From assembly GCF_019059575.1 (NCBI RefSeq), contig NW_024881782.1, positions 509,001 to 573,000 of the forward strand: a stretch of DNA of 64,000 nucleotides. Reading direction: 5' to 3'. The notes beneath the pieces were generated by a model. That model was given only the letters and a program-made list of their open reading frames with translations, was not told the origin of the DNA and did not search any database. Source of the DNA: Amphibalanus amphitrite (taxonomy: Eukaryota; Arthropoda; Thecostraca; Balanomorpha; Balanidae). Of the stretch, positions 1 through 64,000 are shown piece after piece. Position 1 is the stretch's first letter, and every line of letters starts with the position of its first letter. The position numbers and the translations under genes are program-made.

Positions 1-1
1 T

Positions 2-190
2 CAAAGTGATCGTCGATCGACCGGACCGCCCAAGCCCGGTAACGCTCCACGACCCCGGCGGCACTGCAAGGCTGCCCCGCACCGCGCCCACTCGTCCGAC
101 CACGGTAGTGGTGAGGATTGGGACTGGGATGTTGTATTTTATAAGAGATGTAATGTAGTCGTACATTTTCCTGATTACTACTTCCCGTAG
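2..190 (+). other. Possible 3' end of a coding exon cut by the window edge
   Basis: The first 120 bases are GC-rich and unlike the AT-rich DNA that follows. One forward frame is open from base 2 to a TAG at 188-190, giving about 62 residues that are rich in Pro, Arg and His and then in Asp and Trp. A second forward frame is also open to about base 176, so the frame is not settled. A possible donor (GTGAGG) lies near base 110. I recognise no domain. It could be the end of a neighbouring gene or simply GC-rich non-coding DNA. Confidence 0.2.
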
Positions 191-1294
191 CGAAATAACT
201 AATCACAATTAATTTGTTTACAATATGCTCTTGCCTACATAGGTAGCCTGTATACATAGCCCATATGCGGATGTTAATTCACTATAGCTGATATTATTCT
301 ACCTACGATCAACTCTCTGCTTGTATAAACGTCTCTCTAATCAGCTCGCACTCCGAGAAAACACGCATCAATTTATAATTTTTGTGTAGCGTGGTTCGCG
401 TATAGTTCTGACCTCGTATGAATAAAACACGCTGTTTGTTAAATGTTAAGTTTAATTGCTACATTGCGTTCACGTCTACTTCTGTCCAAAGCTAACTCTA
501 AACTTTTCAATATTTTAGATGAGTAATGAATGCGCGAGAACATACGAGGTGGGTGCTTACATAAAAATTGGATCTACAATGTGATACGTTCAGAAACCCA
601 GGAAAAACGCGCACAAAAAAAGAGAGAAAAAGGCGCCCCTGTCACCGACTACTCTACCTACATGCTCTTTTAGGTAATCTCAGACAAAGTTAACATGGTT
701 AAACAAAGTACCAATGGCTTATCTACATATTAAACTAACTACAATAATATGATCGCACAATTCGCAACGTGGCACATTAGCATGAATAAATCACGATACA
801 TGATCATTTGCGCGATATTAGTAAAATTGCTGCGAGTGGCAGCCACGCCACCATTTCTACTGGCCATAACTACACCAAACCTGGATAACCGTTGGTTATT
901 TTCGGGATTATTTCACTTCCATAACACAAAACGTGATGGAAGATCAGAGAGCTTTGCGCATACACACGTCACTGACAAGTTGCTAAACTACGATAAAGAA
1001 ACCACTCGCACTGCTGGCCTTAGGTTAAACAATACTGCAATTCGTTGGGTGTTTTCGAGACCCTCCTGGGTATGACCGGTAGTCATATGGGGCTCAACTC
1101 GATGTTGTCGTTGCTGCTGCACTGTACGGCTACCCAAACCACCTCACATGATCAGCCCAGTATTTCCACGGTGCGACCTTCGGCCGAACCCGTCCGGTCA
1201 CTGTCACTGCTGCTCCACCAATCACCGCTCTCTGAGCCGTGACCCCGCCGTGACCCCGCCCGGGTCAAGGTCAGCCAGCTGTCTGCCGGCCGTC
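191..1294. other. 3' flank / possible 3'UTR of the NOS gene
   Basis: This is AT-rich sequence downstream of the NOS stop codon, which is read on the minus strand. No long ORF with recognisable homology is present on either strand. I did not find a clear minus-strand AATAAA, so the transcript end is not placed. Part of the stretch nearest 1,294 is presumably 3'UTR. Confidence 0.4.
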
Positions 1295-1456
1295 TTACAG
1301 GACTCCGATGGAGTCGCGACGATACTTGGGAAGACGGTCGGCGCCCGTGTCTTTGTCCATCGAGGCCTTCTTGCTGATGAGCGCCCGGGTTTTGTCGGTG
1401 ACCTCGGCAGTTCGCAGGGTGATGCCGAAAATGTCCTCGTGGTAGTGGTTGGAATC
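1295..1456 (-). CDS. NOS: NOS exon 25 (aa 1165-1217) and stop
   Basis: It encodes [20 protein letters not shown] and a basic 33-residue tail ending DSIGVL, then a stop at 1295-1297. The tail length fits the C-terminal regulatory extension of constitutive NOS. The acceptor is GGCAG. Confidence 0.95.
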   Translation of the reverse strand, partial: DSNHYHEDIFGITLRTAEVTDKTRALISKKASMDKDTGADRLPKYRRDSIGVL

Positions 1457-4400
1457 CTGCCAACGATGAAGTAAAGTCAAATGGGGTAGGCACTCGAGGG
1501 ATAGTAGGGGTGTTGAGCCCACTCGACCGGGGGCGAATCAAAGCGGTTCCGTAGGTTTTAAGATCTAGTACACCCAAAGATGTACGCAAAAGCTTTACCG
1601 ACGGTATTTACTTTGTTTTACCGTTCACGGTGAAAAAACGTCTAAAATACCGATTTTTTCTCACCATAGGAACTTTAGTGTAACAATTTAACTACAACAG
1701 TTCATATCCATCGGTGTTGAGCACGTACCCTCATTTTCTCCATGTACAGTTTAGCCTGCTCTGGCTCCATGCCAGCCTTGGTGTAAAGCATCTTCTCCAG
1801 CGTCAGGTAGACGTCGTGGGCCATGGTGCAGTCGCCGCAGACGTAGATGTGGCCGTTGGGGTTCGTCAGGCACTCCAGCACGTCCTCATGCTGCTCCATC
1901 AGCTGATCCTGCACGTACGTCTGTGAGAGGGAGAGAAAGGTGAAGGCGGGGCTCCACAAGGCATAGTGAATCATAGCAGCGACCAGAAGCCGTTGAAGAC
2001 TGAAGTACTCAACTTACAGTTATATTCGATGATGTTAGAGACTGGATCATTTTATATTTTAGTATCTTCAAGGAATACACCATTCCTATCCCACCACCTT
2101 TAATTTCCTTTCCTTCAAAGCTGCCATTTTACCCGCCCTCTTAGCTTCCTATCTTTAACCACCATCCTAGCTCCATCTAGCCAACATCCTAGCTGCCTAT
2201 CCAGCCACCCTCCGCTTCCCCACTATCCCACCTTGGGTACACCTGGCTGCCTGGAGAGGGCCAGGTGACACTTGGTGAGCACCCCGTCCTGCATCATGTC
2301 CTTCTTCTCCTCGGCATACAGATCCATCGCGCGGCTCCGTCCGCCGAAGAACAGCGTCATCGGGCCGAACTTGGTGCCCTCTGAAGACGGGGGAGGGGGG
2401 ATTAGGGAATGTCGTGTAGTGATCCGAGTCAGTAGGCTATAACGACGGTCGACGAATAGGATACCTCAGGGCGACGGATAGGGTACGCTACGCTTGTTCT
2501 TTGATGCTCAATCAACACACCGCTTACCAATGATAATATCAACATGGCCCCGTCAGTGCTTTTTGTTAATCTTGGATCTTCCGCCAGCCTACCAATTTTA
2601 TGTAAAAGCTCGAAGTCGTTAAAAAATTCATTTTAACGACATCCGATATATCGTACTTCCGTCTCCCGCCTATCCGTCCCGTCTCCCGTTTTATTTCACC
2701 TGTCTCTCGTCTCTCAGCCGTCTCCGTCTCCGTCTCTCGTGCACCACTCACCAGGCGCGCGTCTCTTCTCGTGGTGCCGCTGCTCCCAGAAGGAGCGGAA
2801 CGGAGCCACACCAGTGCCCGGTCCGATCATCATGATCGGGTCCGACTTGTTCTCAGGCATGTGGAACGACGGAGCGCTGAAAATAAATCGAAAATATGAT
2901 TCCAAATGCTTATAATAGAGCACAACAACTGGAAGATAATAACAAAAAGTTGAATATTAGGTCAAGTATTCCTGTGCATCAGGGTAAAAAAAAGAGAAAA
3001 AAAAGAAGAAAAAATGAGACGGACACCTACATAGGTACCTAGGATGTACAGAAGCGAGGCTAGCTTACTTTCTGAAGTAGCAGATGATCCGATCGCCCTC
3101 CTCGATTTCGTTGAGGTAGTTGGAGCACACACCGTAGTGAAGAGGGCCCTGGCCGCCTGCGAAAGAGATATTCACAGTTTGTGAGCACATTGCACGCTGA
3201 AGGTGTCCTTTGAACTATCAAATGGAGACGAAAGTTCAATAACCATTGAACTTTCGTCTTCGTCAATGGTTATTATACTCATTCGATAGCATAGGTGCAT
3301 GCAATTTCTAATGTTTTTGTTCATAAATGAAATGCGAGCACGATGATAACCATTCACCCGAGCCAGCTGCCGAATAACAAAACACAAGCGACGAAATAAT
3401 TCTGCGATAGTCGCGACATCTATTCTTTTCTAAGTAGTTACATTTATCGCCGATAGGTGTCAGGACTAGTCACAGCTCTTACCCCGAGTGTGGTACTGAA
3501 CGACGGCGACCGTCAGCTGCACCTCGTCCGGGCGGTAGTCGGGGGCAGACGAGATACTGTACGCCCTGTCAACGATTCAGACAACACAAAATGACCCACA
3601 AGTTCCAGCTATTCAGCTGCTGTAACGCTTCAGACGGCGCACAGAGCGTAGCGATTAGCGAAACTCTGGGTGTTGCGGTACAGTATAACTTCAGGCGTTT
3701 ATCACTAACGCCATCTAGGAACAGAGCCATAAGCTCTCCAGCATGCCATGAGCCGTCGGCATTTCGAGTGGCGGAGTCCACGAAAACACAGCGTTAGGAC
3801 AGTGAAAACTCCAAATCTTTAAAAAAGAGCATGGCATTTCTCTCTACACCGTCCCTAAAATGTTATTTATTTAATTCCTAGCTATAAGTATCGAACTAAT
3901 GCTCCAATCACAGGGGTTTCCAATCATGGAAATACGTCTATTTCTGAGGCTGGTTGCTCTCACCTGGCCTGCATGAGCGGCAGGTTGCAGAGGATGAACG
4001 GTCCGTCGGCCTCGATCGACGGGAACTCTGCCAGCGTCTCGGCCAGGTTCGGCCAGTTGGTGAACTTCCACTCCTCGTACGCCTCGCCGTTCTGACGGAG
4101 ATGGTGACGGGGTTAAACGAGGTCATGTGCGGTAAGTCGGGATCAAACGGAGCTGCTACACTGGGGCTTAATTAGGGAGATATCGAGTCGTTAGAAATGG
4201 TCAAAACTCAAAACGACTTGTTTTGTATAAAGTAAAGTATCAGTATGATAAAAACTGGGTTGAACCGATAGAGTCGACCAAAGGAATGGGTTAAACTTAT
4301 CCAAACTTAGCAATTAATCAGTCAAACAAACATCTTGGCAAAGTCTTGTAAATCGAAGCTACACAACTTCCAAGTTGCCTCGATCGGACTACTCACCGTG

Positions 4401-7400
4401 GCAAGCAGTTTGAGCTTGGTCTGCTCGTTCTCATCGGTGGCCATTGCAGCCATCATGCGCAGCATGTTGGGTGTGGGAGGCGTGGTGACATCCATGTACC
4501 AGGTCAGCATATCGGTGACAGTGGTGCGGGGCAGACGCTGGTGCGCCTCCCAGCGCTTGTCGACGCCTGAGAGAGTAAAGAGGGTGGTGGTGAATGGCAG
4601 ATGAATAGGTGAGTTCAGCGCGTTTGTGATGGGGAAGGGGACGTGGGTGACAGTTTGCAATGTTAACTGGAATGCAGCACTTTTTTGGCAGCACGATGCC
4701 TAATAAAACATTCGTTTTATTATTTGTGGTGCCACTTTCCGTCTTGATGCCTTGGTAAATCAACAGTAACTTCAATTCGAACGTATACTAATCGATAAGT
4801 CGACTAAATGCAGAATGCTACAACACAACGATTAGTTTCCTAAAATATAGGTACTCATAGCCTAAGCGCAGCAGAGGCAAACAACTGTTCTATAAAATTT
4901 CCATTATGTTTCCTACTAACTTACATCGAACGCTTTTATCCCTCCTAGACAACTCACCAAGCGGGGTGGTGACCTTCCTCATGACCTGGAGCTCGACGGG
5001 TCCCTCTGGACAGCGGATCAGGCGCCGGCGGATCGCGTTCACAATCTCCTGGCGGTTCCTCGGGAACACCGCCAGGTGGTCGCCTGGCTTGAACTTGAGC
5101 TTCGACGGGTTACCACCAGAGGTCACTGACACGTTGATGGTGCTGCGACTGTGGAAGGAGGGGGATGAAATGACGTTGAGTTGCATATACCCGCTGAGTT
5201 AGGATAAAAATTTCTGATTAACTCTTTCTTTTTAGCTCTTTCTTATGAACTCTTTCTTATTAACTCTTTGTTATTCCCCAAATCTTATTAACTTTACACC
5301 ACAACGTTTCCGTCATCCTCTCTGCATTCCTTTTCATGATTTTTTCTTTCTTGGTCTACCCTACCTTCCTCCTTTTTCTCTCCTCCCGCCCTTCCTCTGT
5401 CTCTCCTGTCACTCCTCCCTTCCACCCCTCCTTACCCGGTGTCCTTCTCGTGCACCATTCTCGCGTGTTTGGCCGTGCAGGAGATCAGCTGACGGCCGTG
5501 ACAGCGGCCCAGGCCCGGCACCAGATCATCGGCAGTGTGTGTCTGCATCAGACGCACTGCGTCCGGGCTGGCAGCCTTGTCCGAGTTGAGACGCTCCGTG
5601 GCACGGGCCATCACCGAGTCACTCTCCAGGCAGAAGGCGTCGCACGCGGCCTGAGGTGACGGGACGGGGCACGGAGAGTGGGTTTGTTGAGGCGTGTTTG
5701 ACAGTAGGAGCTTTGGTACGGAGCTGAGGGCCGGGTCTAAAGATTAAGTCGCAATAAGCAATATACAAAAACGATATACCTACCTAACACTCAGGTGAAA
5801 TAGATGCATGGGGCGAATGTAACAAAAGGGTTCAAATGCTTGGAAAAAAGCTTGAAATCATTCATAGCAAAAGGTCTAGAATCATACCGAAAAATAAATG
5901 TATGAGGCATCACTTTCCAATTCATCGAATAACCCACCTTGAAGACGTCGGCGGCCCACTCCTTGAAGCTCTGCTCCTGTCCGTTGAGTTCGTCTCCGCA
6001 GGCGACGGGCTCGATCCTCTCCCCGGAGAGGTGGCCCAGCAGGCTATCGACGTCCTTTCCGAACTGACAGTACTTGGGGTAGGCGCTCGAGCCCAGCGCG
6101 AACACGGCGAACCTGGGGAAAAGTGAGGATGATTACTGGGTGCAGGGTGTAGATTCTTTATTGGCCACTACATTGTCACTGTTTCAATAAGAAATAATGT
6201 TCATCACAATATCATGATCGAAAAAATGCGTTAAATATGATCGACGCTATAGCGAGAAGAGCACAAGCACAAGGTACTTGTAAACTGAATGAATATAATT
6301 AAAGTCGCATAAAATAGTCGAAAAAAGGTAAAAACACCATAAAGCTCCACAGACCACAAACAATTTTTCTTATACACAGTGACACCGCCCAAAACTAAAA
6401 GACAGCGGCACTGCCACCTTCGATCACCCTCCAGTACCTGACGTTGGCCAGACTGCCGGCGGGCGCCTCGCTGTAGACGGACGGCCAGCGCTGCCAGTCT
6501 CCGTTCTGTCCGGTGCGGTCCGGCGTGTTCGGCACGCTCATGTTCTGCACGGCCTTGGAGAGTGGCTCGGTGACCGACATACCCTTGGGGGTCGATTGGG
6601 AGCGGGCGAACTGACCCACCGGCACGATCCTGAGAGAGACGTGGGGAGGAGCAATAGTTGTCATTGCAGCAGAAAATGTCAACGGAAAGCCACTGAAAAA
6701 AATGAAATGCCGATTGCCAGAATTTGAAGTTCAATAAAAAGCAATTGTTTTTAAATAAGAGATTTCACAGCACAAATACCATTGATCTTTGAATCAAACA
6801 GGAGTTAACAATGTTAAAACTTGACGGCATTATTAATTCATCACGTCACACTTCTAATGCAGGTTTTCCGTGTCAAGCCTAGACGACGCGATGTGGCGTC
6901 TCACCTCTGCGCGGGGTTGAAGGGTTTCTTGATGTCGGGCACGCTGTCCAGCGTATTGGTGGACGACATCATCAGGTGGTACTCCTCTGCCATGTTTTGC
7001 TGTAGACGGTCAGAGCCGTAGGTCAGGCTCACATACTCACATACCTACTAATTAGGCGTAGTTTACAAAAGTGAAAATATTTGAAAGTAAGAAGTTTAGA
7101 GAAACAACAAAATTAACAAAACTGAGAGACGTGAATTAGCGATTAAAAAAAAACATAAGAAATTATGCAAAAAAAGCCTATATAATAAATATCAAAGTTT
7201 ATGTAGCAATAATCCAGTTTCAATATGTCATATGAACACTACCCTTCCCTTCGGGATTAAACGATAGGAGCTCACCGTATCGGTCCCAAATCATAGCAAA
7301 ACACCTTTCATCAGTGACTCCCTGTTACGTACCAGCGCCTTGAAGAATATCTCTCCGTTCTCCGGGGCGTCTCCGTTTCCGAATGTGGAGGTCACCACGA

Positions 7401-10400
7401 GCAGCAGGCCCTCGTGCTCGAGGTCGACGATGTCGTAGTCGTCCATACACATCACCTATGGTAGCGGCACAGGTCAGGTCTGACTAGCACACGCATAACT
7501 CGAGTCTCCGTGGGGACCAAAATAAATTGACTGTCATGGATACACTATCACAATATATGCGGTCACAGCTTCTGCATACGTGCTTAATGCCTTCTTCGCA
7601 GCACTAATGGATTTTGATCGGTCTTCATCTTCGACGCTCAATCTCCATCCATATTCATTTGTAAGGTAGTGACCACGGCGCCACCGATGCACCAACTCCC
7701 TGTACTCTACATACGCGTAAATAACGGATATCCGTACCGCTTCCGTGTATGTATTGCATGTATACGCGTATACGTATACATTCCGCGTATATATTGACAT
7801 TTGCTACAATGGCAGCCACTTTTACATCCAACCGCATGATCACTCGTATAGCTGCTGTCCTATCGGTGCAGCCAACAGCCGATACCAATGGCTCTGGAAA
7901 AATGTATCCTTATCGGATGCTGACTTATGAGAAGTTATCTGCCTGCAGGTCCATGGCATCGTAGCGACAAGTGAAAGAGGTCAGAGATCCAGTGCCTATC
8001 AATTTTTAAAAGAAGCGGCATTTTTATGAAGGATTTATGATGCTGGAATGTAAATCTTACGTTCTGACATAACATGAACCATAAGATACTCAGACTCTTA
8101 CATCGGACGAGAGGAGTGTCAACCTATCGTCGGCTACTCAGATTGACGTAACCGCTGCCCTGTTCACATTTGTGGATAGAATTTGCATTTCTGCCGACGG
8201 GTTTTTGCATGTTCGTGACCAGTTCAATGTGTAAAGCATGCAGTATGCACGCTAAGCACGGTTTGTTGCGCAGACTCAGTGCTTTGTAGGAGTCCTATGG
8301 GGGGGGGGGGGGGGCGGGTGATTGAACAAGGTCATACTGCGCACTTGTGTGCCGATAAACGGTCGCTACTCTCTCATAATCAATCATCATGGTCCGCTAT
8401 TGGATATATTGGTCGGTACATTATCTTACATTAAATATTAGCCGTTTTCACGACACATATCTGGTACATATTTGGCGCGCATTTGGAGCAGATTTGGTCA
8501 AACTTGGTTCATTGTGTTTCTTAAAAGTTGTCAGTTTGGGCTGCACAGTTGCTTTTTCAATGCTGCTACGCGCTAGCAAAGACGGTGCGAAAGTTATTCG
8601 GGGCTATATTCTCACGAAAACAGCGTCTTTGGGTGAGGTGACAGCCCGATGAGGTATAACACGCGGCAAGCGAATAACATGACATGGCGGCGGTGGGGAG
8701 GCGGACGGCAACGCCTGTGTCGCCAGACAGACCAGGCAGAAATGGGACACGACGTTATCGCGGGCGCGCGTCCCCTAGCCGAAGTCACGTGACCGCGACG
8801 GACGTCTTGGCTGCGCAGCGGCCGCGCGCTGGTTCATTGCCCCTAGAGGGCCAAACAGAGAAGTCACGGTACCACAAAATTTTTCGCTCGTATACGATTG
8901 GAAAAAGCTCCTAGCTGCGCTAAACGCCGATTTTACTCGTATACCTACCTGCTTTTCAAATTATCAGACAATAACTGGAACACATTCATGATATAAAGCT
9001 TTTTGTTGTAAAAGAGATTTGGTGCAGATTAGGTCAAAGTTTGTGCATTCGCCAGATAGCCCGTCGTGAAAACGGCTATTAGGTAGACATGTGACGACTA
9101 AAATCGCCTCGTGGGCCAGCTGGTGGACCATAGAAGCCACAAAGCTCCAGCGTCCATCCCATTGAGCCATAAGAGGGGCGGAGCGGAAACGAGTCTTGTG
9201 CGTGGGGCGGCAGAGTCCGAACTAATGTCATTGGCCAGATGGACAGCCCACGCTGGCCGCTCTAACTCGATAGCTGAGAGGCCGACAATCTGGTTAGCGC
9301 GGCGGTGGAAAAACCTGTTACCTGTAAATGCTGAATGTCGACGAGACGGTCCCGTTCTGCGCGATATAAAACGGATGTGATTCGCGGTCTAGTGTGATGC
9401 TCAGACTGGAAAACGGTCACTGCGGACCAGATAGCTGAACTGTATTGGGAACTCAACGCACACTGTATGATATCGCGAGGAGTTACAAAATGTTGAAACT
9501 ATAATGCCGCCCTATCAAAAGCCTAAGGTCATAGTTGAAAACTGAAATACATATAGATAATAAAAGAATAGTTCTACAGTTTTGTCACTATTCTTCATAA
9601 ACTTCCTGCAAAGAGCAAACAGCGATCTTGCCTAAAAACACACAGATACTCAAAACCATTCGGTTTCACCGACTCACCTGGGCGTTGAAGGCGTGGCTGA
9701 AGACCTGGCCGAGCATGTTGGCGTACGTCTCTGACTTGCCCGTCTCCGTGGCGTACAGGATGGTGGCCTTGACACGGCGGGAGAGTGCCTCCCCGAACAG
9801 CTGAGACGCAAACTGGACAGCGCTGGAGAACGGGGGCGGTAAGTGTCAGTGTCAGTGTCACGGAGTCCGTGTCACATGGTGTGTTGTTGACATGGTATTG
9901 CAAGGGTGGTGTGGCTGCCGGAATTACAATTCCATGGAAATGGAACTCTCGGGCGACTGTTCAATTGATCTGCTTTCAAGAAAAGTCGATCAGTCGGATT
10001 TCAACACAATCAACTGACATTCCATGCACCCAGCGCCCTTTCATACTCCCACCAGCTAGAACCGTTAGAACCCGGTCATCGGAAACCGACGGCGAATCTG
10101 ACAGAGGGGCTTACCCCGCGATCTCCTTGAAATGGAACTTGCGCTGCTGCTTTCGCACCGCCTCGCTGCCATCGCGCTTCTTCCAGTTGTGGGTCTTCCA
10201 TGCTTGCACCTGTTCAGACGAAAAGTCGACCGGTGAGATCAATATGGCCTTGCAGACATGGGAGGCTAGAAAGATGTAGCATGACTCTCTAATTAGCTAT
10301 GCATAGTTTGCGACAGTTCCAAGAAGTTTTACGTTTCACTGCAGGCAGAAATAATTCTAGAAACCAAGCCTGACAGATAAGGTCTCCATAGCTGACAGAC

Positions 10401-13400
10401 GTTATCAAGCATAAGTCGCCATCGCCATAAAATTGCTGCTGAACTGCACAGCCTCCTTATGCCGTTTCAAATGATAACATCTGAACTTGAGGTAGGCGGT
10501 ATGACGCTTAGCGTAAGATATCCAAATTCCAACATCTCCTACTCGTAAGTTATGGTGCAGTTCAGAAACACCAACGGCAAAAGCAGGGCCGATAATAGCT
10601 ATCGCAAAGGAGTTGCGAATGTGACGCAGAAGGAACAAGCGAAGTATCATTAAGCATCAGCAATCGGAGACGTGTCAGGATGATAAACCACCGCCGCAGC
10701 AGCAGCACCAGACGGAATTGCGGGAGTCATGAGCAAAGATGCAACAGCAAGAGCAGAAAGATGCACAGCAAGGTCAGCTACAAGATCATCAGCAGAATCA
10801 GGAGTCCCTACCTGATACGAGTAGGTCGGCTTGACGATGTAGCGCGACATCTCCTGGTGGAAGACGGGGGTGACCGATCCGGACATGGGTGGCACGATCC
10901 ACACCCAGTCGGCCGGGCAGCCGCCGCGCAGACGCTGCTCGTTCTCCATGAACTTCATGAACGAGTCGGCCGCCGTGTGGTGGTCCACAATCGTCACGTT
11001 CGCCTCCTGCGGGCGGCGGGCGGACCAGTGACGTCATTAGATCGGAGCCAGTGACGTCATATTTTTTGGGAAAGGTGTGGTTATTGGAGAATGTCGGATG
11101 CATGTGGGCATGTGTATTTACGAAGGTGGAACTCATAAGCACGAATGAAATATGTCAAATCCTTCTAACTTCATCGTGAATTGGCGTGCGTGCGTGCGTG
11201 CGATTGACGGCCCAGTCACCAGCTGAGGAAGTGCTTTAAGCCTCGAAAGTGATTGGGTATTCACAAGAATGCTCACTGACGTAAGCGACCTGGTGGCCTG
11301 GTCCAGTGCGGGGGGGGGGGGAGTGAAGCTACAGGGTGGAGTAGGGAAGCAACAGAACCTGTTAGCTCAGTGGTTGCGACGACCCTCTGCAGACGGACAG
11401 GTTTCTTAGCACGTGGAGATCGTACCGATATGGCCCATTTGCCGAGCAGACAAGAGTTCGCGTCGCGAACACTTGGTATCTTTTCCACCGAGCGTAGCCA
11501 GGCCTAGACGCTTTATACGGTATGAGGGACGACTAGAAGGTAGCATATTTGGTGTCTTACAGTTAAATAAAAGCTTATAGGGGAAGTGAATTTGATCTTT
11601 GGTAGTAATCGCTCATCAGATTCAGTCAATTCACGAATGTGGTCGTTTCACCATGACTGTGTGTTGTGACTGTCACGGGTGTTTTCGTCGAGAAGCGGAC
11701 TTAAAATCATGTGAGTGCGAGTGTGTCATATATCTGTGTGCACCAATTTCTGTATTGTAGTATTGTATTGTACAATTCAAGAGCGATTCACATTCTTAAA
11801 TTGCGTTGGCATTTGCTGCTTAGAGCTTCTGCACTAGGTAACACCAGCGCGTGGTTGCATATCCATGAGTTTTGTGGTGACCATGACTTTTAATGTGACT
11901 GCATGAACTGCTACTGACACTGTGGTTAGTGATATATGTATTAGGAGCGTTCCTGTGACCGCGACTGTGACGGTCACTGTGTCCGTGTTACTGTTACTGC
12001 GACTGAACTGAACTCTGACTATGTTACCGTGTGGCTCTGCCTGTGACTGTGACTGTGACTGTGACTGTGACTGTGACTGTGACTGACCTGGTAGCTGTGG
12101 AGGACAGCCAGGTTAGCCTCCACCAGTGCCTGGTCCTTCCACAGGTTTCGGTAGTTGGAGGTATCCAGTCCCATGTTCTTGGCGATGGGCTGCGAAATAC
12201 AGATACAAATGAAATATTTCACAGAGCTTACAACAATACCTATTTGGGCAATACTGAAATGCAGATTAAAACGGGACAAAATTGAATTTGATATCGCTGT
12301 CATCTTCTTTTAATTTTAATTGACGCATCGAAAAGTTTCGATCAGAAGTGAAAGACTGAGCGTTTATATTTCACGAGTCAAAATAACCAAACTATGCCGT
12401 CAGATCACGCCAGTGAGGAACTTTGAATTAAGATGACAACATATATGACAACACGTATCTGCAACTTCTGTCATGCAACTCGGTGTCTTGCGGGCATCTG
12501 TTGTTGAAGGTAATCTAAACAACAACATTGAGCTGAAACTCACGCTGCGTTGGCCGTTTAAACCAGCCACATAGAACAATTGCATGTGCAGCACAGCTGT
12601 ATGAATAATGGCTGCGATTACATCGGTATTCATACTGCTAAACCAGTGAATCAAACACTCCACAGACACATTGAACTCCCCCAGCTGCAAGGCGACAGAT
12701 GCAGTCCATGTGCAATGGAGCTCAATACGATATCGTAAATTGTGAATGCACCATATCCTATGTGGGTATAAAAAGTCAGGGGCTGCTTGCTTTGCTGACA
12801 GCTGGATGGAATGCACAAATATGCTGCATCCAGCAATGCTCTGGAGCTACCAAGATCAGGAGGCTCAACACCTGCTCAACTATTCAGCTCCCTCTGCCGC
12901 AAATTAAATTATACTCCACCGGGGACTTCATGCACACCCGGTCTGAACCGGACAGGGCAGCCCGCACTCCACGCCCGGGGTCACGACCCGCGCCGACCCC
13001 GGCGACCCCACTGACCTCGAGCATGTTGTAGCGCTGCGGGTCACAGAGGTCACGCGCCGCCACCTCGGTGCTCATGTACCAGCCGCTGAAGGGGCACGCG
13101 CAGAACTCGATGCCTCCGCAGTCGAACATCATGCCGGAGACCGCCGGCAGCGCGTACCACTGCAGACCCATGTCCTTGAACCACGGGTACCTGCGCACAC
13201 ATAGAGGTAGGCAGGCGTGACGCGGGGAGATTGGGGATATGTAAAGTCAGCCTAAAAGAGACAGGAGCCAGAGAGATAGAACATGGGGCTTGTGCGAGCT
13301 TTTATGAACAGCGAAGATAACATGAATGCTGATTTTGCGGAAACTGAATTATTTCAATAGATTTCCAGAGAAAGCATTGTCTCGATAGATCCCTTTGTTC

Positions 13401-16400
13401 AATGCTCAATGCTCATGCTTCTCAAGACTGCGTTTTATGTCGCCATGGCAGCACCTATGCGTATTCACTAGTATGACGCCATTAAAACTACTTATAAAAC
13501 CCGCCACCAAACGCTGGCGTTTTCATACATCCCAGAGATGAGCAGAAACGAACAGAAGATGAGACTAACGCCGATAAGAATACACAGGGAGCCGAACGTG
13601 CCCGGCCGCGCCACTCGAGCTTCGAGGTGCTCCTCAGTCGGCCCCGGGGTGCTCTTTTATCTAATGAAGGCGCCGCACAGCGCCGATAAATGACGTCAAA
13701 ATTCAAATGTGAGCCACAGCGTCCTATTTCAGGCGAGCAGCAGACAGTGTTTTTGCGAATAATGTGATAATCTAAGACAAAAGCAACCACAACAAATCTG
13801 CTCGATCTTCTATAGTGCTTCTAACTCATCGTTCCAGAAAAAAGCATTAGTGTTAGTGACAAATGTTGTGTATCTCGCATCGACAAAACGTTCAAACGGA
13901 AGCACTGTGACAAATATTTTCAAAGCATCAATGCTTGATTCTAATCAGCAGTTGACTGAAATTTCAGAGGTTACAGCAGACTCGATCACAGACTGACGCA
14001 TTTGATCTGTTCATGAGGTTACGCGTGAAGCCAGAAACATTCCCACCCAACAATCGAAACAAAACTTATCGTAAATAAAAACATACGTCAGCGTTTCAGT
14101 TAACAATCCTGTCGTACACTACATACATCACTGATCACATCAGGCTGTATCGCGTACGCTTCCCACAAGTCTTAAACACGTTTACCCCAAACGACCCGTC
14201 GGAGCGAACCCATCGCTGAGTTTTTGGACCAAGAACTCACTTGGGGTGAGAGATGTGAATGCGAAGGATGACATCTTCGGGTATATCGAAGAACTCCGGG
14301 TCCTGTCCGCCAGCAGACACCACGATCGGCAGGATGTCGAACCGCCCCTTGGGGCTCTTCCAGCCGAGCTTCTGGCACACCTGAGGGCGAGCGACACGGG
14401 GTCAGACTGTAGTGACCGTCTGGAGTTGGATTGCATGTGCTGTGGTCTGAGTTGGAGAGCATTTCCAGGGGTGAACGACATCCCGCTGTGAAGAACCGCC
14501 CGGAACTCACGATGCTGAGCTGCAAGGTGAATTAATAAATGGTTTCCGCACCACCTACTGACATTTAGCGGTTTGGATATGTTGCGATTGAAGCGGTACG
14601 CTGATAATGATGCATGCAATGGTGTGATAAATAAGTATGCTAAATATAAAAGTGGCTTCGTTAGACGCCTGACGTCACCCGGGAGTGTTCTGGTTTGTAT
14701 CAGCCAAGACGATTGGTAGTTATTTCGGTGCCGACAAAATCCACTAGCGTCGTAAACTCGAGCGTAACTGATAGTACGCCGGATCACCGGTTTCTGACCG
14801 AAAACTCGTGCCATCACCGCCGAGCAGAAAATGACCATGCATAGCATTACGCTCCTGCAGGACGGTGGCAAATGGTTCGCATACCATAGTCTCAGATTTC
14901 ACGGGAGATTGTCGCTACCCGGCCCTCCGAAGCGGGGCTTTCACGATCAATATCCCTCTCTGAGATCGGCGAACGCGACCGGCGGTCTTTCGATTCAGAC
15001 TTGGCCCGCCCGTAACCGCATGAAAGGCGGCCGATTGTAATCTGCGTCAAGCACCGACTACGGCTGCTAAGCCGATCAGCGGGGCTCTTCAGCATGACTC
15101 CACAGTCGGAATAGCATGCCACGGCGCCAAACGGCAGCGCTGTTACGCGACCGAATAACATATTCCGCGCATTATGAGTATTGGCTGCAACACTGGCAAT
15201 CGCTGAAGAAATTCCACTGGTGCCAGGACGGGAGAGAAAATGGTCAAGAATCAAGATGGAACGTCGGTCCCCATTTCCGATTCGGTGAGGAGTAAAGTGT
15301 CGCCCATGAACTCAAGCAAAAATGCCCGATTTCCTCTCAAGATGTCGAGTCCTGATGTTAATGAATTGGTGCCTGAATATCGAATACAGTGACCGAACCG
15401 GGTGTTACATGCCACGTGAAATGATTTAGTTATATGCCAAAATGCTGTCGTAGCAAAATTAAACGAGAAATGCTCACATGTGCATCCACTGCCCAACATC
15501 GATTTTATCAGCCTGTCGTCTTCATGATTAAGACGTCCAGATACTCATTCATTTTGTCATCACCTTCATTCCTCATCCTCCTCCTCCTCCTCCTCCTCCT
15601 CCTCATCATCATCATCAGGACCATCACAAGACCTTTCTTGAAACACACACTCCGTTCCTCCAAACTGCTAACCCGCCACCTGAGGTAGATCACTGACCCC
15701 ACTGACCCGCCGACTGACCTCAGTGAACTCGACGTTGGCCGGGTCGCCGGTGATGGTGCCGTCCTCGTTGCGGTATCCGGCGTACGAGACCAGCTGCATG
15801 TTCCACACGCGGTAGTCGTGCTTGCCGTCCGTGCGCTGAGGGAACACCGTGATGGCCGACCTGCCGCCAGACACCAGTCATGACTTCAGGTGGTGTGTGA
15901 GTGACGTCAGTGAGAAGCGCCGTGGTTTCGCAAGATTTAGTTGAAAGGTACAGCCCTCTGCAAACTGCGTGGTAGGTATTCTTTTTTCGACAAAACCGAG
16001 AATAACGCGAATACTATGCCATCGGTTATTCGGAAATCGTATCAGTATGACGCGCGAGACTTCGCACCTTAGATTGGCATTATCATCGTGTTCATTTTCT
16101 ATCCGGTTTGGCAACAAAATCCAAAAGTTTATATTTGCCCCCAAAACAGACTTTTGCATTTTGTTGCCACACAAGGCGTATACTTTGTCTAGTGATGGAC
16201 CTAATCGAAGAAGTGGAGTATGGCGCATCTATTTGCAGTGCGTTCCGACCGACTGATAACATAGCCTTTGAGTTATCACCGGTTTTGTCGAAAAAAGAAT
16301 ACCTACCACGCAGTCTGCTGAGGGCTGTACGTGGTCGCCGACCGTTCTAACGTGACGCCGGCTCAACAAAACATGTTAAATTTGTGAGCTACGAAACATT

Positions 16401-19400
16401 TAGCACGCATGAATGTACCGCGTACAGCCGTTCGCTACCTGAGATTTCCCTTGTTGGTGGTGTACTTGATGTGGTTGCAGATGGCGTCGAACATCTGACC
16501 AGCAGTGGTGACCGAGCGCGCGTCAAACAGCTGAAGAGCAGACAACATCGGCGTCAACAGGATGTCATTGAAGGAGAGCGCTCAGAGTGAGGGAAAATGA
16601 GGGATGTCGCCCCCTCGGGAAAAAGCACTTTGACGGTGAATACCAAGACCAGCTACAGAAAAGGAATCAGTCATATGACGGCTAAACAACGTAACATCTT
16701 GATCGATTCACTATATGTGCTTACGTTCGTAATGTGAACGTAGTGTGTGTTTACGTTCTGCATATTTCTAATGTTTATTTAATACTCCGCTCATCAATAA
16801 ACAAAAGTCAAAACCAGTCAATTATTTATCCCAATAAGAGCAGAAATCTGTCCACATGACGCTCCCGTTACCATCACCCACCGTGAGCTTGTTCCACTGG
16901 ATGCGGCCGATGCAGCGGTAAGCGTTCCTCCAGGCCATCTTGGCGCCGTAGGTCAGCTCCTGCGTGGTCAGCTGGTAGGTGCCCGTCTTGGCGACCTCGG
17001 CCTGGATCTGCTCCCAGCGCGCCTGGTGAAACCCACTCGGCGGCCTGCCGGGAGGAACTGTGTTAGTCGAATGTTGTTCAGGCGGTAAGGCGGTTTTGAG
17101 CTTTGAAGCTTTCATTACGTTTATCGATAAAGTGGATATTAGCCGTTTTCACGACGGGCTATCTGGCGAATGCACCTAATTTGACCAAATCTGCTCCAAA
17201 TCTCTTTTGCAATAAATATCTTCGTATTATAAATTTATTTTAAATGTTTTAAGCGACAATAATGTCTAATAGTTTCAAAAATGAGGTATATAAGCATCTG
17301 TGCAGACCAAACTAATAACGTTAAGAAACACACTGAACCTAACTTGACCAAATATGCACCAGATCTGCACCTAATCTGCACCAAATGTGTACCAAATGGC
17401 CGTCGTGAAAATGGATATTAGTGGTCTTTTAACTCGTGCGAAAGTAAGCATCAATATCGGCTGGCCATTGTGTTAGAAGGGTTGGCAATCTTTTGGTGTC
17501 AGCTAGTGCGAGATATTATAAAGTTTAGCTAAGACCACGGCATAACAAGGTAAAATTTGGGACATTGTTAGCGGTAACATAAAATGGTGGGGTAATAAAC
17601 CCATACAATAACGCATTCCTACATTTTCGGGCGCTTAGTTTCAGTCGCACCTGTTCATGGACCGGTAGTAGCCGTCGATGAACTCCTTGGCCTCCTGCAG
17701 GAGCACCTCCTGGGAGCGAGGAGTGCCACGAGGTCGGTCCTGGTGCTCCGGAGAGCGAGGGAACATCACACTGCCCCCGCAGTGCTTCGGCTGACACGGC
17801 GTGTCCTGCGGGCAAAACACACACCACACTCGTGAGCACAGTGGGGACAGGCGCAGATAGCTCTGGTCAAACACTCGAAGATTCAAACAGCCGTCGGTGA
17901 AAGATGATGAGTGATTGGTGAAACCGGCACCAAAGCGAGCCGATACGGGGAAGGTATACCGTGGAACGAGGTAAGAACTTGGTAGATGCGTTGTTTGAGC
18001 AGTTCGTTTCGTGAAGCTACTGACACTTGATTTCGCACCGCGGGGTACTTTGTTGCCGATCATAAAAAGACGATCATTTTTGCTCTCACCAGACCCATCC
18101 ATTTCTCCTTCGGGTATTACGGTTGAAGTTATATCACTCCTTCGCGGTTCCACTCCTGATCTAGATTTTCGCAGAAAAAAAAAATGAGCGTGAAGACCCT
18201 GTGAATAGTCGATACCTCATGCTAAGGTCTCTGGCCACCTGGTGACCTCTGAGGCCACGTCAGCGACCTAAAGGTCAGGATTTGGATTTTGGCAAATACC
18301 GATGGGCTACGGTAAATTTGGTCGCAGAGCTGCAAGTATCTGTGATATAGTGTGTGTCAAGCCAGCTAACATTATGACATCACGATAGGCGTTATCACAA
18401 GTGTATTCGTGGCCATTGGGGCGACGTAAGAAAAGAAGAAACCAACTGGCCCCAAGGACTTTAAATTATCAGTTAGCATGCACCTTTAATCCTTGATGTG
18501 TAGAGAATTTACCATTATTTGTTACAGAAAATTGCATTTAAAATCTTCCATTTATGCTTTTGTCATCGTTTGCACAATATGTTCTTTTACTAAGCTAGAA
18601 ACACTAATTAGATATAGTTCCCGCATCATCATGAACAATAGGGAAGGCTTGAAGTGAATAAAATAATTTAAACGGTTTTGTAATCTATGTTAAGGCACTT
18701 CTAAAATTGCCTGTACAAATATTGAAGGCAAAAGTTCAACTTTTTCACAATACGGATGTCTATAAACCTATTTAACTTGTGACAACTCAGCCGCTATTTC
18801 GTCGCCTACAGCCCAGCTTTCCCTAGTGACCGATAGAGGCGCTGCTATCGATGTCCGCCCGCGCCGCCTAACGATAAATGACGTAATTCATAGCGTCATG
18901 TGTGGCTAAACACAAGGTCAATCGTGGAATATGTAAGCTCATCGGATTACGTATTAGGGGAGTTGATTTCGAGCGTAAATAAACGTAAAACATTTCCGAT
19001 ATTTGATATAATTAGTTTCGCATATGCTTTAGATCGCATCGCACATCTTCAAAGTTCCATGCTGACATTCCAAAATGTACACAAATGCAATTGAAAAATG
19101 CTACATGTGTCATAAATTACCTCTTACGTAAGTGCACGAACGTTTCGTTTGCAGCGAAATAAATGATCTGTAACGCGCGACAGTTTGGTGTGATGAATTG
19201 CAGAATGCTATTCAATTCTGTCACCAAATAATAAATGAGCAGGTCAGACGGCCTCTGTTAAAGCCGGGCATCGTCAAAGATCGCGTTATTTCTTTAAATT
19301 CATATTGAATTTTGCAATGGATTGATATGGTTTCTGTCAATATGACGGCAGCGCTGAGATAAAGTAACGCATTCCTTCGATTGGAACGATATGTCGCTGA

Positions 19401-21720
19401 ACGCTTCACAAGTTTAGACCCGCGATGTTTTCATTCCTTATGTTGGTGACATGCCTAAAGTTCAAAGACTGTGTTCATCGGAAGCAATGCATACCAAAGG
19501 CAAATAAATCAGTGAATACTGAACCAAAGCGAGGGAAACGAAACCCAAGCAGCAGTGAGGATGCAACTTTTTGTAATAATTGTTTTTATATGCATGGACT
19601 CGCCCCAAATAATCAGATTAACCTTTTTAAATCAATTGAACCTCTGACTACACACTTACTATACTTCCTGCATGCGTATAGGTAGCTTATATGTAAGTGA
19701 CATTAAATGATCTTAAATAAGCCCATAGATTGCTGAGAAGACACCAATCAACAATTTTTAACACCGTCCCCTCGGCCCTCGCAATCCTCGGAAATCACGT
19801 GACCATTTCTCCACCAATAACCGGTTCGGGTGATGGGTGATGACGCGATATTACCACTTGCCCGCCCACATACAGTCTCGGCGCAATAATACAGTGTCCG
19901 ATACGGCAGGAACCCGGTAAGGATCTGGCTGCAGAATCTGGGCGACGAATATAGCAGCAAGTATCACCGCTACCCTGCATTGCATTCATGATGCACCAGC
20001 GTCAAGGGCTGCATGTGTTCAGAAAACTATCGACACATGAGCGAAACTGCGACTATAGATGAATTAAATGCAAACTGGCTTGTCATCACTAATTCTAATT
20101 CATTAGGGATATATGTAGTGCATATTTGAAAATTTGAGTTAAAAAGCTTTATCAAAAATGTCAACAAGTTTGAGCACTTCTAGCGCCAGAGACTGCCAAA
20201 AGTTTGCTTAGCAATGGCAATAATAAAAAGCTTTGTTTGCCTTTTTACAGATTAAAGGAGAATCATGTCTTCCTCAGGAGGCATAAGAGAAGGCCATCCG
20301 ACCCCAGCCTTCGTACGAACAAGCCTGTAACGTTTTTGATGGGGTCTTTACACCGGTAAATATGTTGAGAAACGTATTATTACGTTGAGAAAACTTCAGC
20401 CCTTACAGGCTGAATTTAACTTATCTTGATGTATCTGGGTGACCGCATGACAGTGAAATAAAAGTCGTCCCCCTTACATTTGCAACGACTTGAACCGATG
20501 GCGCTGAATTTTGACCCGGTCATTGGGCACCTATTAACCGATGTATTCTCATGTTTCAGTTTCACTGTTGAGGTACTAACGCACGTTCCTATACAGGACC
20601 CGTTTCACAGCTGAAGAACGGCTCGACTGATCGATTACGCTCAAAGTTGTCATGCCGCTAGTTACCGGCTAGATAAGTGACCAGCATGCAAGGCAGTTGG
20701 GTCTAACTTGACACCGGGCGCTATTAGCCGTTTTCACGACGGGCTATCCGGCGAGTGCACCTAATTTGATCAAATCTGCACCTAATCTCTTTTACAGCAA
20801 ATATCTTTATTCTATGAATTTATTTCAGTGTTTTAATCGATGATACTCTCTGATAATATGACAAATCAGGCATACAAGCAATTAGTGCAGCCCTAGCTGA
20901 TAGCTACTAAGAGACACACGGAACCTAATTTGACCAAATCTGCACCTTATCTGCACCAGATGTGCACCAAATGTGTACCAGATGGCCGTCGTGAAAACGG
21001 CTATTGTGCACATAAGATACCAATAATTATTGTTAGGAGAAGCTCGTCGAAGTTGTCTAAAAACACATTACACATAATTTTGGTGAATTAGGGAATTATA
21101 TCTCAGATCAATGCAAGCGATACAATTTTGGAAAATATGGGAGGCGATTTCTATGCCCATATTATCAAATTATTTGATAATTTGATTTGATTTGATAATT
21201 TGCTATGACAATGCTTCGATGACCTTATTACGATTTAAGTTGATTCAAAGATAAATGATTTGTTCACTGAAGTAATTACGTTAATTCAACTGAGGAGTAC
21301 AACCTATTTATAGGCCCATCAGAACCGAACACAGGCGAAACGGTTGAGGAGGCTCAACTCATGGCCCTTATCAGCAGACACGCTCATGCGGCAAATCATC
21401 GCTTGGTTTTATCACGTTTTTTTCCGACAAGACGTGTCTCCTATATGTCTAAAAGAATACCGATAAAAGAATCACTTTCGATATGCTTCAACTGATGTTG
21501 ACTGACGAACACTGTCCATTGGCGTTGGCAGGACCGCCATCTAAAAATTGTCACCCACCTCATGGGCCTGGTTGCAGAGTGTGTCGACAAACTCCTGACC
21601 GTTCTGATAGTTCTTCAGCTTCATGAACTTCCTGTTCATCGGATGGTACTTGGACGAGCCGAAGCCGGTGAAAGGGCAGCCCGAAGGCACCGTGTCCGTT
21701 TGTTCGGGAGTCTCCTTCAT
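1295..21720 (-). CDS. NOS: Nitric oxide synthase, complete 25-exon coding region
   Basis: This enzyme makes NO and citrulline from L-arginine using NADPH and O2, with heme, BH4, FMN, FAD and Ca/calmodulin. Joining the exons listed separately gives 3,654 nt, 1,217 aa plus stop, in one frame throughout, with GT-AG at all 24 introns. Domains in order: short N-terminus (1-54); zinc-tetrathiolate cysteines C58 and C63; heme cysteine about C150 in RCIGRIQW; substrate Glu in GWYMSTE (about 327); calmodulin-binding segment about 460-490; FMN loop LYATETGKS (about 496-504); FMN/FAD linker; FAD motif RAYS (952-955); NADPH motif [15 protein letters not shown] (about 1024-1038); IYVCGD near the end; and a tail after DIFGITLRT. 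About 90 residues lie between the ENGE and VRFAVF motifs, so an autoinhibitory-type FMN-domain insert is present, as in constitutive enzymes. Length is typical of invertebrate NOS. No signal peptide or PDZ domain is seen. The model is mine from splice signals and family motifs, without transcript data. Confidence 0.96.
1729..1920 (-). CDS. NOS: NOS exon 24 (aa 1101-1164), NADPH domain
   Basis: It encodes [20 protein letters not shown] and [16 protein letters not shown]. The exon is 64 codons in phase 0 with donor GTACGT. The CGD-x-TMA pattern is of arthropod type. Confidence 0.97.
2232..2380 (-). CDS. NOS: NOS exon 23 (aa 1051-1100), NADPH domain
   Basis: It encodes [20 protein letters not shown] and then [16 protein letters not shown]. 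The LFFG-R and LALSR motifs are those of the NADPH domain. The splice sites are TTCAG and GTGGGA. Confidence 0.95.
2752..2876 (-). CDS. NOS: NOS exon 22 (aa 1009-1051), NADPH-binding loop
   Basis: It encodes [20 protein letters not shown] and continues [13 protein letters not shown], the NADPH pyrophosphate-binding loop. The splice sites are TTCAG and GTGAGT. Confidence 0.97.
3069..3156 (-). CDS. NOS: NOS exon 21 (aa 980-1009), FAD domain
   Basis: It encodes [20 protein letters not shown] and then DRIICYFR. It holds the G-x-C-S FAD motif. The splice sites are CGCAG and GTAAGC. Confidence 0.95.
3483..3565 (-). CDS. NOS: NOS exon 20 (aa 952-980), FAD-binding RAYS motif
   Basis: The first base completes the Arg of RAYS. 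The exon then encodes [19 protein letters not shown], the Arg-x-Tyr-Ser motif that contacts FAD. The splice sites are GACAG and GTAAGA. Confidence 0.96.
3964..4091 (-). CDS. NOS: NOS exon 19 (aa 910-952), FAD domain
   Basis: It encodes [18 protein letters not shown] and then NLPLMQA, leading to the RAYS motif at the junction with exon 20. The splice sites are CGTCAG and GTGAGA. Confidence 0.94.
4397..4566 (-). CDS. NOS: NOS exon 18 (aa 853-909), connecting domain
   Basis: It encodes [20 protein letters not shown] and then [17 protein letters not shown]. This is the connecting domain between the FAD halves. The splice sites are CTCAG and GTGAGT. Confidence 0.95.
4958..5148 (-). CDS. NOS: NOS exon 17 (aa 789-853), FAD domain
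   Basis: It encodes RSTINVSV and then [15 protein letters not shown], the typical start of the FAD-binding domain. The splice sites are CCACAG and GTGAGT. Confidence 0.96.
5436..5650 (-). CDS. NOS: NOS exon 16 (aa 718-789), FMN/FAD connector
   Basis: It encodes [13 protein letters not shown] and a variable connector, then [19 protein letters not shown]. Frame agreement on both sides fixes the donor at GTAAGG (5430-5435). The Lys/His-rich end corresponds to the segment before the RSTI motif. Confidence 0.9.
5938..6112 (-). CDS. NOS: NOS exon 15 (aa 659-717), FMN domain
   Basis: It encodes [20 protein letters not shown] and then [15 protein letters not shown], the end of the flavodoxin fold. 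The splice sites are CCCAG and GTGGGT. Confidence 0.97.
6438..6629 (-). CDS. NOS: NOS exon 14 (aa 595-659), FMN-domain insert
   Basis: It encodes a Ser/Thr/Pro-rich variable segment ([20 protein letters not shown]) and ends in SLANV, just before the conserved [12 protein letters not shown]. The splice sites are CTCAG and GTACTG. Confidence 0.88.
6905..6999 (-). CDS. NOS: NOS exon 13 (aa 564-595), FMN-domain insert
   Basis: It encodes [18 protein letters not shown] and then IKKPFNPAQ. Conservation is low because this is the start of the autoinhibitory-type insertion. Support comes from the splice sites (TACAG, GTGAGA) and from frame agreement with both neighbours. Confidence 0.8.
7333..7455 (-). 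CDS. NOS: NOS exon 12 (aa 523-563), FMN domain
   Basis: It encodes [19 protein letters not shown], the second FMN-binding loop. The exon is 41 codons in phase 0 with donor GTACGT. Confidence 0.97.
7456..9677. other. NOS intron 11 with AT/CG palindromes and a nested element
   Basis: This 2.2-kb intron holds an RY-alternating palindromic tract around 7,745-7,800 (ACGCGTATACGTATAC-like), a poly-G run at 8,299-8,315, and the TIR element at 8,442-9,075. No coding sequence is supported. Confidence 0.6.
8442..9075 (-). mobile_element. TIR element of the CCGTTTTCACGACGG family, long copy
   Basis: The left end begins CCGTTTTCACGAC and the right end is CCCGTCGTGAAAACGG, an inverted pair. It is flanked by ATATTAG on the left and CTATTAG on the right. 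Compared with the 270-bp copies at 17,143 and 20,728 it is inverted and holds about 360 bp of extra internal DNA (roughly 8,560-8,960). No transposase is present. Confidence 0.75.
9678..9822 (-). CDS. NOS: NOS exon 11 (aa 474-522), FMN phosphate loop
   Basis: It encodes [20 protein letters not shown], the flavodoxin-type phosphate-binding loop, and then VFSHAFNAQ. The splice sites are CTCCAG and GTGAGT. Confidence 0.97.
10115..10209 (-). CDS. NOS: NOS exon 10 (aa 443-474), calmodulin-binding linker
   Basis: It encodes [15 protein letters not shown] and then a basic stretch [15 protein letters not shown]. With the start of exon 11 this forms the basic/hydrophobic helix ([15 protein letters not shown]) that binds calmodulin between oxygenase and reductase halves. 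The splice sites are AACAG and GTAAGC. Confidence 0.93.
10812..11006 (-). CDS. NOS: NOS exon 9 (aa 378-442), BH4/dimer region
   Basis: It encodes [20 protein letters not shown] and [18 protein letters not shown], followed by [12 protein letters not shown]. This is the end of the oxygenase domain with pterin and dimer-interface residues. The splice sites are CCGCAG and GTAGGG. Confidence 0.97.
12040..12086. repeat. (CTGTGA)n hexanucleotide microsatellite at a NOS donor
   Basis: There are about eight near-perfect hexamers. On the gene strand they start at about intron position +4 of the exon 8 donor. More degenerate copies of the same motif occur upstream at 11,650-12,010 and near 9,840-9,885. 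Confidence 0.9.
12088..12189 (-). CDS. NOS: NOS exon 8 (aa 344-377)
   Basis: It encodes [20 protein letters not shown] and then [14 protein letters not shown]. The exon is 34 codons in phase 0. Its donor GTCAGT runs straight into a CACAGT hexanucleotide repeat in the intron. Confidence 0.95.
13016..13190 (-). CDS. NOS: NOS exon 7 (aa 285-343), substrate-binding Glu
   Basis: It encodes [20 protein letters not shown] and then [18 protein letters not shown]. The Glu in GWYMSTE (about E327) is the residue that holds the guanidinium of L-arginine in known NOS structures. The splice sites are GCGCAG and GTCAGT. The family usually has a more aliphatic stretch after PAVS than the MMFDC seen here. 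Confidence 0.97.
14241..14380 (-). CDS. NOS: NOS exon 6 (aa 239-285)
   Basis: It encodes [18 protein letters not shown] and then [18 protein letters not shown], conserved oxygenase sequence. The acceptor follows CCCTCAG and the donor is GTGAGT. Confidence 0.95.
15569..15620. repeat. (TCC)n(TCA)n trinucleotide repeat
   Basis: About ten CTC/TCC units are followed by four ATC units within NOS intron 5 (between exons 6 and 5, ahead of exon 5 on the plus strand). It creates spurious poly-Leu and poly-Arg ORFs. Confidence 0.9.
15719..15860 (-). CDS. NOS: NOS exon 5 (aa 191-238)
   Basis: It encodes [20 protein letters not shown] and then [13 protein letters not shown], conserved NOS oxygenase sequence. 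The splice sites are GGCAG and GTCAGT. Confidence 0.95.
15948..16330. mobile_element. Tc1/mariner-type non-autonomous TIR element in a NOS intron
   Basis: The ends form an inverted pair. The left starts GTACAGCCCTC and continues GCGTGGTAGGTATTC. The right reads GAATACCTACCACGC and ends GAGGGCTGTAC. The repeats are about 45 bp with a small mismatch block. A TA on each side fits a TA duplication, giving a TIR starting CAGCCCTC. There is no transposase ORF in the 383 bp. Confidence 0.75.
16439..16530 (-). CDS. NOS: NOS exon 4 (aa 161-191)
   Basis: It encodes [20 protein letters not shown], the oxygenase segment directly after the heme cysteine motif. The splice sites are AG and GTAGCG, and the exon ends two bases into an Arg codon. 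Confidence 0.93.
16882..17044 (-). CDS. NOS: NOS exon 3 (aa 106-160), heme cysteine
   Basis: It carries [15 protein letters not shown], the NOS signature whose cysteine (about C150) is the axial thiolate ligand of the heme. The acceptor is CGGCAG and the donor GTGGGT. Frame and homology are unambiguous. Confidence 0.97.
17143..17414 (+). mobile_element. TIR element of the CCGTTTTCACGACGG family
   Basis: This 272-bp copy has a 15-bp terminal inverted repeat (right end with one mismatch). A perfect 7-bp repeat ATATTAG lies on both sides (17136-17142 and 17415-17421), a likely target duplication. The interior is rich in GCACCTAATTTGACCAAATC-like words in both orientations. Confidence 0.8.
17651..17805 (-). 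CDS. NOS: NOS exon 2 (aa 55-106), zinc site
   Basis: It encodes [14 protein letters not shown], whose C-x4-C pair (C58, C63) forms the zinc tetrathiolate at the NOS dimer interface. The segment after it is the start of the oxygenase domain ([15 protein letters not shown]). It is flanked by AG and GTGCGA and ends two bases into an Arg codon. It is separated from exon 1 by the largest intron, 3.75 kb. Confidence 0.95.
17806..21558. other. NOS intron 1
   Basis: This 3.75-kb AT-rich intron is the largest of the gene. It holds the TIR element at 20,728-21,000 and an AT-rich palindromic patch around 21,155-21,205 (repeated TTTGATAATTTGAT). No coding sequence or RNA gene is supported. Confidence 0.6.
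20728..21000 (+). mobile_element. TIR element of the CCGTTTTCACGACGG family
   Basis: This 273-bp copy lies in NOS intron 1. Both 15-bp ends are intact. The flanks are CTATTAG and CTATTGT, so the direct repeat is imperfect. It aligns along its length with the copies at 17,143 and 37,098. Confidence 0.8.
21559..21720 (-). CDS. NOS: NOS exon 1 (aa 1-54), start codon
   Basis: The ATG is at 21718-21720, with an in-frame TGA two codons upstream and a G at -3, which supports this start. The product begins [10 protein letters not shown], contains SGCPFTGF, and leads into the [15 protein letters not shown] stretch that precedes the zinc cysteines in NOS. The donor is GTGGGT on the minus strand. A longer N-terminus from an upstream exon cannot be fully excluded, but nothing in the sequence requires it. 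Confidence 0.85.
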
Positions 21721-21739
21721 GGCTCAACTCACGGAACGG

Positions 21740-21881
21740 CGGTGACACGGGCGGTGACACGGGCGGTGACACGGGCGGTGACACGGGGCGGTGACACGGG
21801 GCAGTGACACGGGGCGGTGACACGGGGCGGTGACACGGGGCGGTGACACGGGGCGGTGACACGGGGCGGTGACACGGGGCA
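21740..21881. repeat. GC-rich 12/13-bp minisatellite upstream of NOS ATG
   Basis: It has three 12-bp units (GGTGACACGGGC) followed by about eight 13-bp units (GGTGACACGGGGC), two of them with a G-to-A change. It starts about 20 bp upstream of the NOS start codon, so it lies in the 5'UTR or promoter. CpG-rich unique sequence follows to about 22,090. Confidence 0.95.
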
Positions 21882-22095
21882 GTACGGGACGGGACGGCGC
21901 GGACGGGGGCGCGCCAGCGACGCGAGTGGCGCTGGACAGCCCGTCAGCCGGTTATATGGCCATCCACCTGGCGCCCCGCCCCCCGCCCCCGCCCCCGCTC
22001 CGGCGACGTTCACAGCGCCGTCCATGGCGGCCACGGGCCGGACTTCCCCGCACGGAGGACGGAGTCGTCGGTACTGTAGACGCCGCCGCTCGGAG
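21882..22095 (-). promoter_or_regulatory. CpG-rich region, candidate NOS promoter or 5' exon
   Basis: About 200 bp of very GC-rich, CpG-dense DNA lies directly upstream of the minisatellite and NOS exon 1. I see no clear TATA box in the right place. Position and composition suggest promoter or 5'UTR; this is inference. Confidence 0.35.
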
Positions 22096-22207
22096 GAAGA
22101 CGTAAAATAATGCAGAAATAAATATAAACAATAGAAGAAAAGATCCAAATAAAAATTACTATTTGAAACAATAAAAATCATTACGGAGCGAGCGAAGCGA
22201 GCGGCTC

Positions 22208-22470
22208 GACATCTGGTACACATCTGGTGTAGATCATGTACAGATTTGGTGCAGGTTTGGTCAAAATTAGGTTGATTGTGTTTCTTAAAAGTTGTCCGTT
22301 TGGGTTGCACAGATGCTTATAGACCTCATTTTTCAAATCATCACACGTTGTTTTCGATTGAAATACTGAAATAAATTCATGATACGAAGATATTTGTTGT
22401 ATTAGAGCTTTGGTGCAGATTCGGTCAATTTGATTGCAGTCAGATTTGCAGATTTGGTTGTTTATTATAC
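22208..22470 (-). repeat. Diverged relative of the CCGTTTTCACGACGG element
   Basis: It shares the interior words of the family (TTTCTTAAAAGTTGTC, TTTGGTGCAG, AAATTCATGATA) in the same order and orientation as the copy at 8,442. The canonical 15-bp ends are absent. A GAGCGAGCGAAGCGAGCGG word flanks it on the left. Confidence 0.55.
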
Positions 22471-24597
22471 CTCGCATCCGTTTTCCGATATATTTTCGGT
22501 TTGTAGAATAAAGAATGCCTTCACGCCGTGAAACTAAACGCTCTAACAATTAAATTCTTAACGCCTTACAGATTGGTTCAAAAGCCTCCTTTGATGGTTT
22601 TCGTGACTAAGCACGGCTTTATGAAAAGCCGATCCCCCCTCCAAAGAAAGGCTGTGTCAAATTACCTCATGCGCACAAGAACCGCGCATTACGGTGCGTG
22701 CCAATTCTACTCCATAAGAAAATATAATCCATAAGAAAACAGAAGACATACTCCATAGAAAATATACCTAACATGTTTTTTTTACTTTAGCCTTTGTTTC
22801 GTGTCCGGACCAAAAATGCTACCCCTGGCTCTGGGCCGTGGATGCTATAGAAAAACAACAGCGAAAACAGGGAAAAAGACGCCTAGAGAAGAAAGTATTT
22901 CGTGGCGACCAGGTCTCAGGTTCTGTCACATACACAACTCCTTTCAAGTAAAAGAGAATGGGGCCCTGAAAGTGAAATGAACAGCATATGACCCAAAAAA
23001 CGCATGCCCATCCGCATCGCCGACATTACGTATGCAAACATACATAAGCATATTAGCCGACGCGTCGCGCAGTTTCTAAATCTAGACTTCCCCGCACTCG
23101 AGGGGTGCCCAGGCCGACCGCTGTATTTTCACGTGGGCCTTTCCTGAGTGACTGGCCGGAGGGTCTGCTGAGCGCAGTTGATCGCCACTGTTCGCCTCAC
23201 TGCGGCACAGTTGTCACGTCAGCGGTGTGCCGGCGCGCTGTGCCCGAACCGTCCGCCCTCATCCGGCCCCATGAGGTGAGCCGTGAGGTCAGCCGCCGCT
23301 CCCTGAGGCTGGAGACGGGACAGTACCGCAGATTAGAGGCGGAACTGAGTCACCTGCTGACTTGATGCACATTGCACATTATCGGACAGCATGCAGGACA
23401 TACCGGACACAACATGTTGACTTGGGAGAGCTAAGGATGTAAAGTTGAAGTGGGAGGGGAGTGCCCTGTGGTTTTCTGTATGATGCATTACATTGATCTC
23501 GTGTATGCGAAATTAATACGATTTTCATGTTTTTGATTGTAAGCAACGAACAAAGAATGACTCACAATGAGACTATTTGAAGCTCTACCCGAGTGAGCTG
23601 AATAGACCCTTTTAGCAGCATGTGCGTGAGCAAAGTCACGTGCAAATACTTCCCCTGAAAACGAGCAGCCTTTCTTTGAGTCATTGAAGCTCCATTAGTG
23701 AGCGCGCATACGCTTGATGCTCGTTTTTCAGAGCGGGTAATCATAAGAATATGCTCATGCGCTCCTTCCGGCTTCGAATCCCCTGTTACTTTGTCTCTTC
23801 TCTTTGATAAAACAGCTATCTCCACCAGCACAAGTGAATGGTATGGCGTGCTGAACTTTACCTTTTCTCTCATTGCGCAACGCCAGCACAAGTCGAATGA
23901 TTGTTTTATAAGTTTATCACCTGCTAACAACCCCGCTTTGCTTATCACAATGATGCCGTCGAGAGCGTCAGGTGCTGGGTCACAAACGCCCGACAGTGTC
24001 TGCATCTGAGGGGTACGCGATGACAGGATGCCGACGCGAACCGGCCGGGGATGGTGCCCGCTCAGCAGAAACGTTATCAGCACTGAATGCCCCTGAAATG
24101 TAAAGAACGGCACAGCTGAGCCATATTCCTTACCGTTTATACGGAAGAATTCGGTAGGCTGCACCAAGCGTTCTCTGGTGGTTCTCCTGCTCATCGGTCT
24201 TACGACCACTGCAGTATATGGCTCATCCAGCAGCTCTGGCTCATGCGGTATCTCTGGCTTACTCGGCATCTCTGGCTTACTCGGCGGTGCGAGCTACTTC
24301 CATGACTCTGGCTCCCCCAGTAGTAGCAAGCCCCCCACCCCCCGTTGCTGGGGGCTCTAGCTCCGATTCCTCGCTGTTTGATTTCAAGATCAATGTCATG
24401 TAGAGGTCAAATGCTGCAGGATAGGCACCGGAGGAAGTTGAGACAGCATCAACATGGACGACCGCTCCGGCGCGATTGTTTACCAACAACCAAGGATAGG
24501 AGCACACACCCATGCAGTGCGCATTTGGCTCCTATGGTAAAGATATAGCAAACCATGATAGTGCACCTCTGCTGCATACTGAATGTATAGGAAAGTA
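22471..24597. other. Intergenic, no gene recognised
   Basis: It contains a GC-rich patch at 23,080-23,365 with one open 86-codon plus-strand frame and a 235-codon minus-strand ORF at 23,562-24,269. Neither shows a domain I know. Within the latter, the plus strand has a TCAGAGCGGGTAATC word followed by GGCTTCGAATCCC, which resembles a decayed tRNA-like A/B box pair. A degenerate GCTCATGCGGTATCTCTGGCT-type short repeat occurs at 24,215-24,290. Confidence 0.4.
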
Positions 24598-25199
24598 CAG
24601 GGTGTCCCAAAAGTTTTGAAGCTTTTTATTTTTGTCGTATGACCGTGCTATGTCACCGGTTGAGACAAACGATACCTCAAGTGAAAGAGAATGAACGGAA
24701 GTTTTGTATTTTCATGCTTAGAGCACTACGTCAGTCAGGTGGCCCCCTTTGAGAGTCACACAAGAATGAGCGTGAGAGCGCGCGCACTCCGCTGTCAAGT
24801 TTTCCGATTTGCAACACTCCAGTGTCGCTATGTGGCCGTTTCTTCTCGGCTTCAGTCTTGTTGCCTGAAGCATACCATATAACGGCGCATTGCATTCCCC
24901 GAGGGTACATTAGCAGCAAAAAAAGTTTACTTGTCGGAAGGCTTTTTGGGTTGCTTTCACACATCTATTTCGAAAACATAGCCTCGACTTCTCGAGCGCG
25001 CTAGGAAACAGTCCGTTGCATTTTTTTTAATTAACGCAGTATTTTGGGGCTAACATAAATATCAACCTGGGGCAAATCACATCATGCATCAGAAACTTTT
25101 ATACATGTTGTTTATAAATTACCAGCTTTTATTTATTTTTATCATTGCGCATTCGCGTAGCAAGTAACTGAACTGGCTGTAGGCCTCTGGGACACCCTG
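24598..25199. mobile_element. Tc1/mariner-type non-autonomous element (CAGGGTGTCCCA ends)
   Basis: The left end is CAGGGTGTCCCA and the right end TGGGACACCCTG, an exact 12-bp inverted pair. Each is flanked by TA (24596-24597 and 25200-25201), the usual Tc1/mariner duplication. The 602 bp hold no transposase ORF. Confidence 0.85.
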
Positions 25200-25331
25200 T
25201 ATATCGCCCCTTATTTGATAAATGTTGACGTTGCAATAAAATGCCTGCTCTAACTGGCATACACAATTTGCACCTGCATGTGAGGATTTGAGGAAGTTGG
25301 CTACGCATCTTGATCATATCACAAATATGCA

Positions 25332-25340
25332 GCTGACCAG
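25332..25340 (+). repeat. Left 9-bp target-site duplication of the foldback element
   Basis: GCTGACCAG is repeated exactly at 33768-33776, directly abutting both ends of the 8.4-kb element. Confidence 0.93.
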
Positions 25341-25470
25341 ATGTAACGGAAGTTGGCACAGATTCAGCACAGGTTCAGCACAGCACAGATTCGGTAGGGG
25401 GAAAAAAGGCCCCGGTAGAGGGAAACCTTTATGACCCGTTTTCCCCTAGAAATGACGTCACAAGGAGTTA
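25341..25470 (+). repeat. Left terminal inverted repeat (unique part)
   Basis: It begins ATGTAACGG and includes CAGATTCAGCACAGG, a purine-rich GGGGGAAAAAAGG stretch and ATGACGTCA just before the first monomer. It matches the reverse complement of 33638-33767 almost base for base. Confidence 0.95.
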
Positions 25471-27510
25471 AAAATGGGTATCAATCGAAAGGTCTCGTTT
25501 ACCCAGACACAGTCCTGCAGGAAAATTTCACTTTTTCCCCATAGGAAAGTTTTTACGGGAAAATCAAAATTTTGGGTCAATGGGGGTCCCCCCCGATTTC
25601 GTTCAAAATCGGCACAGAGGTGCCCCACCACCAGCCGAGAAACTTTCCCCAAAACGGTCCCCGTTGCATTGACGTTTAAGGCCCGTAAAGCCCCCTAGAC
25701 TCGTAAAATATCCGTAAAATCGCCTTTGTACGGACCAAAAAGTGGTGCTATGGTAAAAATGGGTATCAATCGAAAGCTCTCGTTTACCCAGACACAGTCC
25801 TGCAGGAAAATTTCACTTTTTCCCCATAGGAAAGTTTTTACGGGAAAATCAAAATTTTGGGTCAATGGGGGGTCCCCCCCGATTTCGCTCAAAATCGGCA
25901 CAGAGGTGCCCCACCACCAGCCGAGAAACTTTCTCCAAAACGGTCCCCGTTGCATTGACGTTTAAGGCCCGTAAAGCCCCCTAGACTCGTAAAATATCCG
26001 TAAAATCGCCTTTGTACGGACCAAAAAGTGGTGCTATGGTAAAAATGGGTAACAATCGAAAGCTCTCGATTACTCAGACACAGTCCTGCAGGAAAATTTC
26101 ACTTTTTCCCCATAGGAAAGTTTTTACGGGAAAATCAAAATTTTGGGTCAATGGGGGGTCCCCCCGATTTCGTTCAAAATCGGCACAGAGGTGCCCCACC
26201 ACCAGCCGAGATACTTTCCCCAAAACGGTCCCCGTTGCATTGACGTTTAAGGCCCGTAAAGCCCCCTAGACTCGTAAAATATCCGTAAAATCGCCTTTGT
26301 ACGGACCAAAAAGTGGTGCTATGGTAAAAATGGGTATCAATCGAAAGCTCTCGTTTACCCAGACACAGTCCTGCAGGAAAATTTCACTTTTTCCCCATAG
26401 GAAAGTTTTTACGGGAAAATCAAAATTTTGGGTCAATGGGGGGTCCCCCCCGATTTCGTTCAAAATCGGCACAGAGGTGCCCCACCACCAGCCGAGAAAC
26501 TTTCCCCAAAACGGTCCCCGTTGCATTGACGTTTAAGGCCCGTAAAGCCCCCTAGACTCGTAAAATATCCGTAAAATCGCCTTTGTACGGACCAAAAAGT
26601 GGTGCTATGGTAAAAATGGGTATCAATCGAAAGCTCTCGTTTACCCAGACACAGTCCTGCAGGCAAATTTCACTTTTTCCCCATAGGAAAGTTTTTACGG
26701 GAAAATCAAAATTTTGGGTCAATGGGGGGTCCCCCCCGATTTCGCTCAAAATCGGCACAGAGGTGCCTTACCACCAGCCGAGAAACTTTCTCCAAAACGG
26801 TCCCCGTTGCATTGACGTTTAAGGCCCGTAAAGCCCCCTAGACTCGTAAAATATCCGTAAAATCGCCTTTGTACGGACCAAAAAGTGGTGCTATGGTAAA
26901 AATGGGTATCAATCGAAAGCTCTCGTTTACCCAGACACAGTCCTGCAGGAAAATTTCACTTTTTCCCCATAGGAAAGTTTTTACGGGAAAATCAAAATTT
27001 TGGGTCAATGGGGGGTCCCCCCCGATTTCGTTCAAAATCGGCACAGAGGTGCCCCACCACCAGCCGAGAAACTTTCCCCAAAACGGTCCCCGTTGCATTG
27101 ACGTTTAAGGCCCGTAAAGCCCCCTAGACTCGTAAAATATCCGTAAAATCGCCTTTGTACGGACCAAAAAGTGGTGCTATGGTAAAAATGGGTATCAATC
27201 GAAAGCTCTCGTTTACCCAGACACAGTCCTGCAGGCAAATTTCACTTTTTCCCCATAGGAAAGTTTTTACGGGAAAATCAAAATTTTGGGTCAATGGGGG
27301 GTCCCCCCGATTTCGTTCAAAATCGGCACAGAGGTGCCCCACCACCAGCCGAGAAACATTCCCCAAAACGGTCCCCGTTGCATTGACGTTTAAGGTCCGT
27401 AAAGCCCCCTAGACTCGTAAAATATCCGTAAAATCGCCTTTGTACGGACCAAAAAGTGGTGCTATGGTAAAAATGGGTATCAATCGAAAGCTCTCGTTTA
27501 CCCAGACACA
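25471..27510 (+). repeat. Left satellite arm, about seven 286-bp monomers
   Basis: The monomer landmark TTTGTACGGACCAAAAAGTG recurs every 285-286 bp (near 25720, 26006, 26291, 26577, 26863, 27149 and 27435). The copies are over 97% alike by eye. Length differences come from the GGGGGGTCCCCCCC run. The last copy is cut at CCCAGACACA (27510). Confidence 0.97.
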
Positions 27511-27589
27511 TTGACCCCCATTGACCCAAAATTTTGATTTTTCCGTAAAAACTTTCCTATGGGGAAAAAGTGAAATTTGCCTGCAGGAC
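27511..27589. repeat. Palindrome centre (79-bp unpaired loop)
   Basis: The left arm stops inside one monomer at 27510 and the right arm resumes, inverted, so that pairing restarts at 27590. The intervening 79 bp (from TTGACCCCCATTGACCC to CTGCAGGAC) belong to the right-arm monomer only, so they would form the loop of a giant hairpin. Confidence 0.88.
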
Positions 27590-30500
27590 TGTGTCTGGGT
27601 AAACGAGAGCTTTCGATTGATACCCATTTTTACCATAGCACCACTTTTTGGTCCGTACAAAGGCGATTTTACGGATATTTTACGAGTCTAGGGGGCTTTA
27701 CGGGCCTTAAACGTCAATGCAACGGGGACCGTTTTGGGGAAAGTTTCTCGGCTGGTGGTGGGGCACCTCTGTGCCGATTTTGAACGAAATCGGGGGGGAC
27801 CCCCCATTGACCCAAAATTTTGATTTTCCCGTAAAAACTTTCCTATGGGGAAAAAGTGAAATTTTCCTGCAGGACTGTGTCTGGGTAAACGAGAGCTTTC
27901 GATTGATACCCATTTTTACCATAGCACCACTTTTTGGTCCGTACAAAGGCGATTTTACGGATATTTTACGAGTCTAGGGGGCTTTACGGGCCTTAAACGT
28001 CAATGCAACGGGGACCGTTTTGGGGAAAGTTTCTCGGCTGGTGGTGGGGCACCTCTGTGCCGATTTTGAACGAAATCGGGGGGGACCCCCCATTGACCCA
28101 AAATTTTGATTTTCCCGTAAAAACTTTCCTATGGGGAAAAAGTGAAATTTTCCTGCAGGACTGTGTCTGGGTAAACGAGAGCTTTCGATTGATACCCATT
28201 TTTACCATAGCACCACTTTTTGGTCCGTACAAAGGCGATTTTACGGATATTTTACGAGTCTAGGGGGCTTTACGGGCCTTAAACGTCAATGCAACGGGGA
28301 CCGTTTTGGGGAAAGTTTCTCGGCTGGTGGTGGGGCACCTCTGTGCTGATTTTGAACGAAATCGGGGGGACCCCCCATTGACCCAAAATTTTGATTTTCC
28401 CGTAAAAACTTTCCTATGGGGAAAAAGTGAAATTTTCCTGCAGGACTGTGTCTGGGTAAACGAGAGCTTTCGATTGATACCCATTTTTACCATAGCACCA
28501 CTTTTTGGTCCGTACAAAGGCGATTTTACGGATATTTTACGAGTCTAGGGGGCTTTACGGGCCTTAAACGTCAATGCAACGGGGACCGTTTTGGGGAACG
28601 TTCCTCGGCTGGTGGTGGGGCACCTCTGTGCCGATTTTGAACGAAATCGGGGGGACCCCCCATTGACCCAAAATTTTGATTTTCCCGTAAAAACTTTCCT
28701 ATGGGGAAAAAGTGAAATTTGCCTGCAGGACTGTGTCTGGGTAAACGAGAGCTTTCGATTGATACCCATTTTTACCATAGCACCACTTTTTGGTCCGTAC
28801 AAAGGCGATTTTACGGATATTTTACGAGTCTAGGGGGCTTTACGGGCCTTAAACGTCAATGCAACGGGGACCGTTTTGGAAAAAGTTTCTCGGCTGGTGG
28901 TGGGGCACCTCTGTGCCGATTTTGAACGAAATCGGGGGGGACCCCCCATTGACCCAAAATTTTGATTTTCCCGTAAAAACTTTCCTATGGGGAAAAAGTG
29001 AAATTTTCCTGCAGGACTGTGTCTGGGTAAACGAGAGCTTTCGATTGATACCCATTTTTACCATAGCACCACTTTTTGGTCCGTACAAAGGCGATTTTAC
29101 GGATATTTTACGAGTCTAGGGGGCTTTACGGGCCTTAAACGTCAATGCAACGGGGACCGTTTTGGGGAAAGTTTCTCGGCTGGTGGTGGGGCACCTCTGT
29201 GCCGATTTTGAACGAAATCGGGGGGGACCCCCCATTGACCCAAAATTTTGATTTTCCCGTAAAAACTTTCCTATGGGGAAAAAGTGAAATTTTGCTGCAG
29301 GACTGTGTCTGGGTAAACGAGAGCTTTCGATTGATACCCATTTTTACCATAGCACCACTTTTTGGTCCGTACAAAGGCGATTTTACGGATATTTTACGAG
29401 TCTAGGGGGCTTTACGGGCCTTAAACGTCAATGCAACGGGGACCGTTTTGGGGAAAGTTTCTCGGCTGGTGGTGGGGCACCTCTGTGCCGATTTTGAACG
29501 AAATCGGGGGGACCCCCCATTGACCCAAAATTTTGATTTTCCCGTAAAAACTTTCCTATGGGGAAAAAGTGAAATTTGCCTGCAGGACTGTGTCTGGGTA
29601 AACGAGAGCTTTCGATTGATACCCATTTTTACCATAGCACCACTTTTTGGTCCGTACAAAGGCGATTTTACGGATATTTTACGAGTCTAGGGGGCTTTAC
29701 GGGCCTTAAACGTCAATGCAACGGGGACCGTTTTGGGGAAAGTTTCTCGGCTGGTGGTGGGGCACCTCTGTGCCGATTTTGAACGAAATCGGGGGGGACC
29801 CCCCATTGACCCAAAATTTTGATTTTCCCGTAAAAACTTTCCTATGGGGAAAAAGTGAAATTTTCCTGCAGGACTGTGTCTGGGTAAACGAGAGCTTTCG
29901 ATTGATACCCATTTTTACCATAGCACCACTTTTTGGTCCGTACAAAGGCGATTTTACGGATATTTTACGAGTCTAGGGGGCTTTACGGGCCTTAAACGTC
30001 AATGCAACGGGGACCGTTTTGGGGAAAGTTTCTCGGCTGGTGGTGGGGCACCTCTGTGCCGATTTTGAACGAAATCGGGGGGGACCCCCCATTGACCCAA
30101 AATTTTGATTTTCCCGTAAAAACTTTCCTATGGGGAAAAAGTGAAATTTTCCTGCAGGACTGTGTCTGGGTAAACGAGAGCTTTCGATTGATACCCATTT
30201 TTACCATAGCACCACTTTTTGGTCCGTACAAAGGCGATTTTACGGATATTTTACGAGTCTAGGGGGCTTTACGGGCCTTAAACGTCAATGCAACGGGGAC
30301 CGTTTTGGGGAAAGTTTCTCGGTTGGTGGTGGGGCACCTCTGTGCCGATTTTGAACGAAATCGGGGGGGACCCCCCATTGACCCAAAATTTTGATTTTCC
30401 CGTAAAAACTTTCCTATGGGGAAAAAGTGAAATTTTCCTGCAGGACTGTGTCTGGGTAAACGAGAGCTTTCGATTGATACCCATTTTTACCATAGCACCA

Positions 30501-33500
30501 CTTTTTGGTCCGTACAAAGGCGATTTTACGGATATTTTACGAGTCTAGGGGGCTTTACGGGCCTTAAACGTCAATGCAACGGGGACCGTTTTGGGGAAAG
30601 TTTCTCGGCTGGTGGTGGGGCACCTCTGTGCCGATTTTGAACGAAATCGGGGGGGACCCCCCATTGACCCAAAATTTTGATTTTCCCGTAAAAACTTTCC
30701 TATGGGGAAAAAGTGAAATTTTCCTGCAGGACTGTGTCTGGGTAAACGAGAGCTTTCGATTGATACCCATTTTTACCATAGCACCACTTTTTGGTCCGTA
30801 CAAAGGCGATTTTACGGATATTTTACGAGTCTAGGGGGCTTTACGGGCCTTAAACGTCAATGCAACGGGGACCGTTTTGGGGAAAGTTTCTCGGCTGGTG
30901 GTGGGGCACCTCTGTGCCGATTTTGAACGAAATCGGGGGGGGGACCCCCCATTGACCCAAAATTTTGATTTTCCCGTAAAAACTTTCCTATGGGGAAAAA
31001 GTGAAATTTTCCTGCAGGACTGTGTCTGGGTAAACGAGAGCTTTCGATTGATACCCATTTTTACCATAGCACCACTTTTTGGTCCGTACAAAGGCGATTT
31101 TACGGATATTTTACGAGTCTAGGGGGCTTTACGGGCCTTAAACGTCAATGCAACGGGGACCGTTTTGGGGAAAGTTTCTCGGCTGGTGGTGGGGCACCTC
31201 TGTGCCGATTTTGAACGAAATCGGGGGGGGGACCCCCCATTGACCCAAAATTTTGATTTTCCCGTAAAAACTTTCCCATGGGGAAAAAGTGAAATTTTCC
31301 TGCAGGACTGTGTCTGGGTAAACGAGAGCTTTCGATTGATACCCATTTTTACCATAGCACCACTTTTTGGTCCGTACAAAGGCGATTTTACGGATATTTT
31401 ACGAGTCTAGGGGGCTTTACGGGCCTTAAACGTCAATGCAACGGGGACCGTTTTGGGGAAAGTTTCTCGGCTGGTGGTGGGGCACCTCTGTGCCGATTTT
31501 GAACGAAATCGGGGGGGACCCCCCATTGACCCAAAATTTTGATTTTCCCGTAAAAACTTTCCTATGGGGAAAAAGTGAAATTTTCCTGCAGGACTGTGTC
31601 TGGGTAAACGAGAGCTTTCGATTGATACCCATTTTTACCATAGCACCACTTTTTGGTCCGTACAAAGGCGATTTTACGGATATTTTACGAGTCTAGGGGG
31701 CTTTACGGGCCTTAAACGTCAATGCAACGGGGACCGTTTTGGGGAAAGTTTCTCGGCTGGTGGTGGGGCACCTCTGTGCCGATTTTGAACGAAATCGGGG
31801 GGGACCCCCCATTGACCCAAAATTTTGATTTTCCCGTAAAAACTTTCCTATGGGGAAAAAGTGAAATTTTCCTGCAGGACTGTGTCTGGGTAAACGAGAG
31901 CTTTCGATTGATACCCATTTTTACCATAGCACCACTTTTTGGTCCGTACAAAGGCGATTTTACGGATATTTTACGAGTCTAGGGGGCTTTACGGGCCTTA
32001 AACGTCAATGCAACGGGGACCGTTTTGGGGAAAGTTTCTCGGCTGGTGGTGGGGCACCTCTGTGCCGATTTTGAACGAAATCGGGGGGGACCCCCCATTG
32101 ACCCAAAATTTTGATTTTCCCGTAAAAACTTTCCTATGGGGAAAAAGTGAAATTTTCCTGCAGGACTGTGTCTGGGTAAACGAGAGCTTTCGATTGATAC
32201 CCATTTTTACCATAGCACCACTTTTTGGTCCGTACAAAGGCGATTTTACGGATATTTTACGAGTCTAGGGGGCTTTACGGGCCTTAAACGTCAATGCAAC
32301 GGGGACCGTTTTGGGGAAAGTTTCTCGGCTGGTGGTGGGGCACCTCTGTGCCGATTTTGAACGAAATCGGGGGGGACCCCCCATTGACCCAAAATTTTGA
32401 TTTTCCCGTAAAAACTTTCCTATGGGGAAAAAGTGAAATTTTCCTGCAGGACTGTGTCTGGGTAAACGAGAGCTTTCGATTGATACCCATTTTTACCATA
32501 GCACCACTTTTTGGTCCGTACAAAGGCGATTTTACGGATATTTTACGAGTCTAGGGGGCTTTACGGGCCTTAAACGTCAATGCAACGGGGACCGTTTTGG
32601 GGAAAGTTTCTCGGCTGGTGGTGGGGCACCTCTGTGCCGATTTTGAACGAAATCGGGGGGGACCCCCCATTGACCCAAAATTTTGATTTTCCCGTAAAAA
32701 CTTTCCTATGGGGAAAAAGTGAAATTTTCCTGCAGGACTGTGTCTGGGTAAACGAGAGCTTTCGATTGATACCCATTTTTACCATAGCACCACTTTTTGG
32801 TCCGTACAAAGGCGATTTTACGGATATTTTACGAGTCTAGGGGGCTTTACGGGCCTTAAACGTCAATGCAACGGGGACCGTTTTGGGGAAAGTTTCTCGG
32901 CTGGTGGTGGGGCACCTCTGTGCCGATTTTGAACGAAATCGGGGGGGACCCCCCATTGACCCAAAATTTTGATTTTCCCGTAAAAACTTTCCTATAGGGA
33001 AAAAGTGAAATTTTCCTGCAGGACTGTGTCTGGGTAAACGAGAGCTTTTGATTGATACCCATTTTTACCATAGCACCACTTTTTGGTCCGTACAAAGGCG
33101 ATTTTACGGATATTTTACGAGTCTAGGGGGCTTTACGGGCCTTAAACGTCAATGCAACGGGGACCGTTTTGGGGAAAGTTTCTCGGCTGGTGGTGGGGCA
33201 CCTCTGTGCCGATTTTGAACGAAATCGGGGGGGACCCCCCATTGACCCAAAATTTTGATTTTCCCGTAAAAACTTTCCTATGGGGAAAAAGTGAAATTTT
33301 CCTGCAGGACAGTGTCTGGGTAAACGAGAGCTTTCGATTGATACCCATTTTTACCATAGCACCACTTTTTGGTCCGTACAAAGGCGATTTTACGGATATT
33401 TTACGAGTCTAGGGGGCTTTACGGGCCTTAAACGTCAATGCAACGGGGACCGTTTTGGGGAAAGTTTCTCGGCTGGTGGTGGGGCACCTCTGTGCCGATT

Positions 33501-33637
33501 TTGAACGAAATCGGGGGGGACCCCCCATTGACCCAAAATTTTGATTTTCCCGTAAAAACTTTCCTATGGGGAAAAAGTGAAATTTTCCTGCAGGACTGTG
33601 TCTGGGTAAACGAGAGCTTTCGATTGATACCCATTTT
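27590..33637 (-). repeat. Right satellite arm, about 21 inverted 286-bp monomers
   Basis: The reverse-complement landmark recurs 21 times at 285-288-bp steps between 27,660 and 33,381, plus a partial outer unit. Long runs of identical copies (29,945-30,803 and 31,665-33,095) alternate with variants: AAA-to-CAA after CTGCAGG, and shorter or longer G/C runs. Open frames of about 80 codons on both strands in every unit are shadows: the 286-bp period is not a multiple of three. Confidence 0.97.
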
Positions 33638-33767
33638 TACCTCCTTGTGACGTCATTTCTAGGGGAAAACGGGTCATAAAGGTTTCCCTCTACCGGGGCC
33701 TTTTTTCCCCCTACCGAATCTGTGCTGTGCTGAACCTGTGCTGAATCTGTGCCAACTTCCGTTACAT
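33638..33767 (-). repeat. Right terminal inverted repeat (unique part)
   Basis: It is the reverse complement of 25341-25470 and ends CTTCCGTTACAT, followed directly by the 9-bp duplication. Confidence 0.95.
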
Positions 33768-33776
33768 GCTGACCAG
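33768..33776 (+). repeat. Right 9-bp target-site duplication
   Basis: GCTGACCAG is identical to 25332-25340. Confidence 0.93.
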
Positions 33777-33792
33777 GCGGATAAGGATATCG

Positions 33793-34165
33793 ACACAGAC
33801 ACAGACACAGACACAGACACAGACACATACAGACACGGATAATAGACACAGGCACCGACAGACACACAGACACAGACAGATACAGGTACGGACACAGACA
33901 GACACACAGACACAGACAAAGAGTCACAGAAACAGACACAGACAGACACACAGACACAGCCACAGACACATACAGACGCGGATAAGAGACACAGGCGAGG
34001 GCAGACACGCAGACACAGGCATAAACACAAACACATAGGCACAGACACGCATAGTAATCACATACAGACACAAACACAGAGAATCACAGACACAGACACA
34101 GGAGCCACAGACATATACACAAAACAGAGAGTCACATACTTAGACACATCACACAGACACAGACA
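33793..34165. repeat. Degenerate (CAGACA)n hexanucleotide array
   Basis: CAGACA repeats with many point changes run for about 370 bp. It starts 17 bp beyond the right target duplication of the foldback element. All ORFs here are repeat-derived. Confidence 0.93.
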
Positions 34166-34536
34166 GACACAGTCACAAAGAGGCGCCATCCCTCGGTGGT
34201 CAGTACGCTGCTCTAGCCGCGCTGAACACCGCGCTGAACACCGCTTCAGTATACGGCCAGCCCAGCCGACACACCTCCTGGTACAGCATCGATTGGCTTC
34301 AGCTGTGAGTCGGCACCCTTGTGTGCGATTCTCCGCGGATCCCATGTGTGACGCTGCCGCGACATTTGCGGCGCGCTCGGGGAAGTGGCGGGAACTTTGT
34401 GACTCGCTGTTTTGTGGCGTAGCTGGCCGCGTTTAGTCGCGGATCATAACCACCGTGGAAGCCCCGAGGCGCATTCTAAGACACTAGGATATGATTAGTC
34501 TTTGGTTGCATTCATTCCCAGTGTTCTCGGTTGTTT
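34166..34536. other. Intergenic, nothing recognised
   Basis: Unique, moderately GC-rich sequence with a short local repeat (GCGCTGAACACC twice at about 34,218-34,242). No gene is supported. Confidence 0.5.
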
Positions 34537-35617
34537 TTAACCATCGCCGGACCTAGTGGATTTTTACACACTCGCTGGCCGAGAGGGGAGGGGGAAGTTG
34601 GTTGGTTGGTAATGGTGTGACCCCCTCGTCGTTTCGCCCCTGATGGAGCTAGAGTGACGCGGAAAAAAACGAGCGTATGTGCCGTTACGAGATGCAGCGA
34701 ATGGTGCCCGATTTTAAGGTCTCAGGTCAACCGGTGACCTCTCAGGTCAGGTCAAGTGTCCCAAGGCACGGGCTCAGTTTTTCATAAATTACTTCGCAAA
34801 AAACGGTCGCAGAGCCACGATTTTGGCAATGGCATCGTTGTATTCGCCTTGATCAGGTGCGTCGAATCGAATAGTAGGTATACTTTTTGTTCGGTTGAGG
34901 CCAACTTAAGGCATTGACCTCTGGATACTGGATATCTATGGATCAGGCCAGCGCCCCCCCCCCCCCCCAGGTCACGAAGTTGGTCGACGGAGGTCATGTT
35001 GCATATCATTCGATTTGGCAGGTCTTTCTGAGTCCATCGCTGGCTTTACAGACTCGCTAGCTCAATTATGATCGGGAGTTATTGACGAAAATCTCTTATG
35101 ACACAAATGACGTCATAATGACGTCACACAAGGTCAAAAATGCAAACTTGAAGCATCAGACCTTGCAAGAAGTGCAATAAATAACGATTCCGTGTACTTT
35201 AGATAGTTTGGGACCGTTCCCGGCACTAAAATAGCAGTTTTCATCTTTCCTAATGACTTATAATGGTGAGGTCACGTGACCCACCTGACCTCATGTGACC
35301 TTTAGGAAAAATCCTAGATATGCAAGTTGTGAGAACTCTAGAGGATACTACATCCTGAAAGTTTCATCTCCCTGCATGAAACTTCCTCTGGCACTGAGGG
35401 TGTTGCGAAGTTGCGAGTGCGACACCTGAGGACCGTGCAGATATTTACTTATTACATCATAGGTCAGTGACCTGACCTGACCAGAAAAATGCCATTGGTG
35501 TCGTAAGATGCGGCTTGAACCAAAGGTCAGTTATGCCAACTTTCAGCTCTCTATCGCCAGCGTGTGGGCGGCACTCGCCTCCCCCCCCCCCGCCCCCCGA
35601 CGGCCGGCGAGGGTTAA
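34537..35617. mobile_element. TTAA-flanked AGGTCA-rich element, copy F
   Basis: The left end reads TTAACCATCGCCGG and the right end CCGGCGAGGGTTAA, an inverted pair with one mismatch. Poly-G/poly-C runs lie inside (34963-34978 and 35580-35600). The interior has many TGACCT/AGGTCA words, as in the copies at 41.5, 43.4, 59.0 and 62.4 kb. No transposase ORF. Confidence 0.6.
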
Positions 35618-36245
35618 GCGATGATACTAGGTTATTAGATATTTATGGGAAAGTGTTCTGAGTACATCTTAGATTTGTCTTGTTCTTTGAATGAACTTCA
35701 CAAGCTTGTGGCTAAGAAAAATTACCGCGAAGGCGATGACGGGTAAACGCTTGGTCATAGGTATCGAAAACAGTTAACACTAACATTTAACGTTTATTAG
35801 ACAAAAGGATATTCAAAATCGATCGATGCCCGTTTCATGAGAACTTTGATGTCTTTGATGCCATGTGAACTTCCATGTGATTGTGAACTTTGGAACAAAC
35901 ATCGAAGCGACCGTTACTTCAACATCCTAAGATAACGCCAAGCATATACACATCCGTCACATCTCATCACGACATCAGTCACTACTTCTCTCCCCCATTT
36001 CACCGTAGTGTCGCTGCGACTGTTACTATCTTCCCCTGACCCCCTGCTGAGTAGTCGGTGGGAATCTTCAATCTGACCATAGTTTTTCCCCCTCGGTCAC
36101 ATTCAGGCATTCCCTCAACCACATGGGCTGAGGATGATAACGTTGTGCAAGGACGACGGTAGCGGTACATATGCATACACACTACACAGCACATCGAGCG
36201 TTGGAGGAGTGTCAGCTTTTATTATTTCGCTCTGCTCTCTCTCCT

Positions 36246-36248
<3 letters not shown>
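35618..36248. other. Intergenic, nothing recognised
   Basis: AT-rich unique sequence. A weak imperfect repeat (CCATGTGAACTTCCATGTGA) occurs near 35,861. No gene is supported. Confidence 0.5.
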
Positions 36249-36437
<189 letters not shown>

Positions 36438-36523
36438 CCCCTCTCCGTAGGTACGATAAAATTCTATGGGTGCGGTGGCATAGTGTACGTATATATGTTA
36501 CAGGCAAAGTGAAAACTCGGGCA

Positions 36524-36685
36524 TTTTGCAAAATGCCTAGGCAATTTGCAAAATGCCTGACCCGCCAGGCATTTTGCAAAATGCCCAGGCAGTTTGCAAA
36601 CTGCCTGACCCACCAGGCATTTTGCAAACTGCCTAGGCACTTTACAAAATGCCTGACCCGCCAGGCATTTTGCAAAATGCCTGGG
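36524..36685 (+). repeat. Left arm of tandem 18-bp palindromes
   Basis: Three 48-bp units plus a final palindrome. Variants such as GGCAGTTTGCAAACTGCC keep perfect dyad symmetry because both halves changed together. Confidence 0.93.
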
Positions 36686-37097
36686 TTTCCATATATTCCA
36701 CGGTTTTTGTTGACTACAGGCGTTGATCATAAACGTTCCACTGTGCCTGACCCCACAACACATTTCACATGTGTTGTGGGCACATGTGACACATTCCACG
36801 CTCACGAATACAGGGTGTCACGAAATTGTTGCGGGATGTTGTACTTGTGTCCCGAAATGTATTGCATCGTAGTTGCGTCAGTGTTCTCCAGCACCTCGCT
36901 GACAAGTTATCAGCGGCCACATGGTCTGTCCCCGCGGCACCTGGTGAAGCTCAAATAGGCCTCTGTATAGCCCATCATGCCCCAAACGAGAATCCCCAGT
37001 GCCCAGTGGGTGCTTCGCCGTCTCGACGGTGCAGCGCCTCTGAGCTGCTGTTGGCCGGCTTGTCGGGACGGTTAGTGACTAGGAAGAGCTCTAATAC

Positions 37098-37370
37098 CCG
37101 TTTTCACGACGGGCTATCCGGCGATTGCACCTAATTTGACCAACTCTGCACATAATCTCTTTTACAGCAAATATCTTTATTTTATGAATTTATTTCAGTG
37201 TTTTAACCGATGATGCTCTCTGATAATATGACAAAGGAGGCATATAAGCAATTAGTACAACCCTAGCTGATGGCTACTAAGAGACACACCGAACCAGTTT
37301 GACCAAATATGCACCTAATCTGCACCAGATGTGAACCAAATGTGTACCAGATGGCCGTCGTGAAAACGGC
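37098..37370 (+). mobile_element. TIR element of the CCGTTTTCACGACGG family, nested
   Basis: The ends CCGTTTTCACGACGG and CCGTCGTGAAAACGG are intact, and it aligns throughout with the copy at 20,728. It lies between the two arms of the second foldback element. Flanks are CTAATAC and CTAAAAT, only loosely alike. Confidence 0.8.
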
Positions 37371-38175
37371 TAAAATCGCCTCACGGCCTCATCATTGAAA
37401 AGTCTGAATCTGTAGTCCTGAATGGTCCAGATTTGGTGGGTTTTGTCGAAATCCAGCTGCATCACTTATGGATGACGGTAAGTCAGGGTTGCAGCCTGAG
37501 GTTGAGCGGCTTCAGCTTCAGGGTAAAATCTTCAGATACCGGGGGATGACTGATTTAGATGCCGAGTGTCCTGGTCCAGGTGCCCTGGTGCCGGACCCGT
37601 TCAAAATACATCCATTCAACGCTCAGGAGGGGCATGGAGGGACAAGACCGCGCCAACCGCTTATCAAGTTCGTGACACTCTGTATACTTACGTCTTGCGT
37701 CAATTCTGTCGAGATGGAGCCAACGCTGAATGGACTTGAGCCACCGTCTCCGTACCTTTCGTATATACGGAGTTGTAGCCGTGTGTATAAAAGTTGCGAT
37801 GTCCAGTATTCTGCCCCGGTGGGCAACTGTTCCGGCAGAGACGATTGATAATGTACCTAAACGTGTAACAATCAAATTTTCGTAAATTGGAAGAGTATTC
37901 TTTTCTGATCAATATCCACCCATAGTATTTTCAAAAAGCCACCAAGAGCTCCTAGAAACAGTACAATCATTGTACCGAGCGCATGTTTACCCACGAAACC
38001 ACGCCCGGTGTTCGGCACCCTACGGCCGCTGAGGCTCAGTGACCTGAACTCGGCGGCGCTACCCGGAGAACGCAGTATCCCCTCACTTGGTGCGCATTGA
38101 CAGCGATTAACTTTTGTAAGCGGCAGTTACAAATGATGCTTACCTATACATCGTCGCTAGTGCGAGTTTGATGTC
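37371..38175. other. Interior of the second foldback element, no gene
   Basis: A 126-codon plus-strand ORF at 37,468-37,848 overlaps open frames on the minus strand and shows no motif I recognise. I do not call it a gene. The CGTATATACG-type short palindrome at 37,760 is a minor feature. Confidence 0.4.
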
Positions 38176-38336
38176 AGGCATTTTGCAAAATGCCTGGAAA
38201 AATATTTCAGGCAGTTTGCAAAATGCCTGGTGGGTCAGGCAGTTTGCAAACTGCCTGGGCATTTTGCAAAATGCCTGGCCGGTCAGGCATTTTGCAAATT
38301 GCCTAGGCATTTTGCAAAATGCCCGAGTTTTCACTT
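38176..38336 (-). repeat. Right arm of tandem 18-bp palindromes
   Basis: It is the inverted counterpart of 36524-36685 with the same order of palindrome variants. One internal spacer is changed to GAAATATTTTTCC. Confidence 0.92.
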
Positions 38337-38502
38337 TGCCTGTAACATATACATAATTGCAATCGACATCTTTTGTCCATTAGACCTACTTATTTAGCTA
38401 TTTCTTGGGCCAAGACATCAAACATGAGGCTCATAGAACACGAAACTCAAATAACATGAGCTCATGAATAGCTATTTTCTTATATAACAAAGCTGATAAG
38501 CG

Positions 38503-39949
38503 CATGGGCGTAGGAACGGCTGGAACATTGTGGGTGCATGGGTGCAGAAATCCAGCCATGGCCGGTGAAGCGGGGGGGGGGGTAGGGAGCGACACCCGAG
38601 CGAAGGCTCGTTACGAGCTTTGATGGTGTACCATGTCGAAAAGGTACCAACCGATAAGTGCATTTGGAAGCATTGACCCTCGCATGTGTAGGAGGGTCGG
38701 ATGAACCCCCCCCATGATTGTTCGCAAATAACTCGCGCAAAGAGCGGCCGATCGCGACGAAACTTTTAGTACCCTCGAGTTGATCAGTTCTACACCTACT
38801 CTGAAAATTTCATGACCCTGACCCAAAAGACCTTTGACCTGTGACCTGATTCTCCAGACCATGTTCCGCCGGAATCGCGATTTGGCGTATGTCAGCTCAC
38901 ATTATCCACGCGTTTCCAGTCTTTTTGTGATTGTAGACGTCCAAACATGTGAAATGATGTTCTTCCCATGCATCACGGTGGGTGTGAACTGTGAAGGTAA
39001 CCTGAAGGTCAGGTCAGGTCATTGACCTTTGATGACCTCGGTTCACTTTTTCGAGTTTTACATGTTTCTAGGGTAGTTTATAGGGCTGATTTCGAATTTA
39101 GCATCCATTTGAACGTTTACGAAGTAGTTTTAGTGCTTCGTGACATGCTACGACGCCGTCAGTGGTAGTTGGCACCTACTATGGATAGCCGGTAGGACGC
39201 CTAATGGTTGACCTGACCTGACCCGATCTGGCCTAAATGCATGAAGAAATCATCTGTGATCAAAACTAACATCAGATATTCGTGATCAGCACCCCGAAAA
39301 ACCCGATAACAGCTTCACTTTACGCAGTTCTAGCAGGTCCCGATTTTCCCGACTTTTGGAATATTGACCTGACCTGGAAGGTCAACCAATGAAGTAGGAC
39401 CTTGAAGTAGGAAGTAGGAAGTAGGAGGAAATGGGTATCATCGGCTTCCTCTCGTCACGTGCAACACCCTCGTCTTTTTTTCCGCGAAGCTCTAGCTCGA
39501 TCAGGGGCCGAACGGCAGGGGGTCCGACCGACCCCCCTCCCCCCTTCCCCTACACATTAGAAGCTGGAAAACGCTGCACACATGCGAGGGCTAATATTGT
39601 CAATATTGACTACCGCAAAAAGTAAAAGCGGCCAACTTAGCCATTTTCGAAGATATCGGGCTAAAATTTTTGACAGTGGGTCATCGGTTCGGTATGTGTT
39701 CAATCGCATGCTCCATTTCCCTTTTTTCAGCACAAATGTAAGTTTTGAAGACCATCACAGTAGCAAATGCTTCGAAAGATGGATAGTAGACAACATATCC
39801 TGAATTTGCCGTGCTGCATGGGAAGTAGTGTTGATGAAAAAGGGGTTTTTGGTTCAGATTATTGTGGGTGCAGAATACATTGTCTGCACCCACTGGATAA
39901 ATATTGTGGGTGCAGCTGCACCCTTGCACCCATGGTTCCTACGCTTATG
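38503..39949. mobile_element. TIR element with perfect 8-bp duplication (GATAAGCG)
   Basis: The ends are CATGGGCGTAGGAAC and, on the other side, GTTCCTACGCTTATG (13 of 15 matching as an inverted pair). Inside both ends are GGGTGCA/TGCACCC words. GATAAGCG lies at 38495-38502 and 39950-39957. An 8-bp duplication fits hAT or a related superfamily, but the terminal bases are not classical hAT. The 1.45-kb interior has poly-G, AGGTCA words and no transposase. Confidence 0.8.
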
Positions 39950-39957
39950 GATAAGCG

Positions 39958-41141
39958 TCTGTGACATGTGAGCTCTGGCGATTAAGAACGCTCGACATTC
40001 ATTTATGCTTGTTGTTTGGGTAATGGTTGGATAAATTGTATGCCTATCCAATGGCAACAATCAGCTCAGTGCCCGGAAACGAAGTTGGTGCCGAGTACCT
40101 ACACTTCAAACGGGCATGTTGGAATGAAATCAAGCTAATGCTGAATGAGTAAGATTGCGATAAAAATTTCTGGGAAATTAGCGTTAAAAATTGTGAAAAT
40201 AGCTATAGAAGCAAAAGCACCACCAACTTTGGAGTGACTCCACAATGTTTCATCAATTATGGAACGGTTCGAGCACAGATGAGCAAGCTTTTGTACCCAT
40301 AAAACATTGTCACTTCAACAACGAGCAATCACGGGAGAAAGGCGAAAAGTGGTTGTATAAACTATGGACAGCATCCATTGTTGCCAGGTTCGCTTGGGAT
40401 AGCATTCAATGAAAATTCCATGTCTGTCGGCTCTGGGACTATCGCCTGACAAACAATCATTTCAAGAATACCGAAGCCGTCAGCCACGCCGATAGATCCC
40501 GCACGCCAATCCCCTCTACACTCACACACTCACAATACACATACCGTATACCATGTGTCAGGCAGCACGCCTACCCCCCTTTGATAAACGAGTCAGCCAT
40601 CGGGAGGGCGGCTGCCGGCTCGTCTCGACCGGCTGCGCTCCCCCAGAGTGTGCCGCTCCTATACAGGGCTGCTGCTGTTGCCATTACAGTTCTGATGACG
40701 CCTATTACACAGCCCCAGGGCAGGCGGCAGCGCGAGACAACAGGCTCATTTGCCGAGACCACAGGTTGCCCCGAGTACGCCTCCACAGGTGCACCGCGGA
40801 GGCAGAACGGTGCACCAATGTGCACAGAGCACATAGAGGCGTGTGCACTGTGCAGTTGGGGAAGTCAGTAAGCGGCGATACCGTGCACGGTCCCGGTCAT
40901 TTATTGGTCACAGTGCACACATGATGCATACGCCATGTTTCCTCAAACGATATGGGCGCCTTGCTCAAGAAGGAAAGCACCCAGTGTAATAGAAGTCGGT
41001 ATTTAGTGATATCAGAAAGTAACAACGCTTGCAGTGGTAAACCAATGACGAATACAGCTTTGCCGTCTAGTATTACACGTATATGCATCAGACGTTATGT
41101 ACACTATGTAATTCAGACATCCCTCATTAAGTTTCGTTCTA
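39958..41141. other. Intergenic, nothing recognised
   Basis: AT-rich to 40,500, then a GC-richer patch (40,550-40,870) with overlapping ORFs on three frames and no recognisable domain. No gene is supported. Confidence 0.45.
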
Positions 41142-41304
41142 CACTGTAAAAAATACTTACTAATTTCCTAGATATTCGGCCACTTTTCACTAACAACATG
41201 CGAGTAGACTTTAAGTCTCCTCGCATTTTGTTAGTGAAAATTCGCGCGCGCGCCGGATAACTTATGTATATGAAATTGGTAATCATTTTTTTTTTTTTAC
41301 AGTG
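41142..41304. mobile_element. Short MITE, Tc1/mariner type (CACTGTAAAAA ends)
   Basis: The left end CACTGTAAAAAA and the right end TTTTTACAGTG form an inverted pair, each flanked by TA. The centre is an imperfect hairpin: TTTTCACTAACAA ... TTGTTAGTGAAAA with a nested GACTT/AAGTC. Confidence 0.85.
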
Positions 41305-41469
41305 TATAGGTTTTCATCCCTGCCGGGCACTATTCGCGTGTGAGGCGTAGTGGCCTTTCGGCTCAGCTTATATTCTATGTAGGTTGAATTGTTGCTTGAA
41401 TGCTAGCAGAACTACATTTCGTGAACACGCAGAGTTCGAGCTTTCGCTCTGTTCTAAGGAGCGGCGTTG

Positions 41470-42670
41470 TTAACCCGCGCCCTGCTGGGGGTCCTGGATT
41501 TCCACGCCCTGCTGGGGGGGGGGGGGGGGTGTTTGAACACCCCCCCTTCTAACTCGGCTCCTGGGCTACGTAGCGATACGCGGAAGGCGGCGTTCGAAAG
41601 AGCGTCAAAAATAATGAGGAAATCACTTCGGTCAATTTTTTGGTCAGGTCAAAGGTCAGGTCACCAGAGGTCATTGAAGGCAAAATTTCGCCGATTTCCA
41701 GGTCGAATGTCGACAATTTCCAAGAAGCCAACGCATAACTCGGGAACCAATAGAGCTACAGCGCCGCGGAAAAGCGCATTCGATAGCCCTATTAACGCCC
41801 TTTCTGAGTAATGTTCTCAGATTTGACCTAACGTCAACGGTTTTGCCTGCAGGGGGCAAAAACTGCAAAAATAGCCGATTTTTTCGGAAACAGTTTTTCT
41901 GCAATAACTTTCGACCCAAGCCTTGTACGAGCTTACTTTTACCGGCATCGTGTTCCTCTCGTCAAGACGCATCGAATGAACTATAACTTGACCTTGAAAG
42001 GTCATTTTGAAAATTTGACCTCAGGTCAAGGTCATGACCTGACCGGAAAGGGTCATGTTGCATATCAGTCGATCCGTATCGTCGAGCTGAACACAACTAA
42101 GGCGTTTTCATCGCTCTAGCATGCCTCTATCAAAAGTTATTTGCGAAAAACTGTTAGATACCATTCGTGACCTAAGATGACCTCAGGGCATAAACAGGGG
42201 TCACGGACACCATTTTCATGTTCAGTGTGTCTAAACCACTTGTAATTCAGTGTTTGGGAGTGTTTATAATGTCTTTTGTCCAAAAGAGGCGCATTTCAAT
42301 TTTCTCCCATTGACTTATAATGGGGAGGTCGCAAAATTGACCTGACCTTAGGTCATCGATATCAAAATTCTGAGATATACATTTTGTACATGCTATTGCT
42401 CTTAGCAATCACTGAAAGTTTCAAAGCGATCGGTCACTCGGTGTAGCTATGACAGACATTGAAACTTTTTATGAGGTGAGGTCACTTCAAGTGACCTGGT
42501 GACCTGACCTTGAATGACCTTGGTCCGAAATTTTTACAACATGTGTAGAATTGATGCATGATAAGGTGTACCAAAAACGGCGGCGCTCCGCGCCGCCGTT
42601 TTTGAGATATTCGCGAAAAACCACAAGGGGGGTGTTCAAACACCCCCCCCCAGCAGGGCGCGGGTTTTAA
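41470..42670 (+). mobile_element. TTAA-flanked AGGTCA-rich element, copy A
   Basis: Left end: TTAACCCGCGCCCTGCTGGG, then a 15-bp spacer and a second GCCCTGCTGGGG, then a G-run and the palindrome GGGTGTTTGAACACCC. Right end: GGGTGTTCAAACACCC and then CAGCAGGGCGCGGGTTTTAA. A GC hairpin (GGCGGCGCTCCGCGCCGCC) lies about 60 bp inside the right end. The interior has DR1 and palindromic AGGTCA arrangements. No transposase. Confidence 0.85.
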
Positions 42671-43437
42671 TGGCCGTGTACCCTGCTCAGGAAGCGGAAA
42701 CCGAGGAAGACTTTCTACACCGGGCTCTAGCGGTCATCCACCGGTGCGACCATTTCTTATTGCGCTTCTCCGCAGTTCGTTTTACGTTCGTAGTGACCCA
42801 TCACATGAAACGCAGATTCACAGCGCAGTTTAAACTCGATGTCGCTCGATAGTTTGCAGCCATGTTCACTTGCTGGTCATTGTATGTGTGCCTGCAGTCA
42901 ACGTGTTCTGTTTGGGGCCGTTTGAGGCGAGTAAGCGGAGCAGCCGGCCCGGCTCTCACACCAGACGATTCAGCTGTGTCAACTCGCCGCCGCGTCGATA
43001 CTCGTAATGACCGGGCGCAACTCGGTGTTTGGAGTATGACGTCGCTGGTCAGGAGTGCTCACGGTGACTGGGGGTCGTGAGGAGTCCTCGCGCAAGGCAG
43101 GCGGTTACGGGGTGTTACCGTAATTGTGCAATATGCATATTGCGTAACCTATCGCGCGATCACCACAATAGGTATTAGAACGCTTAGAGTCAATTATAAC
43201 CTTACGTACATCGAAATAACATTTAACATGAACATTGTTTTTACTGGAGAATAAATTGACTCTAGTTGTGCGCCACTATGGAATGTAACTTGCTTGATGT
43301 CCTATATACCTACGCGTATTCCAGCCTTTCTAACCCGGGCAAATATTGAGCAACACTTTCCCATGCTGGCCTGCAGACACATTGCTTTTCGCACCCTATT
43401 GATGTTCGTAAAGAGTAGCATAGCAATGCTGAATGGT
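42671..43437. other. Intergenic, nothing recognised
   Basis: A moderately GC-rich stretch (42,670-43,080) with short ORFs is followed by AT-rich DNA. No domain is recognised on either strand. Confidence 0.45.
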
Positions 43438-44482
43438 ATATCCCTCGCCCTGGCAGGGCATTTTTCATAACACGGCCTGGCAGGGGGGGGGGGGGTCGAT
43501 GCGACCCCCCCCCCCTCGCGATTGGCTCCTATGGCACCTAGAAACACCAAATTTGGTAGGTAGGTGGGCCCCCTGGAGTTCTCGCCCCTGTGCAAATTTG
43601 GCTGCTCTAGGTCAATATTTAGGGGGGTTTTGGGGGGTATAAATGTAAAAATTTCGCTAAAAACAGGTCAAAAGTTTTTCGCTTATAACTTTTGATCTAA
43701 TTAAGATAGAGCAAAAAGAAAAGCACCAGTGAACTCAGCACGTCAAGGCGCGTCGAATGGTATACTTTTTAGCTTGCTTAAGTGTACTTAAAGTTTTTCT
43801 TAAATTTTAAGTAAACTTAAATTAATAAATTAAGTTAAAGTTGACCAAATTGCATCATATCGCATATCATTCGATTCGGCTGATCACCAGGAACACAATG
43901 ATACCATTTTTGAAGCTCTAGCGTCATTATGTGCCAAGTTATTGGCAAAAACGTCATTTGACCTCAGTTGACCTCATTTGACCTGACCCATGGATAAGTA
44001 CACCAAACAAAGGAGCACCAAGTGACCTGCTGTTAAGTACTGTGGTTTCAAAGCACAAAAGTGATAAAACGAAGCGGATATCTCCAGTATTTTCCGAATT
44101 TAGTATTTTCCCATAGGCTTAGCATTACGACGTAATGACCTCTAACTGACCTCAGGTCAGTCACCTCAAAAAACCCGAACTATATGTTATACAACTCGGT
44201 GAACTTAGCACATCCTGAAAGTTTGAAGGAAATCAATGCAAAACTGTGAGTTGGACAGGTGCAAAAAGAAAATTGAAATTTGACCATGACCTTGTACCGG
44301 TTTTTCTGACCTGGTGACCTGACCCAAGGTCACCCGGACCTGAAATTTTCAGGTCATATGTAAAAAGGTTGCCCCATAGGCTGTGCCATATTTGGCGGCG
44401 CTGCGCGCCGCCGTTTTTACGCTATCTTCGAAAAACCTTAGGGGGGGGGTCGCATCGACCCCCCTGCCAGGGCGAGGGATAT
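43438..44482 (+). mobile_element. ATAT-flanked AGGTCA-rich element, copy B
   Basis: ATAT lies on both sides (43438-43441 and 44479-44482). The ends are CCCTCGCCCTGGCAGGG and CCCTGCCAGGGCGAGGG, a perfect inverted pair. The left end has a second GCCTGGCAGGGG about 16 bp further in. Paired palindromes are GGGTCGATGCGACCC and GGGTCGCATCGACCC. The GC hairpin (GGCGGCGCTGCGCGCCGCC) is near the right end. No transposase. Confidence 0.88.
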
Positions 44483-50939
<6,457 letters not shown>

Positions 50940-50989
50940 TGACATGTTAACATTCCATTGTGACGTTCGTGGTGTCCTGTTGATGTTTC

Positions 50990-52054
50990 TCAATGCCGGC
51001 TGCGGCTGTCGGAGACCTCGTCCAGCTGAAGGTCGGGATGGCGCCAACTGTTGTCCGAAGGACGCTTCACCGATGGGCCGCCCTCCAAAGACGGTCTCTT
51101 CGAAACAGAGAAGGCTGGCACCATCAGCTGCTCGGGCTGCACCTGCCGCGCGAAGCCCAGGAAGCCCAGGTGCTCCTGACAGAAGGTGTCGAAGGCCCTG
51201 CGCAGTGACACGTTGTTCATGCCGTACACCCAGGTCTCAGCTCCAAGGGACACGATGCGGACGAAGTGGATGGCTGTCGACACCAGAGGTATGTAGTACC
51301 ACCTGGCGCTCACTCTCATGCCCGCTCCGATGATGTCTAGCGCTATGAACAGGATGATCACCTTGGCGATTTTATACATCGACTTGAAGCGACGCAAGAA
51401 GAATGCGCTGCTGGCCGTTCCCGACTCGCCGCGCTCTTCGATGGCCCTTCTCTGGCGAACCCCGACCAGGCTGGCGTAGATGAAGATGATTCCAGAGATG
51501 GTGGACGTGACAAACAGGCCGCCCTCCCAGATGAAGCTGTAGACACTGGGAACTAGCTCCCAGCGACAGTCGGTGCCCACTTCGTTCAGCCAGCCGTGCT
51601 TCAGGCCGTACTCGTACGTATTCTCCAGCTGCAGAGACGAGCACACGACGCCGATCAGCAGGTTGATCAGCATCATGATCCAGGGCGCAATCAGCATCGG
51701 TTGCAACCAGTCGTCCATCACCTGATGGTAGTGTAGCGGCAGCACCACCGCGATCAGCATGTCCAGAGCGACCAGGAGCTGGGCGCTCTTCACCTGCCAC
51801 GACGTGCCCAGTACTAGGTACTGGAGGGTCACACAGACTGGCTGCGGCACCGGCGGTGGGAAGACCACGTCGGCCAGCCCGATCACCACCATCATAAAAC
51901 CGAACAGGACATCTCCCACGGAGAGGTTAGCAACGAGCAACGCCACGGGCTCGTCCCACATGGATCTGTTCAGGCCGACGACAACGACGTTGACCGAACA
52001 GTTGAGCATCAGCAGAATGCCGACGACGACTTTGCCCAAGTGACGCACCCGCAT
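50990..52054 (-). CDS. Rhodopsin-like 7TM receptor homologue, single exon, altered DRY/NPxxY
   Basis: An uninterrupted 354-codon ORF with seven hydrophobic segments: about 8-28, 36-64, 78-106, 119-138, 171-197, 226-249 and 259-280. Class A features present: N18/N22 in TM1, VANLSVGD in TM2 (the LAxxD position), Cys74 before TM3 and Cys163 in loop 2, Trp125 in TM4. Key motifs are changed: TM3 ends LDMLIAVVLPLHY, so the DRY Arg is Met, and TM7 has ETWVYGMNN in place of NPxxY. There is no Lys in TM7, so it is not a light-sensing opsin. The tail (300-354) is Ser- and Arg-rich. Only seven residues precede TM1 and an in-frame TGA lies five codons upstream. A 5' exon joined at the GGCAG just before the ATG is therefore possible. 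Ligand and G-protein coupling are unknown. Confidence 0.8.
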   Translation of the reverse strand: MRVRHLGKVVVGILLMLNCSVNVVVVGLNRSMWDEPVALLVANLSVGDVLFGFMMVVIGLADVVFPPPVPQPVCVTLQYLVLGTSWQVKSAQLLVALDMLIAVVLPLHYHQVMDDWLQPMLIAPWIMMLINLLIGVVCSSLQLENTYEYGLKHGWLNEVGTDCRWELVPSVYSFIWEGGLFVTSTISGIIFIYASLVGVRQRRAIEERGESGTASSAFFLRRFKSMYKIAKVIILFIALDIIGAGMRVSARWYYIPLVSTAIHFVRIVSLGAETWVYGMNNVSLRRAFDTFCQEHLGFLGFARQVQPEQLMVPAFSVSKRPSLEGGPSVKRPSDNSWRHPDLQLDEVSDSRSRH

Positions 52055-52397
52055 ATCTGCCTTACGTCAAGGACTGATACTGTCCTCACCTGAACTTCTC
52101 CTCTAGCTGGGAACCTGCGTTCTTCGGGGCAAACCTCCGTTGTGCTGCGACAATCTCAGGAGAGGGATGTTTTTATTCACATGACAGCCAATCGTTAGGA
52201 TATCACTTTTCAGTAGGTATACATCCGGGATGAGTACATGTGCTTTGCCGGGAGATAGTTGCAGCATTTACCACAATTGCTGCTCGTGAAGTATCATCTT
52301 CGTCTCATATTAGAGCAAGTTTAGGTTCTTAGAGTCTAACTAACTGTCAGAATAATTGGCAATATTGGCAAATTTTATGTAAGAATTCTGCTGCTAT
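52055..52397. other. 5' flank of the 7TM gene
   Basis: AT-rich sequence between the receptor ORF and the 42-bp minisatellite. A possible splice acceptor (AAGGCAG) abuts the ATG on the minus strand. No clear TATA box or further exon was identified. Confidence 0.4.
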
Positions 52398-52431
52398 TTG
52401 ATTCTCGCAATCAGACTTGTGCCGGGATCAA

Positions 52432-52945
52432 AAATCAAGATCCAGGATCCTCAAGGTCCCACGGCAAATTCAATTTTTAGAATCCAAGGTTTCCAAGGTC
52501 CAACGGCAAATTCAATTCCTAGAATCCAAGGTTTCCAAGGTCCCACGGCAAATTCAATTTCTAGAATCAAGGTTTCCAAGGTCCCACGGCAAACTCAATT
52601 TCTAGAATCCAAGGTTTCCAAGGTCCCACGGCAAATTCAATTTCTAGAATCCAAGGTTTCCAAGGTCCCATAGCAAGTATACTTTGCAGGGTCCACAGTC
52701 CCCAAGGTCCCACGACAAGAATGCATTGCAGGATCCACAGTCCCCAAGGTCCCACGACAAGAATGCATTGCAGGATCCACAGTCCCTAGGGTCCCACGAC
52801 AAGTGTGAATTTCAGGATCCACAGTCCCCAAGGTCCCATGACAAGAACACACTTCAGAGTTCAGGGTCCACAGTCGTCGAGGTCCCACGGCAAGAATACA
52901 TCTCAGGATCCAAAGTATTCAGGGTCCCACAACAAGAACTTAAAC
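52432..52945. repeat. 42-bp minisatellite array, first block
   Basis: About twelve units with the core CCAAGGTCCCACGGCAA. Two subtypes are seen: one with ATTCAATTTCTAGAATC (52,440-52,670), the other with GAATGCATTGCAGGATCC (52,680-52,945). The period is a multiple of three, so several frames stay open and encode 14-residue peptide repeats. Confidence 0.93.
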
Positions 52946-53541
52946 AAACTAACATTCTGATGAGCAGACTTACTTCTAAATATTCTGCCAACAGATGCCC
53001 AGCAACATTGAAAGGGGCAGAACCTATGCAAACCTGTGGACTGTGGTGGTTTTATCGTTAACCAACATAGGTAGGGGGAGCTTCAACACAAGTTAAAAAT
53101 GAATCATAATATCAATCTCTCCTTCTTTAACCTGACAAATTCATGAAAAAATATAGGTAGGTAATAGGTACCTTGCAATTTGTATTGTCATACTCGTGTC
53201 CCTTTCAATTCAATCTTACCTTATCAGTAGGAATGTAGGATAGCACCTTACAGTTATTGAAGACAAACATTCAAGTATTCTTTCAGGCAATATAAAAAAA
53301 AACAGAAATAAAGCCTACAGGCTTCATAGAAATGGAAAAGTTGAATTGGATAGGTATATGCTTTCAATTTTCTGCACATTCAGTTACATAATACCTAGGA
53401 TAAAAAGTAAAATATGTTCTAAGTCATGTTTGCGCGAGCGCTCACAGAAAAACTGCTCGACTAAGCCAATAGAATTCGAGTATCAGCGAGCGCAAACCTT
53501 ACTTACTGTTCATTCACATTAGATTGAAGGCTCTGAACAAA
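52946..53541. other. AT-rich spacer, nothing recognised
   Basis: Unique AT-rich DNA with no long ORF. Confidence 0.5.
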
Positions 53542-53839
53542 ATTCCATTTGACAATTTTTCGTCAGCCGGTTATTCGTCGGCAGATTTTCGTCTGACTTT
53601 TTCGTCTTGCATTTTTTCGTCTGTTCGAATTAATTTGGTGCATTTTTCGTCTGAGTATTTTTCTGTCCGGCATTTTTTTCGTCTGGACGAGGCGGAAAAT
53701 GTCCTTATGAAAATAATGCGCGGACTTAAAAATGCACAGACGAACAAATGCATAGACGAAAGTCTGCGGACGAAAATCTGCAGACGAAAAATTGTCCGAC
53801 GAAAACCTGCTAAACGAAAAAGTTGAACTGTCATGGAAT
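53542..53839. mobile_element. Palindromic MITE with TTTTCGTC motif clusters
   Basis: The left half has seven TTCGTC words, mostly within runs of T. The right half has five GACGAA words plus one AACGAAAAAG. Ends are ATTCCAT and ATGGAAT. The two halves form a loose, interrupted inverted repeat of about 300 bp. No target duplication was settled and no transposase is present. Confidence 0.65.
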
Positions 53840-54236
53840 CATTGCTTAATGCTTATATTGCTCATTGCTCAATGGTGATTTGATGAATTGCAAAACAAAT
53901 AAGTTTGACACTTACTTGGTCAGTGGGTAGCTTCCAAGTAGCTTCAAGCCCGGCATATCACAACCCAGAAAATATGTGAGGTGAGATTAGAAAAGAACTT
54001 TCCAAACCACCACTGTCCACTGTTTGACAGTTTCATAATCCATGTTCATTGATAATGTAAAAAGCTACCATGTCTCTTGTTCCAGTTCTGCCTCACAGCC
54101 ATGGCAACGATTTTGCTCTATATATGTCTACACAGTCTGGTTCGTTCTCTTCGTGTACGGTGTAGCTATCTAGCCCCTTGCAGCTGGTCGCTCAACCATA
54201 GATGTTTATTGAAGTGCTTACAGACAAAACCTAGTG
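53840..54236. other. AT-rich spacer, nothing recognised
   Basis: No ORF or repeat with support. Confidence 0.45.
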
Positions 54237-54790
54237 CAGGGTCCTTAGTGGCCCATGTGCAACATAAACCTCATGGTCCAGCTTCCAGGATTCTTGAGGT
54301 CCCTTAACAAAATGATGGTGTAGGTCCAGACCGTTCTCCTAAGATCCCATGACAAATAATAAAACTGGTACTGAAGGTCTGCATTCTGCAGGGTCTTGCA
54401 GCATACCAAAATTTTGAGGTCCTAACCTCTGGGTTTCCATGGTTTTACGGCATATGAAATGTTGAGGTCCTGGGTTTCTAAGGTCTCATGTCACATGAAA
54501 TGTTGATGTCCTGGGATTCCAAGGTCTCACGGCATATGCAAATGTTGAGGTCCTGGGATTCCAAGGTCTCGCGACATATGCAAATGTTGAGGTCCTGGGA
54601 TTCCAAGGTCTCGCGGCATATGGATGCTTTAAGGTCCTGGGATTCCAAGGTCTCGCGGCATATGGATGTTTTAAGGTCCTGGGTTTCCAAGGTCTCGCGA
54701 CAAAAATGACAATGCAAGGTCCAGGATCCATCAAGGTCCCAGACCTTGGACTCTGCGAACCCTGGATCTCGGATCTTTTTGGGACCTTGG
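54237..54790. repeat. 42-bp minisatellite array, second block
   Basis: The best units (54,465-54,720) are 42 bp with core GGGATTCCAAGGTCTCRCGR followed by CATATGCAAATGTTGAGGTC. Outer units are decayed. Same period, core and orientation as the block at 52.4 kb. Confidence 0.9.
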
Positions 54791-55197
54791 CACAAGTCTG
54801 CTCGCAATTAGGCATATCCCTGTTACAATTAAGCAAAATCACACCGTCTTAGGTCGTCGCAATTTCGAGTATGTATCATACAAATTACACACATTACCTA
54901 TAATGCACCAATCACGTTCAGAGCCTAGCAGTTTGTAAAGCAGCATCTATGACTTTGGATCTCGTATTCGACCATGCTAATGGAAATTCGCCGGAACCGA
55001 GATCGCATGATGAATGATGATGAAATTTAGGAATCTGAACTACAAGACACTAGGACCCCGTGGTCTAAAACCACCCCAGGTCAATATCATTCCATGGATG
55101 ACATTTTGCTTGATTAAAATAGGCGATCATCTAAACGTGTGGAACCATTTACAGCTGCTCGTAAAACGCTTGCTTGAAGATGTAGAAAAAAGAGAAG
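54791..55197. other. Unique spacer before the receptor fragment
   Basis: AT-rich, no receptor-like sequence. The homology to the 7TM gene begins abruptly at about 55,198. Confidence 0.5.
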
Positions 55198-55485
55198 TCA
55201 GCCATCCACTTCGTCCGCATCGTGTCCATCGGAGCTGAGACCTGGGTGTACGTCATGAACAACGTGTCACTGCGCAGGGCCTTCGACACCTTCTGTCAGG
55301 AGCACCTGGGTTTCCTGGGCTTCGTGCGGCAGGTGCAGCCCGAGCAGCTGATGGTGCGGGCCTTCTCCGTTTCGAAGAGACCGTCTCTGGAGGGCGGCCG
55401 ATCGGTGAAGCGTCCTTCGGACAACAGTTGGCGCCATCCCGACCTCCAGCTGGACGAGGTCTGCGACAGCCGTAGCCGATATTAA
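55198..55485 (+). pseudogene. Truncated duplicate of the 7TM receptor C-terminus
   Basis: The frame reads AIHFVRIVSIGAETWVY and matches residues 261-354 of the receptor at 50,990-52,054 with about eight substitutions (e.g. G279V, A302V, P313R, P327R, S348C, H354Y) and no stop or frameshift before its TAA. Homology extends about 40 bp past the stop (GAAACATCAACAGGAC). TM1-TM6 are missing, so it cannot encode a receptor by itself. It lies in the opposite orientation to the parent. The preserved frame suggests a recent copy. Confidence 0.85.
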
Positions 55486-55529
55486 GAAACATCAACAGGA
55501 CCCCATGAACGTCAAGAGGAAATGTAAAC

Positions 55530-58500
55530 CTATACTTATAGTTGTCTGATTTTCCAGATCATCATTAGGTATCAAGCGCACAGGCTACCTAGAAGAAGTG
55601 ATTCTACGCAGTAAATAGTTGATAAGACAGACAATGTTTGTTCCAATCGCCCGTATCTAGATGTTCACGTTCTAGCCATTGTGTATGTCGGCTGTTGATG
55701 GGAGGGGAGGGATAGCGTTTCCTCTCGAGAGCGCCGAGTCAAGAGAACGTCTGTGACTCTGGATAAATCGCTGTGTTGTCGTTACATGATGTAGAGTTGC
55801 CGCTGGTAGCGACTGTATGGTATGATTTTTTGTTGTTGTTTTGTTTTGATTACTGAATCGTGTGTGAGACAATAAAGCGATAAAAAAGAAAATAGATGTT
55901 CACGTACGGTGTGGATAAAAATGTCAGCGTTTGCGCCGGAACTCTGCCGCGAACCGCGAGCACCTGCGGCTGAAGCTCAGGTGGGTTTATGTTTCCTTCT
56001 ATAGATAGTTTATTATACAAGACAATTACAACGATCGTGAGACGTGGACTTTGAGGTACATATGATATACATATGCACTCAACTCGCCAATGCACTCAAC
56101 GCAGGATGTTGGATGGCCTAGTGCGTTCGGAAATGCAAATTTTCCAGAAATATTCCCACAGCCCATGAAAAAATATTCGGAAAACCTTTCCATGTGGCTC
56201 TTTCCTGGGGCATCGAACGGATTCTGCGACGGCCCGCCCGCATGCGCACTCATTCTGCATATAACTGGCTGGAAACATTCAGCTGAGCTTTGTCTCGCTT
56301 CGGCGTGTGATTCGGCGTCCGCCAATACGTAATGTCACACGCCGAATTACTGTTTTGCCAAATCTCGGCCGCCGAATGGCTTAGCCTGCGGACGCCTTTA
56401 GTATACCGGTATGGAGATGTATAACATACATTACCTATACCTATATTACATTACATACCTATGTTACATACCTAAACCTATGTAGTATCAAATCTGTGTA
56501 GGTGCATGGAGCCTGGAGGTCTAAGCAGGAAGGAGCATGTAACAAACGCCATTGCTACTCTGCATGTAGGTACATTGAAGTTGTCTTGAACAATTGCAAC
56601 TAAAGCCAATCCACAAAATAATGCATTGGCAGTTCGACGATCTCATCACCACGAATAATACTCAGCCTTAGCCATGCTGCTTGCTAAACGCAACCACAGG
56701 CTACCAGTCATCCATGTTTCTCTTTACCGAGTGTGACGCCGGCTGGTGACACATTCCACCGTGTGCCGAGCTGTTCCGGTGTGACCCGACCGTCGCGGTG
56801 GGTGACACAGTGGTGGCCCCTGAACGGGGATTACCCGCTCGCCGTCCCGCGGGAGAGAGTTCCGGTGGTCCCATGTCCGACCCACCACCACCGCTGAGGA
56901 CGTGTCCTGGCGTTAGACGGCTGAGGCTGAGGTCACGTCATATGTGCACGTCATGTAAATATATACCTATATGCAGCGTTTCCCCACGGGTCGTGAGTAA
57001 ACCGGGTTTTCCAGCGGGAAGTGGCAAATCAGTTCCTGTGGATTGTTTCAGGCTGCATCTTGCGAGGTGAACGCTTACTAGCTGCCAACTTCCGATTTGA
57101 CGGGCTCAGGCAACGAAAATAAACGATTCTGTCCCTGTAATGAACTGATGTGTAGTCTTGACAAAAAGGTTTGCGAGACATGCATGTTGACGTACATAGT
57201 GTGCATTTGGTGGGACCTCGACTCCATTCCAAGTCCGGAAAGATTTTAGTAATTTGTTTATTTAAAACCATGACAGGTAGACAGCTATATAAGTAAATGA
57301 CATAAGATGGTTTCATTTCAAATTCAAGGTACTATCTTAAATAAAACGGATCAAATTCGTTTATCAATTAAACCTTTCCAGCTACAAAAGAAGCTGTAAA
57401 GGTTTTCAAAAGTAGCTGTAGTTTCATCAAAACATTGAGTTTAAAACATTTTCTCGTCTGTTTTCTCTCATGCTTTCTTTTCGGAGACCAAATCGTTTTG
57501 CTTTTCTGATCGCGAAACTTTGTTAAGATCCGTTAAGGCTGTGTGCTGAAATTAACGTCTATTCATTCCTTTGATATTGTGCTCATGCTAGTTGCTACTG
57601 GCGTGGGCAATGCTCAATGGCCAAGCTAAACTTCACTACCTATCCATGTATGCCTATTGCCTAAGCAGTAATCGCCACGCAATCTCAGAATGTGGATCGC
57701 TCATATTGTTCAATATGATTTTATGCTTTACGGCTAGACATCTTAGGTCAAAGTAGGACGCTTTTCGTCAGCTTACTAGTCGTTAATTATTTTCATTGTT
57801 TGTTTTCCTGTTATACGAGTTTATGTTACCTGTTATGTTTGTTTTCTTCGTACATTGTTCGTGCTGTACTGTCGCAGTATAGTTCAGAAGCCATGGCTCA
57901 ATCTATGAAAAGGATACGCTCATGATAAAAAGGTGCCTAAGGTAGGTGCAGAGCTAAGTGGTCAGCTTCGCTTCGGTTATTTGTTGCCGCTGAATATCCT
58001 GCCGACAAATATGTATAGGTATGCTCGCGATAAACATATCGGACACGGAAGGTTAGTAACGGGGTGCGAAAAAAACACTACAGGCGTAGCAGAAATTTAT
58101 AAGTTTTTTTTTGTTCAAACTAGCTGGCCTGTTCAGCATTTACAGCCATCTCAGCACTTACTTGAGATGACAAACAAGTCGTGGTGCCAAAGAAATACCA
58201 ACAGTGAGCATGACGCAACATAAAGGTTGGTGCCTACAGCTGCTTCAGGACTTGGCGTGGCAAGTCTACCGAGAGTTTTCATGCTATACATAGTGCAGAG
58301 TTATTTGGCAAGAGCTTGCTGAAGATCACCGCTTCATGAATAATTTGTGAGAAGGAGGCCACTCTGCTCTATCACGCAGCATGCTTTGCAGTGCAAAGCG
58401 GGCCATTCTGCTAAAACCAAACATTGTCCGTTTCCCACGAGCTGCGGCGTCATCCCGTCTCCAGCGTTATGCGTGGGCCGTGCACGCACATCGCTCGTGC

Positions 58501-59018
58501 AAGGCGGTGCCGGCCACTGGCGTACTCCAGACGGCCGTCACGACAGTGGCGCGGCGTCACGCCCCGTCACGAGCCCATGACGCCGCTGAGCCGCCGATCG
58601 TGCCGCCATCGGTGACGTGCGCTCTCCAGTCGGCGTCGGCGCCCGCCGGCGGCGGCAGACGACCCGACCGGTCCCCGACACCCGCTCCCCCCGAGAGGCC
58701 AGCGCCGGCCAAAGTCCACACAGGCCCGCGGCGGTCACGGTGCAGCAAAGCGCCTAATTTGTCACAGCCACTTACCGACTGTTTTTGTGGCCGCGGTAAG
58801 CCGAGGTGACGGTTTAGACTTTCATACAGAGGAGACGGATTCCAGCTGCTATTATGCATTACAATGACTCGCGACAAAAGAGAAGAGTACCTATTTAAGA
58901 ATTAAAACTTGTGAAACAGGCCCTTAGCCATGCTTAGTTTCCTTAGTTTCCCCGTGGTCGTAGATGTCAGATGACTGACGCCTATACTGGAGCCTACTGG
59001 CCTTCTGGGATACGGACT
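55530..59018. other. Intergenic, no supported gene
   Basis: AT-rich DNA with a 12-bp inverted repeat (TTCGGCGTGTGA / TCACACGCCGAA, 56,299-56,346), a CpG-rich patch at 56,720-56,950, and a strongly GC/CpG-rich patch at 58,430-58,800 with open frames on both strands but no recognisable domain. The last could be an exon or promoter of an unseen gene; this is not supported further. Confidence 0.4.
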
Positions 59019-59962
59019 TTAACCCTCGCCCATGTAGGGGGGGGGTTGGTGCAACCCCCCCTGAGGTTTTTCGAAAATAGCGCAAAAACGGCGGCGCGCA
59101 GCGCCGCCAAATTTTGGGTACCTTATGGGGCAAACCTTGCGCATCTTTTAATAAAAAAATTTGACCGGGTCATGTCAGGTCACGGAGTTATGACGTCACA
59201 AAGGGAACAGCCTCAGGCCGGATTTTCACAAACTGAGTGCCAACGCCCGAGGTTTCCTGCCGGTGGTACGGACATCGGTTGATGGATCGTGATGAAACTT
59301 CCCATGCATGTTGGGGCAAGTATTGGCTATCATATGGTATAAGAAACTTGACCGGGTCAGGTCAGGTCACGGAGCTATGACGTCACAAGAGGAACAGCGT
59401 CCGGTACTATTTTTGAAAAGCGCCCGAACCACTATTTTGCTAATTCTTGTCACCTCAATGGGAATATGCAGCAATATTAGCTTCTATAGGGAGCAAATGG
59501 ACATCCCAAATCCAAAAATAGAATCAGATTTCAAAAATTTAAATTTTGATTTTTCGAATTTCTGCCGCCGACTGTGACCTTGCCGACTTCCGGCGCTCCC
59601 AACGCGCCATTTTTAGAGCTAGGGAAACGAAATACATACCAAACGATAGAGATTTGATCAAGGAACACGATAGTGAAGGTTTCAAGTCGATATATCCCAC
59701 CGTTTTGCCGCAATCGCCGCGGAAAATTTGAAAAAGTCTATTTTTCCGAAAATTTGACCTTTGACCGGTCAAAAGTAGGTCAAATGTTGACCTAGGACCA
59801 AAAAATATACCACCAATCGCGAGATCTCGGCGAGAGCAATCCGTTGGTCTTTTCCGCTAAGCTCTACGACGCTCCGTTTTCAAACGCCAAGGGGGGGTCG
59901 CACCAACCCCCCCCCCCTGCATGGGCGAAGGTGGCAGATCGCCGTTTACGGGCGAGGGTTAA
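59019..59962 (-). mobile_element. TTAA-flanked AGGTCA-rich element, copy C (inverted)
   Basis: The ends are TTAACCCTCGCCCATGTAGG and GGGCGAGGGTTAA, the latter preceded by a spacer and a second CTGCATGGGCG. Paired palindromes are GGGTTGGTGCAACCC and GGGTCGCACCAACCC. The GC hairpin (GGCGGCGCGCAGCGCCGCC) is near the left end and the duplicated terminal motif at the right end, so it is inverted relative to copies A, B and D. No transposase. Confidence 0.85.
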
Positions 59963-60110
59963 ACCGCAATAACACTTGCAAGTCCAACTCTTACGAGCGC
60001 TGGATTTACGAATATTCGGTGGTCAAATGCTGAATGCTGATCACGAATTCGTCACAGAATGGGCCGGGAAAACGTCACTCCATTTTCTCACAAAGGGATC
60101 AATCGCTCTC

Positions 60111-61108
60111 TAACCCGCACCCCGCTGGGAGTCCTGAATTTCCACACCCTGCTGGAAGGGGGGGGGGGTAACATCCTCATTCCTCATTCTAACTCGGCTC
60201 CTGGGCCACGGCCACGTAGCGATACGGAAAAGGCGGCGTTCGAAAGAGTGTAAAAATAATGACAAACTTACTTCGGCCACTTATTTGGTCAGGTCGAAGG
60301 TCAGGTGACAAGAGGTCATTGAGGGTCAAAATTCACCGATTTTCAGGTCGAATGTCGACAAGTTGCAACAAGCCGACGGATAACCCGGAAACTGATACAG
60401 CTACAGTGCCCCGGAAAAGCGCATTTGATAGCCTATTAAAGCTTTATTTGAGCGTTTTCCCAGATTTGACGCAACGTCAATAGTTTTGCCTGAAGTGGGC
60501 GAAAACTGCCAAAATGGATGATTTTTGTCGAAATAGTTCTTTTCTGCAATAACTTTTAACTCAAAACATGCACGGGCTTTCAGTTACCGGCATCGCGTTC
60601 CACTCGTCAAGACGCATCGAATGAACTATGAATTGACCTTGAAAGGCCAACTTGAAAATTTGACCTCAAATAAAAGTCAAGGGCATGGCCTGACCGGAAA
60701 GGCTCATGTTGCATATCAGTCGACCCGTATCGTAGAGCTGAATAGGTAAATATAAGACATTTTCATCGCTCTAGCGTGCCTTTATCAAAAGTTATTCGCC
60801 AAAAGCTGTTAGATACCATTCGTGACCTGAAATGACCCAAGAACATAAACAAGGGGTCATGTGTGTTATTTTCATGTTCAGTGTGTCATAGTTACTTATA
60901 ATTCAGTGTTCTGTGCTTGAAAGTGTTTAGAATGACGTTTGTCCAAGAAAGACGCCTCTCAATTTTCTCCCATTGACTTAGGTAGGTCTGTGATATAAGT
61001 CTGTGATAAAGGTATGATAAAGGTTATAAGTCTGTGACATTACGGTGCACTCCAGAACGGGTGCCGCGCATCGTAAGTACAGTCGTGTACAGGTCCCGCG
61101 GGTTTTAA
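60111..61108 (+). mobile_element. Rearranged AGGTCA-rich element, copy E (close to A)
   Basis: The left end TAACCCGCACCCCGCTGGGA with duplicated ACCCTGCTGGAAGGGG is intact. The interior (60,200-60,985) aligns closely with copy A. After CCCATTGACTTA the sequence changes to unrelated DNA, and only GCGGGTTTTAA at 61,098-61,108 matches the expected right end. The right third is therefore deleted or replaced. Confidence 0.7.
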
Positions 61109-62428
61109 GCGTAGGTTTTGCCTTTCCGGCTATATCTTTTTCGTCTTCAGCTTTTTAGGCCTGAAGATGTGACCGATTTATTCGTATTGCTCCCTCCCAT
61201 GATCATGGAAAAAGGTTTGATCGTATGCCGGCTAGTTTCGGAGAAATTAAAAGAAAACCTCAAAATTCTCCGTTTGGGGCATTCTGACCGCGGCTTCCCT
61301 GCAGTCGCCTATGACTACAGTGGTGCCACCCAACGGGTAGGACGCTGAAACACAGAGGCATGAATGAATCCAGCGCGTGGTGAACGGTGGATAGATGCGG
61401 GACTCGGCAGAGGCTATCACTGCGGCCCGCGCAGGGCGTCCTTGGACAGCGGGCGAGCCTTCGGGCGGTGAGGCCAGAGGTCACGACAGCCGGGCGCTGT
61501 TTGGCATGAAGGGAGGGGAGGCGCTCGCCTTAGCCAGCCTCCCTCGCCTCAGCCAACTCAGCCGGTTTGGTGGTAATGGTGGTGTTGGGGGGGGGGGGGG
61601 GGGCGGCGGCAGGCGAGAGGGGCTAGAACGAACGGGATAAAATAGAATAGAAATGTCGTGCCATGGTCAACTTACAATATTATTTACCTAATAAGCATTT
61701 ATTAACATTACGAATGAACTCACCATATTAAATTGAGAAATATACAGATGTTATTTATCGATGTTACCGTTTACTTTTAATGGAAACCCTACTTTTTATT
61801 AGGGGTAATAAAATGAACCTCTCTCCTTGGTTTGTCCTGAATAACTCGCGAAAATAGTGGCGGATAGCAGCGAAGCTTTCAGTGCCGTAAGTTATTTTTC
61901 TCACCATAAGTAAATAAGTGCCCATGCGGTCAGGAGTCAGAATAAGTTCAGGCCATCTGCAATTGAACGTTTGCACCTACCCTGAAAATTTCATGATCCT
62001 GACCAAAATGACGTCTGGTCTGTGACCAGCTTCTAGAGCCCATTATAGGCAAGAATTCGGCGTGTCAGGTCTCATTAACCGTTCGTTTCTAGACTTAAGA
62101 TTAGAAACGTTCCAACATGTGAAATTGTGTTTGGTCCCTTGTGTCTTATTTGGCCGAGACCAGCGGAGGAACTTGGCCGGTGCCTTCAGGGCTGCTTAAC
62201 TACAAATTTGCCGATCTGCGGAGCGCATGGAGCCAATCTAGCCAGGTTCAAAAGTATCAAAACCACTAGGAATGATATTGCGGCACAGCCAATCTTCAAG
62301 GTTTCCGCGCCCCTAGAATATCTGCTGTTTAGCTGCCGGTTTCCAGTCACATGGCCTAAAGGCGAGGTCACTAGCGATGGAAATGGAAACACGTTGGACA
62401 GGCTAGCTGTGAGAAGGATTAACCCGCG
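61109..62428. other. Intergenic, nothing recognised
   Basis: It contains a poly-G run at 61,588-61,603 in a GC-rich patch (61,420-61,625), then AT-rich DNA. Around 61,980-62,160 there is weak similarity to the interior of the element at 38,503 (GAAAATTTCATGATCCTGACC). No gene is supported. Confidence 0.4.
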
Positions 62429-63427
62429 CACCGACGGGGGTCTGCGCCAACTTAGTACCGACGGGGGGGGGGGGGGCGGATGACCGCCCCCCCTGAGATC
62501 TCGAGAACGAAGCAAGATAGCGACAAGCGGTAAACGGCATCGGATACGCACGGACAAGGTCTACAATTTTTACTAAGGTCATTTTCAGGTCAGGTCAAAG
62601 ATGACGTCACAGGGGTCGAAAAAGTCAAAATGGCGGCGCTAGATATGGAGAGGGTTTTTCTCGAATAACTTTCGAAGTAGTCAAGATAGGAACAAACTAA
62701 GGGCATCATCGTGATCCTCTCGTCGATCCGCATCGAATGATATATATGTTGACCTCGAAAGGTCAAGGTCAAAGGTTGACCTCAGGTCACGTGACCTCGA
62801 GGTCATCATGTATATCATTCGATGCGTCTTGACGAGCTGAACACAATGAGACCATCCGCGCGGCTGTATCTTGTTCCTGTAAGGAGTTATTGGCAAAAAA
62901 CCTTTGGTGACCTTTGATGACGTCACATGACCTTACAGCTGCCCAACAGCAAAACAGACCTCAAGGTAGTGAAGGTTGATCGTATGTGAAGTCATGTATG
63001 GTATATGGGGCCATTCCGACCCGTTTTAGTGGTAAAAACAGGGAGTTGATTTTTCCCCCATTGACTTATAATGGGGAGGTCGCGAAATTGACCTGACCTT
63101 AGGTCACCGACATCAAAATTCCGAGATATACAAATTGTAGCTACTAATGACCTAATAACATCCTGCGACTTTCAAAGGCCTCCGACATCTACTGTAGCTC
63201 TGGCACGGTGACAAAGTTGCAAAAAAGTGACTTGAGGTTGGGTCATTCAAAGTGACCTGGTGACCTGACCTTAAAAGTTAGGAGGTTCAAACTTGCACAC
63301 CATGTGTAAAATTGATGAGAGAATAGTCATACCAAATTTCGCGGCGCTACGCGCCGCGGTTTTCCCGCTATCCGCGAAAAACCTCAGGGGGGGCGGATAT
63401 CCGCCCCCCCCGTCGGTGCGCGGGTTA
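62427..63427 (+). mobile_element. TTAA-flanked AGGTCA-rich element, copy D
   Basis: The ends are TTAACCCGCGCACCGACGGG and CCCGTCGGTGCGCGGGTTAA, a perfect inverted pair. A second ACCGACGGGGG lies about 16 bp inside the left end. Paired palindromes are GGGCGGATGACCGCCC and GGGCGGATATCCGCCC. The GC hairpin (GCGGCGCTACGCGCCGC) is near the right end. The interior holds AGGTCACGTGACCT. No transposase. Confidence 0.88.
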
Positions 63428-63495
63428 ACGTTCATTTTAAATCCGTGCATTGTCGCTTAATACCCATACCGACCGTTTTCTAAAAAGGCTAATTT

Positions 63496-63541
63496 CTCTC
63501 TCCCTCCCTCCCTCTCTCTCTCCCTTCCTCCCTCCCTCCCT

Positions 63542-63607
<66 letters not shown>

Positions 63608-63628
63608 CTCGCTCTCGCTCGCTCGCTC
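63496..63628. repeat. (CCCT)n/(CT)n/(GCTC)n microsatellite
   Basis: A compound pyrimidine repeat: CCTC units, about 60 bp of CT, then TCGC units. It starts about 70 bp past copy D. Confidence 0.97.
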
Positions 63629-63659
63629 ACGACAAAAACTTCTAGGCAGGTCTAGACCC

Positions 63660-64000
63660 TTCCGACTATTGGGTCATTAAACTGACTTGGAGGGTCAACG
63701 CATGACCTATGATCAACGATTGGCCTATGATCTATAAATTGGGTATCATCGGCTTCCTCTCGTCACGTGCAACATGCTCCTTCTTTTCAAGAAGCTCTAG
63801 TTTGATCAAAAGCCGATCAACTGTGGGGTCTGATCCATCCCCACCCAAACGTTAGCGCCTGCGAAAACGCCGATATGGGTGCGAGTTATGGCATGTTCCT
63901 ATATAAACAATGTTATGTTTTGCTTTTTTAGTGGCTTACATCGATTTTGTTCTAAAAATAACGCAAAAAATCAGCATACAGTGATGTTACTTAAACTTTT
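63660..64000. repeat. Partial AGGTCA-type repeat at the window edge
   Basis: It shares GGGTATCATCGGCTTCCTCT and CGTCACGTGCAACA with 39,431-39,470 of the element at 38,503, followed by similar AAGCTCTAGYTYGATCA words. It is cut by the window end, so its limits are unknown. Confidence 0.6.

Follow-up and report, generated by a model that had tools for sequence, protein, structure and literature searches.

Long tandem arrays that stand head to head raise the question of whether such a locus is a satellite containing an inversion or a single inserted unit and, if it is an inserted unit, how it moves and why its two arrays are so alike. We addressed this for a locus in Amphibalanus amphitrite that lies within a window of 64,000 nucleotides (the whole stretch of DNA that was analysed). 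The features of the locus, in window coordinates, are as follows.

25332..25340, no strand: left target-site duplication, GCTGACCAG, which is present as a single copy at the empty site (L060)
25341..25467, plus strand: left terminal inverted repeat, 127 bp, starting with ATGTAACGGAAG, matching the right one at 127/127 positions
25468..27510, plus strand: left arm, about 7 tandem 286-bp monomers
27511..27514, no strand: hinge, where the arms meet head to head and out of phase, with 4 filler bases
27515..33640, minus strand: right arm, about 21 tandem 286-bp monomers on the opposite strand
33641..33767, minus strand: right terminal inverted repeat, 127 bp
33768..33776, no strand: right target-site duplication, GCTGACCAG

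The element itself spans positions 25341-33767 (8,427 bp), starting with ATGTAACGGAAG and carrying the reverse complement of that sequence at its other end. It is flanked on both sides by GCTGACCAG (25332-25340 and 33768-33776, 9/9 matching), and the adjacent bases do not lengthen the match. The terminal inverted repeats (25341-25467 and 33641-33767) are identical over 127 bp, with the first mismatch at position 128. Tandem Repeats Finder (TRF) detected a 286-bp period in each arm, on opposite strands, with 7.2 copies and 98% matches on the left (25469-27510) and 21.4 copies and 99% matches on the right (27515-33641). Across six frames of the element, no open stretch exceeded 95 codons. These measurements bear out a preliminary description of the locus, which had reported an exact 9-bp duplication, terminal repeats of ~130 bp, head-to-head arrays of ~286-bp monomers and no coding sequence.

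The window contains other repeats. Positions 24641-25200, in the left flank of the element, resemble a dispersed repeat (72-79% alike) that occurs dozens of times, frequently as an inverted pair of neighbouring copies, and that perhaps represents another palindromic element. Positions 36520-36682 and 38209-38323 consist of 48-bp tandem repeats of GGCATTTTGCAAAATGCC-like palindromes, and two arrays with a 42-bp period (52448-52938 and 54429-54699) have units with a CCAAGGTC-type core, the relationship between these arrays being judged by eye only.

If the element is an inserted unit, as had been proposed, a site without it should carry one copy of the duplicated target. We searched the genome assembly (807.55 Mb in 2,644 contigs; we label contigs C and fetched loci L, each with a number) with the 700 bases to the left of the element, and found a second copy of this flank on C389 with 93% identity. 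In the 1.2 kb read at this site (L060), the left flank runs directly into the right flank with one GCTGACCAG between them; hence, the break falls exactly at 25340/25341. A 7.9 kb element on C8 also has an exact empty site, on C1537, with one AAATATGGA. No second copy of the flank of a third element, on C105, was detected in the assembly, such that exact empty sites were found for two of the three elements tested. Since paired cuticle-gene clusters are found on different contigs, C389 and C1537 are likely to be retained haplotypes rather than duplicated segments. All 150 scored candidates for the cuticle domain Chitin_bind_4 (PF00379) exceeded the cut-off, as suits an arthropod host, and a search for a hemocyanin domain gave no match, nor did its control. 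Among 20 element pairs including that of the window, which were chosen from the top of the list or for their length and hence not at random, we identified 12 exact 9-bp duplications, two 9-bp duplications with 8/9 matching positions, two duplications of 10 bp and one of 8 bp. Duplications of 8-10 bp were thus associated with 17 of 20 element pairs, as compared to 0 of 380 mismatched flank pairs. None was detected for the second copy on C5 or for the elements on C9 and C148. The preliminary description had named two observations that would speak against it, namely arms with no terminal repeats or duplications, and an empty-site break away from 25340/25341; neither was seen in the copies examined, yet the three element pairs just named have no target duplication.

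A search for other copies of the terminal repeat, which had been suggested at the outset, revealed a large family. Allowing for up to 2 mismatches, a terminal 21-mer matched 308 places in the assembly (148 forward, 160 reverse), and a reversed-pattern control matched none. Of the first 100 exact ends listed, 88 form 44 facing pairs, assembled by hand, that span 3.4-25.9 kb with a median of 7.6 kb, and the remaining 12 have no exact partner in the list. Elements of equal or almost equal length, which could be sister insertions or duplicates, occur on different contigs (7,890 bp each on C8 and C28; 7,873 and 7,874 bp on C24 and C27). We conclude that the window element, with its 9-bp duplication and its exact empty site, is a discrete and recently moved insertion, and one of a family whose ends number in the hundreds.

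We fetched nine further elements, chosen mainly by length and not at random, for a total of ten with the window element. All ten have tandem inverted arms; eight of the nine fetched elements consist of arms, several of them interrupted by other inserted sequence, and only the element on C105 has a large middle. The longest arms extend to ~11 kb in C13, and C39 has up to 35 full monomers in one arm. The copies that were read have arms of tandem 286-bp units, with a common starting register behind the conserved 127-bp terminal repeat: the outer junction between terminal repeat and arm is identical in 17 of 20 arms, differs in sequence at the same register in two, and is interrupted in one. The right arms of C148 and C22 (L013 and L022) have a variant outer junction that is GGGTAAAAAACCACACC or close to it, which points to an additional subtype of end and initial monomer.

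The preliminary description had pictured the element as a possible route by which satellite DNA is carried by transposition. Monomers are of two types, a and B. A 43-base stretch of type a matched 2,828 places in the assembly and one of type B matched 1,059, with no matches for controls. In the first 100 type a places, the monomer is flanked by two paired exact ends in 88 cases and is inside a single end in 12 (one on C7, 11 on C9); the corresponding numbers for the first 100 type B places are 86 and 14 (one on C3, two on C5, 11 on C9). Hence, 174 of the 200 listed places are between two exact ends and 26 are inside one, no more than 7.5 kb from it, and there was no monomer away from element ends among these 200 places (100 of 2,828 and 100 of 1,059, from the first contigs). 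Capture of an independent satellite by the transposon was therefore rejected for the places listed, and the earlier picture is not supported by them; the 286-bp repeat seems to belong to the transposon as its arm, and not to be a satellite acquired from elsewhere. The same data bear on the simplest alternative, that the locus is an ordinary satellite containing a chance inversion. The 286-bp units, with 98-99% matches inside the arrays, are what such a locus would contain, but the terminal repeats, target duplications and exact empty sites refute this explanation for the copies examined and, together with the position of all 200 listed monomers at or inside element ends, leave it with a negligible probability. 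It is possible that free monomer arrays occur in later contigs or in unassembled heterochromatin.

A relative with a Mutator-like (MULE-type) transposase between the same ends had been anticipated, and we found one copy with a MULE-like gene (C105:775220-801085). This element is 25,866 bp long, with the same ends (identical at 127/127 positions), a target duplication with 8/9 matching positions, and a 17.4-kb core between arms of 4,410 and 3,761 bp. The core includes a 1,882-codon open frame that is preceded by a splice-acceptor-like sequence and lies 9.6 kb downstream of the left arm. The frame comprises, in order, a 162-bp minisatellite repeated 11 times, a DDE-like core, a 60-bp minisatellite repeated 11 times, and a Ulp1-type domain. 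The in-frame minisatellites are at L040:4852-6650 (162 bp x 11) and L040:8883-9548 (60 bp x 11), and two relatives, L059 and L061, have different repeats at both of the corresponding places. A 71-bp tandem repeat is found in the C105 core (at L040:1097-2798 and more widely) and at L059:7663-9501, upstream of the 39%-identical transposase gene of C961.

The Ulp1-type domain matched Peptidase_C48 above the Pfam cut-off (1.7e-8) and SENP1 with phmmer (1.2e-5). The sole Pfam match of the DDE part was PF10551 (MULE), at 0.048 for a long piece and 0.0063 for a short piece, both below the curated cut-off of 27.6 bits; PF10551 was also the sole Pfam match of the DDE part of L063, a 58% relative on C5, at 1.5e-4 and likewise below that cut-off, and was not matched by L059 or L061. 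MULE transposases have a D-D-E triad with a CxxH motif between the second D and the E. In an alignment of three relatives, D270, D343, C385xxH388 and E542 are invariant, which matches this signature; their catalytic role is putative. The DDE alignment matched no solved structure. We found no Pfam match to a PHD finger in the three scanned pieces of the C105 frame, and no match to FLYWCH in the pieces scanned, with HMMER filters dropping most matches above 0.1. The absence of FLYWCH does not exclude the Phantom group, because some Phantom members have neither the finger nor SWIM, according to the part of the source consulted (PMC6446971).

Comparison of a 601-aa piece of the C105 protein to the assembly (100 candidates, 73 scored) identified one copy with 100% identity; the other long matches were no more than 58% identical, and C848 has a 55-residue fragment with 78% identity. 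Relatives of the C105 transposase occur in 16 stop-free frames of 1,092-2,549 codons; ten relatives with 38-39% identity, on C370, C961, C417, C53, C1209, C132, C414, C823, C571 and C1072, have frames of 1,092-1,450 codons. In L061 (C1:353500-362400), a 49% relative, the open frame continues at the place expected for Ulp1 into other sequence, which we take to be retrotransposon-like. Relatives on C122 and C433 were considered as a bridge to strong PF10551 matches and were rejected, as these are neighbouring but different stretches. From its structure, C105 is probably the autonomous form, or partner, of the core-less family; the term "autonomous" reflects the structure of the one full copy found. 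Its arms are of type B, and it may not be the direct source of the core-less elements, which are mostly of type a.

We considered whether some other transposase moves the foldback elements, the core of C105 being no more than an acquisition at the hinge, from a separate MULE or by gene capture. Consistent with this, there is a single full copy and its arms are of type B; 111 PF10551 matches elsewhere in the assembly provide alternative sources; and three related transposase loci (L059, L061 and L063, ~9 kb of each) have no match to the terminal repeat or the monomer beyond 17-base chance matches, such that the possibility of related loci with the same arms was rejected for these stretches, although the left arm of C105 is as far as 9.6 kb from its frame. 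However, the edges of the C105 core have no duplication (a 7-base match is offset from the boundary) and no inverted repeat stronger than those of shuffled sequence, on which basis a separate insertion at the hinge was rejected. Moreover, 9-bp duplications suit a MULE-type enzyme, and C105 keeps identical ends and an 8/9 duplication. We therefore regard a different transposase as unlikely. The core-less copies pose a related question, namely how they came to be without a core. The nine core-less elements have eight different pairs of hinge phases, all inside the arms, with one pair shared by C21 and C51; these phases were derived from exact 15-mers and are approximate. No core sequence was detected in any of the nine (E 1e-20, low-complexity filter on), and the only core matches in this comparison were to L059 and, at 77-79%, to sequence flanking another copy on its outer side (L005). 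Since the outer junction is largely constant and the hinges vary and have no detectable core, we infer that the element keeps a fixed outer boundary, acquires a new inner one, and loses its core in one piece. The pattern of hinges would be expected both if the core were lost between arms that have folded together and if arms were joined head to head. Under the latter explanation, core-less copies would arise not by deletion but when two broken ends that bear arms are joined, by palindrome formation of the kind seen in fold-back repair. Placement of all nine hinges inside the arms, with no detectable core, is as expected for such joining, and the hinges of C25 and C1 come close to symmetry, with phase offsets of 9 and 14 bases; in contrast, the other seven hinges are at least 37 bases out of phase (approximate values). 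End joining is a credible explanation that we nevertheless consider less likely than not.

Loss of the core where the arms meet would be one consequence of pairing between the arms, and exchange between them would be another. We compared 344 full monomers from the ten elements. Mean identity was 0.980 for neighbouring monomers, 0.982 for other monomers of the same arm, 0.981 for monomers from opposite arms of the same element, and 0.9605 for monomers of different elements. Each element also has variants of its own. At aligned position 148, G is present in 7/7 left-arm and 21/21 right-arm monomers of the window element and in 0/316 monomers elsewhere; a private variant of C39 is present in 29/35 and 21/31 monomers of its arms (0/278 elsewhere), and one of C105 in 14/15 and 7/12 (0/317 elsewhere). 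Among private variants seen at least twice, 25 of 64 are in both arms, as compared to 43 expected if they were distributed at random over the element. All eight private variants with at least 10 copies are in both arms, low-copy variants are mostly confined to one arm, and variants of intermediate frequency occur in both arms in C148 (8/24 and 7/21) and, at another site, in C39 (5/35 and 5/31). The window element and six of the other eight core-less elements have purely type a monomers; in C13 and C25, types a and B are interspersed in both arms. No offset between the arms gave a mirror order better than shuffled order in the nine testable elements (C22 has too few left monomers), and the idea that the arms are mirror copies of each other was rejected on this basis. 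We infer that a variant first spreads inside one arm and later crosses to the opposite one, through conversion or exchange between the inverted repeats. The main rival to this interpretation is that a single monomer, or a small number of them, was recently amplified into both arms, either ahead of insertion or in the course of it, with no continuing exchange. Joint amplification is in line with the lack of mirror order and with the confinement of most low-copy variants to one arm, but does not readily account for private variants that are at intermediate frequency in both arms (C148, C39); it is a serious possibility, albeit one to which we give less than an even chance. Sharing between arms is incomplete, and could be inherited rather than continuing, or could be affected by the assembly of long repeats; assembly effects may blur the order and length of arrays but are an unlikely source of variants found nowhere else. 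Our proposal that exchange between inverted arms in each element keeps the arms alike, and that the core is lost whole where the arms meet, is a tentative one, with somewhat less than an even chance of being correct.

These considerations suggest a life cycle for the family. Transposase from a full copy of the C105 type would bind the ends, cut the element out and insert it with a 9-bp stagger. Loss of the core between the two arms would yield a core-less copy with a new hinge in the arms, and this derivative would still be mobile. Arm length would shift by unequal exchange or slippage, and conversion or exchange between the inverted repeats would pass variants across the arms, leaving them alike and able to fold back. 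It is highly probable, in our judgement, that the window element is a non-autonomous, foldback-type cut-and-paste DNA transposon, a judgement that applies jointly to this assignment and to the proposed life cycle. If the proposal is correct, folding back is part of the life cycle: it would make, lengthen and homogenise a satellite-like repeat inside one transposon, and would repeatedly turn full copies into core-less ones. Two questions become testable, namely by what means the arms lengthen and keep their likeness, and whether transposons are a place where satellite-like arrays arise. Private variants that are fixed in both opposite arms (28/28 monomers in the window element, 0/316 elsewhere) offer a direct means of following exchange between inverted repeats.

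Drosophila FB and FB-NOF elements have tandemly repeated inverted arms and 9-bp duplications, as does the family described here, but their arm units are much shorter. Plant Mutator relatives include a DDE-type transposon gene with a Ulp1-type protease. By description, the joining of a DDE-type gene to a Ulp1-type domain in C105 is similar to that in these plant elements and to that in Ginger, where the gene is integrase-related (PMC2836005). In what follows, we compare the family to published elements as described in the parts of the sources consulted. Tm1 of root-knot nematodes has composite terminal repeats of foldback type and 9-bp duplications, with one element encoding a Mutator-type transposase and others being non-autonomous; it differs in having a repeat motif of ~14 bp and a 496-aa Phantom-like transposase (PMC3169594). 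Galileo of Drosophila is similar in that its long terminal repeats grow by means of tandem direct repeats, and differs in having a transposase of the P-element superfamily; its authors propose that terminal repeats of such length attract recombination and conversion (PMC3573991). A 2026 survey of arthropod MULEs covers elements of up to 10 kb with terminal repeats of up to 1,193 bp, and treats Rehavkus as an outgroup, and its main text nowhere uses the terms foldback, tandem or barnacle (PMC13359780). Among the matches listed in our literature search, as judged from titles and the openings of abstracts (subscription papers and Repbase being outside its scope), there was neither a foldback family with 286-bp units nor an animal MULE carrying a Ulp1 domain.

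Within the literature covered, the closest described cases we saw are Rehavkus-1_TC and Tetris. Rehavkus-1_TC, from Tribolium castaneum, is 9.5 kb long, with one open reading frame and inverted termini that contain 164-bp satellite monomers, mostly in 5 and 8 copies (PMC10218199); Rehavkus elements have 9-bp duplications, a PHD finger and a minisatellite (PMC6446971). The two families share an arthropod host, 9-bp duplications and tandem satellite-like monomers in inverted termini. They are set apart, by description, by the 25.9 kb of the full copy and the 286-bp monomers here, with up to 35 full monomers per arm, and by the Ulp1-type domain of C105, in whose scanned pieces the PHD finger of Rehavkus was not found. 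Tetris, from Drosophila virilis, shares the foldback plan, with ~220-bp tandem monomers in its terminal inverted repeats, 8-10-bp duplications and non-autonomous copies (PMC4079207). It is described from three complete copies, with terminal repeats of up to 1.7 kb, no autonomous partner found, and arrays that also occur outside the element (PMC4079207); here, by contrast, there are hundreds of ends, arms of up to ~11 kb (C13), a candidate partner, and no free array among the listed places. No source of transposase was found for Tetris (PMC4079207); for the present family, a single assembly offers a candidate coding partner together with exact empty sites and ends by the hundred. The preliminary description had suggested an undescribed FB/Mutator-like family; the full copy with its MULE-like gene is in line with the Mutator-like part, and "undescribed" is too strong for the kind of element, since the plan is known from Rehavkus-1_TC and Tetris. 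The anatomy is known in kind, and what is new relative to the portions of these sources covered, with Repbase outside the comparison, is the size of the element, the length of its arms, the Ulp1-type domain and the pattern of variants between arms.
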